Source of the DNA: a virus
Reading direction: 5' to 3' (one strand)
DNA: 36,415 nucleotides
IMG/VR virus record: IMGVR_UViG_3300023112_000048
Coordinates: 1-36,415 of that record
The notes under the pieces are model-generated. The model had not been told where the DNA came from. It saw nothing but the letters and a program-made list of their open reading frames with translations, and ran no database searches. Of this stretch, positions 1-36,415 are shown piece after piece (the stretch's first letter is position 1; every line of letters starts with the position of its first letter). The translations under genes were made by a program, and so were the position numbers.

Positions 1-32
1 TTTATGCAGTTTATACATTTGTAACTATTTAA
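1..32 (+). CDS. C-terminal fragment of a mini membrane protein (partial)
   Basis: The first 32 bases are the last ten sense codons and the stop of a hydrophobic mini-protein. The complete copy, 33 residues, lies at 35627-35728, exactly 35,696 bases downstream. The fragment reads through YAVYTFVTI and its stop codon overlaps the terS ATG by one base. The window edge cuts off the 5' part. Confidence 0.6.
   Translation, partial: YAVYTFVTI
14..21 (+). promoter_or_regulatory. Possible -7 box (TACATTTG) before terS
   Basis: TACATTTG matches the Bacteroidetes -7 consensus TAnnTTTG and ends 10 bases before the terS ATG. It lies inside the mini membrane gene, so it could be coincidental coding sequence. 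In the complete copy at 35710-35717 a TTGG lies 23 bases upstream, a tolerable -33 spacing. If active, it would drive the late terminase/tail operon with a very short leader. Confidence 0.35.
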
Positions 33-448
33 TGGCACGACCTAAAGGAACGAAATATATCGAGACACCCGAAAAGATGTGGGAGTTATTCGTAGCGTAC
101 AAAGAAAGCGTTAAGGCTAATCCTCGTTATGTTTATGAGTATCATGGTAAGGATGGTTTACAAGTAAAGAAGCCTTTAGAAGTTCCTTTGACTATGGAAG
201 GTTTTGAATGTTATGTATCTGACTTAGGTATTATTAAAGATTTAAAGGATTATTTTAGTAATAGAAACGATTCTTATGCAGATTATTCCCCTATCTGTAC
301 ACGTGTACGTGTAGCAATACGTAGAGACCAAATAGAGGGCGGTATGGTTGGACAGTACAATTCAAGCATAACACAGCGTTTAAACGGCTTAACCGAGAAG
401 GTAGAACAAACAATAACTAACCCTCCAATATTCCCAGACATAGACTAA
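32..448 (+). CDS. terS: Terminase small subunit (gp3-like DNA-packaging protein)
   Basis: The 138-residue product looks like the small terminase subunits of the gp3-like DNA-packaging family common in Bacteroidetes phages. The opening MARPKGTKYIETPEKMWEL and the following helical segment are typical. Such proteins recognise the packaging site on concatemeric DNA and hand it to the large subunit. The gene lies two genes upstream of the large terminase. A second copy at 35728-36165 has nearly the same first 60 residues but a diverged remainder, so the C-terminal half, expected to contact the large subunit, has changed along with the neighbouring terL. The start is supported by the conserved N-terminus in both copies. 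Assignment rests on family resemblance and context; no DNA-binding assay is implied. Confidence 0.85.
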   Translation: MARPKGTKYIETPEKMWELFVAYKESVKANPRYVYEYHGKDGLQVKKPLEVPLTMEGFECYVSDLGIIKDLKDYFSNRNDSYADYSPICTRVRVAIRRDQIEGGMVGQYNSSITQRLNGLTEKVEQTITNPPIFPDID

Positions 449-458
449 AAAAAACAAC

Positions 459-674
459 ATGAGAAAATACATAGGAAAATCAAAAGAATATAAGAACGTT
501 TATGTTAACTATTCTGATACTGAAAAAATATATTATTATAGTGCTAATGTAAGAGTTGGAGATAAGCATAAGCAAAAAGATAGTTTTAAAACAGAAAGAG
601 AAGCGGCTAAATGGGTTGACCTTAGATTAATAGAAGGAGGTAAAGAACCTGTAAACGTCCTCAAAAGAAAGTAG
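459..674 (+). CDS. Small AP2/ERF-like DNA-binding protein candidate
   Basis: A 71-residue basic protein lies between terS and terL, with its stop directly abutting the terL ATG. Its pattern (YYYSANVRVGDKHK, then SFKTEREAAKWVDLRLI) resembles the three-strand plus helix AP2/integrase-N-terminal fold often attached to HNH endonucleases, in which strands read a DNA groove and the EAA helix packs behind. No nuclease domain is present. The alternative terminase module at the end of the window lacks this gene, so it is a removable cargo gene. Its role is unknown; a DNA-binding accessory or the remnant of a homing element are both possible. Confidence 0.6.
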   Translation: MRKYIGKSKEYKNVYVNYSDTEKIYYYSANVRVGDKHKQKDSFKTEREAAKWVDLRLIEGGKEPVNVLKRK

Positions 675-1826
675 ATGTTTCAAAGAACTACGGCAGTAAA
701 TAGAATAGGTGCTATGACTGCACGTAAGCGAGTTGTACAAGGCGGAACATCTGCTAGTAAGACTTACTCAATACTTGCTATCCTAATCAACAAAGCATTA
801 AAAGAACCTAACTTAGAGATAAGTGTAGTATCTGAATCAATACCACATTTGAGAAGGGGAGCGTTAAAAGACTTCATTAAGATAATGATATGGATTGAAC
901 GTTATAAGGATAGCGAGTTTAACAAGTCAACACTTACATATCGTTTCCATAATGGTAGTTATATTGAGTTCTTTAGTGCGGATCAACCCGACAAGATGAG
1001 AGGTGCAAGACGTAACCTACTTTATGTTAATGAAGCAAACAATGTACACTTTGAAGCATATTATCAAATGGCTATTAGAACAAGTGGGGTTATCTATATT
1101 GACTTTAACCCTACTGCAAAGTTCTGGGCGCATACAGAAGTGCTAGAAGAGGATGACAGCGAGTTTCTAAAATTAACTTACAAAGATAATGAAGCACTAC
1201 CACAAACGATAGTAGATGAAATTGAAGCCAACGAGAAGAAAGCGGAGAAGTCTAAGTATTGGGCTAATTGGTGGAGGGTGTATGGTCTTGGCGAAGTAGG
1301 AGCGTTAGACGGTGTTATCTTAGAAGATTGGGAAGAGGTTAAAGAAGTACCACCAGAAGCGAGGTTACTTGGTTACGGTATGGACTTTGGATTTAGTAAC
1401 TCGTACACCTCCGTAGTTGGTGTGTACGAATACAATGAGACTTACATACTAGACGAGGTATTCTATAAGCGTGGTGTTTACCCATATCAAATATATCAAA
1501 GCATTAAAGACGAAGTAGGAAGCGAGGATGTATGGGCAGACCATGCAAGACCAGACAGCATTAAAGAGTTAAAAGACTTAGGGCTAAGGATTAGAGGAGC
1601 AGAAAAACCAAGAGATGCTATGGAAAGTTTCTTAGATAAGATGAATAGACAAACTTTTTTCGTATCTTCGAGGAGTGAAAACATAAAGCACGAATTGAAT
1701 AACTGGACTTGGGCAAAGGATAAAGGCGGAGAAAGTCTTAACGTACCTATCAAAGAGTTCGATCACGCAATGGATGCAGTTAAATATTTATTAATCAGTA
1801 AAGACAAATATAGTGGACGTTATTAA
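675..1826 (+). CDS. terL: Terminase large subunit, PBSX/Terminase_3 type
   Basis: This 383-residue packaging motor has an N-terminal ATPase and a C-terminal nuclease. The Walker A loop is GGTSASKT (residues 23-30) and the Walker B segment LLYVNE ends in the catalytic E120. The RNaseH-like nuclease has acidic candidates at D237 (GYGMDFGFSN), D289 (WADHARPDS) and D363/D367 (DHAMDAVKY). The length is slightly short but complete for the family. The protein cleaves concatemers and pumps DNA through the portal. A different terL (Walker A GGQGAGKT) starts at 36158; the two share the family segment DFIKIM. The C-terminus overlaps a possible GTG mini-ORF. Confidence 0.95.
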   Translation: MFQRTTAVNRIGAMTARKRVVQGGTSASKTYSILAILINKALKEPNLEISVVSESIPHLRRGALKDFIKIMIWIERYKDSEFNKSTLTYRFHNGSYIEFFSADQPDKMRGARRNLLYVNEANNVHFEAYYQMAIRTSGVIYIDFNPTAKFWAHTEVLEEDDSEFLKLTYKDNEALPQTIVDEIEANEKKAEKSKYWANWWRVYGLGEVGALDGVILEDWEEVKEVPPEARLLGYGMDFGFSNSYTSVVGVYEYNETYILDEVFYKRGVYPYQIYQSIKDEVGSEDVWADHARPDSIKELKDLGLRIRGAEKPRDAMESFLDKMNRQTFFVSSRSENIKHELNNWTWAKDKGGESLNVPIKEFDHAMDAVKYLLISKDKYSGRY

Positions 1827-1944
1827 AACAATAGGAAGGGTTATAGTTAGCCCGTTTATTTATGCAGGTTATTTAATTATCGCAGCCGTAGGTTGTAGTA
1901 TGATGACTTGGCAGTATGTAAGAACAGGTAGTTTAAATGATTAG
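1813..1944 (+). CDS. Mini membrane protein (43 aa, GTG start)
   Basis: This short frame fills the only gap between terL and the first glycosyltransferase. Read from GTG at 1813 it gives 43 residues with one strongly hydrophobic stretch (about residues 10-31, including PFIYAGYLIIAAVG) followed by a polar tail. It overlaps the terL end by 14 bases and the next ATG by 8, the tight spacing seen elsewhere in the genome. A single transmembrane helix is likely. Function is unknown; the GTG start and short length leave doubt about expression. Confidence 0.45.
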   Translation: MDVIKTIGRVIVSPFIYAGYLIIAAVGCSMMTWQYVRTGSLND

Positions 1945-2536
1945 TATTATACTACCATACAACAAAGACAGAGGGTATCTAGCACACGCTTTAAACTCAA
2001 TCGATAGACAAACCTATAAAGATATTGAAGTGATACAGTCATTCTCTCCTAACTCAGTAGGCTATAATCTAAACGAAGGAATCAAAAAGGCTAAAGGCGA
2101 TTTAATCACTTATATATGTGATGATGATATGTTACCACCTAACGCTATTGAAGACACGGTAAACAACTTTAAAGGGGACTTCATACATGGCAACGCTTTA
2201 AACTTTCGGGCTGACGGTTATAGAAAATTGCAAGTACCTACTAAGTTAAATCCTACTTTAAATGATATGTTGAATAAGAACTTCGTACATGGTGGAACAG
2301 TTACCTATCATGCTAGATGTTTTGAGAATGATTTGTTTGATGAGTCACTAACTACTGGCGAAGAGTACGAGTTCAATCTAAGGTTGTTAAGTAAAGGATT
2401 TAAACTAGAGTATATCAATAAATTATTGTATCTTTACAGAAGACACGAAGCGCAAAAGAGTTTAGGTAATGAAGATGCTGAGTATATCAAGGCAAGGCGC
2501 AAGAAGATTAATTTAATTAAAGATAGGTTTAGATGA
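1937..2536 (+). CDS. Family 2 glycosyltransferase (GT-A fold)
   Basis: The 199-residue protein begins with the nucleotide-binding strand MISIILPYNKDRGYLAHA, followed by the SIDRQTYKDIEVI helix-strand typical of GT2 enzymes. The metal/nucleotide-sugar DxD motif is DDD at residues 62-64 (TYICDDDMLPP), and the C-terminal half has the acceptor-side TGEEYEFNLRL segment. It should transfer a sugar from a nucleotide-sugar donor. It is translationally coupled (4-base overlap) to a second glycosyltransferase, and both sit between terL and the tail genes. The pair may therefore decorate virion proteins or host surface glycans. The acceptor cannot be read from sequence. Confidence 0.88.
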   Translation: MISIILPYNKDRGYLAHALNSIDRQTYKDIEVIQSFSPNSVGYNLNEGIKKAKGDLITYICDDDMLPPNAIEDTVNNFKGDFIHGNALNFRADGYRKLQVPTKLNPTLNDMLNKNFVHGGTVTYHARCFENDLFDESLTTGEEYEFNLRLLSKGFKLEYINKLLYLYRRHEAQKSLGNEDAEYIKARRKKINLIKDRFR

Positions 2537-3210
2537 AGATAACCGCTAACATAGCAACGATGAAAGGTAGAGAGTCAAACCTTTACCAAACATTAGAATC
2601 TATCTTACCACAATTTGATAAGGTTAGGATAGTATTTAATGGGTTTGATAAGTTGCCGTCTTGGGCAATGGATGAGAGAATAGAGCCTATATTCCCAAAG
2701 GATGATTTAACAGACAACGGTAAGTTCTACTCACTTGATCCAAAGCGCAAAGAATACTACTTTACTTTAGATGACGATATTATCTATCCTGCTGACTATG
2801 TAGAAAGAACTATTGAGGCTATTGAGAAATACGGTTGCATAGTTAGTTATCATGGTAGGATATTGAATCCTAAAGAAACTACGTACTATCGTGGTAAGCA
2901 TCAATTCTATCATTGTGCTAGGGGAGAACATAAGAACTTAAGATTAGATGTATGTGGAACGGGTGTAACAGCATTTAGAACTGATTACTTTTGCCCTAAA
3001 GGATTACATAACCACGAGTACAAAAGGATGAGCGATTTAGTATTCAGTTTGGAAGCAGCAAAACAAGGTAAGGTTATAGGATTAATTAACAAGCCTAGTG
3101 GATGGATTAAACCGCAAGAGGTTAAACAGTCCATTTACCAAAGCGAAGTAAAGACGAGTCAAGTTAAACAAATAGAGTTAATGAATGAAATCATACAAAT
3201 TAATAATTAA
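2533..3210 (+). CDS. Second GT-A glycosyltransferase
   Basis: The 225-residue product starts MKITANIATMKGRESNLYQT, a Rossmann-like opening, and carries a DxD motif as DDD at residues 80-82 (YFTLDDDIIYP). The middle region is unusually rich in His, Tyr and Cys (YYRGKHQFYHCARGEH), and VCGTGVTAFRTDYF probably forms the acceptor loop. It differs from its upstream neighbour, so the two are not a recent duplication. The stop lies 26 bases inside the next gene. Two adjacent transferases suggest sequential addition of sugars to one acceptor, which is inference. The donor and acceptor are unknown. Confidence 0.82.
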   Translation: MKITANIATMKGRESNLYQTLESILPQFDKVRIVFNGFDKLPSWAMDERIEPIFPKDDLTDNGKFYSLDPKRKEYYFTLDDDIIYPADYVERTIEAIEKYGCIVSYHGRILNPKETTYYRGKHQFYHCARGEHKNLRLDVCGTGVTAFRTDYFCPKGLHNHEYKRMSDLVFSLEAAKQGKVIGLINKPSGWIKPQEVKQSIYQSEVKTSQVKQIELMNEIIQINN

Positions 3211-3787
3211 GCCAGTACAAGAGTTACCATGCTCGAAGTATCACATAGTCTATAACTTGAAAGATTACTTTGAAGACGTAGATAGTCCTGAGATACCCGA
3301 AATGGTAAGGTTAATATCTGATTGGACGGACGAGAAGCCTAATAAGTTGTTTACGTGCTTATCTAAAGATATTGTAGCAGCGTTTAATGCTATCACTACA
3401 CAACTAAATTCATACAAGCCACAGAAGCCTAAACAGTCAATAGGGGATTACGTGTTTATAATGGACTACGATAAGATGAGTGCAGGTTGGTGGAATCACA
3501 TTAACCACTTAGACATGAAGAACAACCCGTTGGAGTTACTTGGATTAGTTTATTTAGAGAAAGGTAAAGGATATGCGGAGGTAGATAAGCACGATAACGT
3601 CATTAACCCAGTGTCAGAACGGCAAAAGGCTTTAGTAGATGAAATGAGTTTGGCTGATTTCTTAGACATTGGCGCTTTTTTTTTGAATCAATACGTTATA
3701 TTGAAAGAGTTACACTCGGGATTGAACATAAACCAAGCAATGGAAGAGTTGAAGAGCCAACGCCTTACGGATGGGAAAACACACTAA
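3185..3787 (+). CDS. Tail assembly chaperone, zero-frame product
   Basis: This 200-residue acidic protein has no obvious enzymatic motif. Its position ahead of the tail genes, and a run of nine T at 3676-3684 from which the -1 frame stays open to 3924, identify it as a likely tail assembly chaperone of the gpG/gpGT type. Such chaperones bind the tape measure and recruit tail tube subunits. Ordinary translation gives the 200-residue form ending RLTDGKTH. A -1 slip after codon 166 would give a 246-residue form with a different C-terminus. The ATG overlaps the end of the glycosyltransferase gene. The functional call is inferred from context and recoding architecture rather than a recognised domain. 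Confidence 0.65.
   Translation: MKSYKLIIKPVQELPCSKYHIVYNLKDYFEDVDSPEIPEMVRLISDWTDEKPNKLFTCLSKDIVAAFNAITTQLNSYKPQKPKQSIGDYVFIMDYDKMSAGWWNHINHLDMKNNPLELLGLVYLEKGKGYAEVDKHDNVINPVSERQKALVDEMSLADFLDIGAFFLNQYVILKELHSGLNINQAMEELKSQRLTDGKTH
3676..3684 (+). other. Probable -1 programmed ribosomal frameshift site (T9)
   Basis: Nine consecutive T are read in frame as GCT TTT TTT TTG. Slipping back one base after the second TTT re-pairs Phe-tRNAs perfectly on TTT codons. It leads into a frame with no stop from 3682 to 3921, giving F-E-S-I-R-Y-I-E and then a Tyr/Trp-rich tail. This is the direction and placement expected for tail chaperone recoding. A homopolymer sequencing error is the alternative, but both frames look coding downstream. 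Confidence 0.65.
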
Positions 3788-3924
3788 TGAACTTATCAAC
3801 GTTTTATAGTTGCACATGGCACGAGTTAACGAATTTAAACATTAGAGCGTTTCAACATAGAGTTAAGTACTATGAATATATTAAAGAAGTAGAAGAGTTT
3901 GAAAGAGCAAAGTTAAGAAGATGA
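3682..3924 (+). CDS. -1 frame extension of the tail assembly chaperone (also a 45-aa ORF from 3787)
   Basis: This frame is open for 80 codons after the T9 slip site, ending at TGA 3922-3924, which overlaps the next gene's ATG. Its C-terminal part reads PYGWENTLMNLSTFYSCTW, then HELTNLNIRAFQHRVKYYEY and a charged helix ending AKLRR. It contains an ATG at 3787 that coincides with the stop of the zero frame, so it could also be translated separately as a 45-residue protein. The Trp-containing helical tail and position fit the T part of gpGT chaperones. Without it, 3788-3920 would be a gap in an otherwise gapless region. Confidence 0.62.
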   Translation, partial: FESIRYIERVTLGIEHKPSNGRVEEPTPYGWENTLMNLSTFYSCTWHELTNLNIRAFQHRVKYYEYIKEVEEFERAKLRR

Positions 3925-4496
3925 GTCAGAGTTTATTTAAACAGTTTGGTGCAGCAATGGATGACGTTATAGGGAATAAACCTGATAGCGCTTTGTCTCT
4001 TGCATTAATGGAAACATCAGCAAGTTTAATTGAAGACCTTAGAGAAAGCCTTGTTAGTTCTGGTGCTGTTGCAAGTAGACAACTATTACAATCAATCGCA
4101 CCTTTACCTGTTGAACTTAATGACGGTGTATTTACTATTTCTATTGAGATGGATAGTTATTGGAAGTTTATAAATGAAGGTGTAAACGGTACAGAGAGAG
4201 ACAGAGGTGCGCCAACTTGGGGGAAGACACCTAGTGTGGGTATGTCATTCAAAGAATCCATTAGGGAGTGGATGACGTTTAAAGGTATTACATCACTATC
4301 ATGGACGGATAAAGACGGTAACGCAGTAGTTAAAGAACTAAGCACAGAGCAAGACAGAGACGGAGCAGCCTTTGTAATTATGAGAGGGTTAAAAAAGAAT
4401 GGACAGAAAGCAACTTACTTCGTTGATAATGTATTAGACAATGATTACATAACAGAAATAGAAGATAAAATTTACAAAGCATGGCAGTCACAATAG
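3921..4496 (+). CDS. HK97 gp10-like head-tail/tail completion protein
   Basis: The 191-residue protein begins with a long helix (ALMETSASLIEDLRESLVSS). The middle strands, including ISIEMDSYWKFINEGVNGT, recall HK97 gp10-type completion proteins, in which a Tyr/Trp-rich strand precedes an 'inEgt' loop. It probably caps the tail or joins it to the neck. The start overlaps the -1 frame of the tail chaperone and the end overlaps the following tail gene by 16 bases. Family placement is moderate and relies on this pattern together with location. Confidence 0.6.
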   Translation: MSQSLFKQFGAAMDDVIGNKPDSALSLALMETSASLIEDLRESLVSSGAVASRQLLQSIAPLPVELNDGVFTISIEMDSYWKFINEGVNGTERDRGAPTWGKTPSVGMSFKESIREWMTFKGITSLSWTDKDGNAVVKELSTEQDRDGAAFVIMRGLKKNGQKATYFVDNVLDNDYITEIEDKIYKAWQSQ

Positions 4497-5635
4497 AGCA
4501 AAGTCCGAGTACAGATTTTGTATTAAGCGGTAATCCTATTATATGGGTTTTCAGTTCTAATCAAACAGGGCAGGTTAACTTTAGTTATTATGTTGAGGTT
4601 TATGTTGACGGTGTTTTAAATAGTTCACATCAAGTATTCCCAGAAAGCGGTATCTATGGAAAGTTTGACGCAAGCCAAATTGCGGAGAGTGAGTTAACTG
4701 CTCCAACAATTCCAACAGTTGAAACAGGAGAAGATGGAGGTAGTGCATCTATAAGTATAAAAGTCTATGAGAGATATGGAACTACACCAACATTACAAGC
4801 AAGCAGTACGTCATCTAGTGAGGTAGTTATAAAGGGTAAGTTATTTATGAATGCATGGATTAATACCGACTTAGACAATTACTTTGTAGATGAAGCAACT
4901 CTAAATAAAAAGTTTTTAAGTGATGCTACTGAATATAACCTTAGAGATGGAGAGTTATTAAATTTCTACTTTTGTGGAGAGGATGCTGATAACGATTATA
5001 GCATAGCCTTGTCTTATAGAGATGTTGACAATTCAGCCCTTCATAGTGAAGTTATAGCAGCAACTGGATATAATGGTTTATCTTGCTTTGCGTTGAGTTA
5101 TGACATACTAAACTCTTACTATTCAATGAATGATGTTTATTATATTAGGATGTATATAAGAATAAATACTAATAATTACAGAACTAACAACTACATAATA
5201 AACATTGACAAGTGCTTTAGACCAGACACAACACGTTTACACTTCCTAAACCAATTAGGAGGAGTAGATGCTTTTACATTCGATGCAGTTAGCAAGCAGT
5301 CAATGAGTACACAGACTAACTCATTCTTAACAACGCAAGGAGGTTTTGACGGTGCTGCTTATACTTACTCAACTACCAATAGTCAAACGGGTAACTATCA
5401 AGTTACGAGCAACACTAAGTTAATGCTAGAGAGTAATTGGATAAACGAGGATATTATGCAATGGCTTAACGACAACTTATTTACATCTCCTTATATTCTA
5501 ATGGAAACAGCAAACGGATTACAAAGGGTTGCTAATACTTCTGCATCTGTTAAGTATAAGAAGAATAGAAACGACATGGCTTTTAACGTAGTAATTGAAT
5601 TAGATTTACAAATGCACTCAAGCATGATTATATGA
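4481..5635 (+). CDS. Structural tail protein, distal tail/baseplate candidate
   Basis: This 384-residue protein is rich in Ser, Thr, Asn and Tyr with alternating beta patterns and no signal peptide. It opens with a beta-sandwich-like domain (about residues 1-115). It later contains LHFLNQLGGVDAFTFDAVSK, a 'LNxLGGxDAFTF' phrase I associate with structural tail proteins of Bacteroidetes phages and prophages. It is coupled by a 4-base overlap to a 794-residue baseplate-like protein. A role at the tail tip or baseplate is inferred from order (chaperone, completion protein, this gene, baseplate, fibre, tape measure). Enzymatic motifs were not seen. Confidence 0.6.
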   Translation: MAVTIEQSPSTDFVLSGNPIIWVFSSNQTGQVNFSYYVEVYVDGVLNSSHQVFPESGIYGKFDASQIAESELTAPTIPTVETGEDGGSASISIKVYERYGTTPTLQASSTSSSEVVIKGKLFMNAWINTDLDNYFVDEATLNKKFLSDATEYNLRDGELLNFYFCGEDADNDYSIALSYRDVDNSALHSEVIAATGYNGLSCFALSYDILNSYYSMNDVYYIRMYIRINTNNYRTNNYIINIDKCFRPDTTRLHFLNQLGGVDAFTFDAVSKQSMSTQTNSFLTTQGGFDGAAYTYSTTNSQTGNYQVTSNTKLMLESNWINEDIMQWLNDNLFTSPYILMETANGLQRVANTSASVKYKKNRNDMAFNVVIELDLQMHSSMII

Positions 5636-8016
5636 ATGACTACTTATTAATAGACGGTACTAAGGTGGATTTAAGCGAAGCAGATAAGATTGCTTTGTCA
5701 TTTTCTTATGCAGAGATTTCTGATCCTAGCAAAAGGAAGTTAAGCCAATCTAGGACTATTACTATTCCTGGCAACCAAAACAATACTAAATTCTTTCAAC
5801 GTGCTTACAATTTAACTTGGCAAGAGTTTGACGGTATTATATCGGCTGTATCTTTTGATAGTTCAAAACCTCACATTTGTAGTTACTACTCAGACAACCA
5901 AGTTATCTTTCAAGGTTACATTCAGATACTATCTAGTAAGATTAGTAAAGGAGTAGTTAACTTTGAAGCGGTATTGTTTAGTAACATCATAGGGCTATTA
6001 ACTCAGATAGGAGATAAGTTAGTTAGTGAGTTAGGTTGGTCGGAATATAACCATACTTTAAATCATACCAACATAGAGAACAGTTGGGAAACTTCTGTAA
6101 TAGTTGACGGTGTAGCAACATCTAACTTTACAGCAGGCGTTCCTGATGGCTTTGGTTATATGTATGGGCTTGTTGACTATGGATATGACAACATACTAGA
6201 CAAGTACAAAGATAATGAGATATACGGCTTTATTTATCAAAAGGAAGTAGTAGAGAAAACTATGGACTTTCTAGGTTATACTATAAACTCAGACTTCTTA
6301 GATTCAGAGTTAGGTAAACGATTACAGTTAGGTTATGGTGGCGGAGATAAATTTGAGTTATCTAGTGCAGATATTGCAGCGTTAGGAGTTAGTTCTACGG
6401 GAGACGGTAGCAGTACTTTAAGCAACACACTTATTCAAGACCCTATTTACGGAAACTACAACTCAAGTACTACACTTCAATCTGAAATAATAGACAGTTC
6501 ATTTGTAACCATTACAGAGGTAAGTGATACTACTAACCAAATGAATGCAGGTATTACTACTATGGCTATCACAGGCAACTTTGATGTGCATATTGAATTT
6601 GATTTAGATTGGAGTTTAGCACAAACCTCAACGGGTACAGTCAGCTTCATGAGGTTAAACTATTGGCAGTTGGTATTAGTTAAAAATGGCGTTGGTGCAG
6701 TTGTTCAGTCTAATTACACAGCAGTTAATACGAGTGGAACAATAAGCGTAGACTACACTAACAACTTCTTTTTTAATGGTGGAGATGATTACTACTTTAG
6801 ATTAGATGCTTACTATTCTGCTGGAGTACTAGCACCTACAACGGGTGGAGACTTTACAGTAACTTATGACTATAATAATACCATAGTACAAAACCAAGTT
6901 TGCACAAATGGAATAGTTCAGAATGGAAGTACAATCTACTTACCTAACTACATACCAAAGATAAAAGCGGTTGATAATTTCAAGTCATTGATTGAACATT
7001 TTAACCTTTACGTTAGTGAGCCAGACTTAGACGGTGTAGTAACTATTGAGCCATTAGAAGATTATTACTTTGATGCTGCGGATGCGGTTACATACACTAA
7101 GAAGATTGACCACACTAAAGATATTGAGATTGAGCCATTAGCATTAACACAGCCTAAGACTTATAACTTCATGTTTGCAGAGGATAAGGACTATTACAGA
7201 AGTCTTTACTTTGACAAGTGGGAGCAACACTATGGAGACTACACTTACGAGAATCAAACATTCTTTAGCAAAGGAGATAGTAGTTTTAAACTTAACTACA
7301 CAATCACACCACCCGTAGAAATAGACGGTACAGATTTAATAATACCTAGAGTGATTAAAGTAGAGAACGGTGTAATATCTCCATTCAAAGGTAAAGCGAG
7401 AATATACTACTATCAAGGATTAAGAACGGGAGCATGGACTTTAGAAGGTACTAACTCGGTTGCAGATAGTCCACAAACAGAATACCCACAAGTAGGACAC
7501 TTGGATGATATAGACAATCCTACCTTTGATATTTGCTTTGGTATGCCTAGAGAGTTGTTTTATAATGCTACATCTTACACAGCGGTTAATTGCTTTAGTG
7601 AGTATTACAGTAGATTTATAAACGAACTAACTAATCCTGATGCTAAGATGCTAAAGGCTTATTTTAGAGTAACTAACCAAGATGTAAAAGATGACTTTCT
7701 AAGATATATTTACAATATTGATGGAGTACTTTATAGAATTAACGTAGTGAAGGATTATGTTACCAATATGGGAACAACATATCATGAGTTTATTAAGATA
7801 ATTGAAGTAAGCAAAAGAAGAACTATTACATACACCACTACAATACCTAACGGACAAACAAGTATAATTGATGTTTCAGGAGATTTCCAAAGTGGATATA
7901 ATGCAGTTCTAACTACTAATAGAGTATTTATAGAGAAAGATAAACAAATGACAGCAAGCGATGGAACAGCCATAGATGGCGATTTAGTAATAGATGGAGA
8001 TTGGGTAATAACATAA
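5632..8016 (+). CDS. Large baseplate/tail tip protein
   Basis: The 794-residue product begins MNDYLLIDGTKVDLSEAD, then SQSRTITIPGNQNNTKFF, which resembles the N-terminal domain of baseplate hub-like proteins in Bacteroidetes tailed phages. The rest is a long series of beta-rich, Asp/Tyr/Asn-rich segments with few charged helices. The C-terminus (DGTAIDGDLVIDGDWVIT) is repetitive and Gly/Asp-rich and may dock the next protein, whose start has a comparable surface composition. It probably builds the tail tip platform carrying the putative receptor-binding protein. No lysozyme or peptidase motif was seen. Confidence 0.62.
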   Translation: MNDYLLIDGTKVDLSEADKIALSFSYAEISDPSKRKLSQSRTITIPGNQNNTKFFQRAYNLTWQEFDGIISAVSFDSSKPHICSYYSDNQVIFQGYIQILSSKISKGVVNFEAVLFSNIIGLLTQIGDKLVSELGWSEYNHTLNHTNIENSWETSVIVDGVATSNFTAGVPDGFGYMYGLVDYGYDNILDKYKDNEIYGFIYQKEVVEKTMDFLGYTINSDFLDSELGKRLQLGYGGGDKFELSSADIAALGVSSTGDGSSTLSNTLIQDPIYGNYNSSTTLQSEIIDSSFVTITEVSDTTNQMNAGITTMAITGNFDVHIEFDLDWSLAQTSTGTVSFMRLNYWQLVLVKNGVGAVVQSNYTAVNTSGTISVDYTNNFFFNGGDDYYFRLDAYYSAGVLAPTTGGDFTVTYDYNNTIVQNQVCTNGIVQNGSTIYLPNYIPKIKAVDNFKSLIEHFNLYVSEPDLDGVVTIEPLEDYYFDAADAVTYTKKIDHTKDIEIEPLALTQPKTYNFMFAEDKDYYRSLYFDKWEQHYGDYTYENQTFFSKGDSSFKLNYTITPPVEIDGTDLIIPRVIKVENGVISPFKGKARIYYYQGLRTGAWTLEGTNSVADSPQTEYPQVGHLDDIDNPTFDICFGMPRELFYNATSYTAVNCFSEYYSRFINELTNPDAKMLKAYFRVTNQDVKDDFLRYIYNIDGVLYRINVVKDYVTNMGTTYHEFIKIIEVSKRRTITYTTTIPNGQTSIIDVSGDFQSGYNAVLTTNRVFIEKDKQMTASDGTAIDGDLVIDGDWVIT

Positions 8017-8026
8017 TAATAAAATA

Positions 8027-9379
8027 ATGGCAACTTTAACAGACAAAGGAATAAAAGACGGAAGCACAATAGGTAATCCAAGTACAGGTAACTATTATAG
8101 ATTCATGGACAGCAATAATTCTAATTTACTAACTATTAGAAATGATGCAGGAACAGATACAACTTACGCTTCTGGAATTATACCTCTTTCAAACAGGATT
8201 ATAGTAACTCAAGCAAATAAAGATACTACTTTAGGCGGGACAATAGACAGCACTAAAGAATATTTTCTTGATGGAATTATTGACATGGGCGCAACAGAAA
8301 TAACCGTTCCTAGTGGTGGAATAAATATCAAAGGATATGACTTTAATGTCAGCGGTTTAACATCTAGCGAAAACAGTTACACAATGTTTACGGGTGCTAA
8401 TGCGGGAGATGTTCTTTTTTCTGATTTTAAAATAGAAGTAGACGGCACTTCGTCTAAAGTTTTAGACTTAACAAACGGAAGCGGATTTAACGCTTTTGAG
8501 ATAGCGAGAATAAACTTCAATAACTGTACTTCATTAGGAGAGTTAAACGGATACAGACAAGGCTTAGAAAGTGGAACGGGGCGATTTGGAGGTACTCCTA
8601 ACTTAATACTTTCGGGAACTTGGTCGGGTGGATATTTTACAGAAACTTCAATAATAAGAGGGTTAACAGATGGTGTTTACTCAATATATGAAGAGGGGAC
8701 TACTTTTACTATGGCTTCAAGATTTAGAACTAACCAAAATGTAGACCTTCCTGCTAATGCTTCTTTTATTGATTTTAGAAACACTAATTTTTTAAATCCC
8801 TCAACAGTTCAAATTCACGATGCTATAGTATCAAGAAACGGAGTATTTGATTCAGTTGATGCTAATATAATTCCGAACTTAACAAAAGGTGATTTAGCCA
8901 GTAGTTTTGTCGGCAACAAAGGAATTGCAAACACTTTCGAAGGAGGTTATACGTCTATCACTACAGAGGTACAAACTACTATTTCAACAGTAGGTACTTT
9001 TGTAGATTTGGCGGGAACATATACGGCTTCAAGTTTAGAACATTTTGACGCACCTGACAACGGAAGATTAAGACATTTAGGAGACACACCTGTAGAGTAT
9101 AAGGTTACATTTTATGGAATAATAGACAGTGGAGCAAATGATGAAATAGAGTTAAAAATAGTAGTTTGGGATAATAGCGCAAGTGTATTTGTAGATTATA
9201 AATCAACCATTAGAGTGGTTAACAACCTACAAGGCGGAAGAGATGTTGCTTTTTTTAACTTCGTAGATACCGTTATACTAAACACTAATGACTATGTTAA
9301 AATTCAAGTAGCAAACACCACAAGTACATCCAATGTAACCGCAGAATTAGATTCTGAATTTATAATTGAGCAAAGATAA
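8027..9379 (+). CDS. Putative tail fibre / receptor-binding protein with beta-helix
   Basis: This 450-residue protein has three parts. The N-terminal ~70 residues may attach to the baseplate. A central region (about 70-290) has short repeating beta strands such as EITVPSGGINIKGYDFNVSG that resemble a right-handed parallel beta-helix. The C-terminal ~120 residues (from TFVDLAGTYTASSLEHFD) look like a jelly-roll, with YKVTFYGIIDSGANDEIELK strands. Beta-helix plus jelly-roll is common in host-recognition spikes. It lies just downstream of the baseplate gene and upstream of the tape measure. Receptor or glycan specificity cannot be predicted; a depolymerase activity is possible but no catalytic triad is evident. 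Confidence 0.6.
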   Translation: MATLTDKGIKDGSTIGNPSTGNYYRFMDSNNSNLLTIRNDAGTDTTYASGIIPLSNRIIVTQANKDTTLGGTIDSTKEYFLDGIIDMGATEITVPSGGINIKGYDFNVSGLTSSENSYTMFTGANAGDVLFSDFKIEVDGTSSKVLDLTNGSGFNAFEIARINFNNCTSLGELNGYRQGLESGTGRFGGTPNLILSGTWSGGYFTETSIIRGLTDGVYSIYEEGTTFTMASRFRTNQNVDLPANASFIDFRNTNFLNPSTVQIHDAIVSRNGVFDSVDANIIPNLTKGDLASSFVGNKGIANTFEGGYTSITTEVQTTISTVGTFVDLAGTYTASSLEHFDAPDNGRLRHLGDTPVEYKVTFYGIIDSGANDEIELKIVVWDNSASVFVDYKSTIRVVNNLQGGRDVAFFNFVDTVILNTNDYVKIQVANTTSTSNVTAELDSEFIIEQR

Positions 9380-9388
9380 TATAAAGAT

Positions 9389-11410
9389 ATGGCAAAGGAG
9401 ATAGCAATACAGATGAACATTGACACCCGTTCAGCAGAGGACGGGGTTAAAAGAGTTAATGAAGGATTAAAGCAGACGGATAAGGAGTTAAACAATATGT
9501 CTGATAAGGATATTGCGTTGACTAATAAACTTAAAGCGTTAGATGCAGAGGTTGAAAGCGGTACTCTATCAATGCGTCAAATGTCTAAATCAATCATGGA
9601 GTATCAATCTGTCGCATTAGCAGCAGGTAGAGAATCCCCCGTAGGTAAGCAAGCACTAGCACAAGCAGCAGACTTACAAGATAAGATGGTGGATTTACGT
9701 AATGAGACTACCAGACTTGCACACGATGGAGCAAATATGCAAGCAGCAATGCAACTCGGTGGAGGAATTGTAGCAGGTTACGGAGCGTTTCAAGGTGTTA
9801 CGGCTATGATGGGCGTAGAGAATGAGAAGTTAAAAGAAACCTTTATCAAACTACAAGCAGCACAAACTGCTCTAGTATCAATTGAACAGATTAGAACGGT
9901 GCTAGAAAAGGAATCCTTCTTAATGATTAAAGGTAAGGTTCTTTGGACTAAGGCTGAAACATTAGCAACGGGATTACTAAGTAGAGCAAAGGTAGCAGAT
10001 GCAACTGCAACAGCAGGAGCAACACTAGCAACTAAAGCATTTACTGCTGCTTTAATAGCAACTGGTATAGGTGCTATTGTGGTCGCCATAGGTTTACTTA
10101 TCGCAAACTTTGATGCTGTAACTACCGCTGTAAAAAAAGCTGTTGATTGGTTTAAGAATTTAGGGGAAGGTGTAAAATTAGTAATTTCTATTATATTCCC
10201 TTTCATTGGTTTAATAAGGCTAGTTAATGCTGCGTTAATAGAAATGGGTGTTATTGAAAGCGATGCAGCAGAAACAAGTAGAAAGGCGAGTGAGAAGAAA
10301 GCAGAAGCAGCAAGGAAAGCAGCAAAAGAGTATATTGAAGCAATAAAAGCAGAAGAAAAAGCACTTAAAGAAGCGACCGATGCAAAGGTTAAAGAGATAG
10401 ATTTTGAGATAGCCAAAAGAAATGCAGCAGGTAAAGATGTTTCTGATCTCGAGAGAGAGAAGATTAAACTACTAATTGAGTCAACACAAAAGGAAATTGA
10501 CTTAGCCAACAAAAGAAACGAAAGTAGGATTAAAGAGATTCAACTTATCGCTAAGATGGACAACTATGTAGGAGACTTAGCAAAGGAAAGGTTAAAGGAA
10601 ATTGAAGCAGAAGGATTAGCACTAGAGACTTCGTTAACTGGTTACACTCAGCAACTAGAAATCTTTGAAATCAAGCAGACTAAAATAAGAAGAGATGCAG
10701 CAGCAAAGAATAAGAAGTTTGCGGAAGAGGAATTTATAGAAGAGTATGAAAGAAGAGCAGCAAATAACATAGCCTTTGAAGAGCAAGAAATAGCATCAAC
10801 TAATAAGACTAATGAAGAACTATTAAAAATCTATCAAGACAATCAAGAGAAGATTAAGAAGCAAAGAGAGCAAGACTTAAAAGATGAGTTAAATGCAAAC
10901 TTAGCCAAGATAGATGCAGTAGAAAACTATGCTAATGCAGCAAGCGATATAACAGGTTCACTATTTGAAGTCACTAACAACTTAGGGAAGAAAGGAGAAG
11001 CAGCAGAAGAGAAAAGAGCAAAGAGACAATTCGGAGTTGAAAAGTTATTAGGTATTACAGAAGCAGCAATTAACACGGCTAAAGGGATTGTTAAATATAC
11101 AGCAAGTGGTAACTTACCAATGGTCGGAGTAATGGCAGCAACGGGAGCAGCACAAATAGCAGCAATAGCAAGTAAGAAGTTTCAGCCAGGAGGTGGAGGT
11201 GGTGGTTCAGCAAGTTCTGCTACAAGTTCAATCACTTCGGGTTCTGTGTCAAGTTCAAGCGGTGGTGTTGAAGGTAGCGGAGGAACGCAAACAACCAACA
11301 CAGAAGACTTAACTAATGATGGCGGAGGTATGCAAACGGTGTTAGTATTAGATAGCCTTACTAAAGTACAGAACAAACAAAATAAGATTGACGCATTGAG
11401 CAGTATATAA
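9389..11410 (+). CDS. Tape measure protein
   Basis: The 673-residue protein combines features of tape measures: a helical N-terminus, a hydrophobic central block (about residues 205-280, including ALIATGIGAIVVAIGLLIAN), long Ala/Glu/Lys-rich coiled coils (about 290-510), and a Gly/Ser-rich C-terminus beginning PGGGGGGSASS. It spans the tail lumen, sets tail length and is chaperoned by the frameshift protein. By the usual relation of about 1.5 angstroms per residue, 673 residues would correspond to a tail near 100 nm, which is an estimate. The gene ends 29 bases before a strong terminator, so it closes the tail transcription unit. Confidence 0.88.
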   Translation: MAKEIAIQMNIDTRSAEDGVKRVNEGLKQTDKELNNMSDKDIALTNKLKALDAEVESGTLSMRQMSKSIMEYQSVALAAGRESPVGKQALAQAADLQDKMVDLRNETTRLAHDGANMQAAMQLGGGIVAGYGAFQGVTAMMGVENEKLKETFIKLQAAQTALVSIEQIRTVLEKESFLMIKGKVLWTKAETLATGLLSRAKVADATATAGATLATKAFTAALIATGIGAIVVAIGLLIANFDAVTTAVKKAVDWFKNLGEGVKLVISIIFPFIGLIRLVNAALIEMGVIESDAAETSRKASEKKAEAARKAAKEYIEAIKAEEKALKEATDAKVKEIDFEIAKRNAAGKDVSDLEREKIKLLIESTQKEIDLANKRNESRIKEIQLIAKMDNYVGDLAKERLKEIEAEGLALETSLTGYTQQLEIFEIKQTKIRRDAAAKNKKFAEEEFIEEYERRAANNIAFEEQEIASTNKTNEELLKIYQDNQEKIKKQREQDLKDELNANLAKIDAVENYANAASDITGSLFEVTNNLGKKGEAAEEKRAKRQFGVEKLLGITEAAINTAKGIVKYTASGNLPMVGVMAATGAAQIAAIASKKFQPGGGGGGSASSATSSITSGSVSSSSGGVEGSGGTQTTNTEDLTNDGGGMQTVLVLDSLTKVQNKQNKIDALSSI

Positions 11411-11439
11411 ACCAAAAAAAAAGGAGGGCGGTAAATCTA

Positions 11440-11473
11440 AAAAGCCTACTTAGTTAATTCTAGGTAGGCTTTT
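11440..11473 (+). terminator. Rho-independent terminator after the tape measure gene
   Basis: A perfect 10-bp inverted repeat pairs AAAAGCCTAC (11440-11449) with GTAGGCTTTT (11464-11473). The 14-base loop can extend the stem by about four pairs, one of them G-U. The descending arm ends in TTTT. It separates the tail genes from the protease/capsid genes. Because the arms are A- and T-rich it may also work in reverse. Confidence 0.8.
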
Positions 11474-11513
11474 GTCATAATACCCTTTTTTAACGGTAAC
11501 ACGTTATAGTAGT

Positions 11514-12581
11514 ATGAAGTTACCAATATACAAAGCAATTCTAGCAGATGATGACGAAGGCATGGACTTCAACTCTTGGGTTGATGCACCTGCACACAGC
11601 AAGGCTTTTGAATTATTCGGTAAGAACGACAAAAAGAAACACACCTTTTTCGATAACGAGAGAATGATTGTTAGCGGTGTTGCTATTGCTACTGATACAC
11701 CTATTTATAGAAACAGCCCAGAAATGGGAGAGTTTTACGTTTACTTCGATAAAGAGCAGACTTACAAGATTGCTAAGCGAATGATGAAAAGCAACTTCTT
11801 ACACAATGTAAATAAGATGCATGACGGGGATGACGTAGTAGACAAGTCAAAGGTTACTTTAGTAGAGTCTTACTTCATTGATTATGATCGTGGCGTAACA
11901 CCTCCAAAGTCTATGGAGAATCAAAACCTTAAAGACGGTACTTGGATAATCTCATATCAAATAGAAGATAAAGAGACTTGGACAGAATTAAAAAGCGGTA
12001 AGTTCTCAGGCTTTTCAATCGAGGTTTGGATGAGTATCACTAAAACGAATTTTAAAAATCAAAACAAAAATAAAATGAGTAAAACGAAACAAAGTTTCAA
12101 GGACTATATCAAAGCGTTCTTTAACGAGAATGAAGTTGAAGCAACTCCTATTGAAACAAAACTAGCAGAAGCGGTTACTACTGACGGTGTGACTATCTCT
12201 TGGGATGGAGACATGGCAGAAGGTACTGAGGTATTTATGATTGACGAAGAAGGCAACAAGATACTTGCACCAGAAGGAGCGCACACCTACACTAATGAAG
12301 ACGGCAAAGAAGTAGTTATTACTATTGATGCTAACGGAATGGTAGCCACTTACGAAGAGATTGAGGTAATGGCAGACGAACCTAAAGAAGAGGAAGAGGA
12401 CGAAGCAGTAGAAGCGATGGAAGAACTAGCGAAAGAAAACGCTGAACTTAAAAAGCAAAACGAAGACTTCTCTAAACAAATCGAAACTTTAACAAAGGAA
12501 CTAGACAAAGAGCCTAGCAAACCTGCACCAACAAATACAAAGAAAACATTTAACCTAACTGAATACCTTAAAAACAAATAA
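11514..12581 (+). CDS. XkdF-like prohead serine protease fused to scaffold
   Basis: The 355-residue protein has two parts. Residues 1-175 resemble the phage serine protease XkdF family: RMIVSGVAIATDTPIYR strands, a candidate catalytic His103 (KMHD), Ser119 (LVESYFID) and the GFSIEVW strand. Residues 188-355 are acidic and helical (DEPKEEEEDE, then ELAKENAELKKQNED) like a scaffolding domain, ending in basic/hydrophobic FNLTEYLKNK. A Met at 188 preceded by an A-rich leader suggests separate production of the scaffold. The protein should assemble inside the procapsid and mature it by cleavage. It directly precedes the capsid gene. The catalytic residues are my reading, not verified. Confidence 0.8.
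   Translation: MKLPIYKAILADDDEGMDFNSWVDAPAHSKAFELFGKNDKKKHTFFDNERMIVSGVAIATDTPIYRNSPEMGEFYVYFDKEQTYKIAKRMMKSNFLHNVNKMHDGDDVVDKSKVTLVESYFIDYDRGVTPPKSMENQNLKDGTWIISYQIEDKETWTELKSGKFSGFSIEVWMSITKTNFKNQNKNKMSKTKQSFKDYIKAFFNENEVEATPIETKLAEAVTTDGVTISWDGDMAEGTEVFMIDEEGNKILAPEGAHTYTNEDGKEVVITIDANGMVATYEEIEVMADEPKEEEEDEAVEAMEELAKENAELKKQNEDFSKQIETLTKELDKEPSKPAPTNTKKTFNLTEYLKNK
12075..12581 (+). CDS. Nested in-frame scaffold protein (internal start)
   Basis: An in-frame ATG at codon 188 of the protease gene is preceded by caaaacaaaaataaa, nearly the same A-rich leader as the capsid gene start (caaataaa-ATGAGCAAAA). It would produce a 168-residue scaffold with the acidic coiled-coil region but no protease. 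Phage lambda C/Nu3 uses the same arrangement. The A-rich leader could also simply be the Asn/Lys linker of the fusion protein. Confidence 0.5.
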   Translation: MSKTKQSFKDYIKAFFNENEVEATPIETKLAEAVTTDGVTISWDGDMAEGTEVFMIDEEGNKILAPEGAHTYTNEDGKEVVITIDANGMVATYEEIEVMADEPKEEEEDEAVEAMEELAKENAELKKQNEDFSKQIETLTKELDKEPSKPAPTNTKKTFNLTEYLKNK

Positions 12582-12582
12582 A

Positions 12583-13569
12583 ATGAGCAAAAGACAATTT
12601 AAAAAAGCAATAAAAGAAAAATTCGGTTACGATGTGGCTGATGCATCTACTTATGTAAACATGGAGTCTACGGAATTGATTCCTCAATTGATTGAAGCAT
12701 CTGACTTCTTATCAAAAGTAACTATTGACCAAGAGTGTACTAAGAACACAACTAAGAAAATCAAAATCTTTGACGTGACTATGGATATCGAAGCACTTTC
12801 TGCTTGTGATGTTTCTGATTCTGGTGGTGCTATTGACTTCTCAGAGGTTAACTTAACACCTGCGTTAGTTGGTTCTAATGACTTCTACTGTAATGATGAC
12901 TTAAATGCTAAATGGACAGCGTTATTATTGGCTAAAGGTGCTAAAGCAGGACTAGAAGAGTTACCAGCATCTCAACAAGTTACAGCGGTTTACGCAATGT
13001 TACTTAAAAAGAGAGTTGAAGATAAGATTTGGTTAGCAGATACTGATGCAGTTTCTCCAACTTTGAATATGTTTGACGGTTTACTTAAGCAATTTAAGAA
13101 CGACCCTAATATCCCTGCATACGGAGACGGAACAGCGGTTAGTGCGTCTAATGCTTTGAGCATCTTTAAAGGTGTTGCAAGAACAGTATCTTCTAAAGTA
13201 TATGATAACGATATTGCTTTTGATATTAGATGTTCTCAAGTTGATTTTGAGTTCTTAATTGACAATATCTTAAATGATAACAACTACTCTTATACTGCAC
13301 AAGTAGAAGGAGAAGGAAACGCAAGAAGTATTAACATACCTGGTACTTCTGTAAGAGCGGTAATCCAAAGACAATTGTCTACGGGGGAAATTTACGCTGT
13401 ACCTTACCAATATATTGCAGTAGGAACTGATGCAAGTTCTGATTTAGATGCTATCGACTCTCACTTTTCTGAGGAAACTTTGAAGTTGAGAATTTCTACT
13501 AGAATGTTCTTAGACGTTGCTTACGCAAGACCTGAGTATTTTGCTAAGTATGAAGAAGTAGCATCATAA
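12583..13569 (+). CDS. Major capsid protein
   Basis: A 328-residue protein directly follows the protease/scaffold gene, the expected place for the capsid subunit. It starts MSKRQFKKAIKEKFGYDV, has a mid-length of mixed helix and strand, and ends with a strand-rich P-domain-like segment including LKLRISTRMFLDVAYARPEY, a phrase typical of capsids from Bacteroidetes phages. Codon choice appears even and efficient. The basic N-terminal helix may interact with the scaffold or be cleaved during maturation. A 26-base gap separates it from the tail-tube candidate, and a terminator follows that gene, so both may be transcribed in high amounts. Confidence 0.8.
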   Translation: MSKRQFKKAIKEKFGYDVADASTYVNMESTELIPQLIEASDFLSKVTIDQECTKNTTKKIKIFDVTMDIEALSACDVSDSGGAIDFSEVNLTPALVGSNDFYCNDDLNAKWTALLLAKGAKAGLEELPASQQVTAVYAMLLKKRVEDKIWLADTDAVSPTLNMFDGLLKQFKNDPNIPAYGDGTAVSASNALSIFKGVARTVSSKVYDNDIAFDIRCSQVDFEFLIDNILNDNNYSYTAQVEGEGNARSINIPGTSVRAVIQRQLSTGEIYAVPYQYIAVGTDASSDLDAIDSHFSEETLKLRISTRMFLDVAYARPEYFAKYEEVAS

Positions 13570-13595
13570 TTACTAACACTTAAAACTTAAACAAT

Positions 13596-14108
13596 ATGAG
13601 TTGTGAAATTTTAAGCGGATATACTAAAGCCTCCTGCGCAAGTGTGGGAGGTTATAAGTCCGTTACATTTATACCGCATAGCGGAATAGAATTAACCGTT
13701 GTATCTAATTTAGTAGATAGTTACACGCAAACTTTAGATGCTTTTAAATTCACTCCTGATGTAGCGAGTGGAATGGCAGACGAGAATGCTACGGGTTCAA
13801 GAGAAAATAATACAAACATCTACGAGCAGAATGTAATGATTATGCTTAAAGATAATAGTACTGACACAATCCAAAAAAGGGATGCACTTTGTACAGGTTA
13901 TTGGATGGCTATTGTAGAAGATAACAACGGACTTTTCAGAGTCTATGGTTGGAAGAATGGACTGTTTAACGGTTCGTCTACTACTACAACAGGTCAAGCA
14001 TTAGCAGACATGGCAGGAAGTACTATTAATATTGCAAGTACTGAACAAGTATCTGCACCTTTTATTTCAGCGGTTGATGCTGCTGCAATAGTTAGTTACG
14101 TATCTTAA
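13596..14108 (+). CDS. Major tail (tube) protein candidate
   Basis: This 170-residue beta-rich protein (GGYKSVTFIPHSGIELTVVS, YEQNVMIMLKDNSTD, FRVYGWKNGLF) fits the single-domain tail tube fold. It follows the capsid gene with its own A-rich leader and is closed by a G5/C5 terminator hairpin, consistent with abundant expression. Its C-terminus (STEQVSAPFISAVDAAAIVSYV) is small-residue-rich. The order capsid then tube then portal is unusual but its composition does not fit a head decoration protein better. That role remains the main alternative. Confidence 0.55.
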   Translation: MSCEILSGYTKASCASVGGYKSVTFIPHSGIELTVVSNLVDSYTQTLDAFKFTPDVASGMADENATGSRENNTNIYEQNVMIMLKDNSTDTIQKRDALCTGYWMAIVEDNNGLFRVYGWKNGLFNGSSTTTTGQALADMAGSTINIASTEQVSAPFISAVDAAAIVSYVS

Positions 14109-14114
14109 AAAAAT

Positions 14115-14134
14115 AGGGGGGTGTGATTCCCCCT
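14115..14134 (+). terminator. G5/C5 hairpin terminator after the tail tube candidate
   Basis: AGGGGG (14115-14120) pairs with CCCCCT (14129-14134) around an eight-base loop, followed by TTATTA. The stem is short but very GC-rich for this genome. The T tract is weak, so it may attenuate rather than stop transcription, letting some message reach the portal genes. It also argues against a GTG start at 14123, which falls in the loop. Confidence 0.65.
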
Positions 14135-14143
14135 TTATTACTT

Positions 14144-14443
14144 ATGTTATATTCAAATCTTAATGATTCAAACCGCTTATGTGTTGAGGCTAATGAACTT
14201 AATACGAGCGGTTTTTATTTATGGCGTGTAGTCAACGAACAAACAAAAGTTGAAGTAGTTGAGTACTTAACTTACACGGATATTTCTACTAGATTTGTAG
14301 AGTTTGATGTAACACTACCTACGGACTTGAATATAACAGCAGCAGGAGACTATACTTATTATATTTATAATGGGGATAATATTGATACTGATTACAATAA
14401 TTTCACTATCTTAGAGGTAGGTAAAATGAGAATAGATGAGTAA
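14144..14443 (+). CDS. Small beta-rich structural protein candidate (99 aa)
   Basis: Translation from ATG 14144 gives 99 residues: MLYSNLNDSNRLCVEANELN, then a predicted all-beta domain (RFVEFDVTLPTDLNITAAGD, YTYYIYNGDNID). The longer frame from a GTG at 14123 would start inside a terminator hairpin and is less likely. Its stop overlaps the portal ATG by 8 bases, so the two are coupled. Location between tube and portal suggests a virion component such as a head decoration or minor tail protein. No family was recognised with certainty. Confidence 0.6.
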   Translation: MLYSNLNDSNRLCVEANELNTSGFYLWRVVNEQTKVEVVEYLTYTDISTRFVEFDVTLPTDLNITAAGDYTYYIYNGDNIDTDYNNFTILEVGKMRIDE

Positions 14444-16256
14444 GAAGAAAAACCAAACGATGTTTAACTTTGGTAAGACATATACAGTGCCTTTAGCAAT
14501 AGAGGAAGAGGACAACGGTAAGAATATTATTACATGGGGTAAAGACAATTTATACCCTCAATGGGCTAACTATTTATTCTATCATTGTGCAGTACACCAA
14601 GGTATTATTAAAGGTAAAGTATTCTATACTATTTCGGGAGGTCTTAAAGAAACGACTAACAATAAAGATTTATTAAAGTTAGTTAATCCTATCTTACATG
14701 GAATTGATCTAAACCTAGAATTAGGAGATTGCTACTATGTAAAATGTAGATTATCAGCAGATAAAACTAAGATTGAAAAGGTGTCACACATTCCTTACGA
14801 ATGGGTTCGTGTTACCCAAAACGGAAACTTTAGAGTGAGTCAAGATTGGACAGACACAACAGTAGACATAATGGACTACTACTCTTATAAGAATAAGTCA
14901 GATGATGACTTAACTTTTATATATCAGTACAAGGTAGAGCCTATGCAGATGCTAGTAGAATTAGATAGTAAAAAAGTAACTTACAACTACTATCCAACAC
15001 TTCCTTATTCTGGTGCTATTAAATCAATACTAACTGATATTGAGATAACTAATTACACGCTTTCAGAGGTGGTTAATAACTTTAGTTTAGGTACTTTATT
15101 ACAACTCAATAACGGAGAGCCTAAAAAGTTAAGTGATAGAGAAGATTTAGAAGATAGAATTTTAGAGACTGCTACGGGTTCAGATAATGCAGGCGGTGTG
15201 TTTATTACTTTTGGAGATGGTAAGGAAACAGAGCCAACAGTAGCACACTTAAACGGCAACCAATTACACGAGCGTTATGTAACATTGAGTGAGGATGTGA
15301 GAACAAATATGTTAAGAGGTCACAGCGCACAAAGTGGAGAGTTGTTTGGGTTTCAAAAAGAAGGTTCATTCAATGCTGAAACATTAGATTGGTCGTATTG
15401 GATATTTAAAGAGAATTATGTTAAGGTAAGGCAAAAGCAGTTACTAGACTTTGTTAATTTCTTATCCAAGTTTAACGGTGTTAATGAAGTTCAAGAGTTT
15501 AACGAAGTTAGTTTACTAGGTCAAAATGAATCTACTAACGTGGTAGGAGATAGACTTAATAATATGTCTCCTTTATTGGCTAATTCTGTAATATCTAATC
15601 TAACTATAAACGAGATTAGAAATATAGCAGGACTGTCTAGTATAGAAGGTGGAGATAGCGTAGCAAAAGCGGCTACATTTTCTAAGCAAGAAACATCTGA
15701 TAAGGTTATTTCAGAGTTTATGAAATACGGAACACCTAAAGATAAAGTAGAGTTCTTAGCAAGTGAGCCGTTGAGTGATGAGCCTTTTAAAAGCGTGTTT
15801 GCTACATTACCAAGTAAACAAATACAAGTATTAAACCTAATTATAGCAGGGGAGAGTTTTGATTCTATACACCAATCTACAAAGATTAACCCTTTAGAGT
15901 TGAGTGGTATTTATAACAGACTTAGGCAAGGTGGTCACTTAGATAAAGATAGCAAAGTAACAAAGTCGGGAAAGTTAGCAGTCGTTCAGAGCGACATTAG
16001 CAAAATGAAGATAATGTACAGTTACGAGGTTAAGCCTGGTTACGGTGCAGAGGTCATTCCAGGTACTAGAGATTTTTGCAGAGATTTAATAGCGGTTAAT
16101 CGTGTTTACAGTAGAGATGATATTAAAAAAATCGGAGATGCTTTAGGTATGAAGGATGTATTTAGATACAGAGGTGGTTGGTATCACAACCCAGACACAG
16201 GAAAGAATGAGCCGTCATGTAGGCACGAGTGGAAACAAAACATAATATTTGAATAA
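14436..16256 (+). CDS. Portal protein with winged-helix-like and MuF-like C-terminal regions
   Basis: This 606-residue protein starts with a portal body (residues about 1-440), seen in the early ITWGKDNLYPQWANYLFY segment, common near the N-terminus of Bacteroidetes phage portals, and a long helical stem region. It then has an unusual segment, 461-524, reading like a winged helix (LPSKQIQVLNLIIAGESFDS, GIYNRLRQGGHLDKDSKVTK). The last 80 residues, with PGTRDFCRDLIAVNRVYS, RGGWY and CRHEW, match the C-terminus of MuF-type minor head proteins. It should form the dodecameric DNA channel and may carry the minor head function within the same chain. Confidence 0.78.
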   Translation: MSKKKNQTMFNFGKTYTVPLAIEEEDNGKNIITWGKDNLYPQWANYLFYHCAVHQGIIKGKVFYTISGGLKETTNNKDLLKLVNPILHGIDLNLELGDCYYVKCRLSADKTKIEKVSHIPYEWVRVTQNGNFRVSQDWTDTTVDIMDYYSYKNKSDDDLTFIYQYKVEPMQMLVELDSKKVTYNYYPTLPYSGAIKSILTDIEITNYTLSEVVNNFSLGTLLQLNNGEPKKLSDREDLEDRILETATGSDNAGGVFITFGDGKETEPTVAHLNGNQLHERYVTLSEDVRTNMLRGHSAQSGELFGFQKEGSFNAETLDWSYWIFKENYVKVRQKQLLDFVNFLSKFNGVNEVQEFNEVSLLGQNESTNVVGDRLNNMSPLLANSVISNLTINEIRNIAGLSSIEGGDSVAKAATFSKQETSDKVISEFMKYGTPKDKVEFLASEPLSDEPFKSVFATLPSKQIQVLNLIIAGESFDSIHQSTKINPLELSGIYNRLRQGGHLDKDSKVTKSGKLAVVQSDISKMKIMYSYEVKPGYGAEVIPGTRDFCRDLIAVNRVYSRDDIKKIGDALGMKDVFRYRGGWYHNPDTGKNEPSCRHEWKQNIIFE

Positions 16257-16768
16257 TGGCAGTATTTTTCGCAACAATAGACGACATAAAAGAGTATTCT
16301 TATATTCATAGCAACGTAGAGACAAGCGTTCTTACTACTTGCTTGATACGAGCGCAAGACACCTACTTGCAAAGTGCTTTAGGTGCTACTTTCTACGCTC
16401 ATTTAAAGGATGCAATAGAAGGAAGTACTACAACAGCAGCAGAGGACACTTTAATAAATGGTACTTTGTTAGATTATTTGCGTGTGGCTTGTGAGATTCA
16501 AACTACTACCTATGTAAATTGGGAGATTAGAAACAAATCTACGGGTATAGCAAACGATGAATACCAAACAGGTGCTAATTGGGACACGTTAGCGAAGTTA
16601 AAAGCAGATTTATACAAGCAAATGCAAACATATAAAGTGTTAATGGTAGACTTTATAGAGGACAATATAAGTGACTATCCGTTATATCAAGACAACTGTA
16701 ATGAAGTAGAGGACGGAGACAGTTATAGTTATGTATTTTCAGCAGTAAGACGAAGACAAAATGGCTAA
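16256..16768 (+). CDS. Head-tail connector (DUF6712-like)
   Basis: The 170-residue helical protein (TIDDIKEYSYIHSNVETSVL, then CLIRAQDTYLQSALGATFYA) matches a connector type found beside portals in Bacteroidetes phages. N-terminal helices bind the portal, and the C-terminal AVRRRQNG is basic. The ATG overlaps the portal stop by one base. It likely forms the adaptor ring between portal and neck. Family naming is from memory of conserved patterns; the adaptor role is well supported by order. Confidence 0.65.
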   Translation: MAVFFATIDDIKEYSYIHSNVETSVLTTCLIRAQDTYLQSALGATFYAHLKDAIEGSTTTAAEDTLINGTLLDYLRVACEIQTTTYVNWEIRNKSTGIANDEYQTGANWDTLAKLKADLYKQMQTYKVLMVDFIEDNISDYPLYQDNCNEVEDGDSYSYVFSAVRRRQNG

Positions 16769-16883
16769 TTATTCAAAGAAGACAAAAGCAAAACTAAAAG
16801 AAGCAGTTAAGAAGTATGAAACTGACAATAAAACAATTAATAAAGGAACTGCAAGACCTGACAGCAGCACACAATCAAGTTAA
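16761..16883 (+). CDS. Basic 40-aa protein overlapping connector and tail-terminator genes
   Basis: ATG at 16761 overlaps the connector stop by 8 bases and gives 40 residues, beginning MANYSKKTKAKLKEAVKKYE with a strongly basic helix and ending in polar residues. It overlaps the following gene by 68 bases in another frame. Either a true mini-gene bridges the 47-base gap, or it is chance. No function is suggested. Confidence 0.35.
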   Translation: MANYSKKTKAKLKEAVKKYETDNKTINKGTARPDSSTQSS

Positions 16884-17706
16884 GTCTTTCGAGTATGGAG
16901 ACTTTCTAACTATTCTTAAAAGGAAAGTAGACTATACTTGTGTTATGGCTAATGTGTCTAATGCTACTTATAGACAAGGTTCTAACTTAATTAATTTACA
17001 GTTAAATCTATTTGTTGCTGACAAGACTTTAAAAGGGGATGAGAATAAGATAGATGTAGAAAGCAATACTCAACAAATACTCAATGACTTACTAGGAGTA
17101 ATAACGCGATCCGCAAGGTGGCAAGAGTTTGGATATGTTACTACTGATATACCAGAGCAGAAATACTACGATAGAACGCCTGACGTAGTGACGGGGTGGA
17201 ATGCTACTATATCTTTAGAGATAATCCATAAAAACGGCTTTTGTGATGTTCCAATATTTAACTATGACTATGACCAAACAAGCGATGACGGTTGTACTAT
17301 ATTGGTTACGGTTGTAAATAGTGATTCTGATACATTAGCGACTAAAGTAGTTAGTAGTTCAGATAGTTCTGTTTTAGTTCCTGACATTACCTTTACAGAT
17401 TCTGACGGTGTACCTTCGAGCGTTGCAAGTGGTGTTAATATAACCGCTACACCTTGCTCAACAACAATACAAGCAAACTTAAACTTTATAGGCACAGCAG
17501 AGCAGTCTAATATAATATTTCAAGCAAGCGGTGTTACTACATTTACAAGCGTAGATAGTTCAGCAGATGTTGGCAGTATAACTATTTCAACAGATGACGT
17601 TACTTTTGTAGCGTTTACATTACCATTTACACCAGTAGCGGGAACGCCTTACTATTTTAAACGGTCTACATTCTTAGTAGATGGATATTATAATATTACA
17701 GATTAA
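16816..17706 (+). CDS. Tail terminator/neck protein with C-terminal beta domain
   Basis: Residues 1-145 resemble tail terminator or head-tail joining proteins: KSFEYGDFLTILKRKVDYTC, LINLQLNLFVADKTLKGDEN and the helix VESNTQQILNDLLGVI. Residues 145-296 form a separate Ser/Thr/Val-rich beta region (TILVTVVNSDSDTLATKVVS) like an immunoglobulin-type surface domain. The first region should seal the tail end at the neck; the second may project outward and bind host surfaces or cap interfaces. The start at 16816 is preferred because the N-terminal helix is needed for the fold. Confidence 0.55.
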   Translation: MKLTIKQLIKELQDLTAAHNQVKSFEYGDFLTILKRKVDYTCVMANVSNATYRQGSNLINLQLNLFVADKTLKGDENKIDVESNTQQILNDLLGVITRSARWQEFGYVTTDIPEQKYYDRTPDVVTGWNATISLEIIHKNGFCDVPIFNYDYDQTSDDGCTILVTVVNSDSDTLATKVVSSSDSSVLVPDITFTDSDGVPSSVASGVNITATPCSTTIQANLNFIGTAEQSNIIFQASGVTTFTSVDSSADVGSITISTDDVTFVAFTLPFTPVAGTPYYFKRSTFLVDGYYNITD

Positions 17707-18563
17707 TGGGTAAAATAATTACATATGGCTCAAGTTTTGGCAATGGTCTAATTTGTAACGCTTACGGCTTGTCTTATATTGCTGCGTTAGAAACTGCTTA
17801 CGGTGCTACTTTACCAACTACACAAAAGGAAGTTATTTGTAGCACGTTTGGAATGATAACGGGAACGGGAACGCCTAATGAATCAGATATGACGAGTTTA
17901 CTTTTAACTGACTTAGATTCAAGACTATTTCTATATTGTCCATTTGATGACACAACAGCAAACTTTGACGCTTATAAAATATCTACCAATTTGCAAACGG
18001 GTACTTTTAACAATTTTGTTAGTGGAGATATTGGAGTAAATGGAATATCAGGTGGAACGGGTAAATATTTGGATTTCGGTGTTAGTCCTAGTGTTTTTGG
18101 TGCTGAAACAGCGTTTTTGTGTTATGTAGGAGATAACGTTAGGTCTAGCGGCTCTAATGATATGGGTTCTTCTGAGTCGAATTTTTCTATTAGAACTGGA
18201 ATAAATACCCGAAATAACTCAAATAACAGAAGTAGTTTCGTTAATCAATCTACTACAGACAATATATCATCTACAAATTCACAAGGGCTATACATTGTTA
18301 ATAGGGTTGATTCTTCAACAAATAAAGTTTATAAAAATGGTGTTTTGAATCAAACTAACAGTACAGGCGGAGGGACTGGAACGACAAACAACACATACGG
18401 ACACGCTAATAATTTAGGAGGGTCAGTTGATAGGGAAAGCCCTAGGGAATTAATGACTTTAGGAATTTTCTCTAAATTAACAGATAATCAAGCAGAAGAT
18501 TTAGCATATTTAATTAATTATTTTAACTCAAACATCATTACAAGTGGAAGAAATACTTACTAA
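17706..18563 (+). CDS. LamG-like surface protein (concanavalin fold candidate)
   Basis: The 285-residue protein is Gly/Asn/Ser/Thr-rich. Its central part (about 70-280) follows a LamG-like sandwich pattern: RLFLYCPFDDTTANFDAYKI, a 'KVYKNGVLNQTNSTGGG' strand-loop and the terminal 'ELMTLGIFSKLTDNQAEDLA' helix that closes many phage LamG-type proteins. It begins with one-base overlap to the tail terminator gene and is likely displayed on the virion, where it could bind carbohydrate. It is a second candidate for host attachment beside the beta-helix protein. Ligand is unknown. Confidence 0.6.
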   Translation: MGKIITYGSSFGNGLICNAYGLSYIAALETAYGATLPTTQKEVICSTFGMITGTGTPNESDMTSLLLTDLDSRLFLYCPFDDTTANFDAYKISTNLQTGTFNNFVSGDIGVNGISGGTGKYLDFGVSPSVFGAETAFLCYVGDNVRSSGSNDMGSSESNFSIRTGINTRNNSNNRSSFVNQSTTDNISSTNSQGLYIVNRVDSSTNKVYKNGVLNQTNSTGGGTGTTNNTYGHANNLGGSVDRESPRELMTLGIFSKLTDNQAEDLAYLINYFNSNIITSGRNTY

Positions 18564-18771
18564 AATTGAAACGGTGCTAGTGCTGCTAGATATGCCTAGT
18601 CTTATTGAAAAATACGGAGACCCTGCAACTAGAGTTAGATGGGGAGTTGTTGCTAATCCAGTTTTGAAAAGTGGCTTTTATATTCTACCTTTAGGATGGG
18701 AAAAGGAATTGGATAAAGCAGGTATATTATACGAGGTTAAAGATATTGAAATTCAAATAAAACAAGACTAA
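18544..18771 (+). CDS. Small hypothetical protein (75 aa, GTG start)
   Basis: The frame opens with GTG inside the last 20 bases of the LamG-like gene. The product has a helical N-terminus (EEILTKIETVLVLLDMPSL) and a compact mixed domain (RVRWGVVANPVLKSGFYILP). It sits just before the holin, so a role with virion or lysis proteins is possible. A later start (internal ATG near codon 17) would remove the overlap. No family recognised. Confidence 0.6.
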   Translation: MEEILTKIETVLVLLDMPSLIEKYGDPATRVRWGVVANPVLKSGFYILPLGWEKELDKAGILYEVKDIEIQIKQD

Positions 18772-18836
18772 TGAGAAACTTTTTAAAATGGGCATTTAAT
18801 GACCGTAAACATAGAAATAGAATAATATTAAAATAA
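18771..18836 (+). CDS. Possible 21-aa basic mini-ORF
   Basis: ATG overlaps the previous stop (taATG) and the frame ends one base before the holin ATG. The peptide starts MRNFLKWAFNDRKHR and is basic. The exact fit between neighbours supports a translated coupling peptide, but the size makes it uncertain. Confidence 0.3.
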   Translation: MRNFLKWAFNDRKHRNRIILK

Positions 18837-18837
18837 A

Positions 18838-19299
18838 ATGCCACACAACACAATAAATAATCTATGGGCTAAATTAACAGTTTACTTTACCCAAATTGCA
18901 GCGGTTTTACTATCGTTTATAAGTCCAATTGCAGGCGTATTAATTGCAGTAGGTGCTTTTGTATTCCTAGACACTATCATAGGCTTATGGAAGGCTAAAG
19001 TAATTAAGCAACAGATAACAAGTAGGAGGTTGTCAGATGTGGTGCAGAAAATGCTAGTCTATCAATGCACAGTTATTACATTCTTTATACTAGGACACTT
19101 TATAGTTAATGACATTGTAAAAGGCTTTATAGATATTGACTACGCTATGACTAAAATAATTGCAGTAGTACTAATTAGTATTGAGTTCTTTAGTATAGAT
19201 GAGAGTTTTAAAGCAGCAACGGGTAAAGGTTTACTACAAAGGTTAACGGATTTAATATCTAAATACAAGACAAATAAAAAAGCATTTAGGAAGGATTAA
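18838..19299 (+). CDS. Phage holin (Hol44/phage_holin_4 type)
   Basis: The 153-residue protein has three or four hydrophobic helices: about 16-36 (IAAVLLSFISPIAGVLIAVG), 37-52, 70-92 (VYQCTVITFFILGHFIV) and 103-120 (TKIIAVVLISIEFFSIDESF). A basic loop (KQQITSRRLSDVVQKM) follows the first hairpin. The phrase 'FxxDxxxGLWKA' and the late 'SIDESF' motif fit the toxin-secretion/phage-lysis holin family. It should permeabilise the inner membrane at lysis, releasing the amidase encoded 1.8 kb downstream. The gene is followed by an independent promoter for the next gene, so it ends the late virion unit. Confidence 0.8.
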   Translation: MPHNTINNLWAKLTVYFTQIAAVLLSFISPIAGVLIAVGAFVFLDTIIGLWKAKVIKQQITSRRLSDVVQKMLVYQCTVITFFILGHFIVNDIVKGFIDIDYAMTKIIAVVLISIEFFSIDESFKAATGKGLLQRLTDLISKYKTNKKAFRKD

Positions 19300-19310
19300 A
19301 TAAAAAGTAC

Positions 19311-19318
19311 TATATTTG
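19311..19318 (+). promoter_or_regulatory. Bacteroidetes-type -7 box TATATTTG
   Basis: TATATTTG matches TAnnTTTG in the 33-base gap after the holin and ends 14 bases before the phosphoesterase ATG. A TTTAGG about 22 bases upstream could serve as a weak -33 region. It likely starts a separate transcript for the following genes. Confidence 0.6.
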
Positions 19319-19332
19319 CCTAAACTAAAATT

Positions 19333-20547
19333 ATGGCTAACAAAAAAATTTACATTAACGACAAGACAGCAAAAGAGTTATTTGGCAAAGTTAATATCAA
19401 TAGAAAGTATAGGTTAAACGCTGAACAATTAGAGCAGTTAGAAAACTATAAAGAGGGCAAGCCACAAAAGGTTAAAGTAAAGTCTAAATCAGACAGCAAC
19501 GACTACAAAGATAAAGGAGTTTTAAGCGCATTAAATGATAAAGGTAAGTTAATGAATATAGATGAATATTGCATCTATTACAACCTACCTAAAGCAGATA
19601 TAAGCAGTTATAAATTAGTAACCCATACGGGAACGCCTTTCTTTAATATTGTATTTAGAGAAGTTGCAGAGACTAGTGTAATTGATTGGGATCAAATAAA
19701 GAAAACATTAAGCAATCAAATAAAAAGAGTTTACACATCTAAGAAAGTACAAAGTAAAAGTAAAAAAGAAGGTGTTTTAAAGTGGAGTGATTTACATTTC
19801 GGTGCATACACTAGGAACTTACTTAATACAGATGACTTTGATAAGGATATTTTACTAGATGGATTGCTAGAAAGTATTGAAGTTTGTAATGATATGGGAT
19901 TTGAGAAAACTCACATACATATTAACGGAGATTTAATAGAGAGTTTTAGTGGTCTTAATCACATTAATAGTTGGCAAAGTATGGACTCAGAAATAATAGG
20001 AGCAAATGCGGTAAGATTATGTTCTAAGATGTTACATACAGCACTAAAGGAAGTTAATAATTTAGGGTGTGTAAAGATAGTAGCAGGCAATCACGATAGA
20101 CTTAGTAAGAACAATGATGAAGATGTTAAAGGCGGTGCTGCTGATTTGATAGCGTACTGTTTGGAGTTAATGGGTTATGATGTAGAGTTTCATCCTTACG
20201 TTATTAGTCACTTAGTAGACGGCATTAACCACGTTAATTTACATGGAGATAAGTCTATTAGTAAGAAGTCAACAGAAAAGATTATATTAGACTATGGTAT
20301 TCAAGGTATTTATAACCTAATTAATGAAGGACACTTACATTCAGTTATAGAAAAATTATCTATTAAACAAAGAGAAAGTTTTGAGGTGTTAAAGGATGAT
20401 AGTATATTGCATAGAAGATTTTATTTACCTTCATTCTTTACGGGTAATTATTATTCAGCAACTTTAGGATATACTACTAATCCTGGTTACTTTATCATTT
20501 GGTCAAACAAGAAAAATAGACCACAATTTTTTAATGGAAGTGTATAA
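19333..20547 (+). CDS. Calcineurin-like metallophosphoesterase
   Basis: The 404-residue protein has an N-terminal ~145-residue region of unknown fold, then a complete metallophosphoesterase domain: D153/H155 (WSDLHFGA), D200 (NGDLIE), N253/H254/D255 (GNHDR), H304 (LHGDKS) and H334/H336 (GHLH). These residues bind two metals. Such phage enzymes hydrolyse phosphodiesters, often acting as nucleases or phosphatases. The N-terminal segment contains a possible helix-turn-helix-like stretch (KLMNIDEYCIYYNLPKADIS), reminiscent of DNA-binding. The gene has its own promoter and lies between holin and amidase. The substrate is not evident. Confidence 0.88.
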   Translation: MANKKIYINDKTAKELFGKVNINRKYRLNAEQLEQLENYKEGKPQKVKVKSKSDSNDYKDKGVLSALNDKGKLMNIDEYCIYYNLPKADISSYKLVTHTGTPFFNIVFREVAETSVIDWDQIKKTLSNQIKRVYTSKKVQSKSKKEGVLKWSDLHFGAYTRNLLNTDDFDKDILLDGLLESIEVCNDMGFEKTHIHINGDLIESFSGLNHINSWQSMDSEIIGANAVRLCSKMLHTALKEVNNLGCVKIVAGNHDRLSKNNDEDVKGGAADLIAYCLELMGYDVEFHPYVISHLVDGINHVNLHGDKSISKKSTEKIILDYGIQGIYNLINEGHLHSVIEKLSIKQRESFEVLKDDSILHRRFYLPSFFTGNYYSATLGYTTNPGYFIIWSNKKNRPQFFNGSV

Positions 20548-20554
20548 TTTTTAG

Positions 20555-20562
20555 TATCTTAG
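20555..20562 (+). promoter_or_regulatory. Weak -7-like box TATCTTAG before HNH gene
   Basis: TATCTTAG departs from TATCTTTG at one position and lies four bases upstream of the HNH gene's ATG. If used, transcription would begin at or inside the start codon. It may have arrived with the homing gene. Only weakly supported. Confidence 0.3.
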
Positions 20563-20566
20563 AGTT

Positions 20567-21076
20567 ATGAAAGAACAATGGAAACAAGTAAAAGGCTATG
20601 AAGGTCTTTATGAAGTTAGTAATTTTGGAAGGGTTAGGTCACTACCTAGGCTAAGAAGTAATGGTACTGGAAAATATATGACAAAGGAAATTATTTTAAA
20701 TCCAAATTCAAAAAAAGGAAAATATTTAAACGTAGGTCTTAGTAATGGAATAAGTCAAAAAAGTAGAAGAATACACTCTTTAGTGGCTGAGGCTTTTTTA
20801 AACCATAAGCCAAGCCGTAAAATGGTTGTAGATCACATTGATAACAATCAATTTAATAATAGGTTAGATAATCTTCAAATAATACCACAAAGATTAAACA
20901 CTTCAAAAGATAAGACTGGCACTTCTAAATATACTGGAGTTCACTTTTGTAAAAGAGATAAAAAGTATTTATCATGCATTAGAGTTAACGGAGATAAGGT
21001 TTACTTAGGTAGTTTCTTTTGCGAACTTGCAGCCGCTTATGCTTACAATAAAAAACTAAAAGAGATAACATTATGA
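20567..21076 (+). CDS. NUMOD4-HNH-AP2 homing endonuclease
   Basis: The 169-residue protein has NUMOD4 at the N-terminus (WKQVKGYEGLYEVSNFGRV), a central HNH core (IHSLVAEAFL, VVDHIDNNQFNNRLDNLQII) and a C-terminal AP2-like DNA-binding part (YTGVHFCKRDKKYLSCIRV, VYLGSFFCELAAAYAYNKKL). It should cleave a specific DNA site and spread its own gene. It lies free-standing between the phosphoesterase and amidase genes, ending with a 4-base ATGA overlap onto the amidase start. A second, different HNH gene sits at 30510. The target is probably the uninterrupted junction upstream of the amidase. Confidence 0.92.
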   Translation: MKEQWKQVKGYEGLYEVSNFGRVRSLPRLRSNGTGKYMTKEIILNPNSKKGKYLNVGLSNGISQKSRRIHSLVAEAFLNHKPSRKMVVDHIDNNQFNNRLDNLQIIPQRLNTSKDKTGTSKYTGVHFCKRDKKYLSCIRVNGDKVYLGSFFCELAAAYAYNKKLKEITL

Positions 21077-21474
21077 GAGAGATTAAATACATAGTATTAC
21101 ATTGCACAGCCACTAACAAAGATGCAACAGTAGAGAATATTAAGAAGTACTGGAAAGAGCGTTTAGGTTGGAAGAACGTAGGTTATCACTTTATAATCAA
21201 GCCTAATGGCAAGATAGAAAAGTTAGCAGGTATTAACACTATTACAAACGGTGTAAGAGGATTTAATGATAGGTCTATTCATATTAGTTACATTGGTGGT
21301 AAATATGAAGATGATAGGACAGAGGATCAAATAGAAAGCCAACACTTTATAGTTGGTATCTTAAAAGATATGTTTCCTAAAGCGAAGATACAAGGACATA
21401 CTGACTTCCCAAAGGTTACAAAGTCTTGTCCTAGATTTGATACAATAGAAGAGTTTAAATATTTAAATAAGTAG
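21073..21474 (+). CDS. N-acetylmuramoyl-L-alanine amidase (T7 lysozyme-like)
   Basis: This 133-residue endolysin cuts the amide bond between N-acetylmuramic acid and L-alanine. The Zn ligands are H10 (VLHCTAT), H109 (GHTDF) and C119 (KSCPRFD). GYHFIIKPNG (Y38) and K117 correspond to the catalytic Tyr and Lys of T7 lysozyme. No signal peptide is present, so release depends on the holin at 18838. The start overlaps the HNH gene end by four bases, which suggests the endonuclease inserted exactly before the amidase start. The length is typical for a one-domain amidase. Confidence 0.93.
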   Translation: MREIKYIVLHCTATNKDATVENIKKYWKERLGWKNVGYHFIIKPNGKIEKLAGINTITNGVRGFNDRSIHISYIGGKYEDDRTEDQIESQHFIVGILKDMFPKAKIQGHTDFPKVTKSCPRFDTIEEFKYLNK

Positions 21475-21476
21475 TT

Positions 21477-21656
21477 ATGTTTGATATGATGGATGAGGCA
21501 ATAGCCAATGATTTAGGAATAAGCGTTGAGGAGTATGTAGATAAGATTGAAAGAACTACACAGCACAGAATGGAAGTTATTGTAATGGGTTTATTTAGCG
21601 AGGATGATTTGATAATAGAAAAGGCTAAGAGAATATTTAACTTGATACAAGAATGA
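21477..21656 (+). CDS. Small hypothetical protein in lysis cluster (59 aa)
   Basis: From ATG 21477 the product is an acidic, helical 59-residue protein (MFDMMDEAIANDLGISVEEY, ending AKRIFNLIQE). It starts two bases after the amidase stop and overlaps the next ATG by four. The sequence LGISVEEYVDKIE looks like a small helical DNA- or protein-binding domain. It may be part of the lysis operon. No family recognised. Confidence 0.65.
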   Translation: MFDMMDEAIANDLGISVEEYVDKIERTTQHRMEVIVMGLFSEDDLIIEKAKRIFNLIQE

Positions 21657-21889
21657 TTAAAGGTTACATAACAGCAATAATAACACTATCTATATTTTGC
21701 ATCTTAGCATCGTTCTTTCTAGGTCGTGTATCTAAGACTTGTGAATTATGCCCTGAGAACACGCCAGTAATTAAATACATTGAACGAAAAGAAACTATTA
21801 AAAAGATTGAAGATGAAATACATAAAATTATTATTCCTACTGATAGGGTTAAACGGGATTCATTACGCTCAGCACTCAACCCAAGATAG
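21653..21889 (+). CDS. Membrane protein, inner-membrane spanin candidate
   Basis: The 78-residue product has one N-terminal helix (about 5-25, YITAIITLSIFCILASFFLG) followed by a charged, helical periplasmic part (YIERKETIKKIEDEIHKIII). That arrangement resembles an i-spanin. The next gene starts inside it in another frame, as in Rz/Rz1 arrangements. It lies directly after the amidase. Lack of a clear outer-membrane lipoprotein partner keeps the spanin call provisional. Confidence 0.5.
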   Translation: MIKGYITAIITLSIFCILASFFLGRVSKTCELCPENTPVIKYIERKETIKKIEDEIHKIIIPTDRVKRDSLRSALNPR

Positions 21890-22151
21890 TATCTATTACA
21901 CCGACAAACAAGATATTAATTGCCTTAGATGTTTGCAAACTGAGGTATTAAAAGATAGTTTAATTAGTCAATACAAAGCCAACGAGTTAACGGCTGACAC
22001 TATCATCTATCAATTACAATCTAATATAAACGATTTAAACGACCTAAACACAGAGCAAGGTAAGAAGATTACCAAACTCCGTTGGAACGTCTTAAAAGTT
22101 GGCGTTATAGGTTTACTTAGTGGCTTTCTTGCTGCTATCATTCTTATCTAA
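21813..22151 (+). CDS. Overlapping exported/membrane protein of the lysis cluster
   Basis: The frame can begin at 21780, but an ATG at 21813 gives a typical signal-like N-terminus (MKYIKLLFLLIGLNGIHYAQ). The 112-residue product then has a CLRC motif, a coiled segment (IIYQLQSNINDLNDLNTEQG) and a C-terminal hydrophobic helix (VGVIGLLSGFLAAIILI). It overlaps the upstream membrane gene by 77 bases from this start. No Cys follows the signal, so it is not an obvious lipoprotein. It may act with its neighbour in envelope disruption; an alternative is an unrelated membrane protein. Confidence 0.6.
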   Translation: MKYIKLLFLLIGLNGIHYAQHSTQDSIYYTDKQDINCLRCLQTEVLKDSLISQYKANELTADTIIYQLQSNINDLNDLNTEQGKKITKLRWNVLKVGVIGLLSGFLAAIILI

Positions 22152-22161
22152 TCACACCCTA

Positions 22162-22197
22162 AAATGTCCAGTTTTTACTAATATAAACTGGACATTT
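22162..22197 (+). terminator. Perfect 13-bp dyad, probable (bidirectional) terminator
   Basis: AAATGTCCAGTTT (22162-22174) is repeated in exact inverse at 22185-22197 with a ten-base loop. It directly follows the lysis cluster and precedes the promoter of the early regulator gene. T runs in both arms suggest termination in either direction, but no long U tract follows, so an operator is an alternative. Confidence 0.6.
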
Positions 22198-22257
22198 ACC
22201 ACTTATCATTCATATTTACCGTTCGTGTAGTTTTTCTAATTGCATCGTTTATTGTCT

Positions 22258-22275
22258 TACATTTGTATTAACAAA
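22258..22275 (+). promoter_or_regulatory. Early promoter, TACATTTG with conserved downstream sequence
   Basis: TACATTTG (22258-22265) is a -7 box; the 19-base string TTACATTTGTATTAACAAA (from 22257) recurs exactly at 28490-28508 and, with changes, at 32078-32100. It lies 26 bases upstream of the 22292 gene. No good -33 is seen at the usual spacing. Confidence 0.65.
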
Positions 22276-22291
22276 ATAAAACGATAAAATT

Positions 22292-22825
22292 ATGAAGAAA
22301 GAAGAGACAGTAATGAAGTACCTTGATGCTTTAAAGGAGTTGAAAGTTGTATTAAAACATACGGATAGACTTAGTTTCTTGAAGTACGCAGTTGATAACA
22401 ACCTGAGTAAGAATTTTCCAAATGTTATGATTAAGAATAAGTTGATATTAAATAAAGGCGGTAAAGCAAATACTGCTAGGTATCATTGGAATACTATACC
22501 TCCTAATGTTAAAATGGCTGAGAGGGTTTTAGATGAGTGTAATAATATTGGTGTTTCAGCGATGAGAACTACTAGGGAAAATTCTAAAAATATAAATGCT
22601 AAATCATGGAGCAGTGATGATAAGTTATTTGCAATAGAAAACAGAAGAAAGTTAAAGCCTGAAAAGATAGCAAAAAAATTAAATAGGTCTAAGAGTTCTG
22701 TTGTAGCATTCTATTATAGAGAAGATAATAAGTTGAAGTCTAAAAATGAAGTTATAATAAAAGAGATACATACAAGCAAAAAAGTTATATCTATTTTATG
22801 GGGTTTAATAAAAATAACTAAGTAA
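22292..22825 (+). CDS. Putative transcription regulator with Myb/SANT-like helix-turn-helix
   Basis: The 177-residue basic protein has a C-terminal segment (about 107-150, SWSSDDKLFAIENRRKLKPE then IAKKLNRSKSSVVAFYY) resembling a Myb/SANT or sigma-4-like HTH, with a recognition helix NRSKSSVVAFYYR. The N-terminal ~100 residues are helical and contain IKNKLILNKGGKANTARYHW of unknown fold. It is the first gene behind an early-type promoter, so it may control early expression. It overlaps the next ATG by one base. A role in DNA metabolism is an alternative. Confidence 0.6.
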   Translation: MKKEETVMKYLDALKELKVVLKHTDRLSFLKYAVDNNLSKNFPNVMIKNKLILNKGGKANTARYHWNTIPPNVKMAERVLDECNNIGVSAMRTTRENSKNINAKSWSSDDKLFAIENRRKLKPEKIAKKLNRSKSSVVAFYYREDNKLKSKNEVIIKEIHTSKKVISILWGLIKITK

Positions 22826-23025
22826 TGAATACAAGAACATTTAACTATCAAGGTCAAGACGTTGAAGTCTCTTTATCAGACGATGAGATAAGCGTATATC
22901 TAAACGATGAAGACATCACAGATAATGTAGATACTTGCTTACTATGTGAATGGGTAGCAGAGATTGAAGCCTGCGAGCAAGAGGAATACGAAGATAATAA
23001 GTACGAACGATTAAAAGGAAACTAA
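22825..23025 (+). CDS. Acidic small hypothetical protein (66 aa)
   Basis: A very acidic 66-residue protein (DVEVSLSDDEISVYLNDEDI, then a CLLCEWVAEIEAC stretch with three Cys). Its charge pattern resembles DNA-mimic or protein-inhibitor phage products, although this is only compositional. It overlaps both neighbours by one base, consistent with an early operon. Confidence 0.65.
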   Translation: MNTRTFNYQGQDVEVSLSDDEISVYLNDEDITDNVDTCLLCEWVAEIEACEQEEYEDNKYERLKGN

Positions 23026-23168
23026 TGAGCAATCTAATTAAATGGTTTAAACTTCTGGACGAGAAATCAGAAGCCAACAAAGAGACAATTAAAAGTAAGG
23101 ACTTTCAAGAGTGGTTAATCCACATTAAAACGCAAAGAGTAATAACAACTAATAAATTAAGATTATGA
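23025..23168 (+). CDS. Small hypothetical protein (47 aa)
   Basis: ATG at 23025 overlaps the previous stop (taATG) and the frame ends in ATGA with the next gene, so it fills the only gap here. The product is helical and charged (MSNLIKWFKLLDEKSEANKE). No function is suggested. Confidence 0.6.
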   Translation: MSNLIKWFKLLDEKSEANKETIKSKDFQEWLIHIKTQRVITTNKLRL

Positions 23169-23365
23169 CACCAAAAGAAAAAGCAAAAGAATTAATAAAT
23201 AATATGCTTTACTGCTATCAAGGAAACATTGATGAATACACAGCTAAACAATGTGCTTTAGTATGTGTTGAAGAAATGATAGAAGACGCTAAGTATGATG
23301 TTTATAACGGTTCGGTTAGAATTAAAAATTGGAAAGAAGTAAAACAAGAAATAGAAAAACTATGA
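23165..23365 (+). CDS. Conserved phage protein of unknown function (66 aa)
   Basis: The phrase TPKEKAKELINNML followed by AKQCALVCVEEMIEDAKY is one I recognise as recurrent in small proteins of Bacteroidetes phages and prophages. All helical, probably cytoplasmic. Function unknown. It overlaps its neighbours by about four bases. Confidence 0.7.
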   Translation: MTPKEKAKELINNMLYCYQGNIDEYTAKQCALVCVEEMIEDAKYDVYNGSVRIKNWKEVKQEIEKL

Positions 23366-23532
23366 TACCAATAGAAGAAAACGAGCCTTTTGAATTAGCA
23401 ATAACTTTAATTAGAGACTACTTCGATAAGAACAAGAATAATAAAAGAGAACAGTTACTAGCGATTAAAGCAATGGAAGAGATACACGCTTACGTTACTG
23501 CTGACGATATGAAAATTGATTACGAATATTAA
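23362..23532 (+). CDS. Small hypothetical protein (56 aa)
   Basis: The start at 23362 (MIPIEENEPFELAITLIRDY) overlaps the upstream stop by four bases; a longer frame from 23329 would lie mainly within the previous gene. The protein is helical and acidic, ending DDMKIDYEY. No family recognised. Confidence 0.65.
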   Translation: MIPIEENEPFELAITLIRDYFDKNKNNKREQLLAIKAMEEIHAYVTADDMKIDYEY

Positions 23533-23544
23533 AATTAAATAACT

Positions 23545-23796
23545 ATGACACCATTAGAAGCAGCAGAGCAAGAGATTAGAACGCTACAAATAGCAAAAGA
23601 GAAGTTAGTAAGTGGTACTAAGTATAACAGAATAGAACTTGAAAAGAAATATTTTTTTATTACGGAAAATTACCCTAACTTTGTCGACAAGGTTACAAAC
23701 ATACTATACATCTTAGGTAGTATTAAAATGGATCGTAGAGATTTACGAGACTTAGACAGAGCAAAAAACAGAGCGTACAAATTAATTAACTTATAA
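23545..23796 (+). CDS. Small helical hypothetical protein (83 aa)
   Basis: Basic/helical 83-residue product (EAAEQEIRTLQIAKEKLVSG, ending ARNKRAYKL-like residues). Likely a coiled-coil. It directly precedes the annealing protein gene and may belong to the recombination cluster. Function unknown. Confidence 0.65.
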   Translation: MTPLEAAEQEIRTLQIAKEKLVSGTKYNRIELEKKYFFITENYPNFVDKVTNILYILGSIKMDRRDLRDLDRAKNRAYKLINL

Positions 23797-23807
23797 AATA
23801 AATAAAG

Positions 23808-24401
23808 ATGGAAGAAAATTTAGAACTATGGAGAAAGGTTGAAAAGACTAACCCGAACTACACAAAGAAAGCAAAAATAGGAGGTCATACAATAACCGCA
23901 ATAGCACCACAGTATCAAATAATGCAAGTTACTGAGCAGTTTGGAGTTTATGGTAGGACTTGGGGATTTAAAGATATTAAATTGTCTTACGACTTAGTAG
24001 ATAAGTGTAACTTAGTGGTGTTTAGGGGGACGTTCTTTTTTCCTAATGGAGAGTTTGAGATTATAAACTCTAGTAAATTATACATCGATAGAAATAATAC
24101 AATGATAGATGATAATTTTGCTAAGAAAATTGAAACAGATTCGCTAACAAAGGCTATTTCTAAACTTGGTTTTAATGCAGATATATTTTTAGGCAAGTTT
24201 GATGACGTTAGATATTTAGCAGAAGTAACAGAAGAGTTTAAACCAAAGCCAGTTACAAAGCCTGCATTAAATCAAAAGCAATTAGATGGACTAAGCAAGG
24301 TAACAGATGTAGAAGTGCTTAGAGGTTACTTTAAAACGCACGAGATAACAGAAGAGCAAAAAGGATTAATTACTAAACTAGCATTAAAATTAAAAGGATG
24401 A
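23808..24401 (+). CDS. Single-strand annealing protein candidate (Rad52/Sak3-like)
   Basis: The 197-residue protein has a core (about 1-145) with QYQIMQVTEQFGVYGRTWGF, strands around FRGTFFFPNGEFEI, and the C-terminal core signature TDSLTKAISKLGFNADIFLG, which I associate with Rad52-like phage annealing proteins. The remaining 50 residues form a helical tail (QLDGLSKVTDVEVLRGYF) usual for filament or SSB contacts. It should anneal complementary strands in phage recombination and end repair. The gene lies upstream of an SSB-like protein, with NinB and NinG later in the same region. The exact SSAP class needs a profile comparison. Confidence 0.7.
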   Translation: MEENLELWRKVEKTNPNYTKKAKIGGHTITAIAPQYQIMQVTEQFGVYGRTWGFKDIKLSYDLVDKCNLVVFRGTFFFPNGEFEIINSSKLYIDRNNTMIDDNFAKKIETDSLTKAISKLGFNADIFLGKFDDVRYLAEVTEEFKPKPVTKPALNQKQLDGLSKVTDVEVLRGYFKTHEITEEQKGLITKLALKLKG

Positions 24402-24634
24402 GCCAAAGTAAAAAAGAATTTATAAATTTGCGAATAGAAGAGCAATATTATAACGAGATACCTAACTACATAAAGCAGCGTATCGAGATCAAAAGCATAG
24501 ATGACAGTTTACCAGAGTATAAAGAAGACGAGACTTTAAAAGACTTATTCAAGCAATACGGCAAAATAAAGGATAAGATTAAAATAAGACAATTTGAAAT
24601 CAAAGATTTAATAATTAAAAATAAAAACAAGTAA
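24398..24634 (+). CDS. Small helical protein near recombination genes (78 aa)
   Basis: A charged 78-residue protein (FINLRIEEQYYNEIPNYIKQ, ending IKNKNK), overlapping the annealing gene by four bases. The sequence suggests an antiparallel helical pair. It could be an accessory of the annealing protein by operon position only. Confidence 0.6.
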   Translation: MSQSKKEFINLRIEEQYYNEIPNYIKQRIEIKSIDDSLPEYKEDETLKDLFKQYGKIKDKIKIRQFEIKDLIIKNKNK

Positions 24635-24636
24635 AA

Positions 24637-24855
24637 ATGATAAGAGAAATGGAATATATTTCAGACAGAATAGAAGAAATAAATACTCTAATAGACTGTT
24701 ACGAAACAAGGAAGGTAGATGCTATTATAGAGTTGAAAAGTCAAACAGAGATAACAACTTGTACTGTTGCTATTCAAGACTTAATGGGAGAGTTTGACAC
24801 TTTAAATAGTATCTTCAATGTTTTATCAATAAACAATAAACAAGTAAATAAATAG
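24637..24855 (+). CDS. Small coiled-coil protein (72 aa)
   Basis: The 72-residue protein (YISDRIEEINTLIDCYETRK, ending LSINNKQVNK) is predicted helical throughout. Starts at 24637 or, less likely, at the second Met. Between annealing and SSB genes. No domain recognised. Confidence 0.6.
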   Translation: MIREMEYISDRIEEINTLIDCYETRKVDAIIELKSQTEITTCTVAIQDLMGEFDTLNSIFNVLSINNKQVNK

Positions 24856-24878
24856 AGGCATCTAAATGCAAAACAATT

Positions 24879-25208
24879 ATGGAATTAAAAATTAACGGAA
24901 CAATCAAAGTAATCGGAGAATTACAAACGTGGGATAGTGGATTCTCAAAAGTAGAATTTGTTATAACGACAAAAGAAGAATATCCACAGGATATAAAGTT
25001 TGAAATCGTAAAAGAAAAAGCGGATAAGTTTATTGAATACAACAAGGTAGGAGATGAAGTAGATGTAAAGTTTAACGTTCGTGGCAATGAGTACAACAGT
25101 AAGTACTATGTTAATCTTCAAGCGTGGTATGTTACCAAAGCAGACGGTGCAACTACACCACAGCCAACGGCTAAAGTTGAAGAGGTTGAAGAAGACCTGC
25201 CATTTTAA
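24879..25208 (+). CDS. DUF3127-like single-stranded DNA-binding protein
   Basis: A 109-residue OB-fold-like protein: beta strands in KINGTIKVIGELQTW, KVEFVITTKEEYPQ, VDVKFNVRGNEYNSKYYVNL, then a variable linker and the acidic tip EEVEEDLPF, much like the DIPF tail bacterial SSB uses to recruit partners. DUF3127 proteins of Bacteroidetes phages fill the SSB place. It would protect ssDNA and cooperate with the annealing protein upstream. A terminator hairpin follows the stop. The assignment rests on fold pattern and tail. Confidence 0.82.
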   Translation: MELKINGTIKVIGELQTWDSGFSKVEFVITTKEEYPQDIKFEIVKEKADKFIEYNKVGDEVDVKFNVRGNEYNSKYYVNLQAWYVTKADGATTPQPTAKVEEVEEDLPF

Positions 25209-25218
25209 TCTAAACTAA

Positions 25219-25250
25219 CTAAAGCCTGCTCTTTATGGGTGGGCTTTTTA
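25219..25250 (+). terminator. Hairpin terminator after the SSB gene
   Basis: AAAGCC (about 25220) pairs with GGGCTTT near 25240-25247, extended inward by several G-U and G-C pairs, and is followed by TTTT. It separates the annealing/SSB genes from the methyltransferase group. It also disfavors a start at 25235 for the next gene, which would lie in the hairpin. Confidence 0.65.
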
Positions 25251-25261
25251 ATTTAAACGAT

Positions 25262-25564
25262 ATGACAAGCGAAGAAACTAACTTAGAACTAATAAAAACC
25301 CTAGCACACGTGCAGGCGGTACTTAGAGGTTTGGACAACCTAAAGGACGTAAGTATGCACGAAAGTGTTAAACGTATCTTAGAAGACAGCAAACACGTAT
25401 TTAAAGCAACTGAAAAGCACATAGTTAAAGACTGGGAGATAATTAATAAACAAATGCACAATATAGACAGCGATATGATGGAAACGATTATAGAAGCCTT
25501 TCAATATAAAATTAATCAAGTAGTTGTGTTAGGTATTGAAGATGTAGTAACTATTAAAGATTAA
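25262..25564 (+). CDS. Hypothetical helical protein (100 aa)
   Basis: Starting at ATG 25262 gives 100 residues (MTSEETNLELIKTLAHVQAV, then NLKDVSMHESVKRILEDSKH). The alternative GTG-like start at 25235 overlaps the terminator. The protein is strongly helical, with a C-terminal hydrophobic patch (QVVVLGIEDVVTI). It sits five bases upstream of the methyltransferase. No family recognised. Confidence 0.65.
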   Translation: MTSEETNLELIKTLAHVQAVLRGLDNLKDVSMHESVKRILEDSKHVFKATEKHIVKDWEIINKQMHNIDSDMMETIIEAFQYKINQVVVLGIEDVVTIKD

Positions 25565-25568
25565 AATT

Positions 25569-26243
25569 ATGAAGTATAAAGTATTGAATTTATATGCTTG
25601 TCTCGGTGGTAATCGTTTCAAGTGGGATGAAGTAGCAGAAGAAAAGGGTATTGAGTTAGAAGTAACTGCGGTTGAATTAGACCCAGAACTTGCGAGAATG
25701 TATCAAGAAAGGTTTCCTAATGATATTGTAATAGTAGAAGATGCGCACCAATATTTACTAGACCATTACAAAGAATTTGACTTTATTTGGTCAAGCCCTC
25801 CTTGTCCTACACATAGTAGAGCCAGGTATTGGAATAGTTCAAATTATGAAACAAAAACAGAGGCAGTTTATCCAGATATGAAACTTTACCAGGAGATACT
25901 TTTCTTAGAGCATTATTATAGAACTGGAAAATATGTAGTAGAAAATGTAATACCATACTATGAGCCTTTAATTCCTTCAAAAAAGCGAGGTAGGCACTTG
26001 TATTGGACTAACTTTAATTTACCATCAGATTTAGGAGATAGAAGATTTGCTATAAGTTCAGCAAAACAAGAATTAAAAGGCTTATGTTCTTTTCATGAAT
26101 ACGACTTTACTAAATACAAAGGAGAGCAACCGGTTTTAAAAATGGCTCGTAACTTAGTAGACTATGAAGCGGGTAGAAAAATCTTTGAAACTGCTTTAGG
26201 TATCTACAAAAGTAAAAATGTAAATCAAACAGAACTTTTTTAA
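25569..26243 (+). CDS. DNA cytosine-5 methyltransferase (compact)
   Basis: This 224-residue enzyme carries the C5-methyltransferase core: motif I-like LNLYACLGGNR (about 6-16), motif IV with the catalytic Cys in SSPPCPTHSRAR (C79), and motif VI ENV (125-127, YVVENVIPYY). RHLYWTNF is a motif VIII region typical of phage versions. It transfers methyl from S-adenosylmethionine to a cytosine. The protein is short with little room for a target-recognition domain. No restriction endonuclease is nearby, so it probably protects phage DNA from host restriction. Recognition sequence unknown. Confidence 0.85.
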   Translation: MKYKVLNLYACLGGNRFKWDEVAEEKGIELEVTAVELDPELARMYQERFPNDIVIVEDAHQYLLDHYKEFDFIWSSPPCPTHSRARYWNSSNYETKTEAVYPDMKLYQEILFLEHYYRTGKYVVENVIPYYEPLIPSKKRGRHLYWTNFNLPSDLGDRRFAISSAKQELKGLCSFHEYDFTKYKGEQPVLKMARNLVDYEAGRKIFETALGIYKSKNVNQTELF

Positions 26244-26249
26244 AATAAA

Positions 26250-26280
26250 TTTGGTAGTTAGATAAATTTAACTATCTTTG
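26250..26280 (+). promoter_or_regulatory. Near-consensus promoter TTTG-N19-TATCTTTG
   Basis: TTTGGTAGTTA (26250-26260) provides the -33 TTTG, and TATCTTTG (26273-26280) the -7 box, with exactly 19 bases between. The same TTTGGTAGTTA string with the same spacing occurs at 28468. It drives the structured region 26282-26361 and probably the replication genes beyond. Confidence 0.8.
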
Positions 26281-26281
26281 C

Positions 26282-26361
26282 GTACAAGTTCGTGCATGGA
26301 CTTATAAGAAATTTTATTAACCCTTGTATAAGTTGGAATGCACTCCGCTTGTACAGGGGTT
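26282..26361 (+). ncRNA. Structured leader or small RNA with alternative terminator
   Basis: Three nested helices are perfect: GTACAAG (26282-26288) with CTTGTAC (26348-26354), GTGCAT (26292-26297) with ATGCAC (26338-26343), and ACTTATA (26300-26306) with TATAAGT (26327-26333). A competing 10-bp hairpin pairs AACCCTTGTA (26319-26328) with TACAGGGGTT (26352-26361), followed by TTGTTTTAT, like an intrinsic terminator. The two folds exclude each other in part. The transcription start expected from the promoter at 26250-26280 falls just upstream or at the first helix. It could be a small RNA or an attenuator for the next gene. Confidence 0.55.
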
Positions 26362-26386
26362 TTGTTTTATATTAAATATTTATATT

Positions 26387-26602
26387 ATGATTACAAAGTT
26401 TAAATGCTCATCTACAAATGAGGGAGAAGAAATAGATTTTATTGAGTTTGAAAAGTCTGGCAATAAGTTGATCGTAGAAATAACTGCACCAACAATAAAT
26501 ACTAATCTATGTGTATTCTTAGATAAGGAACAGATATTTAGCCTTATTGGGCAACTTCTCAGAATACAATCAGAGATTAGAGAGGAGGTTTCTAATGGCT
26601 AA
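26387..26602 (+). CDS. Small hypothetical protein ahead of the replication genes (71 aa)
   Basis: The start at 26387 gives a 71-residue beta-rich protein (MITKFKCSSTNEGEEIDFIE, VFLDKEQIFSLIGQLLRIQS). An upstream extension to 26324 would run through the structured RNA and is less likely. It overlaps the replisome organiser start by 8 bases. Unknown function; position suggests a replication accessory. Confidence 0.6.
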   Translation: MITKFKCSSTNEGEEIDFIEFEKSGNKLIVEITAPTINTNLCVFLDKEQIFSLIGQLLRIQSEIREEVSNG

Positions 26603-27350
26603 AGACTTACCATATTTCAAATTTTTCTGCTCAGAGTGGAATGATGGAGATATTGCATTGGAAGATTATGAAGTTCAAGGACTTTTTATAAACCTATGCT
26701 CTTACTACTGGTCTAATGAATGTAATCTATCTTTTAAGAAAGCGGAGAAAAAATTTAAAGATGCTGGAGAAGATTTATGGCAAACCTTATTAGATTCAAA
26801 CATTATAAAAGATGTAGATAACGAATTAGTCATTACTTTTTTAGATGAACAAAGAGAGGATAGAACGAAAACATCGAGAGAAAAAAGAAAAGCAGGACTA
26901 GCAAGTGCAGAAGCCCGTAGATTAAAGAAACTTGAACAAGATACTGAAAGTGTTTCAACAGAAAGTGAACACGTGTTGGATTTGTGTTCAACAGAAAGTC
27001 AACTATTAAGAAGAGAAGAGAAGAAAGAAGAAGAGAAGAAAGAAGAAAAGGTTAATTCTAGAGAAAATAAGTTTGATATTTTTTGGGAGTTATATCCTAA
27101 GAAGGTTGCTAAAGGTAAATGTAAAAGTAAATTTATGAAGTTGCCAGAGAGTGACATTGAAAAGATAAAGAAAACTATTAAGGCTTTTATCGCTTATAAA
27201 CCTTTTAAAGATTACACACACCCAAACCCTATGACATACTTAAATCAATCTAGGTGGGAAGATGTAATAACCCCTAAAGAAATAGAAAAAACTAAGCAGG
27301 AGATTTACGAAGAGACACTTAGAACACACCTTAAAACACTAAATAAATAA
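26595..27350 (+). CDS. Replisome organiser / DnaT-like replication initiation protein
   Basis: Translation from 26595 gives 251 residues. The N-terminal domain (LPYFKFFCSEWNDGDIALED, then EVQGLFINLCSYYWSN) resembles the winged-helix DUF1376/DUF4373 domain of phage replisome organisers. A Glu/Lys/Arg-rich linker (about 115-155, purine-repeat DNA at 27009-27051) leads to a C-terminal helical domain (FDIFWELYPKKVAKGKCK and PNPMTYLNQSRWEDVI) of helicase-loader type. It should bind the phage origin and recruit the helicase encoded just downstream. The longer frame from 26547 overlaps the upstream gene without a supporting leader. Confidence 0.8.
   Translation: MAKDLPYFKFFCSEWNDGDIALEDYEVQGLFINLCSYYWSNECNLSFKKAEKKFKDAGEDLWQTLLDSNIIKDVDNELVITFLDEQREDRTKTSREKRKAGLASAEARRLKKLEQDTESVSTESEHVLDLCSTESQLLRREEKKEEEKKEEKVNSRENKFDIFWELYPKKVAKGKCKSKFMKLPESDIEKIKKTIKAFIAYKPFKDYTHPNPMTYLNQSRWEDVITPKEIEKTKQEIYEETLRTHLKTLNK
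27009..27051 (+). repeat. Purine-only imperfect repeat in the replisome organiser gene
   Basis: The stretch is nearly all A and G, with two tandem copies of an AGAAGAGAAGAAAGA-like unit. It encodes the flexible RREEKKEEEKKEE linker between the two domains. Length variation by slippage would be tolerated here. Confidence 0.6.
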
Positions 27351-27352
27351 CT

Positions 27353-28432
27353 ATGGCGTTTTTAAACACAGACTTTGGTACTGAGTACATAGATGACTTT
27401 TACCATGACCGTATTAAAAGCGGAGAAGGGATAGGAATTATAGACGTAGATAAACACGTAAGTTTTAAGCAAGGTCAATATAACATTGTTATAGGTGTAG
27501 ATAACGTAGGTAAGACAGATTTTTTACTATGGTATTATTTAGTAATTGCTTTAAAGCATGAGAAAAGTTTTTGTATTTGGTCAGGAGAGAACAAACCAGA
27601 GCAACAAAAAAGAAAGTTAATGCAGATGTACGCAGGTAAATCTATTAAAGATATGACTTACAAAGACGTACAAAAAAGTAAATTGATTATAGAAAATTAC
27701 TTTACATGGGTAGATAGAAATGTACTGTATGACCATAACCAACTACTAGATATGTTTAGCGAGAGTAATGCAAACGGCTTTCTAATTGATCCGATTAACG
27801 GACTAGACCACAAATTAAAGTTTGGTACTACTGATATGACTTATAAATTTTCTAATGACATTAGGCAGTTTTGCAATAACACAAATAAAACTGTTTTTGT
27901 ATCAGCACATACAGTTACAGAAGCAGCGAGAAGGACTTACCCTAAAGAGCATGAGTTATTCGGCTATCAAATGCCACCTATAAAATCAATGATTGAAGGA
28001 GGGCAGCCGTTCGCAAGTAGGGCGGATGACTTCTGGGTAGTGAATAGATTAATTAATCACGACCTTTTAAAGTTTTACACTCAATTAGAGATACAGAAAG
28101 TAAAAGACACAGAGACAGGTGGCGAACCTACAATGAAAGATAAGCCTTTATGCTTTGAGTATAACTTTGGATTAGGCTTTAAGTATTCAGACATAAACAT
28201 ACTTAATCCATTTACGCTAGGTATAGATAGTTATGACCCTTTAGACGGTCTTAGAATGAAAACTAAGGAATTAGAAAAGGTAGAACCCAAACAAGTAATA
28301 CAGCCTAACCTAGACTTTGATAACGTAAAGCCTAAAGAAGTTGAAACTATTGTAGTAGAGCCAAGAGTAATAAATAAAGATTATAAATCGGAGGATGACT
28401 TTTTAGAAAATTATAAAGAGCCTTGGGATTAA
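27353..28432 (+). CDS. DnaB/Twinkle-like replicative helicase (RecA-fold ATPase)
   Basis: The 359-residue protein has a RecA-like ATPase domain: Walker A GVDNVGKT (48-55) and Walker B GFLIDPING (D146), followed by a sensor-like VFVSAHTVTEA. The N-terminal segment (about 1-40) lacks a primase and is short. A Pro/Glu/Val-rich C-terminal tail (after 285) ends ENYKEPWD. It should unwind phage DNA as a hexamer, loaded by the upstream organiser. A Sak4-type recombinase ATPase is an alternative, but the size and location beside the DnaT-like gene favour a helicase. Confidence 0.78.
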   Translation: MAFLNTDFGTEYIDDFYHDRIKSGEGIGIIDVDKHVSFKQGQYNIVIGVDNVGKTDFLLWYYLVIALKHEKSFCIWSGENKPEQQKRKLMQMYAGKSIKDMTYKDVQKSKLIIENYFTWVDRNVLYDHNQLLDMFSESNANGFLIDPINGLDHKLKFGTTDMTYKFSNDIRQFCNNTNKTVFVSAHTVTEAARRTYPKEHELFGYQMPPIKSMIEGGQPFASRADDFWVVNRLINHDLLKFYTQLEIQKVKDTETGGEPTMKDKPLCFEYNFGLGFKYSDINILNPFTLGIDSYDPLDGLRMKTKELEKVEPKQVIQPNLDFDNVKPKEVETIVVEPRVINKDYKSEDDFLENYKEPWD

Positions 28433-28467
28433 CAATTAAAAATAATTTAAACTTTTTTCACTTTTTG

Positions 28468-28508
28468 TTTGGTAGTTAAAATAATTGTGTTACATTTGTA
28501 TTAACAAA
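28468..28508 (+). promoter_or_regulatory. Near-consensus promoter TTTG-N19-TACATTTG
   Basis: TTTGGTAGTTA (28468-28478) supplies the -33 TTTG and TACATTTG (28491-28498) the -7 box with a 19-base spacer. Downstream TATTAACAAA is shared with the 22258 promoter. It lies in the 92-base gap before the 28525 gene cluster. Confidence 0.82.
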
Positions 28509-28524
28509 TTAAAGCAATAAGAAA

Positions 28525-28698
28525 ATGACACAAGTAACAATCGAAGGAATCACTTATAACATTATAGCAGAGATTAAATTAGAAGGAAAGGCTTCTGAGT
28601 TTTACGCTTCGCACATGGCAGAGTTAGTTAGACCTAAAGGAAGTAAAAGATTTACTGCTCTTAGAATGAAACATAACAACCAATTAGAACTAGTATAA
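28525..28698 (+). CDS. Small hypothetical protein (57 aa)
   Basis: The frame from ATG 28525, 26 bases downstream of a strong promoter's -7 box, encodes 57 residues (MTQVTIEGITYNIIAEIKLE, then RPKGSKRFTALRMKH) with a beta-hairpin-like start and a basic C-terminal half. The stop overlaps the next ATG by one base. Being first in its transcript, it is probably made early. No family is recognised. Confidence 0.7.
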   Translation: MTQVTIEGITYNIIAEIKLEGKASEFYASHMAELVRPKGSKRFTALRMKHNNQLELV

Positions 28699-28970
28699 TG
28701 GGAAGAATAAGTCAAACTCAACTAAAGAATGCGTTAAAAGAACATGATATTTACTTTAACTTTGAAAATAATTTAAAAAGACACTGGTCTGTTTTACTTT
28801 TAAAACATGGAGTTAAAAAGTCTAAGGAGTTTAATAAGTCTTTAACTATTGAATTTAAACAAAATGATAAAGAAAGAATTTTAAGAATTGCAAAAGCAAA
28901 CAAACTAACAGTATCAAGTACTGGTTTTATTAATAGGTTAAATTTTGATGATTATGACAATGCGAGATAA
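28698..28970 (+). CDS. Basic hypothetical protein (90 aa)
   Basis: A 90-residue basic helical protein (GRISQTQLKNALKEHDIYFN, LTIEFKQNDKERILRIAKAN). It overlaps the next gene by about 11 bases. A nucleic-acid-binding role is possible from charge only. Confidence 0.6.
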   Translation: MGRISQTQLKNALKEHDIYFNFENNLKRHWSVLLLKHGVKKSKEFNKSLTIEFKQNDKERILRIAKANKLTVSSTGFINRLNFDDYDNAR

Positions 28971-29178
28971 AAAATTTAACGAGTTAAAAGTTGGGCAAAT
29001 AGTCCACTTTGGACTACGTTACGATCAATTCGATGGTGAGGTAATGGAAGTTAGCCATACAGAAGAACAAGTAGTTATTAAAAAGAAAGTTAAGTATTAT
29101 GATGATTATTATACTTATGAAACTTTTAATAAAATAGCGTGTAGTAGTTACATAACAATAATAAAAGATATACAATGA
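28960..29178 (+). CDS. Small beta-barrel-like hypothetical protein (72 aa)
   Basis: The frame has several Met codons (28948, 28954, 28960); 28960 (MRDKKFNELKVGQIVHFGLR) leaves the least overlap and begins before the conserved-looking VGQIVHFGLRYDQFDGEVME fold, similar to small SH3-like barrels. It overlaps the next start by four bases. Function unknown. Confidence 0.55.
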   Translation: MRDKKFNELKVGQIVHFGLRYDQFDGEVMEVSHTEEQVVIKKKVKYYDDYYTYETFNKIACSSYITIIKDIQ

Positions 29179-29432
29179 ATAAAGATGAAAAACAAAAATA
29201 CGAAATAGAACTAATGTACCAAATAATGGTTAGTAGCAAAAAGTTTGAAAGTAAATTACATATAGATTATACTGATAAAGAAATTACCTTATCTGATTTC
29301 GGTGGTGAATGGGAACTTGAAGACTTTGTTGCTGCTATAAAAAGATATGATAAAGAAAGAGTTGAGATGATAAATAAACGTAGGGAGGCAAAGATACCAA
29401 TGTTAAGGAATAAATTAAAAGAAATACTATGA
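29175..29432 (+). CDS. Hypothetical protein (85 aa)
   Basis: The 85-residue product (EKQKYEIELMYQIMVSSKKF, SDFGGEWELEDFVAAIKRYD) mixes strands and long helices. Its end overlaps the Arc-like gene by four bases. No domain recognised. Confidence 0.62.
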   Translation: MNKDEKQKYEIELMYQIMVSSKKFESKLHIDYTDKEITLSDFGGEWELEDFVAAIKRYDKERVEMINKRREAKIPMLRNKLKEIL

Positions 29433-29554
29433 AACACTACGCACTACGTCTACCACCCGAACTAATCGAAGCGATTAAGAAAGACGCTAAAAAGAATCAA
29501 CGAAGCACATCAGCACAAATACGCTATGTACTTGAAAAGCATTTAAGTACATGA
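29429..29554 (+). CDS. Arc/MetJ-type ribbon-helix-helix DNA-binding protein (41 aa)
   Basis: ATG at 29429 overlaps the previous stop, and the 41-residue product reads MKHYALRLPPELIEAIKKDA followed by a second helix (RSTSAQIRYVLEKHL). A beta-strand (YALRLP) then two helices is the RHH pattern; paired strands of a dimer would insert in the DNA major groove. It is likely a repressor of phage genes. It ends with an ATGA overlap onto the next gene. Confidence 0.75.
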   Translation: MKHYALRLPPELIEAIKKDAKKNQRSTSAQIRYVLEKHLST

Positions 29555-29865
29555 ACGCAACAATAACAAAGAACAACTTAGAAATTTTCTACAACAAGTT
29601 AGAAGGTAACAGCAAACTGAATGAGGAGTGGTTAACTTACAAAGCCTTTTTAAAAGACGGTATTAAAATGATTGATGTATGCTTAGATAATATGGATCAA
29701 CTTAATAAAGTAATTGCAGTTAACTTGAATAAAGATTTACAAACGGCTATTGAAACTAAGCAAGTTAACTTAAAATTACTATCTTTGGAGAGAGAAAACA
29801 AAGAACTAAAGCAACTCAATAAGGAGATGGAAGCGAAGATTGATAAAGTTTTACAAGGTGTTTAA
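29551..29865 (+). CDS. Coiled-coil hypothetical protein (104 aa)
   Basis: The C-terminal half (about 70-104, LLSLERENKELKQLNKEMEA) is a clear coiled coil. The N-terminal part is helical. It lies between the Arc-like regulator and NinG with tight spacing. Function unknown. Confidence 0.6.
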   Translation: MNATITKNNLEIFYNKLEGNSKLNEEWLTYKAFLKDGIKMIDVCLDNMDQLNKVIAVNLNKDLQTAIETKQVNLKLLSLERENKELKQLNKEMEAKIDKVLQGV

Positions 29866-29867
29866 TT

Positions 29868-30404
29868 ATGGCTAGATGTAAATACTGCCGAAACAAATTT
29901 GAAGTAAAGCACTTTAATAGAAAGTTCTGCTATGAGGATAACTGCATTCAAATGGCTACTAAGGATATTTTAAAGACCGCTAATGAAGTTAAACGCAAAG
30001 AATGGGTAAAGCGTAAGAAGATAAAAAAAGAAAGCCTTAAAACGAAACAAACTTATATAAAGGAATTGCAAGTTATATTCAATAGGTTTATAAGATTAAG
30101 AGATAAAGATGAAAATTGCATTAGTTGTGGTAAACCAAACGGAAGCGAACAAGCAGGACATTATAGAAGTACTGGAAGTTGTCCCGAACTTAGATTTTGT
30201 GAAGATAACGTACATGGTCAGTGTATAAGATGTAATATGCACCTACACGCTAATCTAATTAATTACAGGTTGGGGTTAATAGAAAGGTGTAGCCTTGCTT
30301 TAGTAGATTGGCTAGAACTAAACCACGAGCCTAAACATTATACTATTAATGAATTAATTGAATTAAAAGAATATTATAGAAAAAAGATTAAAGATTTAAA
30401 ATAA
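29868..30404 (+). CDS. ninG: NinG/Rap-like recombination endonuclease
   Basis: The 178-residue protein begins with a Cys4 zinc site (C4, C7, C21, C26) and ends with an HNH-like zinc nuclease centre (ENCISCGKP, SEQAGHYRSTG, CIRCNMHLHANL), the architecture of lambda NinG/Rap. It resolves branched recombination intermediates as a structure-specific nuclease. The NinB-like gene lies two genes downstream with a homing endonuclease between them. The stop is directly followed by the -7 box of a structured region. Confidence 0.88.
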   Translation: MARCKYCRNKFEVKHFNRKFCYEDNCIQMATKDILKTANEVKRKEWVKRKKIKKESLKTKQTYIKELQVIFNRFIRLRDKDENCISCGKPNGSEQAGHYRSTGSCPELRFCEDNVHGQCIRCNMHLHANLINYRLGLIERCSLALVDWLELNHEPKHYTINELIELKEYYRKKIKDLK

Positions 30405-30410
30405 TTTTAC

Positions 30411-30418
30411 TATCTTTA
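30411..30418 (+). promoter_or_regulatory. -7-like box TATCTTTA before a structured RNA
   Basis: TATCTTTA differs from TATCTTTG in the last base and lies right after ninG, four bases before the closing helix of the structured element. No TTTG at 19-base spacing was found. It probably starts the transcript of the RNA and HNH gene. Confidence 0.45.
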
Positions 30419-30421
30419 CAT

Positions 30422-30494
30422 TCGTAGCGAAGTCTAATTAACTTCTGCAAAAGGTTACACGTTCCTGCTACGATTCTTTTATTTACAACGTGTA
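30422..30494 (+). ncRNA. Structured RNA upstream of the HNH gene
   Basis: TCGTAGC (30422-30428) pairs perfectly with GCTACGA (30467-30473), followed by TTCTTTTATTT like a terminator tail. Inside, GAAGT and ACTTC (30429-30433 / 30441-30445) form a 5-bp hairpin with a seven-base loop. A competing helix pairs TACACGTT (30456-30463) with AACGTGTA (30487-30494), just before the coding start. It resembles the 26282 element in layout but not in sequence. A tRNA fold was not supported. Confidence 0.4.
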
Positions 30495-30509
30495 TAAAAA
30501 TGTATCAAT

Positions 30510-31034
30510 ATGAATAATCAAAAAGAGGTTTGGCTACCAGTAAAAGGCTACGAAGGATTTTATGAAGTTTCTAACTTTGGTAATGTTTTAAATGTTGCTA
30601 AAAATAGGTTACTTACAAAAAGTGTAAGAGGTTCTTATTACAGGGTTACGCTGTTTAAATCTAATAACAAGAATTTAAAGTCAATACATAGATTAGTTGC
30701 TGAATCTTTTATAGATAATCCTATGACTAAAAAAGAAGTAAATCACATTGATTTTAACGGGTTTAATAATTGTGCATCTAACTTAGAATGGGTAACTCCA
30801 AAAGAGAATATAAAGCATTCTAGAATTAACAATAGATATCCTAAAATGAAAATTAGTAAATCTCACATGGAAAAATTAAAAAAATCCAATTCAAAAAAGG
30901 TTTTAAATAAAGATAATGGCGATATTTATAATTCAGTTACAGAGGCAGCTAATAAATTAGGGTATAAAAAATCTACACTAATACACTATTTAATAGGTAG
31001 TAGGGTTAATAAAACTAATTTACAATACTTATGA
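30510..31034 (+). CDS. NUMOD4-HNH homing endonuclease with C-terminal NUMOD1-like helix
   Basis: The 174-residue protein contains NUMOD4 (WLPVKGYEGFYEVSNFGNV), an HNH core (IHRLVAESFIDNP, VNHIDFNGFNNCASNLEWVT) and a C-terminal NUMOD1-like segment (YNSVTEAANKLGYKKSTLIH). It is distinct from the 20567 gene, which has an AP2 end. It probably cuts DNA near the ninG-ninB junction and copies itself into it. The last bases overlap the ninB ATG by four (ATGA), as the other HNH gene does to the amidase. Confidence 0.92.
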   Translation: MNNQKEVWLPVKGYEGFYEVSNFGNVLNVAKNRLLTKSVRGSYYRVTLFKSNNKNLKSIHRLVAESFIDNPMTKKEVNHIDFNGFNNCASNLEWVTPKENIKHSRINNRYPKMKISKSHMEKLKKSNSKKVLNKDNGDIYNSVTEAANKLGYKKSTLIHYLIGSRVNKTNLQYL

Positions 31035-31441
31035 AATACGATTTATCCACACCCAAAGACAAAGAACTGTTTAAGAACTACTACGATAAACTACTTAGTA
31101 AAGGTGCTAAGGTAGAACTTAAAGAGGTTAAAGTAACAAGGTCGCAACGCCAGAACCGTTCGCTACATCTTCTATTCTCAATGATTAGTAATGAATTAAA
31201 CGAGTTAGGCATGGAGTTCCAATATTTCGGTGTTAAAGGTCAGGTGTTAAGCACGAGATACACAGCCCACATAGTTAAAGAACATTTCTATAGACCTATA
31301 CAAATAGCATTGTTTGATATTCAAAGCACTACTAAGGTAGATACTAAGCAGATAAACGAAACTTTCGATGTGGTTGCTAAGTTCTTTGCAGAGCGTGGAG
31401 TAGAAATATTCTTTCCAAGTATTGATAGTTTAATAGATTAA
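31031..31441 (+). CDS. ninB: NinB-like recombination protein
   Basis: The 136-residue protein matches the NinB pattern: TRSQRQNRSLHLLFSMISNE near residues 36-55, a central segment HIVKEHFYRPIQIALFDIQS, then STTKVDTKQIN and the GVEIFFPS terminus. NinB binds ssDNA and is associated with recombination. It keeps company with NinG two genes upstream. The start overlaps the HNH gene end, implying the homing gene inserted exactly before it. Confidence 0.75.
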   Translation: MKYDLSTPKDKELFKNYYDKLLSKGAKVELKEVKVTRSQRQNRSLHLLFSMISNELNELGMEFQYFGVKGQVLSTRYTAHIVKEHFYRPIQIALFDIQSTTKVDTKQINETFDVVAKFFAERGVEIFFPSIDSLID

Positions 31442-31451
31442 AAAGAAAATT

Positions 31452-32012
31452 ATGAATTTAGGTAAATTTGATTGTAGTACTGGATTAGTTAATATATTAC
31501 ATAACGATGTATTAAAAGATATAACAGTTAGAACTAGTACAATAAGAGATATGTTATTAGTTGACAAATTACAGAAAGAAAACAGCAACGCTGTAGGGTT
31601 TATACAAAAGACTGTTTGGGAAGATTATGTATGGGGAGGTAAAAGGAATTTTGTAGTATTGATTTGCGAGGCTAACAATGATGCAGTAGGCTATGTTTTA
31701 ATTACACCTGCTAGGGGTTCTTATAAATACGCTAAAATACAACAGATAGCAATAAGAAACGATGCTAGAAGGTTACATTATGGTTCTGCTTTATTAGATG
31801 TTTGTAGGCAATTTTGTGAAGAATTTGGAAGGATAGGTTTTACACTTAGATGCAGAACTGATTTAGACAGTAATAACTTTTGGAAGTCTTTAGGATTTGA
31901 GAAGTATGGTGTTTGGGAGAAAGGTAAGATTAACCATGTAGGTTTTAAAGCGAGTAATGATATAAATTTATGGAAGATAGATTTGAATAGTAAAATATTG
32001 AAATTATTTTAA
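31452..32012 (+). CDS. GNAT-family acetyltransferase
   Basis: The 186-residue protein has the GNAT fold: AVGYVLITPARG strand pair, an acetyl-CoA loop IAIRNDARRLHYGSALL and the terminal NFWKSLGFEKYGVWEKG segment. It should transfer an acetyl or acyl group to an amine. The loop has RRLHYG instead of the classical Q/RxxGxG/A, still compatible. It lies alone at the end of the NinB operon, just before a promoter. A substrate, such as a host protein, a toxin or an amino acid on DNA, is unknown. Confidence 0.8.
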   Translation: MNLGKFDCSTGLVNILHNDVLKDITVRTSTIRDMLLVDKLQKENSNAVGFIQKTVWEDYVWGGKRNFVVLICEANNDAVGYVLITPARGSYKYAKIQQIAIRNDARRLHYGSALLDVCRQFCEEFGRIGFTLRCRTDLDSNNFWKSLGFEKYGVWEKGKINHVGFKASNDINLWKIDLNSKILKLF

Positions 32013-32077
32013 GTTAACACTCATAAAGTTATATTACCACTCATCACATTTTCAAACAAAGCAAAGGTTAAACGATG

Positions 32078-32100
32078 TATGTTTGTACTAACAAATTAAA
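32078..32100 (+). promoter_or_regulatory. Promoter with TATGTTTG box and conserved downstream region
   Basis: TATGTTTG (32078-32085) fits TAnnTTTG and is followed by TACTAACAAATTAAA, nearly the same as downstream of the 22258 and 28491 boxes. It is 26 bases before the 32112 ATG, the same distance as at the other two promoters. A -33 TTTG at 19 bases is absent. Confidence 0.6.
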
Positions 32101-32111
32101 ACAAATAAATT

Positions 32112-32330
32112 ATGAAAACAATAATTTACAAAAAAACAAAAGAGCTAGCAGGAATGGCAACTACCTATGATTACATAGTTAAATATTCAGATAGTTCTAA
32201 AGAATTGAAGAGTCTCGATTATTTAATACCTGAAGTTAAAGGTAAACTTATACTTGAAGGTAAAGAGTTAATGGTTATAGGTTCTATTTTTGATTTAGAT
32301 GATAGAACATTTAAAATATTAGTACATTAA
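32112..32330 (+). CDS. Small hypothetical protein (72 aa)
   Basis: First gene behind the third member of the promoter family. The product (YKKTKELAGMATTYDYIVKY, KLILEGKELMVIGSIFDLDD) is a small mixed alpha/beta protein of unknown function. Confidence 0.68.
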   Translation: MKTIIYKKTKELAGMATTYDYIVKYSDSSKELKSLDYLIPEVKGKLILEGKELMVIGSIFDLDDRTFKILVH

Positions 32331-32355
32331 GTTTAATAATTAAAACAAAGAAATT

Positions 32356-32595
32356 ATGGAGTCATTTGAAGAAATATACAGAGACAAGGTTAAGTACTAT
32401 GGAGATACTTTTGCTGCTAGAGATTTTGCAGTTACCGAGTTAGAAAGTCAAAGAGATGAGTTGTTTAAAGAACTAAGCGAACTTAAAAACACAGTCCACG
32501 ACTTCATGCAAAATATAGATAATTACAACGTAGACATTCCTACTATAATGCACGATGAATGGAACGAAGTAAACAAGTTAGTAGGTAGAGATTAA
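32356..32595 (+). CDS. Small acidic coiled-coil protein (79 aa)
   Basis: A helical, acidic 79-residue protein (YRDKVKYYGDTFAARDFAVT, then ELFKELSELKNTVHDFMQN). It has its own A-rich leader. No family recognised. Confidence 0.65.
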   Translation: MESFEEIYRDKVKYYGDTFAARDFAVTELESQRDELFKELSELKNTVHDFMQNIDNYNVDIPTIMHDEWNEVNKLVGRD

Positions 32596-32607
32596 AAATA
32601 TAAGATT

Positions 32608-32985
32608 ATGGAATTTAAAAAAGGAAAGAAGGTTAAGTTGAAAAGTAAGCATTACAATACTGTTTGTGATGGCACTATCTTAACTATGAATAGTATTGGT
32701 ACTAACCGTTTTTGTTTTTTTTCTTTAGAGTATCCAGAAGAGTATATTTACTTTCCAGACTGCGAAGAAATAGAAACCAAACCAGAAACCAAACCACACC
32801 GCTACAAGTCAAGAGAGGTAAACGGGATGGACGTTATAGACTTAGTTAAGCATTGGGATCTAAACTTTAACGAAGGTAATGTATTGAAGTACCTACTTAG
32901 AGACAAAGGACAAGACATAGAAGACTTAGAAAAGATAATCGACTATGCGCAGAGAGAATTAAAGCACCGACAAAATGAGGTATAG
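32608..32985 (+). CDS. DUF3310-like protein (nucleotide kinase-associated family)
   Basis: The 125-residue protein has an N-terminal SH3-like barrel (about 1-55, EFKKGKKVKLKSKHYN) and a C-terminal DUF3310 domain: DVIDLVKHWDLNFNEGNVLK and YLLRDKGQDIEDLEKIIDYA, whose GN..KYLLR..K....DL.K pattern is characteristic. DUF3310 is found in many phages with uncertain biochemical role, sometimes fused to nucleotide enzymes. It overlaps the next mini-gene by 11 bases. Confidence 0.8.
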   Translation: MEFKKGKKVKLKSKHYNTVCDGTILTMNSIGTNRFCFFSLEYPEEYIYFPDCEEIETKPETKPHRYKSREVNGMDVIDLVKHWDLNFNEGNVLKYLLRDKGQDIEDLEKIIDYAQRELKHRQNEV

Positions 32986-33112
32986 AGTTAGAAAGAAACC
33001 ATTACAGCAACTAAGGGAAACTTTATACCTGCTAAAGCACTCTAAACAATACTACTTAGATTATAGAGGTAGGTTAAGATTAAACACTAAAAGAATAAAA
33101 AATGAAAATTAA
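32975..33112 (+). CDS. Basic mini-protein (45 aa)
   Basis: ATG 32975 lies 11 bases inside the DUF3310 gene and the frame ends 11 bases inside the glucosaminidase gene, filling a 116-base gap. The product, starting MRYRVRKKPLQQLRETLYLL, is strongly basic and helical. It might bind nucleic acid. Function unknown. Confidence 0.6.
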   Translation: MRYRVRKKPLQQLRETLYLLKHSKQYYLDYRGRLRLNTKRIKNEN

Positions 33113-33671
33113 AGAAGCGATACAAATACTAAAAGACCATAATAATGGAGAGATAGTAAACCCAACAGATTTAAAGGAAGCAATGATTGAAATAATCAAA
33201 GAAAGTGAAAAGCCTATATTTGTGGCTAGAAGTGAACCAGAAGTAAAAGAATGGTCGCCAACTGAAAAGATATTTTTAACAGTTGTAATATTACTTTTAA
33301 TATTCTTAGGAGGTATTTTTGTGAAAGGACAAGCACAAAGCAAAGAGGAGGTATTAGACTACATTAACTTTTTAGGGATTAAGCATCCTGAGATAGTTTT
33401 AAACCAAGCAATTTTAGAGAGCGGAAACTTTGGATCAGACATTTACAAAGAGAATCACAACCTATTCGGTATGAAAGAAGCAAAGGCAAGAACTACAACA
33501 GCATTAGGAACTAATAGAAATCACGCCTACTACACTAACTGGAAGGCTTCGGTAATTGATTACTGTTTGTATCAAAGAAGATACTACAAAGGCGGAGACT
33601 ATTACCAATTCCTAGAAAGCAAAGGTTACGCCACGAGTAAAAAATATATTAAAAAACTAAAACAATTTTAA
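33102..33671 (+). CDS. Membrane-anchored glucosaminidase (second peptidoglycan hydrolase)
   Basis: The 189-residue protein has a cytoplasmic N-terminal helix (1-52), one membrane helix (about 56-75, KIFLTVVILLLIFLGGIF) and an extracytoplasmic glucosaminidase-like domain. In it E106 (NQAILESGNFGS) is the likely catalytic Glu, followed by ENHNLFGMKEAKA and the Tyr-rich YYTNWKASVIDYCLYQRRYY. It would cut glycan strands while tethered to the inner membrane. It lies in the early region 12 kb from the amidase, so it may serve DNA entry, superinfection exclusion or envelope remodelling instead of final lysis. That role is inference. Confidence 0.82.
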   Translation: MKIKEAIQILKDHNNGEIVNPTDLKEAMIEIIKESEKPIFVARSEPEVKEWSPTEKIFLTVVILLLIFLGGIFVKGQAQSKEEVLDYINFLGIKHPEIVLNQAILESGNFGSDIYKENHNLFGMKEAKARTTTALGTNRNHAYYTNWKASVIDYCLYQRRYYKGGDYYQFLESKGYATSKKYIKKLKQF

Positions 33672-33673
33672 AT

Positions 33674-34111
33674 ATGAAAGAAATGAAATTAATATCAATG
33701 ACGGACTTTGTGAGCCTTAACGAAATGATAAACTATTCAGACTATTGGTTTAGAGTCATAACGCTAAACTACGCCAAATTCTTATCACAACCACTAACAC
33801 TAGGTATGTTTATCCCCTGCGTGGATGGTGTGCCGATTGAAGAGCCGATCCAAACAGAAAAGAACGAGTTTGGTGGTGCGTTCGCTTCAATAGAGGAACA
33901 AGCGGAACTCTATTCGCTAATGGAACAATACCAACAAGCAAAAGAGAAAGTTCTGTTTGAAGGGTTTGAGATTAACGGAAAATACTTAGAATCAAATTTA
34001 ATTGCATTAAGTATAGAATCAATTAAACACGAAAAATACACCGTTGAAGAAGTATTAAACTACGGAAACCCAACACTAACACAATCAGCAATTAAACAAC
34101 TAGGAATATGA
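33674..34111 (+). CDS. Hypothetical protein (145 aa)
   Basis: A 145-residue mainly helical protein. Notable segments are a proline-rich turn (PLTLGMFIPCVDGVPIEEPI) and a helical C-terminus ending AIKQLGI. I do not recognise its family. It overlaps the DnaA-like gene by four bases, so may assist replication or regulation. Confidence 0.65.
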   Translation: MKEMKLISMTDFVSLNEMINYSDYWFRVITLNYAKFLSQPLTLGMFIPCVDGVPIEEPIQTEKNEFGGAFASIEEQAELYSLMEQYQQAKEKVLFEGFEINGKYLESNLIALSIESIKHEKYTVEEVLNYGNPTLTQSAIKQLGI

Positions 34112-34491
34112 TGAACGCAGTAATATACACAGGTATAGACTACCAAGCAAAAGTAAGAATGAGAAGAGAGTTAAACATTAATAGACAGTTTAACAATCCT
34201 AACCCAGAGTTAGAACTATTATTAGAAGCAGTATGCAAACACCAAAATATAAAAGTAGCACACGTTAAAGGAAAGTCAAGACTATTCGAGGTTAAGGTAG
34301 CACGCTTTTACTATTGTTATATTGCTAGGTTATTATCTGACTACTCACTAGATAAAATAGGAGCGTTAGTAGGTAGACACCATGCAACAGTACTACACGC
34401 TAACAACACAGTTAAGGACTGGTTAGCCTATGATAAACAAGTGATTAATGATATTGAAGAAATAGAAAGTAAAATAAAAGGCGTTAATTAA
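34108..34491 (+). CDS. DnaA domain IV-like DNA-binding protein
   Basis: The 127-residue protein lacks the DnaA ATPase but carries its DNA-binding domain (about 38-115): VCKHQNIKVAHVKGKSR, helix-turn-helix EVKVARFYYCYIARLL, and the signature GRHHATVLHANNTV (89-102), very close to the DnaA box-recognition motif. It could bind DnaA boxes, competing with or recruiting host DnaA, or act as a transcription regulator. One TTATCCACA lies at 31043. A promoter and a sigma-like gene follow directly. Confidence 0.85.
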   Translation: MMNAVIYTGIDYQAKVRMRRELNINRQFNNPNPELELLLEAVCKHQNIKVAHVKGKSRLFEVKVARFYYCYIARLLSDYSLDKIGALVGRHHATVLHANNTVKDWLAYDKQVINDIEEIESKIKGVN

Positions 34492-34501
34492 AATATTTGT
34501 T

Positions 34502-34509
34502 TATCTTTG
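34502..34509 (+). promoter_or_regulatory. -7 box TATCTTTG immediately before a sigma-like gene
   Basis: TATCTTTG is a perfect -7 box four bases before the GTG at 34514. A start about seven bases downstream would give a leaderless message or skip the GTG. No TTTG lies at 19-base spacing. Confidence 0.55.
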
Positions 34510-34513
34510 ACAA

Positions 34514-35008
34514 GTGAATTTATCAGACATAGTAATTAGTGATAAGTCGTTTTATGAAATGGCTGTGAAGATTGACCCTAAAAACTCAGACGAATTATAC
34601 CAAAGTGCTTGGTTGAAGATTAGAGAGATGGAGTTAAAGAAACCAATAGACACTAACAACCAAAAAGCATATTTCTATATGACGTTAAAGAGTATCTTTA
34701 TAGATAACAAGAGAAGAGATAAGTTAGCGAATGAGTATAGACACGTAACAATTGAGCAAACGTCTTACCAAATGGCTTTAGATGTAGTCCTAGCAGAAGA
34801 CAATGAGTTAAGTAGCCTAGTTAAATTATACTTAGTAATGCCTAACTTAAAAAATATTAGTACATTTACAAACATAGATTATAAAACAGTAAAAAAATTA
34901 TACAAAGATGCAAGAACTTATATCAAGTCTATCGCTGACGGAATGGCAGATGATGACCACTTCAATAGTTATTATGACTCATGCGCTGAATATACCCTAT
35001 TGGATTAA
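34514..35008 (+). CDS. Sigma-70-like factor, possible late-gene activator
   Basis: The 164-residue protein from GTG 34514 has a region-2-like segment (DELYQSAWLKIREMELKKP, KAYFYMTLKSIFIDNKRRDK) and a C-terminal region-4-like HTH (about 107-140, NLKNISTFTNIDYKTVKKLY). It resembles small sigma factors in Bacteroidetes phages. Its position immediately upstream of the terminase and the virion genes suggests control of late transcription. GTG is the first usable codon; an ATG at 34559 would remove part of region 2. Overlap with the following gene is 101 bases. Confidence 0.68.
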   Translation: MNLSDIVISDKSFYEMAVKIDPKNSDELYQSAWLKIREMELKKPIDTNNQKAYFYMTLKSIFIDNKRRDKLANEYRHVTIEQTSYQMALDVVLAEDNELSSLVKLYLVMPNLKNISTFTNIDYKTVKKLYKDARTYIKSIADGMADDDHFNSYYDSCAEYTLLD

Positions 35009-35168
35009 GACTAAACTAGGTTATAAACCGCAAGACTTCGTTAAGCCTTTTGATTGTGCTTTCTGTTGGTCATTCTGGATGGTAGCACCGTTCTTAATAT
35101 TTAATTGGAAACTAATTTTAACTAACACAATAATATCATACATATATGGAAAAGTACACATTGACTAA
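34908..35168 (+). CDS. Membrane protein with CxxC-like motif (86 aa)
   Basis: The product has a hydrophobic N-terminal segment (MMTTSIVIMTHALNI), a loop (KLGYKPQDFVKPFDCAFC) and a hydrophobic C-terminal pair (WSFWMVAPFLIFNWKLIL). The start at 34908 implies 101 bases of overlap with the sigma-like gene; starts at 34953 or 34956 would shorten it. DCAFCW could bind a metal. It may sit in the inner membrane. Function unknown. Confidence 0.6.
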   Translation: MQELISSLSLTEWQMMTTSIVIMTHALNIPYWIKTKLGYKPQDFVKPFDCAFCWSFWMVAPFLIFNWKLILTNTIISYIYGKVHID

Positions 35169-35634
35169 AGAACTGCAAGAAGACTTATTTAAGATAAGAG
35201 CAAAGGTGGAAGTAGAAAAGAATCCTGCTTTCTTCACGCAAAACGATAGAGCAGTTATGGCAGCAGCCTACAATGAGTTGACAAGCAAAAAGCCTTGTTG
35301 GAATTGCTCAGGATTTATGAGTAAGATTAGACTATCACTAACTAATTACTTCAAGTGGTACGATCATAACGAAATGGAGAAGGTTCAGATTGATGATAGG
35401 GAGTTAACGCCAGTAGTAAAAGAAGTAATGCAAGAGATTATAGAAGAGTTTGAAGCACCTACATTGATAAAGGAAGAAGATGCTTTTGTTACATTCGATA
35501 GAGATGACCTAGAAGACACAAGTCAAATATTTAACCTAAACGCTTTGACGTTAGCAGAACTTAGAGTGCTTTACCCTAACATTAAGTCTAACTCAAAAAG
35601 CAAATTCATACAAAAAATAAAAGAAAATGAGTAA
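35146..35634 (+). CDS. Hypothetical protein with C-terminal SAP/HeH-like motif
   Basis: The 162-residue protein has an N-terminal segment with two Cys (SKKPCWNCSGFMSKIRLSLT), an acidic middle and a C-terminal helix-extended-helix (LNALTLAELRVLYPNIKSNS, then KSKFIQKIKENE) like SAP/HeH DNA-binding motifs. It lies directly upstream of the terminase genes and could aid packaging. It overlaps the mini membrane gene by eight bases. The function is inferred only. Confidence 0.6.
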   Translation: MEKYTLTKELQEDLFKIRAKVEVEKNPAFFTQNDRAVMAAAYNELTSKKPCWNCSGFMSKIRLSLTNYFKWYDHNEMEKVQIDDRELTPVVKEVMQEIIEEFEAPTLIKEEDAFVTFDRDDLEDTSQIFNLNALTLAELRVLYPNIKSNSKSKFIQKIKENE

Positions 35635-35728
35635 TAAAGAAGAACCAAAAGGAATTGGAAGCGTTATAGTACCAGTAATATCATTGGCTATATTGATTTA
35701 TGCAGTTTATACATTTGTAACTATTTAA
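35627..35728 (+). CDS. Mini membrane protein (33 aa), complete copy
   Basis: ATG at 35627 gives MSNKEEPKGIGSVIVPVISL and a hydrophobic remainder (about 12-33), ending VTI before a stop that shares one base with the terS ATG. A single membrane helix with polar N-terminus is predicted. The last 32 bases are identical at window position 1. It may be a regulatory or holin-like peptide; evidence is limited to composition and exact fit. Confidence 0.6.
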   Translation: MSNKEEPKGIGSVIVPVISLAILIYAVYTFVTI

Positions 35729-35795
35729 TGGCACGACCTAAAGGAACGAAATATATCGAGACACCCGAAAAGATGTGGGAGTTATTCGTAGCGTA
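35697..35795 (+). repeat. Exact 99-base repeat of the window start
   Basis: Bases 35697-35795 are identical to 1-99, base for base. The next base differs (T for C) and the sequences diverge progressively. The repeat covers the end of the mini membrane gene and the first 68 bases of terS. It indicates circular or redundant ends of the assembled genome. Confidence 0.95.
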
Positions 35796-36165
35796 TAAAG
35801 AAAGCGTCAAGGCTAATCCTCGTTATGTGTATGAGTATCATGGTAAGGACGGTGTACAAGTAAAGAAGCCTTTAGAGAGACCTTTGACTATGGAGGGTTT
35901 TGAGTGTTATGTAATGGATAATTCAAATATTAACTACCCTGATTTATCAGAATATTTTGAAGGTAAGAATGAATCTTATAAAGATTATTTCCCTATCACC
36001 ACGCGTATACGAAGAGAAATAAGAGCAGACCAACTCGACGGAGGGCTAGTAAATCAATACAATTCTAACTTAACAGCAAGGGTAACGGGATTAGTTGACA
36101 AGCAAGAAAGTAATACTAATATTACAAGCGTTCCTATCTTCGGATCAAATCCACTAGATGCCTAA
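35728..36165 (+). CDS. terS: Second, diverged terminase small subunit
   Basis: This 145-residue copy shares the first ~60 residues with the 32-448 product but for V/L and R/V changes, then departs: NSNINYPDLSEYFEGKNESY and a different tail ending PIFGSNPLDA. The C-terminal half may fit another large subunit, encoded directly after it. Compared with the first copy, no AP2-like gene follows. It could represent a variant phage in the same sample or a true second module. Confidence 0.85.
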   Translation: MARPKGTKYIETPEKMWELFVAYKESVKANPRYVYEYHGKDGVQVKKPLERPLTMEGFECYVMDNSNINYPDLSEYFEGKNESYKDYFPITTRIRREIRADQLDGGLVNQYNSNLTARVTGLVDKQESNTNITSVPIFGSNPLDA

Positions 36166-36415
36166 TGAATTCAAATATAAGCCTACTACTGCACTTCGTA
36201 AGATACAGAAGTTAATAGCAGACGGGATGCCACAGTATGGAGATGAAGACCAAAAGGTTTTTATCATTCAAGGTGGACAAGGAGCAGGAAAGACCATAGC
36301 ATTAGAGATGCTTATAATAGATACTTTTGTTAGAATGAAGCAAGAGATTACTATTTGTAGTGCTGAGTTATCAAAGTTAAAAGGAACAGCGTTAAATGAC
36401 TTTATTAAGATAATG
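36158..36415 (+). CDS. terL: Alternative terminase large subunit, N-terminal part (cut by window end)
   Basis: An 86-codon open frame starts at ATG 36158, overlapping terS by eight bases, and runs off the window. It reads MPNEFKYKPTTALRKIQKLI, then Walker A GGQGAGKT (39-46) and a strand EITICSAELSKLKGTAL ending DFIKIM, the same phrase as in the first terL (residues 66-71). It is clearly a TerL but not the one at 675-1826, whose Walker A is GGTSASKT. The remainder lies outside the window. Confidence 0.85.
   Translation, partial: MPNEFKYKPTTALRKIQKLIADGMPQYGDEDQKVFIIQGGQGAGKTIALEMLIIDTFVRMKQEITICSAELSKLKGTALNDFIKIM

Follow-up and report, generated by a model that had tools for sequence, protein, structure and literature searches.

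Frameshifting in tail assembly chaperone genes is textbook ribosomal recoding, and the slippery heptamer of lambda, the phage of gpG and gpGT, is GGGAAAG. In P2 the -1 shift occurs on a run of T, and it too has been published as translational (PMC3931495). Homopolymeric tracts are also sites of slippage in transcription: for bacterial RNA polymerase, runs from T7 upward are slippery, with poly-T preferred (PMC6260861); insertions increase exponentially with run length, 80% of them being of one base (PMC5574713); and a list of transcriptional-slippage motifs includes Tn with n > 8 (PMC3711429). In dnaX either mechanism is used, depending on the species (PMC3711429), and slippage in mxiE has been measured at 20–30% (PMC4256274). 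In the open-access literature we found no phage tail chaperone for which slippage in transcription is described.

The window analyzed here is a whole stretch of viral DNA, 36,415 nucleotides in length. It contains a single T run of nine or more, a T9 at 3676–3684 (+), which lies within a 200-codon gene at 3185–3787 (+). In the 0 frame the tract is read GCT TTT TTT TTG (A164-F165-F166-L167), and the gene stops at TAA, 3785–3787. The -1 frame has no stop from 3658 to 3921 and terminates at a TGA (3922–3924) that overlaps the ATG (3921) of the next gene (3921–4496, +) as ATGA. A change of frame at T9 would attach an extension of 80 codons plus TGA (3682–3924, +) after residue 166, giving a predicted fusion of 166 + 80 = 246 residues with the junction A-F-F-F-E-S-I-R. 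An earlier sequence-only reading had described the nine-T run in a 200-residue gene, the -1 frame open through the segment before the next gene and ending at its ATG, and a 246-residue fusion joined at AFFFESIR; our coordinates and translation bear this out. Absent from that reading was the overlap of the 0-frame stop with an ATG as TAATG (3785–3789, +), a possible re-initiation start for a 45-codon ORF in the -1 frame.

From its two-form layout and tail-module context, rather than from homology, the gene probably encodes a tail assembly chaperone like that of lambda G/GT. The short form, for which homologues were aligned from 53 relatives, is predicted by AlphaFold2 to be helical (mean pLDDT 93), with T9 inside a long last helix spanning residues 156–197; the extension is modeled as a separate helical, putatively T-like domain (mean pLDDT 85) whose C-terminal part is well predicted. 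Searches for related folds in the PDB gave no credible match and those of Pfam and PHROG no functional match; PHROG 32199, whose function is unknown, matches 18 of 53 members. Among viral structure models the good matches are unnamed, one being from P12024S, and weak BFVD rows name tail chaperones. The lambda gpG/gpGT layout claimed in the sequence-only reading is thus present, but no sequence family or solved fold confirms the identification as a tail chaperone.

Tail chaperone genes usually lie between those for the major tail protein and the tape measure, a position that is not strictly defining and that this gene does not occupy. It follows the terminase large subunit gene (TerL, 675–1826, +; Pfam Terminase_3 and Terminase_3C) and two glycosyltransferase genes, and the probable tape measure gene (9389–11410, +; phrog_3336, tail length tape measure protein, E 6.7e-05) is 5.5 kb downstream. 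L015 and P12024L are among the relatives with a similar gene order. The intervening glycosyltransferase genes, at 1937–3210, belong to family 2 by Pfam, and in the relatives that were read the chaperone gene is mostly nearer to TerL than it is in the window. Elsewhere in the window, near the ends of the record, 32–448 and 35728–36165 hold a diverged pair of gp3-like DNA-packaging (small terminase) genes (Pfam GP3_package), the first 40-odd residues of which are identical, and 25569–26243 is a C-5 cytosine DNA methyltransferase-like gene (Pfam). A small gene at 34514–35008 looks sigma-factor-like by eye, with no Pfam match at 0.001, and in P12024L a Sigma-70 region 2 gene lies slightly before TerL; the window gene, if it is a real sigma factor, could matter for late transcription.

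Since the window protein, used as a query, found no match in GenBank phages or viral contigs, loci were gathered through its neighbors, as homologues of TerL or of the large tail-module gene at 5632–8016 (+), the latter supplying L097–L175; T runs were not a criterion. Two genome matches to the window protein, L002 and L003, were rejected as multicopper oxidases that have DWTDEKPN in common with it, and 395 genomes from the phylum of G001 gave two marginal N-terminal matches and nothing more. In L004 the next gene is 97% identical to that of the window, but the contig begins downstream of T9. The first relatives read had an ORF of about 180–250 codons, a T9 and an overlapping -1 ORF. A junction scan open to T runs of seven or more then identified 128 loci with a -1 extension, the window included, of which 119 carry T9 and 9 carry T10 (an unrelated T7 in L138 was left out of this count); clustering at 70% amino-acid identity groups them into 61 clusters, and clustering at 40% into 31. 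Profiles of the N-terminal part and the extension added five junctions in truncated contigs, all T9, to give 133 junction-spanning loci: 124 with T9, 9 with T10 and none with T7 or T8. In every one the run lies near residue 160 and the -1 extension is about 80 codons long. The sequence-only reading had asked whether relatives keep a slippery run and the same open frame, and every junction-spanning relative keeps both. Comparison across these relatives indicates that the pairing of T9 with an open -1 frame is conserved and not a product of chance.

Most of the remaining loci stop before the junction, start after it, or show no homologue. In some TerL loci, L065 and L067 for example, no homologue is recognizable; one that has diverged and lacks T9 might be present. 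At the equivalent gene of the distant relatives phi46:1 and FPSV-S2, neither T9 nor an extension of this kind is seen. In Elizabethkingia phage TCUEAP1 (TCUEAP1_3, L006 2164–2706) a C-like domain is in frame (E 6e-4) and there is no T tract; this gene is possibly a natural in-frame fusion of the N-terminal part and a C-like domain, an arrangement suggesting that the two parts are able to work as one chain. The cultured Nonlabens phages P12024L and P12024S have T9 and the same extension. Their junction genes (L176 6001–6695 and L177 3001–3695, respectively) are each annotated as two hypothetical ORFs, an annotation that should be changed, we suggest, to one frameshifted gene with T9.

A -1 slip and the insertion of one extra U into the mRNA lead to an identical 246-residue fusion, and for this reason detection of the AFFFESIR peptide would not separate the two mechanisms. 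The tract itself is more informative. Elsewhere in these loci, the strand that carries the junction has 170 T7, 64 T8, 11 T9 (16 counted minus the five junction runs) and 1 T10; the probability that a run of at least seven extends to at least nine is about 5% in this background versus 100% at the junction. The T9 clusters place the run in codon phase 1 (30 clusters), phase 2 (25) or phase 0 (2), and the residues that flank the two Phe vary by phase (Ala/Gly/Ser...Leu versus Val/Leu...Cys/Trp/Tyr) with the run constant. On a maximum-likelihood tree run phase or length has changed at least seven times, and T≥9 is found at all tips. If neither the encoded residues nor a working heptamer could change, a universal T≥9 would arise by synonymous choice alone with p ~10^-8 (31 clusters), a value that serves as a guide only, because clusters are taken as independent and possible dual-coding constraints are ignored. 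That nine or more T residues are kept through changes of phase and length, with no T7 or T8, suggests that run length itself is selected, as would fit transcriptional slippage from 9U to 10U: what is conserved is an A/T homopolymer, kept in length and long enough for RNA polymerase to slip. From this pattern in the sequences we consider it probable, with moderate confidence, that the slip at T9 is made mainly by RNA polymerase.

A programmed -1 ribosomal frameshift, in which two Phe-tRNAs slip in tandem on U_UUU_UUU within the run, a shift of the type known from lambda G/GT and P2 E/E', is a possible but somewhat unlikely account of the same protein. The in-frame slippery heptamer T_TTT_TTT is present in every phase of T9 and T10, frameshifts in phage tail chaperones have generally been reported as ribosomal (PMC5009743, PMC3931495), and the rates published for transcriptional slippage at such tracts, about 15–30% (PMC4256274), are above the ratio of roughly 1:30 reported for lambda (PMC5009743). 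Seven bases (U_UUU_UUN) are enough for a ribosome, yet the 61 clusters contain no T7 or T8 and no U_UUU_UUC/A/G. Conserved RNA structure was found on neither side of the run, upstream or downstream (mean z close to 0 over 61 clusters; −0.17 and 0.05 for the two windows downstream), a downstream structure being a common, if not constant, companion of ribosomal frameshifting. A search of Rfam gave no match, and no terminator-like hairpin that might act as a slippage stimulator was found upstream.

The P2-like phages show what a family of ribosomal slip sites looks like. The control comprised P2 and 15 diverse relatives taken from spread GenBank hits; relatives of P2 from viral contigs were left out as near-identical. 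The E/E' sites are mostly T6G, with T7, T6C, AAATTTT and GGGAAAG also represented, and all T runs at the site are shorter than eight. Such sites are short and replaceable, so the ribosomal-slip family differs from the T9/T10 family, in which constraint is not confined to a heptamer. Base composition is unlike between the control and the T9 group, and for that reason the within-locus background also matters. The ribosome could nonetheless contribute to the frame switch, or suffice for it, given that every T9 holds U_UUU_UUU, and the host ribosomes of these phages might need longer U runs. Of the programmed -1 frameshift that the sequence-only reading thought probable, a conserved frame switch at T9 and a fused -1 domain stand; a translational slip is not established, there being no run below nine and the phase being variable.

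Whichever machinery slips, the extension behaves as coding sequence. Beyond the 0-frame stop pN/pS in the -1 frame is 0.10 (30 pairs of relatives), a level that reflects strong purifying selection on the extension. Inside the overlap, for the same number of pairs, pN/pS is 0.34 in the -1 frame versus 0.63 in the 0 frame; the stronger constraint on the -1 frame suggests that it is already being read before the 0-frame stop. These values bear on a very improbable reading of the locus as two separate genes, in which ribosomes would re-initiate at TAATG and make a 45-residue protein. That reading has in its favor the TAATG overlap of the window and the annotation of the P12024L and P12024S loci as two ORFs, but the constraint in the overlap opposes it, and it leaves T9 unexplained. 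A near-invariant Trp (codon 3772–3774, +; W31 of the extension, kept in at least 90% of 41 relatives) is encoded 5′ of the re-initiation ATG at 3787, which argues that the fusion is the intended product. The extension has no ATG anywhere in 18 of the 61 clusters, and an ATG no more than 40 nt from the stop is found in only 28; together, the Trp and the clusters without ATG indicate that re-initiation is not the general mechanism. In layout and in selection, then, the 133 loci have what characterizes the G/GT type, a conserved -1 extension that is predicted to be fused to the product of a 0-frame ORF, and on these comparisons the frame switch almost certainly yields a fusion protein.

It is less likely still that T9 is a phase-variation tract, at which changes of run length in the DNA turn the gene on and off: poly-T tracts are mutable, and mutable tracts are one known source of frame transitions (PMC3711429), but the frame relation is identical in all relatives, the run is only 9 or 10 long, and an in-frame variant was not seen among them. 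A sequencing or assembly error, the real run being 8 or 10 T and both frames one gene, is the least credible explanation, homopolymers being error-prone on some platforms but the same offset recurring in 133 loci and two isolated phages, so that the relatives already contradict it.

In the scheme that we infer for the transcriptional timing of the slip, its rate and its part in tail assembly, the gene would make two proteins with a common first 166 residues: an abundant short form of 200 residues and a rarer long form of 246, which carries the helical domain of the -1 frame, T9 being the switch point. Most likely, a backward slip of one base by RNA polymerase on T9 adds an extra U to the transcript; the minority of mRNAs with 10 U's would then be read directly into the extension. 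The tract would be held at 9–10 T because slippage depends on length. The short form probably coats the tape measure protein, as gpG does, and the long form probably recruits the tail tube protein, as does gpGT.

More broadly, we think it reasonably likely that in a large, mostly uncultured group related to Bacteroidota phages, programmed transcriptional slippage on a length-selected T9 replaces the ribosomal chaperone frameshift of lambda and P2, and that the polymerase sets the ratio of short to long form. If this is true of the whole group, transcription and translation can stand in for each other at the step that sets the ratio, as they do for dnaX (PMC3711429), and neither search tools that look only for heptamers nor mass spectrometry of the junction can tell the mechanism. 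A segment left unannotated in many phages, and given as two hypothetical ORFs in P12024L and P12024S, would be explained, and these two phages are a cultured pair suited to settling the mechanism.

The closest likeness in layout is to lambda gpG/gpGT: a short form and a -1-extended long form with a common N-terminus, an extension that ends at the start of the next gene, and a tail module nearby. The tract here is T9 or T10 whereas that of lambda is a mixed heptamer; the gene here comes after TerL, from which two glycosyltransferase genes separate it in this window, and is far from the tape measure gene; there is no detectable relationship in sequence or solved fold; and the mechanism of the slip is likely another. 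P2 E/E+E' is likewise a tail chaperone gene with a -1 extension on a T run, but P2-like sites are T6G, T7, T6C or other heptamers in the tandem-slip phase, whereas the run here is always T9–T10 and occurs in three phases. In Shigella mxiE, transcriptional slippage on a long T tract (n > 8, PMC3711429) likewise yields an extended product; mxiE is a cellular regulator, whereas this is a phage structural-assembly gene in which slippage is family-wide and predicted from sequence. Finally, although tssM1 of Citrobacter rodentium has an A tract (A11) and is a bacterial secretion gene in which slippage restores an interrupted gene, there too homopolymer slip produces a component of a phage-tail-like machine in two lengths, with ribosomal stimulators absent nearby (PMC4256274).
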